From assembly GCA_019096065.1 (NCBI GenBank), contig JAGUCH010000002.1, positions 13,838,501 to 13,902,500 of the forward strand: a stretch of DNA of 64,000 nucleotides, given 5' to 3'. This document shows positions 1 to 64,000 of the stretch, piece by piece (the first letter of the stretch is position 1; the number at the start of each line of letters is the position of its first letter). This DNA comes from Paracyclopina nana. Its lineage: Eukaryota; Arthropoda; Copepoda; Cyclopoida; Cyclopettidae. The notes beneath the pieces are model-generated. The model saw only the letters and a program-made list of their open reading frames with translations, ran no database searches and was not told the DNA's origin. The translations under genes and the position numbers were made by a program.

Positions 1-1932
1 AATGAGCTTTTATGCCAAAACTGATGAATTTACTGTGGTTTGCTTTTTTTTATTTGTGCTGTGTGCGGTATTTAGTAGTGTGCGGTATTTAGTAGTGTGC
101 GTTGCGTTGTGTTTGTGTGCGGTATTTAGTATATACGTTTTTACTCACTTTTGATAGCTTTAAGTAAACCACTTTTCCCACTTCTTATGGTCACATGAGT
201 TTGAAGTGTTTTGATTAATCAGGAGTACGAAAACTTCGGCATTTCATTTAAGGCTGTCGTAAGATTTTAAGGAAACGAGGCATAGATGAACACCCCATAA
301 AAGTGATAGCATTTACCTGATGCGGGAGTTGTGTGGCGCCATCCATTTATCCTGGTAACAAAAGAAAAGAAGGCAGAAAAAGACGGCCTTTTGTGGCGTG
401 TTTTGTGGTCTTGGGAACGACGACGAAGAAGCATTAATTGGCAATAATGTCTTTTCCGAGTGCAATCACGAACAAACGAATCCCTAATGAAAGAGACATC
501 GTTAGCCATGCAACATAACGTCACTGGACGCGAAGGCAATCGATCGATTGGGCTAATTAAATACCGTGCCTTCGGGATAAATCTCCATAGCACTGTAGTA
601 TGAACCACCATTTATGCATTTCGACGCGAAGCGTTCGATCGTGCAGACAATCTCTTATCGTTAGTTTCCGAAAGCAGTTCATTTGTCAGCTTAAAGGTCG
701 AATGCGAAGGGGTCAACCACGCTTTTCCGTCTGATTGATGATGAACTCGCCTGCAAATGTTGTTCACCTCTTGGATCAGCTCAAAGAAGGCGTGGAAGAA
801 ATGCTCGACCCCTTGAAAATGCAGAGTTGGTAAGCATTTTGCTATACTATTCGGTGGCGTTCGAAATATGCCAATAATCGCGCGCGTACGACCACCACCT
901 TGCGCTTGACGGATATCCGAAGAAGCCAATAATATGCGCGCGACTTCGCAAAACAGATTGAAAATCCCCCCAATGTGGAAATACTACACACAATTTTTAG
1001 GCTACTGCGCCAGATGTCAAAATTCAATTTGATTGCGGTATGCTGCTGCAGTGGCATAGTATTGGCGGTGGGTGGAAAAATCCGATTTCTCGAGGCCGCA
1101 CGACGACAAAATGAAATGTGGCTCATTTTGAGCCATGCATTTACTGCAAGAGAAATCATCGATTTCAGTCATCACGCGCAAGCCATCATTGAAAGCATTA
1201 TCCTTAAGGCGTGACGGGAGAAAACAATTATCGACCACTTTTCAAGGCCGCGAGCCTCTTTTTGCTACTTTAACTCTAAAGTGGCCCCAAAATGTATAAA
1301 GGGTTGACATGTGATATTGCGGTTGCCATGCACGCTTGACATTACGCTAGATTTAGGAGAGTAATTAAGCAAAGGCATAATTGTCGCCACGTGGTTGTCA
1401 TGCATCAGGTCTAGAAAAAATCGCGGTCATGACATTTTCCGCGAAAACGTTGTTTACCACCGCTAAACCGCCGGCAGCGCTTGGCATTTCGCGGATTCCA
1501 CGCAATGTAATGTAATAAACATCTCGCGATTTCAATCTATGAAATGATGCTCCTATTTGCAAAGAAATATAAGCACCGGCGAGCCCATGAAGAGCAAGGT
1601 TGCAAGAAGTGGATGTTTGAGTGATTTACGACGTTCATGATAACGAGCGTAATGGCATACTTGATGCACTCAAGGTAAAAAAAGAACCCCGGCCTCCATC
1701 TGATCCCAGTAATAGCATCGATTGGCATATCACCCCTAAGGCTGCGTGGGGTAATTTTCGAGAATTGAGGCAATTTTCCGGCCTCATTATGACCACCTAG
1801 CTCATTATAGCATAAGCCATGCGCAGCAAACCGCGCTGCGCTGTACGCATTTTTGACCGTACGCGTAAAATTGCAAGAAAACGAAACTCGCGCTCAGTTC
1901 TTATGTAGCCACCGTAGAAAAAAGGGACGACA
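1..1932. other. Intergenic, no supported gene
   Basis: No open frame here resembles a known protein and the short open frames on both strands overlap one another without domain content. A short tandem repeat lies at 61-131. Just upstream of the WAP gene a tract ending in TATGTAG (about 1902-1908) could be a splice acceptor, so a 5' non-coding exon of that gene may lie in this region. Nothing else stands out. Confidence 0.5.
61..131. repeat. Short tandem repeat, 17-bp unit
   Basis: The unit GTGTGCGGTATTTAGTA occurs at 61-77 and 78-94 and again at about 115-131 after a degenerate GT-rich spacer. It looks like ordinary microsatellite or minisatellite growth. Confidence 0.8.
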
Positions 1933-3156
1933 ATGAGGATTGTCGGGGGCTTTTCGATCTTGCTGTTTTTGCTCCTGCTCCTCGAGATGGAGGAGGCCAG
2001 ACGACCTCATTATTACGGAAGCAGAAGTGGAAGAAGACCGGCTCTCCTCGCCAAGAGGAAAACTTGGGTGAACTTGCGGATGTTGGAGAGAGGCCGCGGC
2101 CCTCGTCAAAGGCTTCCTCGGTTGCTTCCCGGGAAAAAGGCCGGCGATGATGATTGCGGGAAGTTTAATTACGGGAGAAGATGCGGCTCGCTCAATCATA
2201 GTAGCGGCCGCGGTAGCAACCATCGGCAACTGCTCACGCCCAATTTCGGCCCCTATTTCAACGGCATCGCCGACCGCTTCAATCGGGTGCTGACGCGAGT
2301 GCAGTACGGCGTCGAGGCCCCCGAGTGCCCCAAAGTGCCGACGGAGACGACCTTTTACTGCGAGCCCAACGCGGCCAACGCGTGCTGGTCCGTCGGCGTG
2401 GACGACATCGATTGCCCCGACGGCTCGCTGTGTTGCTTCGACGGGTGCAAAAACGTGTGCTACAACCCGGCCCACGTGGAAAAAGAGGCCGAGGCCTGCC
2501 CTGCCGTCCCCTCGGACTCGGGCCAATATTGCGCGAGCTCGCGGCCCAATTGCCGCCAGGCTGGCACTCCCGACTCGGACTGCCCCAATTCCGGCCCGTG
2601 CTGCTTTGACGGCTGCCATAATCGGTGCTTGAGCGATTTCCCACCACCAGCTCCTCCGAGCTTGCCGCCCATTCATTACGAGAGCAATCAGGAGATAGCA
2701 TCGCCCGTAGCCGCGACTGACCATCCAGGTCCGGCCAATGACATTAGCCCGGGAGGTCATCCCACGTTTCAGGCCATCAATCAACGAGAGCCCGCTTTCA
2801 TCTTGCATATTTACGGGCCGCCGCAAACCTTCGCTCGCGTCGCGAGCGCAAATTATGCCAATCTTCCGCGGCAAGAAGCGGACGAAGGCCATGACGCGAA
2901 TCAAAGCCATCAGAGGTCCATCACCGAGCCACGGCAAGGCTGCCCGGACCCGCAACAATGCGTACAGGCCAGCGACGTTGGCCTTTGTCGGACGACAAGG
3001 TCCCAATGTCGATCGCAATTGCACGACTGCTCGTCCTCATCGGATTGTCGTCGCGATGCTCGCTGCTGCTTCGACGGATGCGCCAACGTTTGCGAACGAG
3101 ACTTCGCGGCCAGCGTGCACAGCTCTCTGCACGATTACTTTTATGGCGGAAAATAA
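1933..3156 (+). CDS. Secreted protein with three WAP-type domains
   Basis: The 407-residue frame opens with a signal peptide (leucine-rich core at residues 8-17). It carries three eight-cysteine WAP (four-disulfide core) domains at roughly 131-176, 188-235 and 345-390. Each has the CC-x3-C-x3-C finish, here as CCFDGCxNxC. WAP domains are typically extracellular protease inhibitors or antimicrobial or matrix proteins; which applies here cannot be told. A basic arginine-rich stretch follows the signal peptide and a proline-rich, low-complexity linker separates domains 2 and 3. The gene is more GC-rich than its surroundings and seems uninterrupted, but a hidden intron in the poorly conserved linker (about 2650-2940) cannot be excluded. 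The stop codon lies inside an AATAAA poly(A) signal at 3152-3157. Confidence 0.75.
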   Translation: MRIVGGFSILLFLLLLLEMEEARRPHYYGSRSGRRPALLAKRKTWVNLRMLERGRGPRQRLPRLLPGKKAGDDDCGKFNYGRRCGSLNHSSGRGSNHRQLLTPNFGPYFNGIADRFNRVLTRVQYGVEAPECPKVPTETTFYCEPNAANACWSVGVDDIDCPDGSLCCFDGCKNVCYNPAHVEKEAEACPAVPSDSGQYCASSRPNCRQAGTPDSDCPNSGPCCFDGCHNRCLSDFPPPAPPSLPPIHYESNQEIASPVAATDHPGPANDISPGGHPTFQAINQREPAFILHIYGPPQTFARVASANYANLPRQEADEGHDANQSHQRSITEPRQGCPDPQQCVQASDVGLCRTTRSQCRSQLHDCSSSSDCRRDARCCFDGCANVCERDFAASVHSSLHDYFYGGK

Positions 3157-4292
3157 AGACGCATATTTCATCTTTTTAGCCTCGACGAGTGGACGGGTCA
3201 ATGACAAAGTGGATTTGGGGGATATTTTGCGCCGACATGTCTCGGCATGTCCCGCTGCATGGAGGGACTAACGAGAAGGGAGCTTATGTTCGAGAAAAAG
3301 GGAAATCATTTCGGGCTTTCTCCTCCGCGTGCAGCTGCACGTTATAGTGATTTTTCGTCACTCCGCATTAGCTTTTTCTCGAGATTGATGTAAATGTCGC
3401 TAGAAAAGGACAATTTGTCTCCAAAGCATCCGAAGGCCGCGCGCATAATGCCCACCAAATCCGTTAAAAGGCCATGCTTGAGAGCGGATTTTGGCACCTG
3501 GCTCAATGCGGTTCCGGTCACTTTGTGGCTCGACCTCGAGAGGTCCTCGAGGCTGCCGCGGAGGTTATGATGGCAATTGTAACCGATCACGATCATCTGC
3601 TTTTGGCAGACGCGGACAACATGAGCTGCAGACAAAGCTTTTTTCCCCTCCCCATATACTGTATATCCCATATCAATGCCACGCGCACGTAGGTGAAATG
3701 ATGGTCCTTCATTAATTTCCTTAATTTCCGTCCACGTGGTCCATTAGAAAGTATGCGAAATGGGAGGGGCATTCGGCGGAGTCGGGCGGAAAAATGTTCA
3801 ATTGGCGGAAAACATACTTTGCTCGCGGACCCTTTTCTGCTTATGCTACGTATAGAACGCATGATCCAATATGTAATTGAATGGGAAAAACATTATTGTG
3901 GCGTATTGATGGCATCAGCGAAGAAAAGAGCAAGCAAGCACGACAATGGCTTGCGGTCGTCGGAAGTCACAATGACGATGATACAAAAGCCGATAAATCA
4001 GCGCCATGATCATGCTGTATACGCTGCTCGATCGTGTGGTGTTTTTCTGGCTTTCACATAAATTTGTGTGAGCGCGCACACTCACGAGCTTATCTAAATG
4101 GCTCGGAAAACTCAAGAGAGTAGTCTCTTTAAAAGATGCTGCTCTCGAGCCGCACGCATAAATTTTAACACCGCACTAAAACAGTCTTTGAACCATTTTT
4201 ACAGCCGCCACTTCAGCAGCTAGAGTGGCGCGATTAAAAAGCAAGTCCCTCGGGAGATGGAGCATATGTTTAGTATACTTAAAAGGATCGTA
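3157..4292. other. Intergenic, no supported gene
   Basis: About 1.1 kb between the 3' ends of the WAP gene and CHAC2. Small open frames on both strands have no recognisable domain or plausible splice structure. I see no repeat or RNA gene. Confidence 0.5.
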
Positions 4293-4856
4293 TTATGCTT
4301 TAATGCCACTTAACTCCATTTTCTTCACAATCGCCACCAAGTCGAAAATGTGCTCGTCGTTGGGATCGATCGACTTGAGCGCTTCGGCCAGGTTGTACAA
4401 GTAATCAATGTTCTTGCCGCTAGGACCCACCGAGGTCGCGATGGTGGACGCAATCTCCTCCAAATTCGCGGGGCCAGCATACTGGGAATGGCTTTCGTTG
4501 CCTATATACACTGTGACATCCACGCCCTCGAGGGGCATTCCCGGATGTTCCTCTTTGGGGAAAAACCTCATTATACGCTGATCATAGCCGCCCTTCTCAC
4601 GATGGTCCAAATGGGCTCGCACTTGATTTGCCCACGTGCTCTCGTCGATCTCGTATGCCACGCCCCACACTTGATCCTCTGCGTTGTCACTCTTCAGCAA
4701 ATTTACAACCCTGCCAGGGGACTCTGGAACACCACGGTGGTCCATGCTCCACCACCAGAAACGTCGCTTCACGCCTTTCACATATCCTACAACTTTTCGC
4801 GTGTAAGGAAAGTCGACCTTCCAAATGAGAGAACCGTAGCCAAACACCCACACCAT
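4293..4856 (-). CDS. CHAC2: Glutathione-specific gamma-glutamylcyclotransferase (ChaC2)
   Basis: The single-exon, 187-residue protein covers the whole ChaC family fold and is close in length to animal CHAC2 (about 184). The N-terminus carries the glycine-rich substrate loop FGYGSLIW, followed by DHRGVPESPGRVV and the REKGGY segment whose glutamate is the expected catalytic acid. The enzyme breaks cytosolic glutathione into 5-oxoproline and Cys-Gly. It sits 82 bp downstream of RMC1 on the same strand, and the spacer ends in a splice-acceptor-like tract (TTTTATAG) seven bases before the ATG, suggesting it is the second gene of a trans-spliced pair. ATTAAA within the last codons may be its poly(A) signal. 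Confidence 0.93.
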   Translation of the reverse strand: MVWVFGYGSLIWKVDFPYTRKVVGYVKGVKRRFWWWSMDHRGVPESPGRVVNLLKSDNAEDQVWGVAYEIDESTWANQVRAHLDHREKGGYDQRIMRFFPKEEHPGMPLEGVDVTVYIGNESHSQYAGPANLEEIASTIATSVGPSGKNIDYLYNLAEALKSIDPNDEHIFDLVAIVKKMELSGIKA

Positions 4857-4938
4857 GATGCCCTATAAAATGGAAATATGGTAAAAATCTGAAAAAAAAC
4901 TACCTCTACTATTGCTGAATAAATTTCAGACAGTTTTT
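4857..4938 (-). promoter_or_regulatory. Candidate RMC1-CHAC2 intercistronic trans-splice region
   Basis: Read on the minus strand, the 82 bp begin at a poly(A) hexamer overlapping the RMC1 stop. They contain two pyrimidine-AG tracts (GTTTTTTTTCAG, and CATTTTATAG just before the CHAC2 start) and show no room for an independent promoter. This is the layout expected of a polycistronic, spliced-leader-processed transcript. A short 5' UTR intron is an alternative. Confidence 0.5.
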
Positions 4939-7120
4939 TTATTCTAATTCATCACAGCAGGGTTGGCCAGCAGCATGCAATTCATCATAATCATGAGCGT
5001 CTTTGGCTGACAACAATTGGTGATCCTGCAGCCACTTCCTCGTGTGGGCAAAAATCTCTTTGTCCCCAGTGTCTCTAGCTGCTTGCAAGAATTTCCTGGC
5101 TGGTATCTGACGTTCCAGCCCATGCGAATTTGCATACAAAAGAGCCGAGATCACTTTGCCCTTGGAGAGAAGAATTTCTGTGATCTCCTCCCCGGACGTT
5201 TTCAGCCTGCAAAAAAGGGGCAGTTGTTGTAGTACATGACAGCGCTCCAGCTTTGCATTATGAATTTTTACCTAGATAGCATGTCCATGGCAAGTTGAAA
5301 GGCTGCAGGATAAGCGGCCTCCAAGGAGAGCAATAAGCAGGCTGAAATGCAAAAAGGAATATTCAAAGTTATATGCTATAAGAGCTGATGAAATTTTTAC
5401 CTTTTGGCTTGGAATCAGCAATGATGTGATACTGCAAGAGCTGGTGAAGCTGATACCACTGGCCAGAGCGCACCAAAAGGTTGATGAGTAATTCATGGAG
5501 AAAATGCTGGGCCGGAATTTGCCTCTCTTCGAGGCTTCTTAAGTATTCAGTGACCACTGCGATGACTCTTTTGATGGTCATGCTCTGCTCCAACGTTGCC
5601 ATCTCCAGCATTGGCGACAGGATGTTTGTGTAGATGTCAGCCTGATCAAGCACCACTTTTGATGGGGGCTGGCAAGCTGCGGCTAAGTTGGACGCTGACT
5701 CTCTTTGCATTGCTGGGGAAAATGCAGACGCTGGCAAGGCCACGCTGGGTGCCAATTGCTGGTCGATGAAGAGCCTGTACTCGCGGTTGATTCGATCAAA
5801 GCTGTTCCCAATGGCGCTCAAGTCTGTTGTGTGGTGACGACACCAGTCCAGCAAAGTGTCCAACAGCACATTTTTGGCTCCACTCCTTTGCAGCAAGAAG
5901 CTTATCAACCTTGGCAGCTCATAAGGACTGAGAGCATCTTCCACCTATAAAAGATGGAAAGTCACGCGTGAAGGCTATTTTCTTATCGTATGTCCAGGTT
6001 ACCTTTATGGGTGAGCACGTGAGCTTCAAACGCCACATGGTCCCTGCATTTGCGTCAATCACAATGTCTGGGCCAAAAATGACCCAATGAGCCGGATACT
6101 CCTCGCTGGCAACAGGAATTTTGGCAACTGGGCCAATGGGAATGTGATGGGAAGCAGATCCGTCGAATTCACCAGACAGGCCAATATCGAAAAAGGTCGT
6201 TTCGCCAGCCTTTCTATTATGCACGACGAGGACGTCATCTATTGAGTGCATTGCCAACCCATAAATTCCATTAAAGTTGGTGCGCAAAACGTGACTTTTA
6301 GCAACACTGCCAGACTCTTTGTTGACTGCGTACAAGTGAATTTCTGAATTATTGAATTGGCTCGTTTCACTTGCGCTCGGATGAATGATGACAGCCACGT
6401 AATATTGGTCTTTGTACAGCCTTAAAATGTGAATGTCCTTTTCCTTCACTTCCACCTTGGACTGAAGGACATCCACCTCAATTTTGGGCAGCTTGTAAGC
6501 ACTGCCATTCTTGAAGTGATACACGAATAATGAAGACGTCAACTTGGACGCTGACAACACCAAAATGGATGAGATGGGGCAGAAAACAAACCAGGAGATG
6601 AGTTGATTGGTGTTGCGCACGCTTTTGACAGCTCTCTTTTCATGAAGCACAGAGTAGATTTCTATGCCATGAGTGGTCAGGTAGAATATTTCAGCTGGCG
6701 AGTTCCAATAAAAGCCTAAAATAGTGGATACTTTGTTCTTGCATTGCTGATCATAAGAATTCGTGTCAAGGACTCCATTGGCGCCTAGTTGAACTACATT
6801 GAAGAACTCCACGACTGATTTTGTCCTCTGCACAGAGAGAACTTTTTGGTCTGGTGACAGCTTTATTGACACGATTTGTCCTTTGTCTTCAAGTCGAAAC
6901 GTGGAGCAAAGCTGGTCAATAAAGCCTTTGACAATAACACCAGTTGCACCGCCAGAGCGAACAGAAAATATCTGAAAAGGAAAGATCAGTTCAGGAAAAT
7001 TGGAAATGGCGTGAATGATTATGGAAGTACTTGGTAGCTTTTATCATCGAAAAATATGCTAGTTACTCCACCCAGAGGCTCAAAGGAGACAGCGTCCTCC
7101 AAGCTGCATGAAATAGACAT
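4939..7120 (-). CDS. RMC1: RMC1 (Mic1/C18orf8), Mon1-Ccz1 regulator
   Basis: Exons on the minus strand at 7120-7031, 6971-6003, 5944-5401, 5341-5272 and 5206-4939 join in frame to 646 residues, about the length of animal RMC1. The N-terminal beta-propeller matches the family (VRSGGATGVIVKG, ILGFYW, RGEFDGS-like segments) and the C-terminal helical Mic1 domain matches at LDQADIYTNILSP, the HELLINLLVRSGQWYQLHQ region and IPARKFLQAARDTGD. RMC1 partners the Mon1-Ccz1 GEF that activates Rab7 on late endosomes and lysosomes. Introns are 58-65 bp. The stop codon lies inside an AATAAA hexamer, and CHAC2 follows after 82 bp. It is divergent from SET. Confidence 0.93.
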
Positions 7121-7675
7121 TGTGAGGGTGTTTCCCCTGCGAAGGGAGTTTCATCTGTCAAATTAATCAGTGTTTTGGTAAAAGTGTAAGAAGACCTTTC
7201 AAGTCGACGATGACAGATCAAATTTTTCTCTTGAGAATTTTATGTGAACCAATTTTCTACATAAAAATGATATTTTTGAAACTTGTTATAGTAATGGCTT
7301 CGTTTAAGGAGTAATTAAGTACATAATGGATTGCATAAGTTGAGAAGAAATTCAATTCTTACGATGAATGAGCCCGACAATGCTTTACCATAACGCCTTA
7401 AAAAGTTGCCGTCAGTTTAGCGGAAAAGTAAACAAGGCGCGTGATTGGCTGATCTCTCAGTTCCCAATCATAACATGGCGTCGCTTGGCTCACCACGACT
7501 GTTTTGAATCGTTATCAACATAATAACCAATACTTTCGCTTTTGTCCGATTATCGATCGGAAGTAACGACATCATCTGCGGAGGATCAGTGATCACCACA
7601 ATAGTCAGTTAGCCCACGCGAGCCTAACTTTTTTTGCGAAGAAAACTGGAAAAGCCGGCCGGCGTTCACCATTCC
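7121..7675. promoter_or_regulatory. Bidirectional promoter region, RMC1 / SET
   Basis: The 555 bp separate two divergent start codons and should hold both promoters and 5' UTRs. The stretch is AT-rich near RMC1 and more GC-rich near SET. No TATA box or other motif could be assigned with confidence. Confidence 0.5.
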
Positions 7676-8739
7676 ATGACAATGTCGGAAACTAACGGAG
7701 CCACGGCCGCAGTGGCCGAGAAAAAATCTGAATCTGATGCTGCTCCCGCATCAAAGAAGCCTCGAGTGGACGAGTCCGTGGAGGAGCGCGATTTTGACGA
7801 GGAGACCCAAAAGGCTCTCGAGGAAATTGACGCGAACCAGAACGAAATTGACGCATTAAACGAACGTAAGTTTTCTTTTGGTTTCTCTGGCTCAAAGCAT
7901 TGCTGATCATCCACCCTTTTATTTGCAGAGGCCAGCGAGGAGATCTTAAAAGTCGAACAAAAGTACAACAAGTTGCGCAGGCCGTTCTACGACCGACGGA
8001 ATGAAATCATCAAGCGAATCCCCAAATTCTGGTTGACAGCTTTCATCAATCACCCCCAGATCACGGCGATCATCGAGGAGGACGAGGAGGATTGTTTGCA
8101 ATATCTCAACAAGCTCGAGGTTGAGGAGTTTGAGGACATCAAGTCGGGCTACCGCGTAAAACTGTTTTTTGACAAGAACCCCTACTTTGACAATGACTGC
8201 CTGACCAAGGAGTTCCATCTGGGGTCATCCGGGGATCCAGCTTCGCAATCTACGCCCATCCAATGGAAGGAAGGCATGGACTTGGCCGCCAAATTCGCAC
8301 AAAGAGCTGCCGCGGCCCAGGAGAATGCCAAGGGGCGCAAAAGGGCCCTTCAGCAACAAAGGACCTTTTTCACGTGGTTCTGCGACAACGGAGATCCTTC
8401 TGATGACGAGATTGCCGAAGTCATCAAGGACGACATGTGGTAACTATCAATGCTTAGCCAATTTTAGCGTCCTTTATAATTTGAAATCATTCGCGCAGGC
8501 CAAATCCTCTCCAGTATTTCTTGGTGCCAGACATTGAAGTTGAAAATGGCGAAGACGAGGACGAGGATGACCTCGATGGCGATGAAGAGGCTGACGAAAA
8601 TGTAAGCTTGCTTAAAAAATATTTTTCTTTTTCTCATTACTTTTAATTGCAGGTTGTCGTTCTTGAGGAGGAGGAAGAGCTCGAAGAGGAGGAGGACGAA
8701 GCGGCTGAAGAAGGAGGCGATGACGAGGGTGCTGAGTAA
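7676..8739 (+). CDS. SET: SET / TAF-I / I2PP2A nucleosome assembly protein
   Basis: Exons 7676-7865, 7929-8439, 8499-8601 and 8653-8739 join in frame to a protein with the full SET layout. It has an acidic N-terminus with a KKPR stretch, a dimerisation helix (EEIDANQNEIDALNEQASEE), the NAP earmuff domain (VNHPQ-like, EFEDIKSGYRV, FFDKNPYFDN, TFFTWF) and a long glutamate/aspartate tail. SET is a histone chaperone, an inhibitor of histone acetylation and of PP2A, mostly nuclear. The ATG at 7676 is followed two codons later by another at 7682; either could be used. It ends only 93 bp from the 3' end of LHPP, which runs the other way. Confidence 0.95.
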
Positions 8740-8832
8740 AAAAGGGTCTTCCTCACTTAAGATTGCCAATGTGTAAACTTATCCGTAAAAATGTAGCATT
8801 TGCGCGACGACAGGATTTTAACAAATCAGGCA

Positions 8833-9687
8833 TCACTCATGAATCACCATGTTCACAATCTCAAGTAAATTGTCTACAATCTTGTCAGGCTTCACTTTTG
8901 GGTGTGTTTCATTGCTCGGGGTGTACTTTCCTGTGCGAACCAAAACCCCTTGCATCCCACAAGCTTGAGCACCTCCCACATCGGACACGATGTCATCCCC
9001 TACCATTAAGGCCTCTTCGGCCTTGATTCCAATGTCGTTGAGTGCCGACTCGAAAAACTCCCGCGATGGCTTTCCAACCACAATGGCAGGCTTGTCAGTG
9101 GCGAACTCGAGGAGGGCGGCATATGGACCCACATCTAAGGTGAGATCTCCATCCTCTCTGTAATATTTTCCTTTCCCCAACGCGTAGAATGGACATCCAG
9201 TTTTCATGATGGTCTGAAACGCCTTATTCACATTTTTGTAAGAGAAGTCATCCACAGCATCTCCTATGACAACGCAATTGTAGTCATCTCTCAGCGTTGT
9301 CATTCCTCCAGTCAAATCTGGCATACAATTTGGATGCACTAGATATAAAGGCTTCAAGTCATGAGACTTTATGATTGATGCCATTGCAAGCGCAGGAGGA
9401 AACCTGTATTTTAGAGTTATTACTCTATACCGTTTAGTGCAGAATGAAAGCTCTTACACATTCTCAATAGGCATGCAGTAACCATTGCCATGCAGCATAT
9501 CCACAAGATTTTGCCTACTCCTTTGAGTCTCGTTGGTCACGAATCTGGCTGGAATATTGGCTCTTTTTAGAGCTTCCACAGCTTCCACTGACCCAGGAAT
9601 TGCTTTGGGTCCATCAGTACTGCTTTCCACTAGCACACCAGTAATGTCAAGCAAGACTCCCTTGATTTTTCTGCCATTCAACGACAT
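8833..9687 (-). CDS. LHPP: LHPP-type HAD phosphatase
   Basis: Two exons (9687-9458 and 9403-8833) join in frame to 266 residues, the usual LHPP length (about 270). HAD motifs are present: GVLLDITGVL (motif I; the nucleophile aspartate is retained, the second is replaced by threonine-glycine as in LHPP), RFVTNET (motif II), GKPS with the lysine (motif III) and MVGDDIVSDVGGA (motif IV). LHPP acts on phospholysine, phosphohistidine and pyrophosphate in the cytosol. HDHD2 is the nearest alternative, but TNETQRSR and the ending RTGKYTPSNE fit LHPP better. It lies 181 bp downstream of the Limpet-like gene on the same strand, so co-transcription is possible but not shown. Confidence 0.85.
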
Positions 9688-9868
9688 GTTTACAAAAGCT
9701 GATTTGCCAGCTTGCTGGCTTTTTTGATTCAGGTCTCACGAAACCTCCTTATATTGCTACACACAAAAGCATAACGCATGGAGTGTTTGTTCGTAATAAT
9801 CTCTTTATAATCAGGTTCATATACGTAGATATACGAATAATATTTGGTTAATACACAGTAACGCACAT

Positions 9869-11891
9869 TTATGATGTCGTGGTGGATGATGACGAGGACG
9901 CAGTTGCCATGAGCTTATTTTTTGCACATTCTGGACATATGATGTCCTCTCCATCCGTGATGAAGCCTTTGCCAGCCATCGAAACTTGGCAGCTGGCACA
10001 CATGAAACAATGAGAATGCCAATGCCTTCCCTCAAAAGAGATGAAACGAGTGCCACCTGCACCAGTTATCGGCTTGCTGCACGCAGTACACCTTTTAGCA
10101 AAAAGCTCTCCAAAGCAGTTAGCACAGTAGGGCTTATCCATTTTCGATGCAAACTTTTGCCCTGCCAACATCGTCTGGCAATTTGTGCACACAAAACACT
10201 CCCTATGCCAAGCCTATTCATAACATCAATTTTAGAAGTAACTGTTTCATTTTTATATCAAGTAATCAAAATACCTCGTTTTTGAAAGTCACTCCTCCGG
10301 ATGTCATGATCTTTTTGCACTTTGTGCACTTGGTGGCAAACTTCTCCTCAAAGCATCCAACACAATAGACATCAGTTTCATTAGGAATTATGAAGGGCTT
10401 TGAGCCCACCTGTATTTTGCAAACAACGCACTGGAAGCACTTGTCATGCCACTTCCTTGTCTTGTACTCCATTTTCTTCATTCCTTTGCATAAAAAGCGA
10501 GCATGGAAAAAGTGTATAATAATAGTAAAATCATTGATCTCACCGGGTCTGAAGGTGTCTCCACATGCGTCACACCGCGTGGCAAACTCTGCATCGTAGC
10601 ATCCAGCGCAGAAAATGAGGGAATTTTTGGCCGCAAACGGCTTCTCGACAAGGCTGATTTTGCATTTTCGACACTTGAAGCACTCCTCGTGCCAGTGGAG
10701 GTCTTTGTAGGACATGTCCTTGGAGTCGAGGCCGATTCTTCGTTCGCATACGCGGCAATTATGCGTGAAGTTTTGCTCGTAGCAGGGAATGCAACACGGG
10801 TGTTCATCAGTGAGGACATAGCGATTTCCAGTCAGACTTTCGTTGCACGAAACACACACGAAATGCTCAGCATGGAAGTCCTTTCCAAGAGCCTTTAACC
10901 GGAATTTTTTAATTATCTGGCAGTCATAATATATTGAACATCAATTTTACCTTGGTATACTGTCCGGCAAAAATGAGCTCGTCGCAAGCTCCGCATCTCG
11001 GTTTGAGGTTTTCGGCATAATGTCTCTCGCAATAGAGCTTTTCATCATGCACACAATAGGTGAGGTCCACGAGGAGCTCGTCACAAGTGGAGCACGTGAA
11101 GCATCCAGGGTGCCAAAAGTCCCTCAGTGCAAATCTGGGCGCCACCACTGCCAAATCGCCACCTGTCATGGCTGCTTTGCACTTGTGACAGCTGGCAGAG
11201 CTGTCATTGTTCTGATTAGTATCGAGATCTTTGGGAATGACCACAGCATGGCCCACATCCAGAGCTATGTCATTCCTAGCACAAATGAAGTCTTGGAACG
11301 AGCTCTGGTCTCTTTGGCTGATGTGCTGGCACTGTTTGAGTGACAGGTCTTGCTTTGGCAATTGGTGAAGCAACTGGGCCTCCCTGTAGGCCTCTCCACT
11401 CCCTCCCAGTTTGGGCACCTTATTATCGGGCAGGCATTTCATCCACTCCTCTATCCTCGATGATGGAATGCCCTAAGTAAATGCATGCATGTCCTCTAAT
11501 CTCGCATTCCGGATATAGCATATAGTATATGCCAAATAAAGATAATTACCATGGGAATCCAAGTGTAGCCCTCGCTCTCTGCCAATGCCTTGCTCCTGCA
11601 GTTGATGGCATTGTTGTTGGTCTTCTTGTCCAGGTGATGATTGATGACAATGAGAGGATCAAAGCCGACCCTGTCAACGCCACAACAGGTGGATCCCACC
11701 ACCATGTCATGCGAGGACCTTGGGCATCGACACTTGGTGCACGTGTTCCTCCACTCGTGAGCAGCCAGGTATCCTGGGCAATCTTGGCAGCGGTTGCAGC
11801 CTCTCATGATGATGATAATACTGTGAAGCTTGGGAATTCCTTCTAAACGACATAGTGATAAGGGACATTCCTTCTCCTGGATTTCAGGCAT
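9869..11891 (-). CDS. Lmpt: Limpet / LIM-9-type protein: PET domain plus six LIM domains
   Basis: Exons at 11891-11550, 11472-10951, 10892-10544, 10483-10275 and 10213-9869 join in frame to 588 residues. A testin-like cysteine motif (CNRCQDCPGYLAAHEWRNTC) is followed by a PET domain (YTWIPMGIPSSRIEEWMKCLP onward), a linker and six complete LIM domains. The last four resemble FHL proteins, including the ending CPECAKNKL. This is the layout of Drosophila Limpet and C. elegans LIM-9, scaffolds of muscle dense bodies and M-lines. The start at 11891 is the first ATG of the open frame; an ATG 84 bases downstream (MRGCNRC) would also leave all domains intact, and upstream exons may exist. Shorter FHL-like isoforms starting inside the gene are known in relatives. 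Confidence 0.88.
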
Positions 11892-14138
11892 TTTTCACAT
11901 TACCTAATGAAACTTACTCCGGGCGCCTCTGCGTGTGGATATCGAGATAGGTTAAGCTGTCATGATAAGATACACTTCACACCATTGCGAAACCCTGATG
12001 ATCAGAGAGTGAAATTGAAGGCCACGCAAATCTACACACCGAGTAGTAGTAGCTTTCTTCTTCTAGCTTATGCTGTGTAGTAGCTCTCTGTCAGAGTCGT
12101 GGAGAAGGAAAGCCTTTATGCTTATGTATGGGGTATGGTCTTGTTCGTGTGGGCCTACGAGGCGATGATTCAGCTGAATCATATCTTCATCCCATCACTT
12201 GGTCTCAAATCAATGGAGTCGGAGACTTTCCTTCAATTATATGTGTCAGTCTAGTGGCTTATGTTATGCTATGGTGTGCGCGATAACTACTTGCTAGCCA
12301 GCGTGCTGCTACAGTAAAACTGGGAGAAATTTCTGTAGCTCGTCGGCCCGGATTTCACTGTGGACGCGACGACGTTAAGCGCTCGGGCATGTGTGCGAGA
12401 TTGCATGCTTTGAAGACTGAGGCAAAAAAGGTGGCACTTTATTGAGATGTCCTTAGCATATTATGGCAGGGGGTAGAATGCATGGATGGCACCCTTAAAA
12501 GCCGTAACAATATGGCTCCTTTTTCTTTCACTTTTTTGCATGCATAGGACATAACGGGGCATGCTCGTCTAATGCATGCTAATTTGCGTGGCGTTGCATG
12601 TTGGTTGGATGTCCATTTATGGAGTTTACCATATGGACAGTACATGCATGTATTGATGAAGCAGAGAAAACGTGTTGCGACGCGTGTCCATTTTATCGCT
12701 GAATTTCTGCTTGACAAACACTGTTCCTACGCTAGTCTACATATGAAGTAGCAATCTCGTAATGTTTTTAGCTTATGTGGTGAACGCGTTCGTTTTTATC
12801 GCAAAATGCCAGACTCGTTTATTTTGCTGCAAGCGCTCATGCATCTATGTCACTCATGCCAAAAATTAAGAGAATGCCGTCTTCTTTTTTAAGATGTGTA
12901 TTAAGCTTCCTAGCTTCCCTCTTTTAATTGAGATTCCGCCTCTTTTTCTACAGTTCGCAATTTACAGGCACTTCGGTGCTTAGTAATTTATGCTATGCCA
13001 TAAACTCTTTTATTTCCTGGTAAATGAGACCCTAGTCAAGTTTGATTTTCACTCGAATATTTTTGTTGGAAGTGCCAATATCTAATGCTGTAGCTTGAGG
13101 CAATTGGAATTTCTTTTTTTTGCGGTTACCATTTCTCGATTCTGTGAGCAAGTTTACCAATGCAATTGAAAACGCCACACATTATATCAGCCGGTGGAAG
13201 AACATCAAATGTCGGGCTGATTAATGAATCACGTAGTCAAGCATCATTAGTTGCGCTCGTAGTGAGCCAGCCCCGTTCTTTCGACCCGTTCTTTGTGACA
13301 TGGCAGCTCGGGTGTGCATAGTGAAAGCTCGGGCCTTGGCCGCCTGCAACTCTATTGAGGGCATATTCGAGGATGTAGTACAGCGGCAGAAACAAATTGT
13401 CTCGCAAGCTTGTGCTGTAACGTGCTTCTTGTAATTGACATTGACTTTCATTATTCAAGTGAGCAGACGCTCGCACTCAAATGCGAGCTGCTACACCTGC
13501 GAGCAACAAATTACAATTCTGGCATCCGAAAGCTCATCATAAAATTGCAGGGGAGAAAACTGGGGCAACTTTATTTTTTATGCTCCGTTCACGTGCGCGC
13601 GTTTATTTTCCGCCAAACGGCAATGCTGCGCAGCGAGATCGCTCAAGACTGCTGAGATTTAGCGGAAAACGCCTCCTTTGTGTACGCGGTTTAAAAGTCG
13701 CTCTTCGTAAATGAACGATGCCATTACTGCCCCCATAGACTTCTGTCGTTTCACGAATACAGTCAAGGTAAACTGCTTTCCAAATAGTCAGCGATGCCTG
13801 GAAAAGGCCAATATTTCTTTCGCTTTTTTCCACCGCGCATATTTTGCTCCATTTTTCTTCGCCCGTCGCTGCGAGCGAAAAATAAGCTCTAATTATTTGT
13901 TTGACCTTTTTTGTGGTATTTTCAGAAGAGCACGCGTGATTGACGTGGTGCGCGCAATATTTGCTAGCAGCGCGCGGGGCGAGGCCTAAATCAACCTGGA
14001 AAAAGCTACAAACAGAGAGAAGAGAATAGACTTGTTGACGGAAAGCTAGGAAAATATTTGACCACCTTTTTATTGTTGAGTGGGAAAACCTTTTTACCCA
14101 TCCACGCGAATAGCTGATGGCTTGGCAGCAGTTTTAAG
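11892..14138. other. Intergenic, upstream of the Limpet-like gene
   Basis: About 2.2 kb with no supported coding region. The half next to the Limpet-like start is likely promoter and 5' UTR. Short ATGCATGCATG-type runs occur (for example near 12840 and 12645), but I recognise no RNA gene. The last 8 bases are the left target-site duplication of the foldback element. Confidence 0.5.
14131..14138. repeat. Left target-site duplication, GTTTTAAG
   Basis: These 8 bases are identical to 21418-21425 immediately outside the right terminus, and directly abut the inverted terminus GGCTGCG. Confidence 0.85.
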
Positions 14139-14259
14139 GGCTGCGTCTGCAGAGCCAGCTTACAAATGCAATGAAACTAGCCGTTCTCTATGCAATGATT
14201 CACGGTTAATCTTATCAAATAAGGCACGAAGTCACATTACTCCACTGCTCAAGAACTGC

Positions 14260-17200
14260 AAACCGTGTTCTCTGTTTTGAATCACGGTTGGGCTTGTCAG
14301 GGACTTTTCATTTTTTCCGAGGTCAAGTCAACCGGGGTTTGCTGAGCGATTCGAGGCCAAGAAAAAACTTTGCCTCACCCCCAAGTACCGGACTCCCATA
14401 TTTTTTATCTGTCTTTCCTTTTGGGTGGGATCATTGGGATCATTTGGGATCAAAATGGGAACAAGAATTGCAAACTGTGTTCTCCGCTTTGAATCACGGT
14501 TGGCATTATCAGGGACTTTTCATTTTTTCTGAGGTCAAGTCAACTGGGGTTTGCTGAGCAATTCGCAGCCAAAAAAAACTTTGCCTCACCCCCAAGTACC
14601 GGACTCCCATATTTTTTATCTGTCTTTCCTTTTGGGTGGGATCATTGGGATCATTTGGGATCAAAATGGGAACAAGAACTGCAAACCGTGTTCTCCGCTT
14701 TGAATCACAGTTGGGATTGTAAGGGACTTTTCATTTTTTCCGAGGTCAAGTCAACCGGGGTTTGCTGAGCAATTCGAGGCCAAGAAAAAACTTCGCCTCA
14801 TGCCCAAGAACCGGACTCCCCTATTTTTTATCTGTCTTTCTTTTTGGGTGGGATCATTGGGATCATTTGGGATCAAAATATGTTCAAGAACTGCAAACCG
14901 TGTTCTCCGCTTTGAATCGCGGTTTGGCTTGTCAGGGAAATTTCGTTTTTTCCGAGGTCAAGTGAACCGGGGTTTGCTGAGCCATTTGCGGCCAAAAAAA
15001 TTTGCCTCATGCCAAAGTACCTGACTCAGATATTTTTATCTGTCTTTCTTTTTGGGTGGGATCATTGGGATCATTTGGGATCAAATGTGTACTAGAACTG
15101 CAAACCGTGTTCTCCGCTTTGAATCGCGGTTGGGCTTGTCAGGGAAATTTCGTTTTTACCGAGGTCAAGTCAACCGGGGTTTGCTGAGCAATTCGAGGCC
15201 AAAAAAAAATTTGCCTCATGCCAAAGTACCTGACTCAGATATTTTTTATCTGTCTTTCTTTTTGGGTGGGATCATTGGGATCATTTGGGATCAAATGTGT
15301 ACTAGAACTGCAAACCGTGTTCTCCGCTTTGAATCGCGGTTTGGCTTGTCAGGGAAATTTCGTTTTTCCCAAGGTCAAGTGAACCGGGGTTTGCAGAGCC
15401 ATTTGCGGCCAAAAAAATTTGCCTCATGCCAAAGTACCTGACTCAGATATTTTTATCTGTCTTTCTTTTTGGGTGGGATCATTGGGATCATTTGGGATCA
15501 AATGTGTACTAGAACTGCAAACCGTGTTCTCCGCTTTGAATCGCGGTTGGGCTTGTCAGGGAAATTTCGTTTTTACCGAGGTCAAGTCAACCGGGGTTTG
15601 CTGAGCAATTGGCGGCCAAAAAAAAATTTGCCTCATGCCAAAGTACCTGACTCTGATATTTTTTATCTGTCTTTCTTTTTGGGTGGGATCATTGGGATCA
15701 TTTGGGATCAAAATATGTTCAAGAACTGCAAACCGTGTTCTCCGCTTTGAATCGCGGTTGGGCTTGTCAGGGAAATTTCGTTTTTTCCGAGGTCAAGTGA
15801 ACCGGGGTTTGCTGAGCCATTTGCTGCCAAAAAAATTGCCTCATGCCAAAGTACCTGACTCAGATATTTTTATCTGTCTTTCTTTTTGGGTGGGATCATT
15901 GGGATCATTTGGGATCAAATGTGTACTAGAACTGCAAACCGTGTTCTCCGCTTTGAATCGCGGTTGGGCTTGTCAGGGAAATTTCGTTTTTACCGAGGTC
16001 AAGTGAACCGGGGTTTGCTGAGCAATTGGCGGCCAAAAAAAAATTTGCCTCATGCCAAAGTACCTGACTCAGATATTTTTTATCTGTCTTTCTTTTTGGG
16101 TGGGATCATTGGGATCATTTGGGATCAAATGTGTACTAGAACTGCAAACCGTGTTCTCCGCTTTGAATCGCGGTTTGGCTTGTCAGGGAAATTTCGTTTT
16201 TCCCGAGGTCAAGTGAACCGGTGTTTGCTGAGCCATTTGCGGCCAAAAAAATTTGCCTCATGCCAAAGTACCTGACTCAGATATTTTTATCTGTCTTTCT
16301 TTTTGGGTGGGATCATTGGGATCATTTGGGATCAAAATATGTTCAAGAACTGCAAACCGTGTTCTCCGCTTTGAATCGCGGTTTGGCTTGTCAGGGAAAT
16401 TTCGTTTTTACCGAGGTCAAGTGAACCGGGGTTTGCTGAGCAATTGGCGGCCAAAAAAAAATTGCCTCATGCCAAAGTAACTGACTCAGATATTTTTTAT
16501 CTGTCTTTCTTTTTGGGTGGGATCATTGGGATCATTTGGGATCAAATGTGTACTAGAACTGCAAACCGTGTTCTCCGCTTTGAATCGCGGTTTGGCTTGT
16601 CAGGGAAATTTCGTTTTTACCGAGGTCAAGTGAACCGGGGTTTGCTGAGCAATTGGCGGCCAAAAAAAAATTGCCTCATGCCAAAGTACCTGACTCAGAT
16701 ATTTTTTATCTGTCTTTCTTTTTGGGTGGGATCATTGGGATCATTTGGGATCAAATGTGTACTAGAACTGCAAACCGTGTTCTCCGCTTTGAATCGCGGT
16801 TGGGCTTGTCAGGGAAATTTCGTTTTTACCGAGGTCAAGTGAACCGGGGTTTGCTGAGCAATTGGCGGCCAAAAAAAAATTGCCTCATGCCAAAGTTCCT
16901 GACTCAGATATTTTTATCTGTCTTTCTTTTTGGGTGGGATCATTGGGATCATTTGGGATCAAATGTGTACTAGAACTGCAAACCGTGTTCTCCGCTTTGA
17001 ATCGCGGTTGGGCTTGTCAGGGAAATTTCGTTTTTTTACCGAGGTCAAGTGAACCGGGGTTTGCTGAGCCATTTGCGGCCAAAAAAAAATTTGCCTCATG
17101 CCAAAGTACCTGACTCTGATATTTTTTATCTGTCTTTCTTTTTGGGTGGGATCATTGGGATCATTTGGGATCAAATGTGTACTAGAACTGCAAACCGTGT

Positions 17201-17395
17201 TCTCCGCTTTGAATCGCGGTTTGGCTTGTCAGGGAAATTTCGTTTTTTCCGAGGTCAAGTGAACCGGGGTTTGCTGAGCCATTTGCGGCCAAAAAAATTT
17301 GCCTCATGCCAAAGTACCTGACTCAGATATTTTTATCTGTCTTTCTTTTTGGGTGGGATCATTGGGATCATTTGGGATCAAATGTGCTCAAGAAC
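14260..17395 (+). repeat. Left arm: about 15 tandem units of about 209 bp
   Basis: The landmark GGGTGGGATCATTGGGATC recurs at 14423, 14634, 14846, 15054, 15264, 15471 and on to 17351, 15 times, with spacing of 205-212 bp. Units share GCAAACCGTGTTCTCCGCTT, GAGGTCAAGTGAACCGGGG and a variable A-run. The first three differ most from the rest, as expected for array edges. The near-multiple-of-three period leaves several short open frames that restart at each unit; these are repeat by-products, not genes. Confidence 0.95.
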
Positions 17396-18974
17396 TGCTC
17401 GCGTAACGTGTATTATTGCCAGAGCAAAATTCACCTAGTTTTGACAAGTCTAGTCTCCTAGTGCAAAAAGTAACTGAAACTAGCATATTTTTCGGCAACT
17501 TTTTGAGCTCGGAATGAAACTCGCGTAACATAGCAGTTAAGCAAAAATTGTGCATCGCGCGGTACTTCCTCTTAATTGCTAATAAAAAACGAAATTCTTG
17601 ACCAAGTCAAATTTGAGTCAAAATGTCAATAGCAGGCGATAGTTTGAGTAAACTAGACTCAAAATATGAGACAAAGTCAAACTTTTGACTCATTTTAAAT
17701 TCGCAAGAGAGAAAACTTGCGCATCGCGCGGTACTTCTACTTAATTGCTAATAAGATACAAAATTCTTGACCAAGTCAATTTTAAGTCAAAATGTCAGTT
17801 GCAGTTGATAGTTTGAGTTAACTTAATTCGAAATATGAGGCAAAGTCAAACTTTTGACGAATTTTAAATTCGCCAGAGAGAAAACTTGCGCATCGCGCAG
17901 TACTTCTACTTAATTGCTAATAAGATACAAAATTCTTGACCAAGTCAATTTTAAGTCAAAATGTCAGTTGCAGTTGATAGTTTGAGTTAACTTGACTCAA
18001 AATATGAGGCAAAGTCAAACTTTTGACTCATTTTAAAATCGCCAGAGAGAAAACTTGCGCATCGCGCGGTACTTCTACTTAATTGCTAATAAAACACGAA
18101 ATTCTTGACCAAGTCAATTTTGAGTCAGAATATCAGTTGCAGGCGATAGTTTGAGTCAACTTGACTCAAAATATGAGGCAAAGTCAAACTTTTGACTCAT
18201 TTTAAATTCGCCAGAGAGAAAGCTTGCGCATCGCGCGGTACTTCTATTTAACTGCTAATAAAACACGAAATTCTTGACAAAGTCAATTTTGAGTCAAAAT
18301 ATCAGTTGCAGGCGATAGTTTGAGTCAACTTGACTCAAAATATGAGACAAAGTCAAACTTTTGACTTATTTTGAATTCGCCAGAGAGAAAGCTTGCGCAT
18401 CGCACGGTACTTCTACTTAACTGCTAAAAAAAACACGAAATTCTGGACAAAGTCAATTTTGAGTCAAAATATCAGTTGCAGGCGATAGTTTGAGTCAACT
18501 TGACTCAAAATATGAGACAAAGTCAAACTTTTGACTTATTTTGAATTCGCAAGAGAGAAAGCTTGCGCATCGCACGGTACTTCTACTTAACTGCTAATAA
18601 AACACGAAATTCTTGACAAAGTCAATTTTGAGTCAAAATATTAGTTGCAGGCGATAGTTTGAGTCAACTTGACTCAAAATATGAGACAAAGTCAAACTTT
18701 TGACTCATTTTAAATTCGCAAGAGAGAAAACTTGCGCATCGCGCGGTACTTCTACTTAACTGCATGCTTATGTAGCACAACATAGTAATTTGCTGAAAAT
18801 GCATTTTTGACATGCGCAATTAAGGCCCTGTACACCTGTGATAATATCAACAAAATAACGCGCGATATTATGCTGATATTTGCAAATATCTGGTATTTGT
18901 AAATGATTTTTTTAGATTTTGACAAAAGAATCGGTCTATTGGTACCAAAAGCCATCCTGTCAGGTGCTAAGCAA
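17396..18974. repeat. Core: eight tandem starts of a 169-bp unit
   Basis: The landmark GCATCGCGC(G/A) (GCATCGCAC in two units) occurs at 17552, 17721, 17890, 18059, 18228, 18397, 18567 and 18736, a strikingly regular 169-170 bp. Each unit contains several TTGACT/AGTCAA motifs that can pair with each other. After 18770 a unique stretch of about 200 bp contains short palindromic ATATTTGCAAATAT-like sequence before the right arm starts. The unit is unrelated to the arm unit. Confidence 0.93.
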
Positions 18975-21290
18975 AGTTATTTTGGCTGCGAATTGCTCAG
19001 CAAACCCCAGTTCACTTGACCACGGTAAAAATGAAATTTCCCTGACAAGCCTAACCACGATTCAAAGCGGAGAACACGGTTTGCAGTTCTAGTACACATT
19101 TGATCCCAAATGATCCCAATGATCCCACCCAAAAAGAAAGACAGATAAAAAATATCAGAGTCAGGTACTTTGGCATGAGGCAAATTTTTTTTTGGCCGCC
19201 AATTGCTCAGCAAACCCTGGTTCACTTGACCTCGGTAAAAACGAAATTTCCCTGACAAGCCTAACCGTGATTCAAAGCGGAGAACACGGTTTGCAGTTCT
19301 AGTACACATTTGATCCCAAATGATCCCAATGATCCCACCCAAAAAGAAAGACAGATAAAAAATATCAGAGTCAGGTACTTTGGCATGAGGCAAATTTTTT
19401 TTTGGCCGCCAATTGCTCAGCAAACCCCGGTTGACTTGACCTCGGAAAAAACGAAATTTCCCTGACAAGCCCAACCGCGATTCAAAGCGGAGAACACGGT
19501 TTGCAGTTCTGGTACACATTTGATCCCAAATGATCCCAATGATCCCACCCAAAAAGAAAGACAGATAAAAAATATCAGAGTCAGGTACTTTGGCATGAGG
19601 CAAATTTTTTTTTGGCCGCCAATTGCTCAGCAAACCCCGGTTCACTTGACCTCGGTAAAAACGAAATTTCCCTGACAAGCCAAACCGCGATTCAAAGCGG
19701 AGAACACGGTTTGCAGTTCTAGTACACATTTGATCCCAAATGATCCCAATGATCCCACCCAAAAAGAAAGACAGATAAAAAATATCAGAGCCAGGTACTT
19801 TGGCATGAGGCAAATTTTTTTTGGCCGCCAATTGCTCAGCAAGACCTGGTTCACTTGACCTCGGTAAAAACGAAATTTCCCTGACAAGCCTAACCGTGAT
19901 TCAAAGCGGAGAACACGGTTTGCAGTTCTAGTACACATTTGATCCCAAATGATCCCAATGATCCCACCCCAAAAGAAAGACAGATAAAAAATATCTGAGT
20001 CAGGTACTTTGGCATGAGGCAAATTTTTTTGGCCGCAAATGGCTCAGCAAACCCCGGTTCACTTGACCTCGGGAAAAACGAAATTTCCCTGACAAGCCAA
20101 ACCGCGATTCAAAGCGGAGAACACGGTTTGCAGTTCTAGTACACATTTGATCCCAAATGATCCCAATGATCCCACCCAAAAAGAAAGACAGATAAAAAAT
20201 ATCAGAGTCAGGTACTTTGGCATGATGCAAATTTTTTTTTGGCCGCCAATTGCTCAGCAAACCCCGGTTCACTTGACCTCGGTAAAAACGAAATTTCCCT
20301 GACAAGCCAAACCGCGATTCAAAGCGGAGAACACGGTTTGCAGTTCTAGTACACATTTGATCCCAAATGATCCCAATGATCCCACCCAAAAAGAAAGACA
20401 GATAAAAATATCTGAGTCAGGTACTTTGGCATGAGGCAAATTTTTTTGGCTGCAAATGGCTCAGCAAACCCCGGTTCACTTGACCTCGGGAAAAACGAAA
20501 TTTCCCTGACAAGCCAAACCGCGATTCAAAGCGGAGAACACGGTTTGCAGTTCTAGTACACATTTGATCCCAAATGATCCCAATGATCCCACCCAAAAAG
20601 AAAGACAGATAAAAATATCTGAGTCAGGTACTTTGGCATGAGGCAAATTTTTTTGGCCGCAAATGGCTCAGCAAACCCCGGTTCACTTGACCTCGGGAAA
20701 AACGAAATTTCCCTGACAAGCCAAACCGCAATTCAAAGCGGAGAACACGGTTTGCAGTTCTAGTACACATTTGATCCCAAATGATCCCAATGATCCCACC
20801 CAAAAAGAAAGACAGATAAAAAATATCAGAGTCAGGTACTTTGGCATGAGGCAAATTTTTTTTTGGCCGCCAATTGCTCAGCAAACCCCGGTTGACTTGA
20901 CCTCGGTAAAAACGAAATTTCTCTGACAAGCCCAACCGCGATTCAAAGCAGAGAACACAGTTTGCAGTTCTAGTACACATTTGATCCCAAATGATCCCAA
21001 TGATCCCACCCAAAAAGAAAGACAGATAAAAAATATCAGAGTCAGGTACTTTGGCATGAGGCAAATTTTTTTTTGGCCGCCAATTGCTCAGCAAACCCCG
21101 GTTCACTTGACCTCGGTAAAAACGAAATTTCCCTGACAAGCCCAACCGCGATTCAAAGCGGAGAACATGGTTTGCAGTTCTAGTCCACCCAATCCCACCC
21201 AAAAAGATAGACAGATAAAAAATATCAGAGTTAAGTACTCAGGCAAATTTGTTTGGCCGTTAATCGCTCAGCTAACCTCAGTTCACTTGA
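18975..21290 (-). repeat. Right arm: about 11 inverted tandem units of about 209 bp
   Basis: The reverse complement of the left-arm unit repeats here; GATCCCAAATGATCCCAATGATC recurs about every 210 bp from about 19100 to 20990, with a degraded last copy near 21186. A 284-codon open frame (19831-18977) arises because these units keep a length divisible by three. Its protein would be a 70-residue repeat with no known domain and is best read as a by-product. Confidence 0.93.
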
Positions 21291-21417
21291 CCTCAGTAAT
21301 AATGAAATGTTGTGTGATTTTGTGCCTGATAAATTCTTGTTATGTTTAACCGTGTGTCAAAGCACTGAGAACGGCAAGTTTTCATTGCATTTGAAGGCTG
21401 GCTCTGCAGACGCAGCC

Positions 21418-21425
21418 GTTTTAAG
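21418..21425. repeat. Right target-site duplication, GTTTTAAG
   Basis: Identical to 14131-14138. It lies 63 bp from the stop codon of the zinc-finger gene, so the insertion is in or next to that gene's 3' UTR. Confidence 0.85.
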
Positions 21426-21488
21426 CGTTATCATCGGAAAAAGCTTTGTAGCGTATTGTTTCAAAGCCCGGTTAGATAACATCATTTA

Positions 21489-23818
21489 TCAGGAGGATGA
21501 ATCATTGCATTCTGGGCGGCTTTTTGTTTCACTCGCTTCCCTTGGATCGATTTCAGGCTGTTGCCGGCGAAGAGCCGCTTGATGTTGTTTTGACACATGA
21601 GCGGCAAAGCTTTCTTGCCTGATGGTGAAATATTTGCAAAACGGACACTTTTTGAGCAGTCCACGCGCCAACGACGCTTCCCGATGCGTCGCGTGGTAAT
21701 GGTAGCCCAGATTGACGGCCTGAATGGTGGCAAAGTTGCAGAGCTCGCAGAAGAACTTCTTCTCGCCAGTGTGCCTCATCACATGCTTGTTCAGGCTGTT
21801 CTTGTCCACAGACCGATAATCGCAAAAATCACACGCATGCGGCTTTTCACCCGTGTGCTGACGCTCATGCATGATCAAATTGCTGAAAATCGAGGACAGT
21901 TTCCTTAGAGAGACGAGCGTAAGAGAGGAGCTTCGCATTGCACGCGAACTTGTCATTGCGTTTGACTGCCCTATAATGCGTCGAAGAAGTGCCTGTCAAA
22001 AGGCAATTAGCGCGCAGATAGCATGATCGTTTACATAGCTTATTTAAACATGACAGTAGCTCGCATCATGTTAAAATGCCGATATATGCACTCGCGCAGT
22101 TAATAATGTAGAAGCGCTTGCAATGAAAACCGCATCATCCTCAAATGCGCTCACCTTTTGTTGGAAGTGCAATAATTGCAAAATCGGCAGGAGAACGGTT
22201 TCACGCCATCATGCACATTCTTGATGTGAGTCGTTAGCGCGGTTTGAGCTTTGAACACTTTATCGCACACGCGACACTGAAACTTTTTCGCCTCCAAATT
22301 CGCCTCGTACTCTCTCCGCTTCCCATGACCTCTCACCAAATGGTCCCTTAAATAGCAACACTACATAAGCTGAGCGTAAAAAATTAAGGAGGCGGACATT
22401 TGACCCCTACCTTAAATGTCTCTCTTGCTTGAATGCCTGATCGCATTGGCCGCATTTATGTGGCCTCTCCGTCTGATGTTTTGTCATGTGATCTTCAAGC
22501 CTTGCTCGGTTAAATGCACGAAATTTGGGGCACTCGGGACACGTCAAGAGCTCCATGTCAATTTCATGCTCTCTCCACAAATGCATAGCCACCTAGAATT
22601 TCACGCATATTACTCTTGGAAGACGGGAGGGAAATGGTAATATCATTGATTATATTGCCTTGGACCAGACGCCGGTCATTTTGGTATCTTTGCATTCAGG
22701 GCAGATGAATTCTTGATCGTCGTGGCATTTCGTGCGATGATATTCAAGCTTCTCCTTGCTCACCAGCCTTACTCCACACCTGCCAACGTTGCAAGGTGCA
22801 CCCAAAATTTCCTCGGACATTTTTATGTTGGGATTGAGTTGTTGCAGCTTCGATATGCCAACGGTCTTTGAGCCTTTTTTACGTCCCACGCTCATGGCTT
22901 TCTCCCTTTTTGAATTCCAGCATTGAAAACAATTTTATGGTGAACAATTTGAAAGACTTACTGCTTAGGCGTGACTTGAGCAATTGTCTTGCGAGACCTT
23001 TTAGCAGAATTCGCGACTTCTTCAATTTCAGTGTCTTTGTTGGATCTGACCACATCGAAATACTTGGCCGCTGACACATCAATGAACTCATTGTGGTCTT
23101 CGTCGGCTTGAGCCGATCTCACTCTCAATTCACCCTTGACATCAACGTAGGCCTCCATCTGCTTGTTCAAATAAGCAGATCTCTTGATTTTTCTCAGCTC
23201 CTTTTGCTCCCGAAGCACGCTCAAAGCTTTGCCTCTGCGAATGCTGTTCTGCTTTTCAAATAGCTCATTTGATTCCTCCTCTGACACACCATGGTCATCC
23301 ATCATGTGGACCTTAAAAGATCGCGAGCCCTCCGATATGAAGTTGTTGTCGCATTTGGAGCACTGCAGACGAATATCTTCTTGCTTGGCTACAGCTAGCC
23401 AATCAGTATGGTCCAAGTAGTCATCTTCGTGCACAGTCATCAAGTGCCTTTCCACATCGGGCACTGTCAAGCCGAGAAAAGTGCACAATTTGCATTTGAA
23501 GGCAGATACTGCTTCAATGAACTTTTGCCTTTTTTCCTCCTTGTCAATATCAGCAGGATTGTGAACAAGTGGCTCACTAGGGATTTTTCTCCGACGTTTC
23601 CTTGTTGGCTCAATCACTGCAGACGTGGGTTGCTCGGTCGTGTGTACTATTATAGTTTGCTCCGAGTCAATGAGGTGTTGTGTCAACTCACCTCCTGAGC
23701 TAGTGACAAGGATGTTGAAACCAGGCTGGCATAAAAGGATCACATTTTTAAGCATTGCAAGAAAAGTAAAGGAATTATTGCTTACATTAGCTTCTGTTGG
23801 CCATCCTTGCCCCGACAT
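21489..23818 (-). CDS. C2H2 zinc-finger protein with about 11 fingers
   Basis: Exons at 23818-23786, 23725-22962, 22905-22659, 22592-22411, 22346-22155 and 21882-21489 join in frame to 603 residues. The N-terminal third is unstructured with a basic nuclear-localisation-like RKRRRK stretch. About 11 C2H2 fingers follow, the first three irregular and separated, the last seven or so in a run with HTGEKP-type linkers only between the later ones. It is probably a DNA-binding transcription regulator; no orthologue could be named. The 22659 exon border uses a GC donor (AAG|GCAATA), supported because it restores finger spacing and frame. The foldback element ends 71 bp beyond the stop. Confidence 0.85.
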
Positions 23819-24409
23819 TGCAATAGTGATTGTGGCTTGACGCAGTTGGAAATGCTTCAGCGCTGCTGAAGTAGTTTATAGCCGCTGTAGTGCAGCTTGG
23901 GAGCGTTGCTGCTATCCTACCTTGCAGAGCAAATTCCTATTCAAAAACGCCCATGACAAAATCATGTTAAATTCGTAATGACAGCCACTTTTACGTATCA
24001 GTCTAGCTTTTCCTAGTAAGAAATGCAACTAGTTGAAAGCGTCACATTATTAAAATTCAATACTCATTAAAGTATCTGACACCTTTAACAAAGAAATTTT
24101 TAGTAAAAGGTTTCGTGATTTACCTGAAAACTTCCGATACTCGTAGGCTCAATTTTAAGGCAATGATTTTTTAAAACTTGCTCCAGATGTTGCAATCTGA
24201 GAAATCTTAAATTCAGTATGAAAGGCTCTAAAAGCATATTTCAATAACCCAACAGTCGTAGAGATGCTCCGTAATATTGATGGAATTAGTTGTCAATCGA
24301 GGTAATTATGATCCGTTTTTGCCGGGCTTGCGCTTGAAAAACTGAAAGTTCAAAACAAACTAGAAAAAAGCATCAATTCGCAAGTTGTGGTTATTAAAAA
24401 TTCGCCAAA
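23819..24409. promoter_or_regulatory. Bidirectional promoter region, zinc-finger gene / POLR2C
   Basis: 591 AT-rich bases separate the two divergent start codons. I see no clear core-promoter motif and no RNA gene. Confidence 0.5.
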
Positions 24410-25419
24410 ATGCCGTACGCTAACCAACCGTCGGTCACAATCTCAGGTAAATCTTACCAACTCACATGTTGGCAACCTCTACAATTTGCTAATTTCTTTT
24501 TTATGAAGAACTCAATGAGGAATTGGTAAAGTTCAGTTTGGAAGACACGGATTTGAGTGTTGCCAACTCGATTCGACGAGTCATGATCGCGGAGACACCC
24601 ATCATGGCCATCGACTGGGTTCAGCTCGAGTCCAATTCCACAGTTTTGAGCGACGAATTCATCGCTCATCGACTTGGCTTGATTCCTTTGGTAAGAAATT
24701 TCCTTTTCCGAAAATGTCTTCTTTTAGCACAATTAAATATTTCATAGACCTCCGACGAGGCTGTCGAGGGGATGCAGTATTCAAGGGACTGTACATGCAC
24801 TGACTTTTGCACCGATTGTGCCGTTGAGTTTACTTTGGATGTCAAGTGTACTGATGAGCAAACGAGGAACGTTACCACGGCTGATCTGAAGAGCAGCGAT
24901 CCTCGAGTGATCCCTGTGACCTCGAGGAACGCCGATGAGGACGGACAGGACTATGGCAACCACGAGGCTGATGACATCCTGATTGTCAAGCTGCGAAAAG
25001 GACAAGAGTTGCGCGTGAAGGCCTACGCCAAAAAAGGCTTCGCAAAGGAGCATGCCAAGTGGAATCCCACAGCTGGAGTGTCATTTGAGTATGACCCCGA
25101 TAATGCATTAAGGCATACCCTCTATCCCAAGCCTGAGGAGTGGCCCAAATCTGAGTACAGCGCCCTTGAAGAAGATCAGCATCAGGTAATCTTACACTTA
25201 ACCTTCAGCGAAATTTAGGTCCATAAATTATTTATGTAGGCTCCTTATGACTTGGATGGCAAACCCAACAAATTTTACTACACAGTTGAGTCCTGCGGCT
25301 CTTTGAAACCAGAAAATATTGTATTGATGGGAGTGAACATTTTGAAAAAGAAGCTAAGCGACCTTCAAACTCAACTTAGCCACGAACTGCAAAATGATGC
25401 CTTGACCATTCACCACTAA
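24410..25419 (+). CDS. POLR2C: RNA polymerase II subunit RPB3
   Basis: Exons 24410-24446, 24509-24690, 24748-25185 and 25240-25419 join in frame to 278 residues, matching animal RPB3 (about 275). The alpha-motif dimerisation region ([34 protein letters not shown]) is intact. So are the zinc-site cysteines in the region [18 protein letters not shown], the [20 protein letters not shown] segment and the C-terminal helix after [16 protein letters not shown]3 pairs with RPB11 to nucleate Pol II assembly in the nucleus. An AATAAA lies about 10 bases after the stop; the SETD7-like gene starts 198 bp downstream on the same strand. Confidence 0.97.
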
Positions 25420-25617
25420 GTAAGAATAAAGAATTCAGAAAGGTACTACTAAGTGCTGTTATGTCATGGGGAGTCATGTTTGGCAATTGTCCAACGAAAG
25501 CAGTGCTATTCCGTTAGTATGTCATGAGCCAAAAAGGGGGTTAAGCAACAAGTCTCGTGCCTTTCCGTTAAAGCTATCTGAAGAAAGCCAAGAATTACAT
25601 TTAGTATCTTTGCAATA

Positions 25618-27246
25618 ATGAGCAATGATGCTACCTTAATCATGACAAGGCTGACAGGCAGTCTATATGACAACAGCTCCATTGACAGGGGCATCTTGCT
25701 CAATTTAGAGCTGAAGAGGCAAGAAAGAAGGAGAAGTCTTAGGTACAGGACCAGTGCTGTCGAAGCGACTGCTGCTCCAGAGGTTGAGAAGCAACACAAA
25801 GTAAGAGAAGTTAAGCAAAAAAGTGTGGATGACTATGCTAAGGATCTGGAGCAATGGCTCAAGAAGATGAAGTGTACTGGTGTCACTGGCGTCAGACTGG
25901 ATAGCTTTGCTGACATCAAAGTTGGGATCAACAATGATGATCCAGTTGACCCTTCAAGCCCTTCACTGGAGCCCTATCCAAATTTGTGGCAGGAAAAGTT
26001 CAAGATCAAAGGCTACAAAGACCACCTGGGGAGGCTTAAGGGCAAAGCAATTTTAGAGTTTGAAAATGGGGACTCAATCACTGGCAGGTATGCAGAAACA
26101 CATACAGATGTTCAATAATCACTATGAGAGAGTTGTCTTGCGTAGCTTTCATGAGGGTAGAAGGCATGGAGAATGCCGAATCGAGACAAGTAGGAATAAT
26201 GTGATCTCCATTGTCGGAAACTATGTAAATGATCAGGTATGTAGCATACATCTGCATGCAGTTGCCTAACAAATTTAGTAGCATGAAAACTCAAATCAAT
26301 TTTGGGTATAAATCAGCTTCATGGAAGAAGCAAGGTGGTCTTCAGTAACACTGAAAGACTGGAAGGCTTCTTCAAGCAAGGTGTTCTGCATGGATTTGCA
26401 AGGACCTACAATGAAAAGGGGCTGCTCACTTTTTTTGGCTACTACAAAAGTGGAGTACCAACTGGGGTTTGCTACAAAATCATCCCTGATGGAGGAGTGG
26501 TTGTTGGTGTGGTCAATGAAGATGGATGCTTGACTGGTTCTGAAATTGTTTACTTGTATCCAGATTACAAGACCGCTTTTCTCGGAACCTTTGAGGATGG
26601 CAAGCTCATGAATGCACAAGCAACAACTTTGGAGACGGTTGTTGAGGAAGACAAGCTGATGATTCCACTATTTCAAGACCCATCAGGACCTTTTTACAAA
26701 GTTGACATTGCAACCTTTGACTGCATGACAACTGAGCCACTATTGCCTGATCCATATGAATCTGTGATGATTGAAGTGAAAACTTCTAGTGTAGAAGGGG
26801 CTGATGAAGGTCTGTTTGCCAAGCAGGATGTGACAGAGGGTGCAGTCCTTGCTTTCTACAATGGGCTCCGGCGCATGCCCAAGGCAACTTTTGATCCACC
26901 AGATTGGGTGGTCAGTGCCTATCGTATCTTTGATCCAACAAGAAAGAAAGGTGGCCTGGACATTCCTGTTGAATTCCGAGGCCTTGACAAGTATTGCGCA
27001 TCTCTAGCTCATAAAACAAATCATTCCTTCCTGCCCAGTGCTGAGTTTGAAGCTTTTGATCACCCTAGGTTTGGACTTGTGCCATGTGTTGTTGCAAGCA
27101 CCAACATAAGAGCAGGTGAAGAAATATTTGTTCATTATGGTTATGGGCTGGATCATTGCCCTGATTGGTTTGCTGATGCTTGGGCAAAAGGAAACTATCC
27201 AATTCCTGAGTCATTTAAAGAGTGGCACCATTCAGTACCAGAATAA
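25618..27246 (+). CDS. SETD7: SETD7-like histone/protein lysine methyltransferase
   Basis: Exons 25618-26087, 26131-26236 and 26317-27246 join in frame to 501 residues. An N-terminal extension of about 130 residues not found in vertebrate SETD7 (366) precedes MORN-type repeats (LHGRSKVVFSN, FKQGVLHGFARTY, YYKSGVPTGVCYK) and a SET domain. The SET domain carries AYRIFDPTRK, the KTNHSF cofactor motif and the catalytic-tyrosine segment EEIFVHYGYG. SETD7 monomethylates H3K4 and many non-histone lysines. The first intron is only 43 bp. The stop overlaps AATAAA (27242-27247). The 3' exon has a second, diverged copy downstream. Confidence 0.92.
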
Positions 27247-27340
27247 AATTAAGCCTCAATATCATGAGTTTTCATGCTACAGTTTGATCTCTTTTACATA
27301 TCTAAGACTGTTATATAAATGTATGTCATTTACATGCCAG

Positions 27341-28303
27341 CTTCAAGGAAGAGCCAAAATCCACTTCACTGATGGAAGTAGCATTGAGGGATTCTTTTGT
27401 CGAGGGGTTCTGCATGGATTTGCTAGGAAATTTGATGAGAAGGGAAGACTCACTTTTATTGGTTGCCACAAAAATGGAATACCACATGGAGTATGCTGGA
27501 AAATCATCAGAGGTGGAGGGGCTGTGGTCGGAAGGGTCAACTTGAAAGGTTGCTTGACTGGCATGAGAATAGCCTACCTCTACCCTGATTTCAAAACTGC
27601 CTTTGTTGGGTCCTTTGATGATGGATTCCTAGAATCAGCGCAAGTAGCACAGCTCAAAACTGTAGTTGATGACAGAGGGGTCAAGATTCCAGTCTTCACC
27701 CAGCCAAACGGACCGTACTACAAAAGAGAGATCTCAAGCTTTGATTTTGTGACATCTGAGCCACTGTTGCCTGATCCATATGAGTCTGCCATGATTTCTG
27801 TAAAAACTTCAGATATTGAAGGAGCTCATGAAGGGATATTTGCCAACATGCCCCTCGAGCCTAACACAATTGTGGCATTCTACAATGGCGTGAGACTGAC
27901 GTCAGTCAAAGCAATTGACATGCCTGATTGGGAGGACAATGCCTATCGCATCTTTGATCCCACTCGCAAAGACGGAACTATTGACATTCCAAAAGAGTTC
28001 ATAAGCTTAACCAATTATTGCGCCTCGCTAGCCCACAAGACTAATCATTCATTCATGCCTAATGCTGAGTTTGTAGTTTTTGATCATCCACGTTTTGGAC
28101 TTGTGCCAAGTATTTTAACGACTCAAGACATTGATGCTGATGAAGAAATATTTTGTCATTATGGATATGAAATGGATGATTGTCCAACATGGTATGAGGC
28201 TGCATGGTTGGCTGGTAATTATGAGCCACCCAAAAAATTCAAAGAATGGTACTTGTGCGATGAAAAGAAAGGCATACCTACTTACAATGTAAGCGGTAGG
28301 TAG
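27341..28303 (+). CDS. SETD7: Second SETD7-like 3' exon (MORN + SET), probably alternative
   Basis: A second copy of the last exon follows 94 bp after the first. It opens directly after an acceptor (TTTACATGCCAG) in the same phase and with nearly the same first codons (LQGRAKIHF against LHGRSKVVF). It carries complete MORN repeats and SET motifs (AYRIFDPTRK, KTNHSF, EEIFCHYGYE) and its own stop. No copy of the first two exons, and no convincing start codon at its beginning, is present. The simplest reading is that exon 2 can splice to either 3' exon, giving two enzymes with different catalytic domains. A separate truncated gene is less likely. Identity between copies is moderate, so the duplication is old and both are under constraint. 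Confidence 0.8.
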   Translation, partial: LQGRAKIHFTDGSSIEGFFCRGVLHGFARKFDEKGRLTFIGCHKNGIPHGVCWKIIRGGGAVVGRVNLKGCLTGMRIAYLYPDFKTAFVGSFDDGFLESAQVAQLKTVVDDRGVKIPVFTQPNGPYYKREISSFDFVTSEPLLPDPYESAMISVKTSDIEGAHEGIFANMPLEPNTIVAFYNGVRLTSVKAIDMPDWEDNAYRIFDPTRKDGTIDIPKEFISLTNYCASLAHKTNHSFMPNAEFVVFDHPRFGLVPSILTTQDIDADEEIFCHYGYEMDDCPTWYEAAWLAGNYEPPKKFKEWYLCDEKKGIPTYNVSGR

Positions 28304-28380
28304 GCAAAGGCTTGACCTGATCATAACAATCTTGTAAATTTGATGCGAGTGAAATGCAGCCAAAGACAGCAAAAACAGTT

Positions 28381-31300
28381 TCAAATTCCAAATCTGTATG
28401 AGGGCGTTCTTCTGGGCGTCTTGTCAAGAGCTCGGCCTGGAGTGGCAATAACACTTCTATTGCGCTCCTTTTCGGCATTTTGCTCCGCTTGCTCTTTCCT
28501 CCTTTTCAGCTCTTCTTCAGCTTCTTTCATTTCACGCTCCATGGTCTTGAGATGTTCAAGGGCCACTTTTCGGCCATCACTTCTTGACTTTCCTGTCTCT
28601 TTGACCGAGTAGAACATTGGGCCTAGCTCGGCAAGCCAGTACCCATCAACGGCGGTCACACACTGCAAGGGAAGAAGATTTAGAGGTCATGACACTCTGC
28701 TAGAATCCATATAAATTAGCTTTCAAATCAACTCTATATGTAGTTACGTCATAACAATTACCTGCATGTATTCCTTGGAAGTCATGACAAGCTCGTGGTA
28801 GACAATGTGGTCAGCAGTAAAACCCATACCAAACAGTGCAGAAGTTGGATGCAGGTGAGCAGGCATTCCTGTCCTCGTGTTGACATACTCGCCAATGCCC
28901 TTTAGCCTTGCAGCTTGATGGAAAAAGGCTGCACAAATACATTTCCTGATGATGTCCCAATCGGTTCCACACGAGACCATTTTCATTTTTTGCTGCTCCA
29001 TTATCTCTTTCAGCTGAGCTCGCACTTCTCGCACCTTTCGCATGGCTTTTACGTGAATGAAATGGTCTTGGCACCATTGACCAGAATAGCCTTGGATCTT
29101 CCATTGCTGGTAGACATTCAGATAAGTCAGGTGATCTGACTCAGGTACCTGGAATTTTTCTCTTGCTGCGTCAGAGTCCTCCTCTCGGCCCTTTGGTCGG
29201 AAGAAGATAGACGGGACAGACAGCATCGACACAATTATCAGAATGTCCAAGCTACAACCCATTTCTTCTGAGATGATGAGCATTTTTGACAAAGATGGCT
29301 CTAGGGGAAACTCGACCATTTTCCTTCCAAGCTTGGTGAGTTGGCCAGTGTTGTCCAAGGCTCCTAGAATCCACAATTGGTACATGGAGTTGAGCAAGTT
29401 GTCTTCTGGCGGTGGATCCATGAAGTGAAATTGCAGAAGATTCTCCACCCCAAGAGATTTCAGCAGGAGTACCACATTCGACAGGTTCGTCCTCTGGATT
29501 TCTGGGACTGTGGTAGCCAGGAGCTCATCACTGTACTGCTTTTCAGTGTAGAGCCTGTAGCATATACCAGGACCAGTTCTACCAGCTCGGCCTGACCGTT
29601 GTCTCGCATTGGCTTGTGAAACGGGGAAAATGGACAAGGCATCCATACCAATTCTGGGATTGAACACTTTCATCTTGCAGTACCCGCAATCTACCACATA
29701 CATGATGCCATCCAAGGTGAGTGAAGTCTCAGCAATGTTGGTGGCCACCACACATTTTCTGAGACCGTCAGGGGCGGCTTGGAAAATCTTGGCTTGCAAA
29801 TCTGAAGGCAACTGAGAGTAAATGGGTAAGACTGCCAGCCCAGGCGCATCATCTACTTCTCCCAGCCGTTCCTTGATTTGCTCACATGTCACCTCAATAT
29901 CTTCTTGACCGGGCATAAAGATGAGGAGATCTCCAGGCTGAGCCATAGTCAAGTGGATAGATATGGCTTGCTTTACAGCAGCGTCCACGTAGTCTTCCAC
30001 GTGGTTTTTGCTGTACAAAATGTCCACAGGGAAGGTACGGCCAGGAATGGTGAAAATGGGTATGTTGCCGAAAAAGTCTGCAAACTTCTGCGAGTCCATT
30101 GTGGCTGAGGTGACAATTAGCTTCAAGTCAGACCTCCTTGCCACCACTGACCTCAACAGGCCAAATAGCACATCAGTATTGAGTGACCTCTCGTGCGCCT
30201 CGTCCTACGAAAACATTTCATGGGTTAACTACTAATAAATATTCCAAGAAGGCAGAAAAAGATATTACCATTATGATGGCGCTGTAGTGGTCTAAATCAG
30301 GTTCGCGAAGTGATTCTCTCAGCAGAATTCCGTCTGTCATGTACTTGATGATGGTCTTCTCGCTAGTGCAATCTTCGAAACGGATGGAGTAGCCGATTTC
30401 TTCACCCAATTCACTTTCCATCTCGTCAGCGACTCGCTTGGCTACTGACATCGCAGCCACACGTCGAGGCTGCGTGCAGCCAATCATGCCAAACTTGGTG
30501 TACCCGTCCTCGTGCAAGTATTGGGTCAATTGAGTGGTCTTGCCAGAGCCTGTTTCTCCCACAATGATGATGACATTATTGTCCCTCACAATTTTCAATA
30601 ACTCATGCCTGCATGCATACACTGGAAGGAACTCACGCTGCTGCTTCAGCGTTTTGGTCTGAGCAAAGTGGCTCTTCTTTTCCTGGTCGACCTTCATATG
30701 ATCAGCAAACTTTTGGCCTTCGCGATAATCCATCGTGTCATCCATGTTCTTCTCCTCGCGATCGTCCACTTTTTGGACGCCCAGAATGTTTCCGATTTTG
30801 GTACCCGCCAATTCCCACTCTTTTTTCTGGGCCTTTTTCCGCTCCACTTGTTCGCGATGAACCCGCACCAATCTTGAGCCTTTCTTAGATACCATGGCCA
30901 TATCTGAGGTGGGATCCTTGATGGGAACAACAGGCTCCTGTTGCTTGGTAAAAACAATACGACCATCGAGGAATGGAGGGATAATATTGTTCACTATCAG
31001 ATGCACTTTGGCCTCGCTCACTTCGTCAAAATCCTCATCGTGGTCCAGCCTGGTCACGGCTCCAGATCTGAACATACGATTCTTCTCCCACAACTCGTTG
31101 TCTTTGTGTCTTTGTGCTTGCTTTGCTGTGAGCCTGCGGTGCTTCTTCTGCTCCAATTGTTCTTCTTTCTTCTTCGTGTACTCTGCACTAATGCCTGAAA
31201 AGGGGTTATGGCTTTCATCATAGCCTTCGTCAAGGCTGTACCACTCCCTATCCAGTCTCTTCTGTTCTTCCTCCCAATCCTGATGATCTTCTTCTTTTCC

Positions 31301-32065
31301 GTGTGCCGGCGTCTCATCGTTTCTCTTCGACTTCGAATTGTGCCACGAGTTTTTCTTGTAGCTTGGAGTGGGAAGAGGCGTTTCCTTTTCGTATCTGCGA
31401 GATGATGAGGATGATCGGTACCGCCGGCTGCTCCATTCTCCATCCTCATCCCGCCTACTCGATCCCGGGGTGGGGAAGTCCCAGGAGCTGAATTTACCAG
31501 GAGTGGTGTGATCGTCGTCCTCCCACGAGGCTTTAGAAGGGGTGTCTTTGAGTTTGATATATGGCGTGTCGTCAACATCGTCTTGATCGTGTCTTTTGGA
31601 TCTGGGTGTCTCTACTTCCCAATCACGTCTTCTTCGCTCACTATGCCTGCTACGATCTCCCCTGTCCCTGTCTCTGTCGCGGTCCCTTCGGCGATCTCGG
31701 TCTTTATTGGAAACGTAAAATCCTCGCTCAAGATGCTCTTTTTCGCGCCTTTCTTCGCGACGCTTTTTAGCCTCACTGTTGACGCCGCCAGTGTAGGTGG
31801 GAGTCTCGTCTTGAGGCCGCCTGTATTTTCGGCTCTGCTCAGCTTTAGGGCGATCCTTAAACTTTTCCAGGTCACGTTTCTTAGCCTCTTCTCGCTCCTT
31901 TTCCTTCAGGGCCGCTAGCCGGTCGAGACCCAGCATGGACCTCTTCTCAAGATGCGGCAATTTTGGCTGAGCAAAGTCATTCTCTTTAGCCTCTGGCTTT
32001 TTGCGAATGACTAGTCCACCGACTTGTGGCCCTGAGCCCTCAAGCCTATGTATATCTTGGTCCAT
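28381..32065 (-). CDS. DHX38: Pre-mRNA splicing DEAH helicase PRP16
   Basis: Exons at 32065-30269, 30204-28762 and 28662-28381 join in frame to 1,173 residues (human about 1,227). The N-terminal part begins [17 protein letters not shown], as in DHX38, followed by an RD/RS-rich region. The helicase core shows [10 protein letters not shown] (Walker A), [14 protein letters not shown] across the exon junction, [15 protein letters not shown] and [12 protein letters not shown]. The winged-helix and OB parts end in [15 protein letters not shown]16 remodels the spliceosome between the two catalytic steps. I chose the ATG at 32065 because it aligns with the family start; the frame stays open upstream without an ATG. 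It is divergent from TADA1 and ends 77 bp from the SETD7-like exon. Confidence 0.97.
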
Positions 32066-32386
32066 TCTCGAAATACGTTTCGGAGTCTTTTTTTCACTAA
32101 AAGAGTTCTCGTCAAAATAAAGCAGATCGGAAACTGGCACAAAGCAATCAAAGACTTTGACTTAATTATAGTTGATCGCTACAATTACCTCCTCCAAAAT
32201 TGATTGCTCAGTTATAGTAAATTATTTTTATTTACAAAAAGCTTTACTATCATAATTGTCCAGCGTGTATTTAATGAATAACAATGTTTCTAATGAAGAA
32301 CGCCCCATAAAATGAAGCTCGATTTTTGGCCAAACGCTCAGTTTTTTTCTTTCCCGTGAAAGTTGATCAAAACAAATAGAGTCATC
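32066..32386. promoter_or_regulatory. Bidirectional promoter region, DHX38 / TADA1
   Basis: 321 AT-rich bases separate the two divergent starts. No motif was assigned. Confidence 0.45.
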
Positions 32387-33463
32387 ATGACGGCAACAAT
32401 CGAGTTGAATTCCGCGAGAAGAAAGCTTCAAAGTGCGTTGGGTGAAAACAGCAAATCCTATTTTGCTCACATGAAGGCTTGGTTTCGTAAAAGGTGCACC
32501 AAAGAAGAATTTGACATAGAGGCTAAAAAGCTATTGAACTCGGACAACTCCCATCTGCACAATGAATTTCTCCTGGCTATTCTCAACAAGTGTCAAACTC
32601 TTGCCAATTTCACACTCATGACGTCCCCTACGGGAAAAACTTCCATGTCTTCAGTAATGTCTCCCACGGCCTCAATTGGGTCCCCCAGCGGACCTAGTGG
32701 ATTCAATAGACCAGGCCAAGATCTAGATACTGGAGGACGTCTCAAGATTGGAGCAATCAAGAGGAAAAATAAGTCGAGCCGACCCACATTTGATCAGAGG
32801 TTCCAGCCAGCTTCGCCTACCGAAAGTTTGCCGGACTGTGATGATTTCGAGCCTTACGATCCTGACGAGAGGTCTCTCATGTTTGCCTTCAAAGAGCCAA
32901 CCTTGCCCGATGCCGCCTTGGTCAGTGGAAGACTCCTAATTGCTGCCTGGGATGAAGGTCTAGATGGTAGCATCAATGATCCAGCCGCAACAGATCTCGT
33001 GGTTGCCGCTGTGGATCAGCTTCTCAGGCGAATCATTATGTCAATGCTGATGGACAGAAGTGGCTTTAAAATGTATGCCAATAGAGTTCCATACGCTGTT
33101 GGCACTCCGGCCTCCAATCCCTACTTGATTAACAAGCAGCGGTCCATAAGTAGTGTCAGCAGTGAGGCTCCAGTGCATGGCACTCCTGAAGTGTTGGAGT
33201 CCTTGCATTTCACGTCTATGACTAACAACGTTGACCCTCTCGTGCCTGTGGGGAGGTTTCACGAGAAAGAAAGTGAACACGCAGCCATGTGGGAGTTGGC
33301 TTGCGCACACAAAGACTCAAAGCTCAAACCTAAGGCTGTCTCCTTGTACGATCTGCTGTCAACTCTAAAGAAACATCGGACACTCATACCATCACACACT
33401 GTGTATTCAATAAATATGGAAAGGCTGTTGTGCAGGCTGAATCACGAAGGACATAGCGACTAA
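32387..33463 (+). CDS. TADA1: SAGA adaptor subunit TADA1 (ADA1/STAF42)
   Basis: The single-exon, 358-residue protein matches animal TADA1 (335) from end to end. The N-terminal helices are present (LQSALGENSKSYFAHMKAWF, EFDIEAKKLL, HNEFLLAILNKCQ), as are the DQRFQP motif, the SGRLLIAAWDEGLD histone-fold region and the C-terminal VSLYDLLSTLKKHRTLIPSHTVYSIN segment. TADA1 is a core architectural subunit of the SAGA acetyltransferase coactivator. An AATAAA hexamer lies inside the coding end (33409-33414), and RABGGTB starts 21 bp after the stop on the same strand. Confidence 0.93.
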   Translation: MTATIELNSARRKLQSALGENSKSYFAHMKAWFRKRCTKEEFDIEAKKLLNSDNSHLHNEFLLAILNKCQTLANFTLMTSPTGKTSMSSVMSPTASIGSPSGPSGFNRPGQDLDTGGRLKIGAIKRKNKSSRPTFDQRFQPASPTESLPDCDDFEPYDPDERSLMFAFKEPTLPDAALVSGRLLIAAWDEGLDGSINDPAATDLVVAAVDQLLRRIIMSMLMDRSGFKMYANRVPYAVGTPASNPYLINKQRSISSVSSEAPVHGTPEVLESLHFTSMTNNVDPLVPVGRFHEKESEHAAMWELACAHKDSKLKPKAVSLYDLLSTLKKHRTLIPSHTVYSINMERLLCRLNHEGHSD

Positions 33464-33484
33464 AAGTATTCCACTTTTTTCCAG
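33464..33484 (+). promoter_or_regulatory. TADA1-RABGGTB intercistronic trans-splice acceptor
   Basis: The whole spacer is 21 bp and ends CCACTTTTTTCCAG directly against the RABGGTB ATG. This is a strong 3' splice site with no room for a promoter. It fits SL trans-splicing of the downstream gene from a shared transcript. Confidence 0.7.
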
Positions 33485-34546
33485 ATGGCTGTCTTGATAA
33501 AGGACGTCAAAGAGTTCCCAAAAGACGCCCCAACCGAACTGCTTCTCTCGAAACATATTGACTTTATTGCTGATTACGGCAAAGGCGACACTCATTACGA
33601 GTTTGTGATGGCAGAATTTCTGCGTATAAATGGAGTCTATTGGGGTTATACGGCGCTGGACATCATGGGAGCCTCCGAAAAAATGGACAAAAACGAGGTA
33701 GCTCAAAAATATAATCGCTTTATAAAAAAATAGCCTATTCTCGGACTTTTTTAGATAATTGATTTCCTAAAGCTATGTAAGTGTGAGAATGGTGGCTATG
33801 CTCCAACTCAAGACCATGATCCGCATCTTTTGTACACACTAAGTGCTGTCCAAATTGCTGCTGAGCTTGACATATTAGACCAACTGGATCAGGATGGCAT
33901 TGTGAAGTATGTCAAGTCCATGCAACAACCAGATGGCAGTTTTGTCGGTGATAAGTGGGGAGAAGTTGACACTCGATTCTCGTTTTGTGCTGCCGCAACT
34001 TTGGCCTTACTAAATAGGCTGCACGAAATCAATATCGACCAGGCAGTTGCTTATGTAGCCTCGTGCAAAAACTTTGATGGTGGCTTTGGTAGCCGTCCTG
34101 GATCCGAGAGCCATGCTGGCCAAAATTACTGCTGTGTTGGCTTCCTGTCTATAGTCAAAAGGTTGGACATTATTGATGCAGACTTGTTGGGCTGGTGGTT
34201 GGCTGAGAGGCAACTCAATTCTGGAGGGTTGAACGGAAGGCCCGAAAAGTTACCTGATGTGTGTTACAGTTGGTGGGTTCTATCCTGCCTTGCCATCCTA
34301 GGCAGACTGCATTGGATAGATGGGACTAAATTGGCAGAATTTGTGATGGCCAGCCAAGATCATGAGACAGGTGGCATTTCAGATAGGCCTGGTGACCTTC
34401 CCGATCCTTTTCATACCCTGTTTGGAGTTGCTGGCCTGTCGCTATTAGGCTGTGATGACAGACTAGCCAAAGTTAACCCCGTATTTTGCATGCCTCAAAA
34501 AGTGATTGACAAGCTTGGCATAGATGTGCAAATGTTGCAAATGTAG
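33485..34546 (+). CDS. RABGGTB: Rab geranylgeranyltransferase beta subunit
   Basis: Exons 33485-33697 and 33755-34546 join in frame to 334 residues (human 331). The prenyltransferase alpha-alpha barrel repeats are all present ([87 protein letters not shown]). The zinc ligands sit in [15 protein letters not shown] and DPFHTLFG. With RABGGTA and a REP it attaches geranylgeranyl to Rab C-termini. An AATAAA lies just past the stop. It is probably the second gene of an operon; DHRS1 follows 214 bp downstream on the same strand. Confidence 0.95.
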
Positions 34547-34760
34547 AAAATAAAACTTTCAATGTTTAAAACTCATGTTGGCTCATGATCACTTATGCTG
34601 CAATAATGTCATAAAAGTGCGATTTGAGGTCCAAAGTTAAAAGGTCTGGCAATGCTGTTTAATTGCTACTATGCATCAGCAGGGCAAGTTCACGGAAAAC
34701 GCTAATGTAAACAAAGCCAGAAGATAGCAAAGCAGCAGTAAAAGCAAATAAGCAATCAGT

Positions 34761-35868
34761 ATGTCATTAAACGCTATCATGGCACTATCAGGAAGAATTT
34801 GTGTGGTGACAGGAGCCTCCAAAGGGATAGGTAGGGGCATAGCGGTCCAGCTTGGAGCAGCAGGAGCCACAGTCTACGTCACTGGAAGATCAGTAGACAA
34901 ACTGCAAGAATGTGCCACTGAAATTGAGTCCAGAGGTGGCAAGGTGAGAAAATACCTTAAAAAAATTGATTTCATTAATCCAGTGTCTTTCTTCTAGGCA
35001 ATTGCTGTTGCTGTCGATCACGGGGTTGACAAAGAAGTTGAGCAATTGTTTGCCAAAATCAAGGCAGAAAATAATGGCAGGCTGGACGTACTTGTCAACA
35101 ACGCATATGCTGGAGTGGACATGATCAGTCGCAATCACAGCAAAAAGTTTTATGTGCATGACCCTGCTGATCAATGGGATTGCATTAATGGAGTGGGACT
35201 CAGAAATCACTTTTTATGCACAACTTATGCATCAAGGTACTTCACATCAGTGATAACATCACATTTTTAGTTTTAATCATTTTGAGCGCTTTGGCACAGA
35301 ATGATGGTCGATCGCAAGGATGGACTAATTGTCAACATTTCTTCACCTGGAGGACTAAGATACTTGTTCAATGTTGTCTATGGGATTGGTAAGGCTGCAG
35401 TGGACAGAATGGCTGCAGATTGTGCAGTGGAGCTGAAAAAAGACAATGTGACCATGGTGTCACTTTGGCCTGGAGCTGTCAAGACCGAATATGTTGAGGA
35501 GAACATTCTTGCTAAGGGAAAAGGTATCTCAGAATTGGCTCCTGAAGTTGATGATTACAGTTAAGATGGATTCTCTCTAAGGCCCAAATCAGAAAGTGTT
35601 TGAAAATGCAGAAACAGTCGAGTTTGCTGGCAAAGCAGTGGTGAGCTTGGCGCAAGATCCAAAAAGGATTGAGAAAACTGGTAAGATTGTGCTGGTCTGT
35701 GATCTTGCCAAGGAGTACGGATTTACGGATGAGGATGGGGACATCCATGATATTCGTTCCTTGAGCAATTTATTAGGCTCAAAAGGGCACACCTGGATGG
35801 CTGCAGTGATCCCAAGTTTTGTCAGGCTTCCTCTGTTTGTCATGCATTATGCTAGCAATAAATTCTGA
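34761..35868 (+). CDS. DHRS1: Short-chain dehydrogenase/reductase DHRS1
   Basis: Exons 34761-34943, 34998-35236, 35300-35546 and 35593-35868 join in frame to 314 residues (human 313). SDR motifs are TGASKGIGRGIA (cofactor glycine loop), NNAYAG, the serine in NISSPGG and YGIGKAAVD (YxxxK). The DHRS1 C-terminal extension ends VRLPLFVMHYASNKF. DHRS1 is an NADPH-dependent ER-associated reductase. The last intron is only 46 bp, with donor GAA|GTTGAT, and is needed to keep frame; it should be confirmed from RNA. AATAAA occurs inside the last codons and again just after the stop. Confidence 0.92.
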
Positions 35869-37956
35869 ATCATGCAATAAATTCAGGTCATATACTGGTT
35901 TCAGCAAAACCCCGACTTGTGGAGCACTAACGAAACACACAAAAGGAAGTGACAGGCCTGCTAAAAGCTGGAAAATGCATGACAGCAGCTATAACTAGGC
36001 AAATTATCAGCAGAGCACTATCTGTTTGTGTAAATGTGAAATTTCGAAAATTAGCGCTTGTGTTTCTAGTTTCTTTGCAGCTATCATCATCATCTATCTT
36101 GCTTGCAGTATGAAAAGAGTCAAAAAAGTTCCTGTGAATGAAACTCGGTAAACTTCCCACGCACGAGTTGTGGAATGGAGAATTTTCTCACGTGTGCTAC
36201 ACATTTGACTCCTTTATCAAGTTTAAAGGGATATTAACTACGATTTCAAACAAATTAAATAAAATCTTTTATGCTTTTAAATAGCTTCACTAAAAATACT
36301 TTGCTGAGTAATTTTAATTAGGAAGTTCTCAAAATACTATCTCTTGATTACCGCTCAGGTTTTCTGCAAAAAGTTGCTTTTATGGCTTATTTTAGGCATC
36401 TTCAAAGTAGGGCCTCGAGGCTTCAAATGAAAACTAAGCAATTGGCAATCCCTCTGTGTTTCATGGTAGGATCTGAGAAGATGACCTAGGGGAACTGTTG
36501 TACCTTATATGCATCGGCTTGCAGTCAATCAGCCTTTTCCCGATTTTTTACTTTAGCTCTAACTCACACTGTGCTGATTGTCTAAATCCTTTTAAGAGGC
36601 CAACTTTTCACGAATAAGCGTATACGTACCATGTAATTTCTGGGTTTTGAGCCACAATTTGCCATTGTGCAATGAAATAACGATTTTTTAGCCAATTTTT
36701 TCGTGGTTCTGAATATACACATTTGGAGGTGATCGTTTAGGCCACTTTACCTAACTAACACTAGGAAAGCTACTTTTATAGCTCAAAAGCTCTGTGGGTT
36801 TTGCCAAAATTGTGCCACTGTGCATTTTTGTAATTTTTCGGCCACTTAATCACTGTCATCGCTAAGCTAAGTTTTGTCCAAAAAATGACTCATTTTCATA
36901 AAAGTTGACAACCTTCTTAACCAGAATGTCCTGCTATTTGTCCTCACATAAAATAGGGGATATACTAAAATGTGCGACAAGCGCGACAAACTACTAAAAT
37001 GCGCGACAACTAAAAAGCGCAACATTCACGACAGAAGTGCAATTTTTTCTTGGTACTTTATATAAAAAAAAAAAAAAATAAGCAAACAGCTGACTTTTAA
37101 TCACAGTCAAATTCTATTTAAAAGTGGACAGAGCATTTTAATGCATGACAAATTGAAAAAATCAAGTATAAGGCAGGATCAATAAGGAGCACTCTTCTCT
37201 TGAAGGTAAAATGACACATCCAATTTATTGTTTTGTTCTCCACTGACTCAAACCAATCACAGAACATATTATAACATATAATTAATTAAGGAATGGTTCT
37301 TGTATGCTTTTAAATAAAGGATAATTCATAATTTCTGTCAAAAAAGCTACAGTATATTCATCTCAGTAAAAAACTATGCCATAATTTCTGCTGTTACTTT
37401 AGCTGAACAGAGTGAGCTCTATTAATGTAATATTTACGAAAAAACTTAGCTAATGATCAATAATAATAAATTTAAAAAAAACTTAAAGAAGTAGTAAAAA
37501 AATTTACATTTTATTTGTCTGTCGTGCATGTCGCGCATTTTAGTAGTTTGTCGCGCATGTCGCCATAAAATACTCTATTTTTCTATCAAGGGCATATATT
37601 CCCAAAAAATCTGAACGTTCTAAGGCTTATTTCACTAACTCTTAATATTCTTAAATCTTCAATCTCTGTTAAAAATAACACTCAAAAACAATGCCATTTA
37701 GAGGATATGAATAATTTTTGGACGACGAAACATTTTCTGGTTCGGACCTCAATGAGAAAAGAAGGGATCCAAAGAGGAAATTCATGCAGGATCCTTAATT
37801 TGTAAAAAAAGGAAGGAGTTTCTCTTTAATTTCGCTAATTGAAAAACGCAAAGAAACGAGCCATATGCGGAAAGATTGAGTTTGCGACGTGCTCGTCGTG
37901 CGTCATCTTGCGACGTCGGCAAAGGAAAAAGTTTCCTTTTCCCAGCAGTACGAGCC
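35869..37956. other. Intergenic, with one small inverted-repeat element
   Basis: About 2.1 kb of AT-rich DNA between DHRS1 and the GT31 gene. Apart from the inverted-repeat element at about 36948-37583, I see no gene. Short open frames on both strands lack recognisable content. The part next to 37957 should hold the GT31 promoter. Confidence 0.5.
36948..37583. mobile_element. Non-autonomous inverted-repeat element, about 0.63 kb
   Basis: Sequences near both ends are inverted copies of each other: ACAAACTACTAAAATGCGCG at about 36986-37005, and its reverse complement at about 37535-37554. Flanking GCGCGACA-rich sequence extends the inverted match to about 55-60 bp, imperfectly. The interior is AT-rich and non-coding. 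It looks like a MITE or a solo foldback-type element. No clean target-site duplication was found and the exact ends are uncertain. Confidence 0.65.
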
Positions 37957-39508
37957 ATGAAATCATGGACGAAACGAGCGACTGTAACACTCTCCGTTTT
38001 CCCAACTTTGATACTCTTCATTACCATATTTTCATATTCACGCAATGCCTACCTCAAAGACTTTCCGAGCTGTGATTGGAATGCCAAAGTGGTCATTTTA
38101 GTGACTTCAAATGCTCCAAATATCGACTTACGAGCAGCTCAACGCAAGGCTATGAGTGATGACGTTCTATGGCGAGAGCTCCGAGCTGTCAGAGTATTTT
38201 TGCTGGCTCAGCACTCTGATGATTCTGTCATGTCTCAGGTGATGCAAGAAAATGACGTTTTGCTTGGAGACTTTGAAGAAAGTTACAAAAATCTAGCATT
38301 CAAGCATTTGATGGGCTTGTCATGGGCTGCAGCGAATTGTCATGCATCAAGGTATTTTAAAACCATCATACAATCATTTACATATGCACAAGCACTTTCT
38401 GCATGACAATTTTGGATTTGATAGAAACTTGTCAAATAGGCTAATAGTAGCATGTTGATTCACCATCAAATTGAACGATGACACTAGTAGGGCGTTCTCA
38501 TATTGGACTTTAGCTTACCAAAACCTGATTTTGGTTAACCAAAAACAAGTTTTCGGTAGGTAGCCACTACATAGCTTTACTAAAACCAGTTTTTGGTTAA
38601 CCAAAATCAGGTTTTGGTAAGCTAAAGTCCAATATGAGAACGCCCTACTGCATTCACCAGAAAAACAGACAAAAGCCAAAGAACATTTCTGCTAGTTACA
38701 TCAAACTTGCCTTACTTAATAGGTTAGCTTATATCCAAGCAAATTTGAACATAATTAATTTAACTATTGAACATCATGAATCTAATTTAAAAGCGGTAAA
38801 TTCAATCCTTCACAGATATCAAGAAACTTTAATGGTTGGTAAAATTTTAAAAAATGACAAGAACACGTAAAGCAAAGCAGAATCAAGGTAAATTATGCTT
38901 CTTTCAGCGTTGTCATCAAAATGGACGATGACATTGCAGTGGACCTGATAAGCCTGGCACAAAAGGCCATGCTTGATGTGCGTCAAGGATCTGTGATAGC
39001 TGGCTGGACGCATAGACGCATGCCAGTGCGAAGGCATGCCTCGAAATGGGCTCTAACCAAGCAAGAGTTTGCTGGGGAAGAATTTCCCGATTTCGTGTCC
39101 GGATGGGCGTATGCCACCAATTTACAAACAGTACAAACTCTCCTCAACCAGGCGTTTCTAGAGAGAAATCCACTGTGGATCGATGACGCATGGATCTCCG
39201 GAGTAGTGCGGCAAAAGTCGGAGAAAAGGATTGAATTAATTGGGTGGGACCTCTACTTCTCACCGTACACTGAACATTTACAGTGCTGCATCAAGGATGC
39301 CACGCATTGGTGTGACTTTCTAGTGTTGCCATCCGGCTCCAATGGAGATTTAATCGAGGCTTTTGGCCAACATGCTCTCAACTGCTACTTGGAGCAAGGT
39401 TGTTCCAAGAGAAACTGGTCAGAGTCTTCTTGGAACAATTGCCAAGTGGACAATCCACTTTTTCTACCTGAAACCAAAGGAATTGGCAGAGTCTTGATGC
39501 CATCATGA
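37957..39508 (+). CDS. GT31 beta-1,3-glycosyltransferase (B3GALT-like)
   Basis: Exons 37957-38351 and 38908-39508 join in frame to 331 residues. It is a type II Golgi protein: short basic N-terminus, then a membrane anchor at about 9-30. GT31 motifs are RKAMSDDVLWRE (RxxxRxxW-like), ENDVLLGDFEESYKNLAFKH, IKMDDDIAVD (the metal-binding DDD), KWALTKQEFAGEEFPDFVSGWAY and IDDAWISGVV. It should transfer galactose or a related sugar in beta-1,3 linkage to glycans. The precise acceptor cannot be inferred. The 556-bp intron is far longer than its neighbours because it holds a palindromic MITE. Confidence 0.88.
38488..38647. mobile_element. Palindromic MITE in the GT31 intron
   Basis: A near-perfect inverted repeat of about 60 bp per arm, beginning TAGGGCGTTCTCATATTGGA and ending in its reverse complement, surrounds a short loop. 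It is flanked by TA on each side, as for TA-targeting (Tc1/mariner-like) MITEs. Within the arms the TTTTGGTTAACCAAAA palindrome is repeated. There is no coding capacity. High arm identity suggests a young copy. Confidence 0.88.
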
Positions 39509-39617
39509 AAATAGAGCTTTTCCTCAATAGAACCGAATTGACAGGTTTTTTCACGTGACAATTTTTCAAAGTAGACACGATATTTTTTAAGGCAACATTG
39601 TTCACCTCAACGTAATT

Positions 39618-40892
39618 TCACAGAGGCTCATGGTTGGGCACCACTACTATTTTGCAAGAAGGGTCGAGCGTCTTTTCGCGTTCTTTTCTGACATTAGCGT
39701 CCGTGAAAGAAATCCTGAACCCAGCAGGAACCTCATAGCATGCACCGAATCCACCAATTGTTGCCATGGCTATGATGGCCTCAGACAAACTGCTCAACTG
39801 AATGAAAATCATGGCTCTCGAAGGAGCCATTGAAGCAGTCGGTTTTTCCTTTTTCTTTCGCAGAGCAACAATGTCCACCACAGTATATCCAGCATTGGCA
39901 AAGACTGCTTTAACAAATTCAACTGTCATGCCTTTGGGCATGTTGTTAATATGAAGGCAGCTAGATGGCTTGCATATTCGTTTCAATTGAACGCTTAGCA
40001 GGTCATCCTTTGCATATCGTTGCAGCACTCGGAATTCTGGGCCTAGAAAGTCCTCAACAAATCCAGCATTACCTTCATTTGTTGGCATATTGATTTCGCC
40101 GAATTTAGAAAAAGACACAACCAACTTGAGATCTTTGATTTGAACCTGGTCAAGATAATTTCGTGCTATGCACGCCATGGTTGCGGTTCTGAACTCGACC
40201 AAAGCCACATTTTGCTTGTGAGGCAGAATTTTGACTCGGTTGACATCACCATAAAAGCTGAATAGATGGAATAAAGCTCTCGGTCGAGCAATTTCCAATG
40301 GCACGTTGCTCACTATCAAAACCTTTGCAGTTGACGGCAGGTTCCAAAAATTAAATTTCTTGTCTATCAAAGTGGAATCCACTGCAATTTTGCTGTCGTC
40401 CTTCACAGGGATGCCATATTCATTCAATTCTGATCTCTTATGATCCATAAGCTTGTTCATAATTCTTCCGCCTGGCTGAACATCAAAGTTCATTTGAGTG
40501 CTGACGACCATAGGATTTAGAAGGGGGCCTTTGGGGGCCACTTGTAGTCTAGATTTCTTTTGGCCCTGACTTTGGCCTCCTTGGTGAGGCCGTTTTGTGG
40601 CCTTTTTTTTAGTTTGACTTGCAGAGTATGATGGATGATACGCTATATGTGGCTCTACTTGAACTTGCATCAGTGGGATAATTGGCTGGCTCACATGACT
40701 CCCGGGTAAAGGGATTTCTTCAAGATTGCAAGCAGAGCTTTGTGTGTAATTGTAAAAGTCGACAGAATTGGTTGCAGATGCAATTGCATAAGCTGAATGA
40801 TATCCTAGAAAAAGGATCATAACTTGCTTTTTTTAAGTTAAGAATATTTCTGTTATCTGCTTACCATAGCTATAATTGGGCTGTTTTGCCAT
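39618..40892 (-). CDS. PTBP/hnRNP-L-family RNA-binding protein with two RRMs
   Basis: Exons at 40892-40865 and 40804-39618 join in frame to 404 residues. The N-terminal half is low-complexity with a basic KKKATKRPHQ stretch. Two RRMs follow, at about 165-240 (VLIVSNVPLEIARPRALFHL, YGDVNRVKILPHKQNVALVE) and about 290-380 (LHINNMPKGMTVEFVKAVF). They match RRM3 and RRM4 of polypyrimidine-tract-binding proteins, including the LVVSFSKF linker sequence. PTB proteins have four RRMs; this one keeps only the C-terminal pair, so it is a divergent or shortened relative. It likely acts in splicing or mRNA regulation. Its 3' end faces the GT31 gene at 109 bp. Confidence 0.85.
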
Positions 40893-42691
40893 GGTGCACT
40901 TTGACAGATAAAAATTATACGCTTTTGTATTTGTTTTCAATTCACAACCAAAGATTTAAAAAGTTACTGAAAACAACAGAGCGGAAATCGCCAAAAAGAA
41001 GAAGTAATCGCCATAAGGTAGATTAAGGATGAAAGCGATAATACGGATAAAAATTGCTAAAATCTCGCAACCTTTCTCTAACTATCGTTTATCTAGAGCT
41101 CTACGTCTTTGAGATTAAAACCCAAGCTTTTAACTTAGCCTTTACAAACCTCAAACGCAAAAATGCTCAAATTAGGATGACAACGTCAAATATGTGGCCA
41201 GGCCATTTAATTTGCTTACTAGAGCAAAACTTTTCAGCCCATAACCTAAAGATATGAAAAGCACTAAAGAGAGCATCACAAAAAGTGGCTCTATCTTTGA
41301 AGAGGACCATCCTAGGGGCAAATAAAAATAGTAAAACGAAAATTTGAGTTGGCTCATTCGGAGAGCCCTCAGTATTTTACCTAACTACTGCTATTTCGAT
41401 TTTTTATACAGCAAAAATTGCTTAAGATTGTGTTACATGAAAACATTGATTCATTGAGGCCAAATAAAGAAGATTCTGCTATTTCTCATAAAATGCAATA
41501 TGGAGCCACTAATATCCAATCATTGGGGTCCACACTTGCACTTGGTGGGACTTGACTTTTTTTACTATACTTCTTTAGGTAGGTCCACTATAAAAAGATT
41601 GTCATTTTTTTGCTGTGCTCTCTGATGTACTTTACATAAGCTTGGATGTGAGTATGTGACTGTGTTGGCAATTTTTTTCGTTAATTCAGCAAACTAAATG
41701 CTTGTTTTTGGGGCAGTTTTGATTTTTTTTAAAGATTAAAATCTCAAATAGACAAAAAAAATCCTGCTTGATAGTATTCATAGTAAAGTAGTTGAAACCC
41801 TAACCTAAATTAATTCGACCACCCCAATATGTATATTTTTTCTGAAAGGTCTTTCGTGCGGCTTTTTTGGGGTGCAAATGCCTTAATCGATTCCCGGCAC
41901 CAATCCCTGCATCAGAATTTGAAAAACTTTTGATCTTGAACAAGCTCATTTTTTTTAAATGTACAAAATAGACCCACCTTAAAATTTGAAACTGTAGAAA
42001 AAAGTATTTTAATGGCACTTAGCTAGAATCCTCTGTTCATGAGATATCTGCTCATTTTGGTATTAAGTAGATGCCATCACTATACTTTTTTTAGCATTTA
42101 GTAACTTGAAAAACGTTGCGTAAAGTCAATTTTATGCCTAAATATTAATTAGCCCTCTTGAACTTTTAATATTAGGGGGTATCATAGAAGTAATATTTTT
42201 CAAAATAACAAATGGATTAGTACGGAGCTGTTTTTTAAAATCTTATGTAGTGATGGGCGCCGGAAATTGATTTAACCTTTTTTATAACCTTGACGTAGGA
42301 TTGAAGAGGTTTCAAAAAATGTAAGCTGTTGGGGTGGTCGAATTAATCTCGGTTAGGGTGGCTACCACCTCGCTGTGATATACTTGTTTTGCTGAAGATT
42401 ATTACTGCTGTGTCACTTTTAAGCTTGAATAATATAGATTAATTAGGAGCAAATAGGAAATGAAAAAAATCCTTATAGCTAGTGTGTTTGAAAACAAGTC
42501 ATATTTTTTTTTAAATAAGAGCCACCTTTAGAGATTTAGGGCATTTTCTAGATTTCCCGTTTTCTAGCTTCACCTGCCGAGGCGTCATCACATCAGGGAA
42601 GAAACAACGTACCATGCAGGCAACCAGGCACACCTGACAAGACATGTAGCATACTAGGCCAGTGTGAAAGATAGGTGAACAAATTACAAAC
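40893..42691. other. Intergenic, with one MITE-like element
   Basis: About 1.8 kb between the divergent PTBP-like and glycosyltransferase-like genes. It holds the inverted-repeat element at 41797-42361 and otherwise AT-rich sequence with no supported gene. Confidence 0.5.
41797..42361. mobile_element. MITE-like element with about 31-bp terminal inverted repeats
   Basis: Left end CCCTAACCTAAATTAATTCG continuing ACCACCCCAA (41798-41827) and right end TTGGGGTGGTCGAATTAATC continuing TCGGTTAGGG (42330-42359) are inverted copies with two or three mismatches. The 500-bp interior is AT-rich and non-coding. No clear target duplication was seen. Confidence 0.75.
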
Positions 42692-44520
42692 ATGGCCAGA
42701 AGTCACAAACTCGAGTTGGTGAAAAGTGCCATGCTGCGAACAAAAACTTTCAAAGCTGGATTGCTCATAGCTCTTATATTAGCCTCACTAATGCTCCAAT
42801 TGAGCACCGATTCTTCAGAAAATGCAGGATCAGCTATAGCAGCCAAAGAGCAAGTTCCACTTCAGAAAGTGGAGCCAAAAGAAGACATAAAGCTAGAGCT
42901 CATGGAGAAGACAAGTGAGCCACCAAAGAGAGCAGTAGACCAAATTCAACTCGATGATGTGTCAGAAGAAATACACAAAGAGGAGGAAGAAAAAGGCCAT
43001 CAATTTGGCCTTCATAGCATCATGCAGCAAGGTGTGAAAATCATGGATCTTTTTGCTGATGCGGATTCAGAGCAGTACCAAGCATTCAGATCCATGGTGA
43101 CACTCTGGAATCCCGAGTCCAGTAAATGGGCAGTGCAGGCGTCGAGAAAGTACAAAAAGGCCTTGGAAGCAAGACCGAAGAGGCCCAAAGGCTGGTACGA
43201 TGAGCCAGGAGATAAGCGGATCAAGCGAGAGGTCCTCCTTGAACAATGTGGATGCAAAAGAGAAATTTTGGCGCATACTATGGTCACCTATGAGGGAGGT
43301 GATGTTGGAAACACATCTTTGTCAACCTGCAGCCAGCACAGTTATTACAGAGGTGCCAAGCAAAAGGTGACAAGTTTTCACTCTGAAAAATACCTACATA
43401 TTTGTCAATTCACTTTTCTTTTCACAAGATTGTGGCTTTCACCTTTTATGGCAATCCGGACTCTGCTCAGGGCAAAGAGAGAAAGTACTTTGAAGGCATC
43501 AAGGCCAATTTGGAAAAGATGCCTGAGCTGTATCCGGACTGGGTGCTGAGGCTGTACTATGATCTGGATCATGACCACCCCTTGCTCCAGGATCTGTGCT
43601 ATTTGGCCTGTCACAATGCCAACATTGATTTATGCTTTGTCAAAGACCTGCCAGCTCTGGGAGATGTGAGCAAAGTCTTTGCCATGAACTGGAGATTCAT
43701 GCCAATGCTGGATCCCCAAGTGAGCCATATGGTCTCCAGGGACCTGGACTCTCTGCTGAATGCAAGAGAGCAGGCTGCTGTCCAAGAATGGCTGGAATCT
43801 GACAAGGCTTTCCACTTTATGAGAGATCATCCCGCTCACAGCATAGAAATCCTTGGTTCTGGCTGGGGAGTGAGAATGTCACCCATGGAACGAGCCTTCA
43901 TCGACTCAGCCTTCATGACAGCTGTGAAAGATGCCATTTTTTGGGCACCCAGATCTTCATATGGACCAGATCAAGGATTTCTCAAAAGGTATTTTTTTTA
44001 CCTTCCTTATTCAAGGCATCAATTTTTTGGCAAAAAACATTAAAAGCATATCTAGCATAAGACTATAAATCATTTTTGTCAGTAGCTTCCAAAAATGAAT
44101 AATTCCATCATGCATCACTAAAATAAATTTCTCATTGGTAGGTGTCAAAATAGACTACTTTTAAAATCTAATTTCATTTCCAATTGTGATATTACATCAG
44201 CCATTGGAAAAGTCCAAAATTGCAATAAATAAACAGGGAAAAACCTATGGAGAATAAAAAATAAATAAAGCTAACGAAATCGAATAAGAATTAATTTTAT
44301 CATTATTAGGTACATTTGGCCATGGGGAAAGTGGAATGCAATCAGCCACGACTCGTACACTTGCACCCAATTTCCTCGAACGCAAGCATTCCCAACCAAA
44401 AGGGAGATGAACACAGTGAACAACTTTGTTGCCGCAGTCATCTCTGCCAAAGATGTCATGCGGCAAAAGTGTCCAGAAAAGTGCAGACCCAAAGATCACC
44501 CAGACTGGGAATATTGCTAG
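42692..44520 (+). CDS. Predicted type II membrane glycosyltransferase-like protein
   Basis: Exons 42692-43366, 43429-43988 and 44310-44520 join in frame to 481 residues. A short cytoplasmic tail and one membrane anchor (about 23-40) precede an acidic stem. The lumenal domain starts IVAFTFYGNP and has YPDWVLRLYYD, AMNWRFMPMLD and SRDLDS (about 328-333), which looks like a DxD metal site, then FHFMRDHPAHS. The C-terminal part is cysteine-containing. I know similar SRDxDS/MRDHP proteins from invertebrates and bacteria as uncharacterised GT-A-like enzymes; I do not assign a substrate. Golgi location is inferred from topology. The last intron is 321 bp. There are several cysteines (CGCK, CRPK) likely in disulfides. 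Confidence 0.7.
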
Positions 44521-46430
44521 CTATACTATAATGTCTCTACCTAAAAAAATAACCAAGGAGTCTGTGATACCAAATAAAATACTTGCAGCTTATAGTTCTT
44601 GAGAAGGAACTCATTAAGAGTCCCGTATGGCAAAGTATGCCCAGCTTAATTGACCATAAATGAACCCTCATTGTTTTTGTGACTGGCCTGAACAACATGG
44701 CCCAAGGCGTTTCCCTCAGGAAGCCACGACGAATTTTGATCTTTTGCACCCCGCTGTGCGCCATGTGACCTTCACATCTCGATAAAACCAACGGAAATGT
44801 CAACGCATGTGTGCATCTCTGACCGGACCAATCTATCCCATTTGAGCTCAAATACAGCAGCACTGCGATGACATCATATGTAAATTGGGAGCTACACGAC
44901 TCTTTTCATGCCTATCAGGCTTGCCAACAACCGAGTTATCATGGCTGACCTTCAAGTAGCTCAGTTGAGCTATCAAGCTGTACAGTAAAAAACCTCAACT
45001 TCAACAAGGAACAAAAAAGAAATAGAATATTCCACATGACGTGCAACCTGGCTGTGCTATGTTAAAGTAGTCGCACTTTATGCTCCTCGCGTGGGAAATG
45101 AATGGATTAATTTATTAATGTATCAAAATGGGCCTGACGCCACACCGAAAATGGAGGCAATTCATACAGAAAATTAATCGAGTGGAAATTTCTGCAATTC
45201 GACATATCATGTACGGCAAAAGGGTTCATTCAATTTTCGATGATATCCTGTTCAGGAAGAACAAGATAAACTGGAATGAACCCTCACTACAACAACATTC
45301 ATTTACAAAAAGTGTATTTATGCAAGCACTATTTTATGCTTACATATACAGTGTATAGGATATTTCCACAGAGCCTTAATAAATAAAGTAGTCAAAAAAT
45401 TACTTAAACTTTCAATAAGTAAAAATGGCCGGCACAATTTTAATAGAATTCGGCAATCTTTTCTATGACACTACTGGTCAAAGTTATTTTAGCTGCCTAT
45501 AGGACATCACACAGGGACATTTACGCAACTAAGTGCGCATCTTTTTGCTGAAATTCCAAACAGTTTTGAAAAAAAGATAAAAAAGCTAATTCTAAGTGTT
45601 GGTTTAAAGGGTAGTAAAAGCAGACATCCAATGTATAATATGCAATATTATGCTAAACAATTCAATTGCAGCTGCGAATGGCAAAAGCAATTCAGCAACA
45701 ACCACAACTGTTTTACCTAGATCTTACCAACCCTTATTTAACTTTAACTTTAAACTTAACTTATTTAACATGAGCTAAAAGAAAATCAGCATGTGCTAAA
45801 TGCTAGACAGCCTACATAAACTCTTCTTTGGTACAACCAGGCTTACAAGAACTAGTGAAATGGTCCAATGCAAAGAATCTTAGATTAAGTCTCTGATCTG
45901 TACTAGCCAATAAGTAAGACCAGGCATTGATTCCAGAAATGGGCTAAAACTAATTTTCAGTGGCTAAAAAAAGTCACTTTAAAAGAACATTTACTTGGTG
46001 CGCTGAAGGGCTTTTGGGAAAAAACACAAATATCCTAACAAGGCTTCGAATTTATGAAAATTCAGGCAGAAATAAGAAATAATTATTTGAACAGAGGGGC
46101 TTTGGTATAAAAAAGTTCACCGATGCATTGCACAATGAAAAAATATGCATGCTACTTTTTTTTTCAATATATCCTAATGAAAACCCGAATGGGTAGATGA
46201 TTACTGAAATATTTTGATAAAAAAGAAGGACCTCTAGTTTGTATATGGTATATGCTTGGATCCTTGCTATGTTTAATCAAAGAACGGTAAATATGAAAAA
46301 ATTGCGCGCGCGCATATTCCGAGTTGTCCAAGTACTGCACGGCGCCATGTAGCCCTAAACCTAACAGGACAAGATGCTTTTACCACCAAAATCTAAACAG
46401 TAATTTTCGAGTAGTGCACTAGTTAACATC
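44521..46430. other. Intergenic, no supported gene
   Basis: About 1.9 kb of AT-rich DNA between two plus-strand genes. It has a short run of TTAACTTTAACTT-type repeats near 45737-45770 and a GCGCGCGC run near 46304. Open frames (such as 45128-45358) have no recognisable domain. The distal part should be the promoter of the channel gene. Confidence 0.5.
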
Positions 46431-49400
46431 ATGGATTTGGGCCAAGCTGTCATCACAAGAACCTTAATCGGGAACACAGATGCTGAAAAGGTGTTCACAC
46501 CTTGGTGGATCACATTACATCATTACTTGGTTTACTTTTTGGTCATTCTGGGTAAGAAACATGCATTTTTTGGAATTCCGGCAATGTGCAAGTGGATTTG
46601 TCTTCCTCTTAGGGCTGATTGCAGTTCCTATGAATTGCATGATGGGTGCTCATGGAGGATGCTCATATGATCTAAGTTCCCACAAAAACTATTTATTACC
46701 CCACACCATTTGTAGATATGACAATGCAAGCAATTTAATTTATGTTGAAAACAAGAATTTGAAAAGATTCACCAAAGAGACGTGAGTATTGGTTGTATTG
46801 AAAAAATTAAAACATGCAAAATCAGCTAATTTTCTTACTTAGGTTAGCTTACAATTTTACCCGGGTGAAGAGCTACTCCATATATTCATCATTCAAAGTA
46901 AAATATCCAAAAACAATTATTTCAGAACGATACACTTATTGGAGGCTTACCATATAGGTATCCCAGAAGTTCATGTCTAGCTTAGCTTTGTATGAAAAAG
47001 CTTACTTTGACAAGTTACCCTTGAACTACAATGGATGCTTGGTTAAGCCTCATCCCAATTTGTTTGGATTCCATGTGTATTGGGCATGCGTGAACAAACT
47101 GGGCACCATTGCTCTCTACTTCCCATATTTGGTGCTGACACTGGCTCTCATTCTGGTGCTCCTTGAAAGAATCCTCACTAGGTACATGTGGACTGGCCAG
47201 AGAATTGAAAAGTTTTATGATTTGCTGGTGAAGGATGTCATAGCGTCTGGGGACATTGACAAAGTGGACACCAAGGAAAATAGGCAGAAATGCAGACAAA
47301 TCCATTATGACTTCAAGGGCTCTTGGTTCTGCTGCAAAGCTTACATCAGCCAGACTGCGGTGAAATTGGTCATTTGCTTGAGTGTTTTGGTCTGGAGCTT
47401 GTTCGACCAGTGCAATGAGCTGAGAGAAAGCTTCAACACTGTGAGGCATTGCCAAGTGTTTGACTATGCCCATGTCTGTGACATCCCATCCAATGCCATG
47501 AACATGGTCATTTTTGACATGGTCAATTTTGTCCTATTCATCATTTTTGTGGTGGCAGCTTTCAACTTGAACTGGCACCTGCGGTTCAAGACCATCAAAC
47601 AGTATCCGGTGTTGAAGAGGAGTAGCAGCCACAAATCTGCAACAAGCAAGTGTGGCCTTTTAAAAAGCAAATTAATTGACCTCTTTGACAGGTACAGGTC
47701 ATGGAGGTCCACTAAGTTGAGTAGGATGGTAGATGCTTACCTTGACAATTTGGCCATCAGGAGTTATCATGGCGACCTGACAGCACTCAACGAGGAGGAC
47801 AAACTTCTGTACGAAGTGTACACCTTGTCTCCGGACATGCAAATGCTGCTGAACTTGCTCACTGAGAAGGAGGGCATTTGGTCAGCCATTCTGATATTGA
47901 GTCTGTTTGACAAGTCTTTCAAGAATGAGTTCAAAGTCAGAGACTCACAAATCACTTCTCATCCAAATGCATTCAGCTCAAGGAGAAGGGATGTGACCAT
48001 AGCTTGGAATGAGCCAAAAGCAGCTCTTTTTCTGGGCCAAAATGTGCCGACTGAACATTTGATGTATGTCATTGAAATAGACCCTCCCGTTGATCAAAGA
48101 GATGAGGATGGAGTAACAATGATGCCAGCTTGCACAGTAAGAAAAAATCTGTTATCTTAAGGAAAGATGCAAATTAAAACCACTTGTTTTTAAGGCTGAC
48201 GGAGGCTGCATTTTCAGTCCAATAAGGAAGGAATCCAAGATTGACATGTCAGGCAATCCAGTCATGTAATGAATTGTCAATTATAGTGAAGCATTAATTT
48301 TATAGTGACTTTTTAAAGGGACCCGAAAGTGGCAAGCTTTTCGCGACAAACTTCATTGACAAGCGTTATTAGCAGTAGCAGTGGTGACAAAGGTATGACA
48401 ATCATTGATGGCGGACTACCCGATGAAGTGCTCGATGCCAAAAAGAAGTTTAGCAGCAGAACCAGAATCTCATCAGTCAACCCTCACATGAGTCTGCGAA
48501 GAAAAACTGCCATTTTGCTGGGCAGAAAAAAGTCAGCAGAGAAAATCAGGAACTTCAAGTAATTTACTTTAACTGCTATTCTAGCAGAAACATGCTAATC
48601 AACTCTTTCAAGGACAACCATGACTGGTTTGAGGATCGACACAGAATATGTCATCACAATGAGTTTTGTCCTCTCAGGTAGAAAGTTAGGCTCAGAGAGC
48701 TACAGAATTTTGTGCAATGAGAATGGGAGGAAGTCAAGCACCGATTCATCTCCATCTACTGATGTGACACCCAAGTCTTCAATAACTACCATGAGCCCCA
48801 AACCTAGCCTTCCTTCGACATTATCAAACCAAGGGCTGATGAAGCAAGTCATCGCTAGACTGGACTCATTGGGCGGGCAAAATGAGCAAATTCTTGTGGC
48901 CAAATCCTCAGAAGAAGTCAAGGTGTTATTGCAATCAAAATCAACTGACAAGATGGTCAACCATAAGAGGCTTGTCATCCTTGAATTCATGACCAATAGC
49001 TGTGGCTTATGCTCTAAAATAGCCCCCCAAGTTGAGGTGATATTTCTCCTCAAAATAAGTAAGAATCACTATTGAGCTTACTCAATTTCTAGGAAATTGC
49101 TGAGCATTATGGAGGGAAAACTGTCACTTCTAGCTCTGGGGAGAGGAAACAGGCCATCTTTATCAAAGCTGATGTTGAGGAATGCTCTGAAATAGCAGAA
49201 ACTTTCGGCATAGAAGTGCTTCCTTCCTTCCTTGTGATAGAGCAAATCAGAAAACCCTCCAGTGATTCGGGAAAATATTACTTTGACGGCGTGATCAAAT
49301 CAACACACATTGGTCAAGTCGTGAGCAAACTTTGGGAGGAGATCCAAAACTGGCTTAACTCAATTCCGTCTGGTGACGAAGGTGAAGCTCAAGCAATGCC

Positions 49401-49434
49401 CGATTTATTTCCAACGCAAGAGAGGCAAAGATAG
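46431..49434 (+). CDS. LRRC8-like channel fused to Fn3-like region and thioredoxin domain
   Basis: Exons 46431-46551, 46613-46781, 46843-46897, 46958-48136, 48195-48265, 48319-48558, 48613-49036 and 49093-49434 join in frame to 866 residues. The N-terminal half has four membrane segments (about 30-50, 166-185, 249-267, 298-320) with extracellular cysteines. Like LRRC8 (VRAC) proteins it has a PWW motif before TM1 (24-26) and, after TM4, the helical LIDLFDRYRSWRSTKLSRMV region. Instead of leucine-rich repeats it continues with an Fn3-like region (VTIAWNEP near 460 and TGLRIDTEYVITMSF near 616, split by a serine-rich insert). A thioredoxin domain with intact CGLC (742-745) and cis-proline (VLPSF, 797) follows. 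It is likely a large-pore or anion channel with a cytosolic redox domain. Confidence 0.75.
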
Positions 49435-50069
49435 GGATTGCAATGTACCAAAAAATGTACAGGTTAAATAAAGCAACGAATCAATTGGTCTTTATAGAGA
49501 AAAAGTTGTTTCCTACCTTGATTCACTACTTGGAGAAATGTTGATCGACTGATGCGGATGGTAACGTGGACATATCAAGCTCAACAGGATTCACTTGAGA
49601 TTTGAGAAATCCACAGTTGATGTCACATCAAACTAAGCTCATTGCTGAGCATGACTGAGTAGGAAGAGTAGCATATCAGCGATCAGAAATAGATGAGATA
49701 TGCGGTATCAACCGGTCCACGATACTCAGCATACAACTCGAACTGACTACTGAGCTAATGCTAATCGTCTCAGCAGTTACTTCGAGACTTTCGTAACAAC
49801 CATCACGCAACCTTTTTTCGCTTTCAGGACACCAGAAATCTTTGTTTGCTTAGACAGAAGAGGTAAACAGACTTTCGCGGAAAAATATTGCTACGCAATT
49901 CAGTTTCGCTGTTGCACCACTAGCGTTTACTTCTCGCGAAACCGCGGCTCGTCAAAAAAATTGGTTATCTCGAACATCAACAATCAAATTAAAGTACGCG
50001 ACAGCTGACGTTGAAGACACTGCAGTCTGCAACAACGTCGTTACAACGGCTTCATATTACTTGGCCATC
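49435..50069. promoter_or_regulatory. Intergenic, upstream of Rabaptin
   Basis: 635 bp between two plus-strand genes, the second half somewhat GC-richer. An AATAAA soon after 49434 (near 49466) can end the channel gene. The rest presumably holds the Rabaptin promoter and 5' UTR; no motif was assigned. Confidence 0.5.
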
Positions 50070-52457
50070 ATGGAGGCCACCGAGGACCCTGCGGAGTGCC
50101 AATTGTTGAGGCAAGAAATCGAGGAGCTCAAGGCGAAAAATACAAGCTTACAGCATAACCTCGATGACGCTCTGAGCGAGGTTGCAGTGGCTGGTTGCGT
50201 CAGAGAGGATCTCATGGAGTTGGAGCGTCAACGTACCAGCCTGGAGGCGGAGAAAACCACCTTAGAGAGCCTCCTAATAGAGGCTCAAAATGAGGCGACC
50301 TCAACTCGTACTCGCTACGAGCATGAAAATGCTCGGGTCCGAGCAGTGCTTGACCAGCTGGAAACAGAGAACAGAGAGCTCAAGGCGAGGCTTGTGTCTG
50401 ACAACCTCGTGCCTGATGGTAGTGCCAACCTCGAGACGTTAAGTGTTCTCACGGATGCAACCAAGTCATTGGCAAGACGTGTCCGAAGTAATTTGTTGTC
50501 GTCCAATAGTGGCGGTGGCTCGGTCTCCTTCAGCAAGCAAAACCGGTCAGACAATGACTCGGACACATCACCGACACACGACCCGACCGGAATGCAAAAA
50601 GCTTACGAAGACTCAGAATTGATGAAAGCCATCATCGTGCCATTGGAGGAGCAAATTGTGGCCCTCAAAGACAAGCTCCGAGAGACTGACACAATGCTAC
50701 GGGAATTTGAAAAGCACCAATCTGATGTGCTCTTTTCCGCCGAAGTCCTTGGAAAGTGGTTGGTAGGTAAGAAGTCTTTCTCAGAAGCGATGGAAGAACT
50801 CGAGAAGAAAAGTCAGGAGAGCTCTGTTGCGTTTTCGGCCTTGCTCAACGCTCGATTGGGGCTTGTTATCAAAGAGCTATCGGAATTGCGGTTAATGAAC
50901 GACCGCAATGCTACGGACTTGGATAGAACATTGAAAAAGAGTGCCGATCTAAGATCACAAGCAGCAGAGGCTAACGGGAGGTTATTGAGGAGTCAGCAAA
51001 AGCACGCGGCTGAATTAGCCCGAGTGGCATCGGTGTTGTCAGAGGAGCAAAAATTGGCCCTGTCTGCGTCTTTTCAAAAGCAAAACAGCCTCGACAAGGG
51101 CAACAACCAGGAAGAGAAAATGTTGTCAGATGAGATTGTGATCTGCAAGTCTGAGTGGGAGGCCCTGCAAGACGAGCTGAACAAGACCAAGGCACTCATG
51201 GGCATTGGGCTTGATGTCGATGTCGTTGGGTCTGACCAGTTTAGGCAATTGCAATCCCAGCTACACGAGCTGCAGGCCAAGTCTGAAAAGAATTTGGCAA
51301 GGGAAGAAAAGCTCAAGTCTGATCTCCAGGTTATGGAGCAACAGTGGAATGAGCGCGCCGAAGAGCATCAAAGTCAAACAGCAGAGTTGACGGCACAAGT
51401 TCGTGAATCCAAGGAGCTTTTGAGTGCATTGCAGCGATCCTACAAGTCGTCTTTTGACGAGTCACGCGCTCATTTGCACAAGTTAACGCAAGACCGAGAC
51501 CGCATAGTCAGCGAGCTAAGGAGGCTTCAGGTGATCTCAAATTTCACATTCCTAGACTTGAACATTGTTGATTTTGTAAGCGTATATAATGACAAGCATA
51601 ATTTGGATTTTTAGGTGGAAAATGACGAGCTTCTCGGCAAACACCATGCCAAAGCTGAAGAGTTGCAAAGTGAGGTAATCAACTTGCCTGAGAAGACCGA
51701 GGATATGCACCTATTGTTGCTGACACTTAGAGAACAGCTCATTTCAGCCAAATTGGCTGCCGAGCATCATGAAGACTCGCGTAAGCAGAGCAAAGCGGAG
51801 CTGACAGGCGAAATCGATAGGCTGAAGGAGCGCCTATTGATCCTTGAAAGTTGCAAAACAGAGATGGAGGCCGTTCAAAAGCGCTCCAAGGATGTTGAAG
51901 CCATGGTCAAGTCCTTGATGAATGAAAAGACCGGTCTTGAAAAAGAATTGGAGAGTGCTCAAATGCACAGGTCCAAGTTGGAGCATCAGGTGGCCGAGAT
52001 GAAGGCCAGGATTACGAATTTGCAGCAAGAGCTCGACAATTCTGTGGCTGTGCAGACAGATTTTGTGCGGTTATCTCAGTCTTTGCAAGTAGAATTGGAG
52101 AAAATTCGTCAGTCTGAAACCGAGGTAATTCACACAATTTGGATGATAAATGCTAGGTTTTTTGAAGGGCTTCAATGATGACAGTTAATTAATGGTGTTG
52201 TTTTTTTAATGCTGTTGCAGGTACGCTGGCAACACGAGGATGACGTGGATGATTGTTCCAGTTGCCATCACCAATTCAGCGTGTCCAAGAGAAAACATCA
52301 TTGTCGTCACTGTGGCCGCATTTTCTGTGCCGACTGCCTTACCAAAACTGTGACAAGTGGGCCCAGCATGAGGCCAGCCAAAGTGTGCGAAGTTTGCCAT
52401 ACGTTGTTGGCCAAGAACTCTGCTCCTTACTTTTCCACAGTGGTTCCTAGTCTTTGA
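50070..52457 (+). CDS. RABEP1: Rabaptin-5-type Rab effector with C-terminal FYVE domain
   Basis: Exons 50070-51530, 51615-52124 and 52221-52457 join in frame to 735 residues. Most is coiled coil. The segment AIIVPLEEQIVALKDKL and the end region VQTDFVRLSQSLQVELEKIR match Rabaptin-5, where the latter belongs to the Rab5-binding part. A FYVE finger follows directly (WQHEDDVDDC, RKHHCRHCG, FCADC, VCEVC) with the basic RKHHCR PI3P-binding motif intact. Vertebrate Rabaptin-5 lacks FYVE; arthropod-type homologues carry it. The protein should tether Rab5- and PI3P-positive early endosomes. The GFOD gene starts 105 bp downstream behind a splice-acceptor-like tract, suggesting a two-gene operon. Confidence 0.88.
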
Positions 52458-52562
52458 ATAAGAAAAACGTGCTGTTTTAATCATCATGATACATACCACT
52501 TTGTTGATTTTTAGGTTTTTGTTCACTCCCACTTCTTTTCTCTGTTCCAGCATGTGACAACA
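52458..52562 (+). promoter_or_regulatory. Candidate RABEP-GFOD intercistronic trans-splice region
   Basis: The 105-bp spacer contains CTTCTTTTCTCTGTTCCAG followed by CATGTGACAACA and the GFOD start codon. The long polypyrimidine run and CAG are a strong 3' splice site with no donor or promoter evident between the genes. Confidence 0.55.
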
Positions 52563-53829
52563 ATGGAGCTGCCAAAAGTGGGCATATTTGGAACCGGACC
52601 TTTGGTTTCCATTTTGCTGCCTCAAATAAGGAAAGCAGGCTTCCAAGTGATAGCAATATGGAGTGAAAATCAGGATGCTGCAGATGAAGCCGCTCACCGC
52701 TTGGACATTGGATTCTCCACGGCCAACATGGATGATGTGCTGTTGCATAAAGAAATCGGCCTTTTGATGGTGCTGTGTCCCCCTGTGAACCACGCTCAAA
52801 TTGCTGTTAAAGCTTTGGGCATTGCCAAGCACGTATATGTGCATCCTCCTTGCTCCATTAGCCCGAGTCAGGTGTTGCGAATGGTTCAATCCGCCGCCTA
52901 TTATCCTAACTTGATGGCTGTCGTCGGAATGGGTTTGAGATCTCTCCCAGCCGTACAAACCATGAAGCTAAAAGTGCAAAGCAATTACGTTGGCAAATCT
53001 ATTGTGCACTGTGACGTCCGTCTCAACAGTCCTTGGTAAGATTTATGATTAATTTGTTGTCAAAATGACTAAGAGGTGCTATTCTCGTTGATGTGTGAAA
53101 GAAACGCATTTTTTTATTTGAAAGTTCGTAATTATGCTATGTATTTTTTTCAGCTTGATAGGACAATCTCAATATTCATGGAAGTGCTCGGACATTATGG
53201 GAGGTGGAGTGCTCAATCAATATGGAACTCACATCATCGATCTCGTAGCCTACTTAACTGGTCTCAAGCCCTGCAGAATCCACTGCGTCCTCCGCACCGT
53301 TCGAAAGAGCACAGCTGTTATCAAGGGGATTCGAGGGATTACAGCAGATGATGTAACAGTCCTCAGCTATGAGTCTGACTCAAACTGCTTAGTGACGGTG
53401 AGCTTAAACGCGCAGTCTAGCACATTTGACCAGGAGCTTACCATAACCGGTGAAGAGGGTCAACTTGTACTGAGAAATTCCAGCCTTTATGGTCGCAAAT
53501 TCGGGCTCGACAACAGTTCGGAAACTGAAGAAGAGCTGTTACACCTCGATACGAATAGTAGCAAAAGCAACGGAAACCATGTGTTACCAGATGTGTATGT
53601 GCAAGCCTACGGTCAAATGTTCATGCACTTGAAGGACCGATTTTTGTCACAAGGACCTACCAACGATGAAGACAGTACAATAATGAAGAATAACTCCCCA
53701 GTTACCACCAATAAAGGGCCACATCTTGATTTGGGAACTTTTGAAGAGGCCTTGCACACCACTCTGGTGATTGAGGCTGCTCGACAATCGTCCCTTGACA
53801 AAGGCTGGGTGAGGCTGAATGAAAAGTGA
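52563..53829 (+). CDS. GFOD: Glucose-fructose oxidoreductase domain protein (GFOD1/2)
   Basis: Exons 52563-53035 and 53154-53829 join in frame to 382 residues (human GFOD1/2 about 385-390). It has an N-terminal Rossmann fold (VGIFGTGPLVSILLP), the Gfo/Idh/MocA-like HVYVHPPCSIS segment and a C-terminal domain with MGGGVLNQYGTHIIDLVAYLTG. GFOD proteins are predicted NAD(P)-dependent oxidoreductases; GFOD2 is linked to extracellular matrix, and no signal peptide is obvious here. The lysine of the usual EKP motif is not evident (HPPCS), a feature of the GFOD branch. The start is the first ATG past the acceptor-like tract. Its 3' end faces the Staufen-like gene. Confidence 0.9.
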
Positions 53830-54050
53830 TATATTCACGATGATCTTACTTAAAAAATGAACCTTAATTGCTGCAATTTACTTATCAAGAACTCAAAAGA
53901 AGTCACAAAATATCACACATTTCAATCTGATTTTGATATTTATTATATCATCACTAACACTTCTAGAAGAGAAAAATTGGGTGATGGAAAACAATCCTTG
54001 AAAAGCAGGAGTTTTACCAAAACACACTCATTATGTAACGGTGACAGCTT

Positions 54051-55972
54051 TCACATAGTACCAGCTCGTATAATATTCCACGCTTCTGTTGCTACTGCAG
54101 TTTTAGCAGCCTTTTTAGTGTTGGCTGAGCCATAGAACGTTTTCCCTGCTACTTCCAACTTCATTGTGTACTCCGTCTGCAATTTTATAAAAATCTACAA
54201 TTTCTGCTCAATGTAGGTTTCTTGTGCTATGTATCTCACCTTTTTAAATGTGTGGTTGTTCTTTTGCCAAGTTTCCAGAACGTCCTCAGACACGCATTCA
54301 AACGCAGGATCTGGATACTTCACTGTAATCGAAATGCCAAACATAACAATCACACTTAAAAGAATCGCATTTCGCCACTTCTACCTTTTTTGCAATACTC
54401 AAATAGAGCCGAGATTGGATTGCCCGTTGTGATGACTGTGTAAATGGGGACAACAGGCTTAGCTGCTTTGGGAGTGTTGTCACCCTCCCCACCAGCTTTC
54501 AACCTTTTCTCTCCCGGGATTTCAATTTTGTCGAGCGTTGTATTTGTTGACGTGACGACATCGCTGCTGCTTTCACCCACGCCAGGCATGGGTTTCTTTC
54601 TTTTGCCTGGCTTTGACTTTTTGGGTATTTTGTTCGCAATGACATCTTTCCACTCGTCAGGAATGGTCTGAAATGATAACAAGTTTCATCCTGTTCGCAT
54701 AGAATTTGTTGATTTGCAAGCCAACCCACCTGGAACATGTTTTGGGCTGCGATGGCTTTTGCCAACTTCTTGCTATTGCCAGATCCCACCGCCTCGTAAC
54801 TCCCTAAATCAAAAATATGCATATTCTGAATAATGCCGTGAGTAGACGATCATTACCCATTTTGAGGATCCAAGTAAAGGCGCGCATGTGAGGTGGCCCA
54901 TCCTCATCCACCATGGACCAATCCATGCACACCTGCTGAGTCATGGCAATCTCATTAAGGACCATAATGACATTTTTTCCCTGTGGTCCTGCAAATGCAG
55001 ACTCGGCTGATTCTCTTTTGATAGCCGAAGTGGGCACTGTCACAGCCTTCGAGACGGGCTTTATGTCGGGCATTTGATGCAAATATGGCAAGGCCTGAAC
55101 GGCAGCATTGTGCTTGGCCTGTTGCGGCAAGTCTGCATGCCCCAAAAACTCCATGGTCCCGACCATGAGCTGAACCCGGTAATTCCCACGCATCTCCTCC
55201 TTGCTCCAAAGCCTCATGGTGGCCTTGAACTCGAAGTTGAAAGGCTCCAGAAATTTGAACTTGACTGTCAACCCTTTCTTGGTGGCTAGCTCGTGAAGCT
55301 CTTGCGTGGCCGTGACACCCAGAGGACGGGGTTTCAATGTCTTTCGTTCAACTGGCTTGTTCAGTTTAGTCTCCGTAAGAGCTTTATTGGCAGCGTCTTG
55401 CTTGGCCAGCTTAAATGACGGCCCTACTCCGGTGTACACCTCACTGCCTAATTTCAGTCGCACAGCTTGCATCCCTTGGGACACTCCGTCCACCTTTTCA
55501 AACACTTCGATGATGTGGTTATGCATGGCTAACTGATGGAGTTTCATGGTTGAATTAGCAGGGTCGTAGATAGCATTAGGATCGGACACAGACCCAGAGG
55601 CTTTGACAAAGGTTTTTGTAGGAACGTAAGTTGTGGCAGGGAGAATGTTGGGGTTGTTCCAAGACGGAGCTGCCGTTGCGGTGGCGCCTGAAGTTTGCGG
55701 GTGACTATTTGTAGGGATTTGAGCGACAACGTGAGGCCTACAGAAGAATTAAATTGATGATGCGCGGGTTAGAATTTGCCTAAATATGAAACGTACCTTG
55801 ATGGTCGGGGAGCTTTGTAGCCGTGAGGAGGAGGAGGAGGCTGAGGCTGAACTGGAGGGGCAGGTGCGTGAACTCCTGGATAGTAATTGTACGCAGAATA
55901 AGCAGCTTGAGCATGCGGGTCAGCTCCAATTGCGTAACCGTATTGAGCCCATTGGGCCGCATACGGATCCAT
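54051..55972 (-). CDS. STAU: Staufen-like double-stranded RNA-binding protein
   Basis: Exons at 55972-55797, 55737-54857, 54803-54730, 54667-54385, 54322-54240 and 54176-54051 join in frame to 540 residues. A tyrosine/alanine/proline-rich N-terminus is followed by about four dsRNA-binding domains: near 100-170, 185-270, 290-370 (the MVLNEIAM start and GPPHMRAFTW loop match Staufen dsRBD3, and SGNSKKLAKAIAA is the RNA-contacting helix) and a C-terminal one beginning NPISALFEYC and ending AWNII. The region KKSKPGKRKKP between the last two is basic. Staufen proteins transport, localise and destabilise mRNAs. Orthology rests mainly on domain number and dsRBD3, so another multi-dsRBD protein is possible. 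Confidence 0.8.
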
Positions 55973-56464
55973 TCTGTTACGCGAGTCAAATTCCGCCCTT
56001 TATGAAATCAAAATCGAAACCCTTGACGAAAGGCGATCTGTGCAGCTTTCCCAAATTTTGGCAAGAAAACAAACGGTTCAGTATTAAACCCGATAGAGAA
56101 CTGAAAACGCAATATTTGGCTTTTTTAGCGAAAAGCGTTCCTCCAATGGTCAAATCAAGTTTTGGAACGCTAAATCACTTGCTAAGGCATTTTTACAAGA
56201 ACTGATAGGTCGTGTGATCATTCACATTTTGTTGTAACTTTTGTGATAATGAGCCTTAAAAAAGCTTTACTACTTCGTTTCCTAATGCTGCATTAGAGGA
56301 TTTTCTTAAAATAACTCGTCAAATTGGCTTATTCAGACCATAAAGCAATCAATTTTTGTTCAACTCAGCTAATAACGCTGTTTGCACAAATTCGTCAGAT
56401 TTTTCATTTTGTAAACAATCACTTTGCAGTTTGCATGGCAGCAGTGTCGCTGTAACTCGCGAAA
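55973..56464. promoter_or_regulatory. Bidirectional promoter region, STAU-like / PUS3
   Basis: 492 bp between divergent starts. The first part keeps a short open frame running opposite to the Staufen-like gene, with no recognisable content. No core motif was assigned. Confidence 0.45.
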
Positions 56465-57796
56465 ATGTCAAGGGATGAAAAATCTGAGAACGGGACTCAA
56501 CTCAGGGAAAAGGAGACTGATCAAGAGAAAATTAAGCGACTTGAGGCTCAAATATTTCAACTCAAGCGAATCATTGCCAAGCTGACCGGTCAAGAAAAGC
56601 CGGATGCTGGAGTGGTTTCCGACAGCACTGGTGTTAAAAGGAAATCAGCTCGACCATTTGATTTCAATCTGTACAAGAAAAGACATGTTGCACTTCATGT
56701 CTGTTATTTTGGATGGGATTACCATGGCTTCGCCGTGCAGGAAATAGCCGGCAAAACTATCGAGAGCGAGCTGTTCAAAGCTCTCGTTCTGACCAAGTTG
56801 GTGAAATGCCGAGAAGAGTCCAATTATCACCGTTGTGGAAGAACTGACAAGGGTGTGTCATCATTCCAACAAGTCATTTCAATAGATGTGAGAACAAATT
56901 TACTAGAGGGCCCCGGAGTCATTGATTATGATGGTTGCAGGGCTCACGAACGACCTCAGTCAACAACCGAAATTAATTATTGCAAGCTGCTCAATGCAAA
57001 CTTGCCCCCTCACATTCAAGTGATAGCTTGGGCCCCCTGCTCAAAGCCAGATTTCAGTGCCAGGTTTGACTGCATCTCTAGAACCTACAAGTACTTCTTT
57101 CCCAGGGCTGATTTTGATGTGCAACGCATGCACGAGGCCGGACAGCTTTTGCTTGGCGAGCACGATTTCAGGAACTTTTGCAAAATGGATGTTGCTAATG
57201 GGGTTGTCAACTACCACAGGAATGTCAAGGAGATCAGTGCAGAGGTGTTGTCGACCAATGACAGCCCTTATGACATGTGTGTTCTCACCATTAAAGGGAA
57301 AGCGTTTCTCTGGCATCAAGTCAGACATATTGTGGCTATTTTATTTAGGATTGGTTGCGGTAAAGAGAAACCTGAGGTCATAAATGACCTTCTGGACATT
57401 GAGGCCAACCCAAGAAAGCCTCAGTATGCTATGGCTTCTGAAATCCCTCTGAACCTATTTCAATGTGATTATGGCGAAGACCTCAAGTGGAACTACGACA
57501 ATGAAGCTGTGAATTCGACCATCAAGCAAATGCAGGAGCTTTGGACGGACAGCTCAGTGAAGGCAACCATGCTTAGAATGGCACTGGACACACTGACAGC
57601 AAGATCTATTGAGTCGAAAGCCCTGACAGAACCAGTTAATCACCAAGGAGACATACTATCTGGCATGTCCAAAGCTAAAACATATATCCCTTTGTTGGAG
57701 ATGCTGAAATGTCCTAGCTTGGAGGAAAAGTTGGCTGCTCCTTCCCACAAACGGAGGAGAAAGATTGTTTCGAGCAACAACAGCGAATCCAATTAA
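56465..57796 (+). CDS. PUS3: tRNA pseudouridine synthase 3 (Deg1)
   Basis: The single-exon, 443-residue protein is slightly shorter than human PUS3 (481). A coiled-coil lead (QEKIKRLEAQIFQLKRIIAKL) precedes the TruA-family catalytic core: YFGWDYHGFAVQE, YHRCGRTDKGVSSF containing the catalytic aspartate, SARFDCISRTYKYFF and FLWHQVRHIVAILFRIG. PUS3 makes pseudouridine at tRNA positions 38 and 39 in nucleus and cytoplasm. A basic KRRRK tail may be a nuclear signal. Its stop is only 52 bp from that of FLASH, so the two transcripts may overlap at their 3' ends. Confidence 0.95.
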   Translation: MSRDEKSENGTQLREKETDQEKIKRLEAQIFQLKRIIAKLTGQEKPDAGVVSDSTGVKRKSARPFDFNLYKKRHVALHVCYFGWDYHGFAVQEIAGKTIESELFKALVLTKLVKCREESNYHRCGRTDKGVSSFQQVISIDVRTNLLEGPGVIDYDGCRAHERPQSTTEINYCKLLNANLPPHIQVIAWAPCSKPDFSARFDCISRTYKYFFPRADFDVQRMHEAGQLLLGEHDFRNFCKMDVANGVVNYHRNVKEISAEVLSTNDSPYDMCVLTIKGKAFLWHQVRHIVAILFRIGCGKEKPEVINDLLDIEANPRKPQYAMASEIPLNLFQCDYGEDLKWNYDNEAVNSTIKQMQELWTDSSVKATMLRMALDTLTARSIESKALTEPVNHQGDILSGMSKAKTYIPLLEMLKCPSLEEKLAAPSHKRRRKIVSSNNSESN

Positions 57797-57848
57797 CGTC
57801 ATATACTTCATTTTCTTATTATCAAAAATATATGTAATATTTAGCCTT

Positions 57849-59762
57849 CTAGGCTATAATCTTTCGCTTTGCACATGTGCCTTCAGTTTGCCCCTCTGTG
57901 CTAAATGACAAAGTGGGACGTTTTCTCTTCTTGACGACCTTCTTTTGGGGACTCAATTCATCAGCAGAGGAAGAGGAAATGTCCAGTCCCAGAGATTCAG
58001 CAATATTTTGGTCATTGTTCTCGTCATTATGAATTTCCTTCGCCGACTCCTTGGACCTGTTCCTTGTTCGCTGCAATCTTGCTGCTTTGCTGGCAGATTC
58101 AGGTTTAGCAGCCTCAGTTTTCCTAGTAGGAGTGGGTGTTCGTATCATGCCCGTCCTGGGGCTAACATAGCTACCAGGAACGAGCTGGCCTTTCAATATG
58201 GACGCTATACCCGCAATGGAGTTGAAATCAACGCTGGAGGCTTCGCTGTCAGTCCTAAGACGAGCCTTATTATGCTGGGGAGGAGTGCGACATTGCGAAA
58301 AGTTGGCCCAATTGCCTAAAAAGGTGGAGGGAAATCCAGTCTTGCTGCTGGCCTCGCCATCTTTGGCAGTTTCGGGTGATTGCTGTTGCTGGGCCACTTT
58401 GGCTATGGTGTCGTCGACGCATTCTTCCGAATTCGATTTGGAAAAAAGATTCTCGACAGATGTCTGCGGCTTTTCACTGATGCTGGCTGGATTCTCCTCA
58501 GCTTTCTTGTCATTTTTTGCTGTTATCCTCTCGTTCGAATCTCTTCTTTTCCCCTCACTTTTGGAAGATTGGCCGCTTTTAATTGAGCTTTCTCTCGTTT
58601 TAGCCTGGACCACTTTGACGATGGTGTCATCGTCACACTCCTCTGTGGCAGATGCCAAAAGAAGATTTTTCTCAACCTTGGCCAGATTTTCCAACATCTT
58701 TTGTTTGGCTTCCAAAAGTTTTTCGAGATCCGTCGTCTCCATGTCCACTATATCTGCTGATATGCTGTTTCCCTCCTGTTCATTTGTAGAAGATTTCTTT
58801 TCAGATTTCTTGTCCTTAAACAGGTCTGTTCTTTCACTTGAGCTTCTAGCTCTTTTAGGATCGCTTTTGCTGCTTTTCAAGTCAATCCTGGACGAGTTGT
58901 CGGCATTATTGTCCCTGCTGTTTTCCTTCCTTGATTCACTTCTGAAGTCTCTGCTAGAAGAGCGTCTAGACTCTTTCCTGGGATCCTCCCTTCTAAGATC
59001 ATGTCTATCTTCTCTTCTAGGGTAGGCCCTTTCGTCTCTTCTCCTGTCATCTCTCGTAGAGCAACTTCTTTCCTCTCTTCTATGGTCTTTTCTTGTGTCT
59101 TTTCTCTTTCTGTCATCTTTACGACTGTCCAATTCCTGCCTTCCATCTTTCCGTATTTCATCGAGTCTTTCCGAGCGCTTATTCCTGCTCGGTTCGCCGA
59201 CCTTAATAGACTCAGTTTTTGTCGCCTGAGGATTTGTGCGTTGCACTGTCAGAATTTTGGGCTTGACTTTAGTGTCACCATGAATCACACAAGTGAACGA
59301 AGTGTTGCCAACTTTCACGGTATGCACGTCGTCTAATGAGTAATGACTCAGCTCGATCACACCTTTTTTGACCTTTTTTGGTCCTTCTGGGATGGGAAGT
59401 TCAACTGGCTTGTCTTCCCTCAGCACTTTTTTAAGGCGTTCTGTCAAATCACGAATTTCACTAGAGCTGCCAGTTTTCAAGGTCCTACGAAGGACGACAC
59501 TCTCTAGTTCTCTTCTAAGCTCGGCTATGGTGTTGTTTTTTCGGTTTATTTCGCTCCGAGAAGTCTTTAGGAGTGAAGAAATGTTAGTTTGTAAAGTGTC
59601 AATTTTCTTCTTGAGCTCATAATTGACTCCCATCAAATGTTGCACTTTGTCTCTCGCATTGTCGACTTCTGACCGCCAACGATCAATTTCTTGTCGGGTT
59701 GGCAACTTTTCCTGATCCTTGTCGGTCAAAATGTCATCGTACAAGTCGAAATCAGTGTCCAT
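57849..59762 (-). CDS. CASP8AP2: FLASH (CASP8AP2) histone pre-mRNA processing factor
   Basis: The single-exon, 637-residue frame begins with FDLYDDILTDKDQ, matching the LDLYEEILTE motif of FLASH that recruits the histone cleavage complex. A coiled coil follows with the family signature SLLKTSRSEINRKNNTIAELRREL. The rest is very basic and RD/RE/RS-rich, then an acidic serine-rich part with repeated ECxDDTIxKV motifs (near 380 and 455). FLASH binds Lsm11 of U7 snRNP and NPAT in the histone locus body; human FLASH is far longer (about 1,982), while fly FLASH is short as here. The ATG at 59762 is the first in frame. An acceptor-like TTTTTAG near 58317-58323 could mark a small optional intron. Confidence 0.82.
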   Translation of the reverse strand: MDTDFDLYDDILTDKDQEKLPTRQEIDRWRSEVDNARDKVQHLMGVNYELKKKIDTLQTNISSLLKTSRSEINRKNNTIAELRRELESVVLRRTLKTGSSSEIRDLTERLKKVLREDKPVELPIPEGPKKVKKGVIELSHYSLDDVHTVKVGNTSFTCVIHGDTKVKPKILTVQRTNPQATKTESIKVGEPSRNKRSERLDEIRKDGRQELDSRKDDRKRKDTRKDHRREERSCSTRDDRRRDERAYPRREDRHDLRREDPRKESRRSSSRDFRSESRKENSRDNNADNSSRIDLKSSKSDPKRARSSSERTDLFKDKKSEKKSSTNEQEGNSISADIVDMETTDLEKLLEAKQKMLENLAKVEKNLLLASATEECDDDTIVKVVQAKTRESSIKSGQSSKSEGKRRDSNERITAKNDKKAEENPASISEKPQTSVENLFSKSNSEECVDDTIAKVAQQQQSPETAKDGEASSKTGFPSTFLGNWANFSQCRTPPQHNKARLRTDSEASSVDFNSIAGIASILKGQLVPGSYVSPRTGMIRTPTPTRKTEAAKPESASKAARLQRTRNRSKESAKEIHNDENNDQNIAESLGLDISSSSADELSPQKKVVKKRKRPTLSFSTEGQTEGTCAKRKIIA

Positions 59763-60221
59763 TGTAAAGGACAGAATCACACTTTAATTTCGCGGAAATA
59801 ATTCCCCCACATTAGTTTCTTTTGTTTGTTGTGTACAAAAATTTTCTGCCAAAACGTTGCAGAGTTACTGCTTTGGCAATTGTTGATAAATTAGCTACAA
59901 TCGTAACTTTTTTGTTACTTTTTGGCGACAAACACAGTTTGTTACACTGGTTACGATAAATAGCTCACTACTTCTATAATCTCGAGCTTTTTTTCGATTT
60001 GCGGCTAGCTGCCGCACCGGAGCAGCAATTTCTTACACGTCAGCTGTTGGCACACCTGAAACGAAGAAAATGAGCGAATGACAAAATCGCCAATTTCTAA
60101 TTTAGTATTCAATCAAGTCGAGCGATTTTCCCTCGATTTTGACCAGTGACTCTGCATGGATCATTATCAGCTTAGAAAACATTTGTGAATATTTTACTAC
60201 GCAACTGCCAACATCATCGTC
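59763..60221. promoter_or_regulatory. Bidirectional promoter region, FLASH / TMEM165
   Basis: 459 bp between divergent starts, AT-rich. No motif was assigned. Confidence 0.45.
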
Positions 60222-61168
60222 ATGAATGTCAAAGTGACGTTGGTCTTTCTGCTCGTTGCTCACGTTTCTTGGGCAGAAATTGCGCCCGTGGATCCAGAAG
60301 TGGAGAACCTGCAGCATAAAGTATCAGAAGAAAATGAACTTGTCGACCAGCAAGTACCCAAGGTTGACAAGGAAAAGGAACCGACTGGATTCATGGGAGC
60401 CTCGGGCAGCTTTGTTCATGGAGCCATTGCCACATTGAGCGTGATTGTGGTGTCAGAGTTGGGTGACAAGACCTTTTTCATTGCCGCTATCATGGCCATG
60501 AGACATCCAAGGCTGATTGTCTTCACTGGAGCTATGTCAGCCTTAGCCTTGATGCATACCATGTCGGCCTTTTTCGGCTATGTCTTCACCATCATTCCAA
60601 GAATGCTCACCTACTACGTGTCCTCCTTTTTATTTGCCATCTTCGGGCTTAAAATGTTGCGCGAAGGGTGGAAGATGTCTCCGAATGTGAGTGATGTTAT
60701 TTTGTATTTTCCAATTATTCATTTCTACGTTTTTCTCATTATTTGCAGGAGGCTCAGGAAGAGTTAGAAGAAGTCCAAGAAGACCTCAAGCGCAGAGAGG
60801 CTGAAAATGAGGGCACTACTTCCAGTGACTTGGAGGAAGGCAAGGCCAGAAAATCAGCGTCGTCGAGCCCCTCAGTTCTAAGATCATTTGTGTCTCGCAT
60901 TTTCATCCAAGCTTTTACCATGACCTTTTTGGCTGAGTGGGGTGATCGCTCCCAACTTGCCACCATTGTACTGGCAACCCGTGAAAATGTGTCTGCTGTT
61001 GTGATAGCTGGCGTTATTGGCCATGGACTTTGCACTGGCCTCGCAGTTCTGGGAGGTCGCATGATTGCGCAGCGCATTTCTGTACGAACCGTGACTCTTA
61101 TTGGGGGAGTGGTTTTCCTCATTTTTGCTGTGACTGCTCTATTTATGGACCCTGAAGACAATAATTAG
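60222..61168 (+). CDS. TMEM165: TMEM165/GDT1 Golgi cation transporter
   Basis: Exons 60222-60686 and 60749-61168 join in frame to 294 residues (human 324). A signal peptide (MNVKVTLVFLLVAHVSWA) and acidic lumenal stretch lead into two homologous three-helix UPF0016 halves. Each carries the metal-binding motif: SELGDKTFF in the first and AEWGDRSQL in the second. A charged cytosolic loop joins them, where the 62-bp intron falls. TMEM165 moves Mn2+/Ca2+ into the Golgi in exchange for protons, supporting glycosylation. Confidence 0.95.
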
Positions 61169-61669
61169 AAGCTACGCGCTTATTATACAAGATTATATAG
61201 GCTCTCGCGAGTTGTTATAGTAATGCAAAATAGCCGAATTTATTCTTAGGCTAAAAAAGGCAATATTTGCGAATCCTTGTAAACATTTTCATTGATGGCA
61301 ATTAAAATGATATCATTGCTACTCCTTGCTCAAGTCAACCGGAGCTTTTTATTGGTGTGCTTTTGCTGTAAAGATAATTAGGTAGATGACTTGGGAAAAA
61401 ATCTTCACAGCTGATCGCGGCTGGTTAAGCTGAATCGTGAAGCTTCGCTGTATTTTCCTCTTGTTTGAGTAAGAAAGCAGCTTCAATGATCTCCTCTCAT
61501 ATAGGGTATCCTACGAGTTTCCTGATGGGGCTTTCCAAGCAATGGTCTAGTCTTCGAATGAGCAACATTTATTAGGGAACATATAAGCCACTTTTTAAAT
61601 CTCAAATTTGACTATTAAGTGTATTTTGAGTCAGTCATAATTAAAAAAACAATTTAAAAGTACGAACAT
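61169..61669. other. 3' flank of TMEM165, with one copy of an 80-bp repeat
   Basis: 501 bp between the converging TMEM165 and orphan secreted gene. It contains the first copy of an 80-bp direct repeat (61225-61301). No gene was seen. Confidence 0.5.
61225..61301. repeat. Copy 1 of an about 80-bp dispersed direct repeat
   Basis: It shares AATAGC, GAATTTATTCTTAGGC, TTTGCG, GAATC and AACATTTTCATTGAT with 62981-63060 in the same order and strand. The match is imperfect, with small gaps. Confidence 0.7.
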
Positions 61670-62233
61670 TTAGCTCTTCATGGTCTGCCACTTCTTGATA
61701 ACTGCCAACGAGTCCAGAACAAAGCCCTCAATTTGAGTCCTGGTTACTGGGTATTCCACGACAGGTATCGTGAACAAAGCTTGTGAGTCCCGCCCTTGAG
61801 CTGGTGACTTATTCTCTGCCATCTGAAGCTGAGCTGGATCCCATCCAGTAAAAAATGCAAGCCAGTTCAGCATAAAAGTTTTGAACAGCGACCATAGATC
61901 AATTTGTTGGTAAAACTCGACCAGATGAACCAAGGATGGGGTGTAAATCCTCCCAAGTTGCATCATATCATCATAAAGTGTCCTGTCAGACGAGACATTG
62001 ACAATTCTTATTTCCTGTGTTGTTGCCACTGTAGGAACTTCTTTTAGAGTAGGAGCTGGAGTTGGCATTGGCACCGATTTACTCGACGGTGCCATGTTCG
62101 GAATGGCATTTGATGCAAATGTTGGTTTCACATTGGGAATGTCATTCGATGCTGATGAAGGAGGAGTGGCCAGGGGAAGCACCAATGACCATGACATCGC
62201 AAAGGCAACGAAACATGCAATTCTTCCTCCCAT
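61670..62233 (-). CDS. Orphan secreted protein, 187 residues
   Basis: The single-exon frame begins with a signal peptide (hydrophobic core about 5-22, likely cut near Ala22-Thr23 or the SSA at 27-29). A serine/proline/alanine-rich stretch follows with an imperfect repeat (NDIPNVKPTFAS / NAIPNMAPSS). The C-terminal half is folded-looking and mostly helical (TLYDDMMQLGRIYTPSLVHLVEFY, LFKTFMLNWLAFFTGWDP). One NVSS glycosylation site is present and there are almost no cysteines. I do not recognise a family. Signal peptide plus a conserved-looking domain and a normal ATG context support a real gene. Confidence 0.65.
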   Translation of the reverse strand: MGGRIACFVAFAMSWSLVLPLATPPSSASNDIPNVKPTFASNAIPNMAPSSKSVPMPTPAPTLKEVPTVATTQEIRIVNVSSDRTLYDDMMQLGRIYTPSLVHLVEFYQQIDLWSLFKTFMLNWLAFFTGWDPAQLQMAENKSPAQGRDSQALFTIPVVEYPVTRTQIEGFVLDSLAVIKKWQTMKS

Positions 62234-63067
62234 TTTATCTTTTAGGATCCTAATTTTGCCGGCTTTTTAAGCTCAAACTGAACACACAGCTTGGCAACTG
62301 ACAAGTTAAGGCTCAGCTTTTTTTGTAAAAGCGTTGCCAGAAAAAAACTTCATGAATATAGCAAATTTGCTTTAATTTCTCCTCATAAACTCGGGATAAA
62401 CATTTCCAACAAACCAAGATAATAAATAATGCGCAACATGAAAACTTTAAATTAAGAAAATTAAGCAATTATTTAAAAAAATACAGTCATAGTAAAACTA
62501 TCCCGCATTATTTGACCACTCAGATAAATACAAACTTATGAAAAATTAGGGTCATACCAGAGCATTATTATTATGATTAAAAAAATCTACAGCTCTCGGC
62601 AATACTTATGACCTCAATAGTTAGGTACATAAATGCTCAAAACCTTATCTTATGTATGTGTAGTATAATGCATTTTCAAGTTGAAGATGCGGGCCAAAAT
62701 ATGAAATGAATCATTTTTCTTTTTACCATTAAACTAAGCTTTTTAAAAACAATTATCATGCGGAAATCAATAGTTCGTCAGCATAATTTTTTCTTAGAGA
62801 GCATTTTTTATCAGTCACACCATTGTAGCTTACCCAGCGCTGATGAAAAAGCTTTTTTAAAAAAATATTAAAAAATATTAAAAGAACAAAACAAATATAG
62901 GTACTGATAATATCAGTTAGTTGTTTTACATTATTAGCTTTTTCTTCGTTGGTAGCCCGACCTTTCATTAAACTGCAACTGCAAAAATAGCTGAATTTAT
63001 TCTTAGGCATACAAAGGGAAATGTTTGCGCGAATCATGTCAACATTTTCATTGATCGCAAATTCGAA
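62234..63067. other. Intergenic, AT-rich, with repeat copy 2
   Basis: 834 bp of AT-rich DNA between the orphan gene's start and the INTS9 stop. It should include the orphan gene's promoter and the INTS9 3' UTR. No gene was recognised. Confidence 0.5.
62981..63060. repeat. Copy 2 of an about 80-bp dispersed direct repeat
   Basis: Matches 61225-61301 in order and strand. It ends 8 bp from the INTS9 stop codon, inside the INTS9 3' UTR on the opposite strand to that gene. Confidence 0.7.
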
Positions 63068-64000
63068 TCAGAAAGTGTTAAGACACGATACAATACTTTT
63101 GCGGATTGCTTCACGGTCCTTACTTTTAGGGTCCTCGCAAACCACGTGGGTTTCATTTTCGTCAATTTTTATCAAAGCCTCCTCTTTTTCCTACGAAAAA
63201 AACCAATATTGAAAAAAAAATACAAACATGCGAAAGGCATTTTGTTACCAAATGAATAATGAAGCTTCCTGGTCCTGGCTCTTCTACTTTACCAGCAGAA
63301 ATCCCATGAGCAGCCAGGTTTTGCAACAAGTCTGCAATATTGATTTTTCCAAACATGTGACAAGTGGGAGGTCTGTCTTTCTCCCCTTTCCTTGGCCTCT
63401 TTTTCTCAGAGGACACCTCTTCCAAATCTGTCAATTTGTACTTGTTGTTGATCACCTTCAGGTTTCCAGTCACAGTGGCCAAAGTGATGCCAGGCTTCAC
63501 TTCTGAGGGTTGAAGCTTCTTGGCAAGTCCTGGATCGATGATGATTTTCTCATACTTGCTCGACACTGGCAGTTTCACACTTTCGTCTCTGCCAAAGGTG
63601 AACACTGGCACGTCCACCTCTAGCTGCAAGTCCGTTCTCTGTGAGGCTGAAGGGGGTGGAACTGTGTAGCACTTTGGCACTGCAATCATTCCAGGCTTGA
63701 GGTCACGTACGAGCTTTTTGGCTTGGCTGAAATTGAGGCTGGTATCAATGGGGCAGTTGACAGTCCTCATCTGCAGAGGCTGAAAAGGAGCCAACGCATC
63801 CAAGTATGGAAAACTGGGCTCTGAATAAAAAATGAAAACATCATTTCATGTAACACTTTTGATAAGATGAATAGGAGACGAACCAGTGAAAACGATCGTG
63901 TTGCTCGGGTTGTTGCCCCAAAGCTCGATGAAATGAATCACTTCGCCGAATCTGAGGCTGGGATGGCCAGCAAACATGACACAGGGTTGACGGTACTCTT
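63068..64000 (-). CDS. INTS9: Integrator complex subunit 9, C-terminal part
   Basis: Three exons at 64000-63884 (continuing beyond the window), 63820-63249 and 63190-63068 give the C-terminal portion of INTS9. Matches include [68 protein letters not shown] and the end [21 protein letters not shown]. The segment corresponds to the end of the beta-CASP region and the C-terminal domain that binds INTS11. INTS9 is the catalytically inactive partner of the INTS11 endonuclease in snRNA 3'-end processing and promoter-proximal termination. The metallo-beta-lactamase N-terminus lies outside the window. Confidence 0.95.

Follow-up and report, generated by a model that had tools for sequence, protein, structure and literature searches.

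A putative LRRC8-like channel module joined in frame to a thioredoxin domain in the copepod Paracyclopina nana

Does a single gene of the copepod Paracyclopina nana join the membrane half of an LRRC8-like channel to a thioredoxin, and what would a thioredoxin do at the place where LRRC8 proteins carry their leucine-rich repeats (LRRs)? The locus lies at positions 46431 to 49434, on the plus strand, of the window that we analysed, a stretch of 64,000 nucleotides. LRRC8A to LRRC8E are the subunits of the volume-regulated anion channel; how the cytosolic domains bring about the opening of LRRC8 channels, and why some of these channels react to oxidants, is still under discussion. A naturally occurring relative with a redox protein at the place of the LRRs would be a ready-made test of channel control. 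The protein also bears on the origin of LRRC8, which a review (PMC9399500) gives as postulated to lie in the pannexins at the base of the chordates, with LRRC8-like genes also present in Nematostella; an LRR-less form would agree with a pore module to which separate lineages have added cytosolic domains of different kinds.

An earlier note, made from the letters of the sequence, had described a gene of eight exons read in frame, and the splice model agrees with it: eight exons on the plus strand between 46431 and 49434 join into 866 residues without an internal stop, and the seven introns are all GT-AG, fall between 53 and 61 nt and form a single size class. Upstream, a stop codon limits the N-terminus: the open frame that contains the start codon begins at 46404. 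Exon 1 (46431..46551) encodes the N-terminus and the start of the first membrane segment (TM1), exon 2 (46613..46781) the remainder of TM1 with some of the first extracellular loop, and exon 3 (46843..46897) more of that loop. The long exon 4 (46958..48136, residues 116-508) holds TM2, TM3, TM4, the post-TM4 region and the start of a region resembling a fibronectin type III (Fn3) domain, within which exons 5 (48195..48265) and 6 (48319..48558) form a linker. Exon 7 (48613..49036) encodes the second half of the Fn3-like region, a Ser/Pro/Thr linker and the first half of the thioredoxin domain, which is interrupted by intron 7 (49037-49092) and completed in exon 8 (49093..49434) together with the C-terminal tail and the stop codon. 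A polyadenylation-like AATAAA at 49467..49472 (plus strand) starts 33 nt past the stop.

We scored codon usage with a table trained on eight long open reading frames of the window. In exons 4, 5, 6, 7 and 8 the annotated frame outscored the other forward frames, in exon 7 very narrowly (0.098 against 0.094 for a competing frame with 12 stops). For exons 1, 2 and 3, which are small (18-55 codons), its rank was best, worst and second best, respectively, and a reverse frame containing stops outscored it in exon 1 and in exon 3. Codon usage of exons 1 to 3 is not informative.

In a gene model of this kind the joint between the two halves, here between exons 4 and 7, is the most vulnerable part. 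We fixed these two exons and permitted any chain of introns of 50-65 nt between them, using rules (a GTRA donor, an AG acceptor and an upstream pyrimidine count) that were chosen after the model had been seen. In the real sequence the best in-frame chain comprised 549 coding bases of 714, which is the region minus the three modelled introns (58, 53 and 54 nt); exons 5 and 6 have the support of this link test in addition to the splice model. None of 500 dinucleotide shuffles of 48137-48612 permitted any in-frame chain. Because the rules were set with the model in view, this result speaks for the rarity of such an open link and not for the use of each splice site. That two neighbouring genes were merged by the gene model, or were brought together at an assembly joint, would suit exons 5 and 6, which match no Pfam family. 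Against it stand the 0/500 shuffles, the single size class of the seven introns, and the sharing of exon 7 by the second half of the Fn3-like region and the thioredoxin domain. A motif scan adds that there is no AATAAA from exon 4 to the stop codon and that the sole ATTAAA there is located in intron 4. We regard a merger as very improbable. These results support a single in-frame gene that joins the channel half to the thioredoxin half, and in life the gene would presumably be read as one transcript.

Intron 4 (48137-48194) has a further property. Its retention would close the open frame at 48160, shortly behind the channel and the first Fn3-like part, which makes a thioredoxin-free isoform possible as judged from the reading frame.

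In the channel half, the earlier note had pointed to a PWW motif and four membrane segments, and both are in place. PWW occupies residues 24-26 (46500-46508, in exon 1), a shift of two positions towards the C-terminus relative to residues 22-24 of LRRC8A, C and D. A hydropathy scan gave four hydrophobic peaks, at residues 33-51, 166-184, 245-263 and 299-317, and a fifth row that overlaps the third segment. On the DNA, TM2 lies at 47108..47164, TM3 at 47345..47401 and TM4 at 47507..47563, all on the plus strand; TM2, identified by its match to LRRC8 as well as by hydropathy, carries the LRRC8-type stretch YFPYLVL, with YFPYL at 47117-47131. The whole protein has two N-glycosylation-type sites (78 and 101), both in would-be extracellular loops, as are seven of the 13 cysteines that residues 1-440 contain (57, 74, 142, 159, 267, 280 and 289). 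From the four membrane segments and the loop placing of these sites and cysteines, we infer that the C-terminal thioredoxin would face the cytosol.

How close is this half to LRRC8? Residues 1-440 matched PF12534 (Pannexin_like, the LRRC8 membrane region) with an E-value of 5.5e-5 and 22.8 bits, which is under the gathering score of 25; the whole protein scored 20.6 bits against the same model. PF12534 was the only Pfam family listed for residues 1-440, in a search whose HMMER filters drop most hits above E 0.1, and the innexin/pannexin family PF00876 was absent among the matches listed there at E up to 10. A phmmer search of residues 1-440 against the PDB was not significant: its LRRC8C match had E 0.33 and ranked below an unrelated protein at 0.19. 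As references we used LRRC8A, C and D, the sequences of which were checked against PDB entries. A profile comparison with these three gave a probability of 43.8 percent and an E-value of 2.4e-4, over TM2 only. The LRRC8A/C/D profile scored residues 1-440 at 15.9 bits, a value reached by 0/1000 window shuffles, and scored the reversed residues at 2.8 bits. Identity to LRRC8 over the whole channel half is 15-18 percent. An AlphaFold model of exon 4 alone had a mean pLDDT of 43, too low to bear out the helices that the earlier note had described after TM4.

We then compared the half piece by piece, by global alignment with 200 shuffles per piece and by HMMER with window and full shuffles. The N-terminus with TM1 scored z 3.4 against LRRC8A/C/D (0/200 shuffles as good; in HMMER, 3/500 window shuffles and 0/500 full shuffles reached the score), and TM2 with the following helix scored z 7.3 (0/200; in HMMER, 0/1000). 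The piece from TM3 through the second extracellular loop to TM4 was borderline, with z 1.95 and 9/200 shuffles as good, and 2 and 4 of 500 shuffles reached its HMMER score. In the whole-half HMMER run TM3 was placed on the TM4 of the profile, a placement that we take as spurious. The post-TM4 linker gave z -0.25 (123/200 as good) and a shorter post-TM4 piece z -1.32 (183/200), and by HMMER neither the post-TM4 region nor the first extracellular loop scored better than shuffles. MAFFT had placed residues 408-435 on the LRRC8 linker; this was rejected since the piecewise test did not support it. An LRRC8-type linker after TM4 was thus not recognisable by piecewise alignment to LRRC8A/C/D. Pannexin-1, cut into the same pieces, gave z 0.04, 2.5 (4/200), 0.4 and -0.99. 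The LRRC8 z exceeds that of pannexin-1 in all four pieces, in a comparison that sets a three-sequence profile against a single sequence and so gives LRRC8 the advantage.

These comparisons divide the earlier claim of an LRRC8-like channel half. The LRRC8-like character of the N-terminus with PWW and TM1, and of TM2, is well supported by alignment, whereas the LRRC8 kinship of TM3-TM4 is compatible with the scores but unproven, and the linker went undetected. The Pfam match and the piecewise LRRC8 scores go some way to answering the concern that the N-terminal half might be an unrelated membrane protein. Could the membrane half instead represent a branch of its own within the innexin/pannexin/LRRC8 superfamily, one not yet described? 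The unassignable TM3-TM4 and linker and the identity of only 15-18 percent would agree with such a branch, but the N-terminus with TM1 and TM2 favour LRRC8 by z, albeit with a three-sequence profile against one pannexin-1, and the LRRC8 model is the sole Pfam listing for this half after filtering that removes most hits with E over 0.1. We consider a separate branch somewhat unlikely; it concerns kinship only and would be compatible with a redox mechanism.

The earlier note had also pointed out that LRRC8 proteins carry LRRs where this protein has its Fn3-like region and thioredoxin fold. No LRR family is found among the seven Pfam matches listed for the whole protein at E up to 10. Because no LRR family is listed and the Pfam cut-off is missed, we file the protein, on the strength of these sequence comparisons, as an LRRC8-like channel module with a thioredoxin where LRRC8 has its LRRs, and not as a member of LRRC8.

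Between the two halves the earlier note had seen an Fn3-like region, of which one part held up better than the other. Fn3 was not found by the Pfam or PDB searches. With a home-made profile built from five Fn3 domains, the second half (residues ~612-631) scored 9.9 bits, with 0/1000 shuffles reaching the score, but the first half was weak and out of the expected register, with 5/500 window shuffles and 4/500 full shuffles reaching its score. The whole stretch 441-655 scored 9.7 bits against the same profile (0/1000 shuffles). The region is possibly an Fn3 domain split by an insert of ~100 residues. It is followed, at residues about 650-690, by the long, flexible-looking Ser/Pro/Thr linker that precedes the thioredoxin.

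The thioredoxin half is the more readily recognised. Pfam places a thioredoxin domain (PF00085) at residues 718-813 (48929..49272, plus strand, intron 7 included), with an E-value of 7.4e-12 and 45.6 bits against a cut-off of 23.5, in agreement with the thioredoxin fold proposed earlier. The top PDB entry for this half is PDIA4, with two domains (E 3e-10), and the top single-domain match is the thioredoxin 5g2z (E 1.4e-9); 5g2z and 3zzx are shrimp thioredoxins. The CxxC and cis-proline, which the earlier note had reported as intact, are indeed kept. From the sequence and the PDB alignment, the active-site motif CGLC occupies residues 742-745 (49001..49012, plus strand, in exon 7), and the cis-proline Pro797 (49222-49224, plus strand, in exon 8) aligns with the proline of MPT in the PDB thioredoxin. 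Cys784 (49183-49185, plus strand, in exon 8) aligns with the Cys of VDEC in 5g2z, and Glu736 is an acid at the buried-acid position, as in PDI. The thioredoxin consensus is WCGPC, with Trp ahead of CGPC. Here the site reads SCGLC, so that Ser precedes CGLC and Leu stands at the Pro of CGPC, and the WCGPC feature has no match. The redox pair is kept with Ser and Leu as neighbours, so its surroundings are unlike those of a housekeeping thioredoxin, and because of these two residues the putative disulfide reductase activity of the domain is uncertain.

The same two replacements, Trp to Ser and Pro to Leu, and the long Ser/Pro/Thr linker ahead of the domain are what one might expect if the thioredoxin were a docking or assembly scaffold at the place of the LRRs, binding partners or neighbouring subunits with no redox chemistry. 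Yet both cysteines, the cis-Pro and the acid Glu736 are kept, which would be unusual for a pure scaffold, and we judge the scaffold unlikely. A complete thioredoxin domain on a long, flexible-looking linker might also be a membrane-anchored disulfide reductase or sensor for other cytosolic proteins, in which case the four-TM part would be mainly an anchor, or a channel that the thioredoxin does not control. Here the LRRC8 features that are kept, namely the N-terminus, the first two membrane segments and the helix directly after TM2, argue for a kept pore, and we think an anchored enzyme of this kind decidedly unlikely.

The reading that we tentatively put first is an LRRC8-like channel regulated by its own redox thioredoxin; as an explanation of the predicted protein it falls, in our estimate, somewhat short of an even chance. 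The gene would encode one subunit of a large-pore channel of LRRC8-like (pannexin-like) type, with a thioredoxin in place of LRRs as its cytosolic regulatory domain. The pore would be ringed by several such subunits, and their thioredoxins would lie beneath it on the cytosolic side. The disulfide of CGLC could form and break, or be passed to cytosolic cysteines of the same channel, for which residues 227, 240, 241, 347, 507, 513 and 646 are candidates, and the packing of the cytosolic domains would change, so that the pore opens or closes. The thioredoxin might be a sensor whose disulfide state the pore tracks, or it might locally reduce the cytosolic cysteines of the channel itself. We infer the oligomer, the pore, the topology and the gating, and by analogy with LRRC8E redox control of the pore is plausible. 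Taken as a whole, the idea of a thioredoxin channel-enzyme, namely an animal-lineage LRRC8-like channel with a catalytically live thioredoxin whose cytosolic thiol state sets the pore, is possible, and we hold it with considerable doubt.

What has been reported for LRRC8 bears on this mechanism. According to a review (PMC11177392), a C424-C448 disulfide in the cytosolic LRRs of LRRC8E activates LRRC8A/E, oxidation inhibits LRRC8 A/C and A/D, and the oxidant responses seem to vary with cell type or conditions. Sybodies against the LRR domain are described, in PMC8440666, as raising or lowering the activity of LRRC8A. Among the literature matches listed, seen as titles and abstract openings, there was no LRRC8-like channel with a thioredoxin.

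We also looked for relatives of the fusion and at the surroundings of the gene. IMG/VR contained none: one scan gave 0 pattern matches and another 32, none of them confirmed. In GTDB genomes two scans gave 22 and 38 pattern matches, again with none confirmed. These are viral and prokaryotic collections, so nothing about rarity is to be inferred from them. Among the neighbouring open reading frames are some with ChaC, RMC1, LIM, Rpb3/RpoA insert, SET7/SET, helicase C-terminal with HA2, SAGA-Tad1, pseudouridine synthase and GDT1 domains, all ordinary eukaryotic genes. For the open reading frame at 1966-3153 we saw a WAP-type match (Pfam E 9.5e-5) and an N-terminus of secretion-like character; this WAP domain, an FHL-type LIM domain and the other neighbours together indicate an animal, in keeping with the copepod source. 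Downstream of the fusion gene the next open frame on the plus strand, a coiled-coil-like one, lies at 50070-51611, its ATG ~635 bases past the stop codon. Apparently the same 209-bp satellite occurs in opposite orientations at 14252-17398 and 18980-21188, with within-array matches of 94-96 percent, and a 169-bp array of a different unit (17543-18763) lies between the two, giving a large inverted arrangement at 14252-21188. Scans for Rfam families and for tRNAs found nothing in the window.

Compared with LRRC8A, C and D, the protein has YFPYL in TM2 and four membrane segments in common, a PWW displaced by two residues, a similar first helix after TM2 (IEKFYDLLVK against LEHFVSILLK) and a Cys before TM2 that aligns with C113 of LRRC8A. 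It differs in that no LRR family is listed, the linker is unrecognisable, TM3-TM4 is borderline and the C-terminus is a thioredoxin. With pannexins and innexins it has four membrane segments and extracellular-loop cysteines in common, and the TM2 motifs, FFPY against YFPY, are close; PF00876, however, is unlisted here, pannexin-1 has the lower z in all four pieces, and we know of no pannexin or innexin with a thioredoxin. The domain itself resembles a cytosolic animal thioredoxin (5g2z, 3zzx) in its CxxC, its cis-Pro and the Cys of the VDEC stretch, but has SCGLC for WCGPC, an extra loop of 12 residues and a tether to a membrane protein. Enzymes are known as parts of other channels: TRPM2 carries NUDT9-H, TRPM7 carries a kinase, and Kv channels have a reductase-type beta subunit. 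The protein described here might work alike, with an enzyme-derived domain, in this case a thioredoxin, as the cytosolic regulator, a likeness of design for which we claim no homology.
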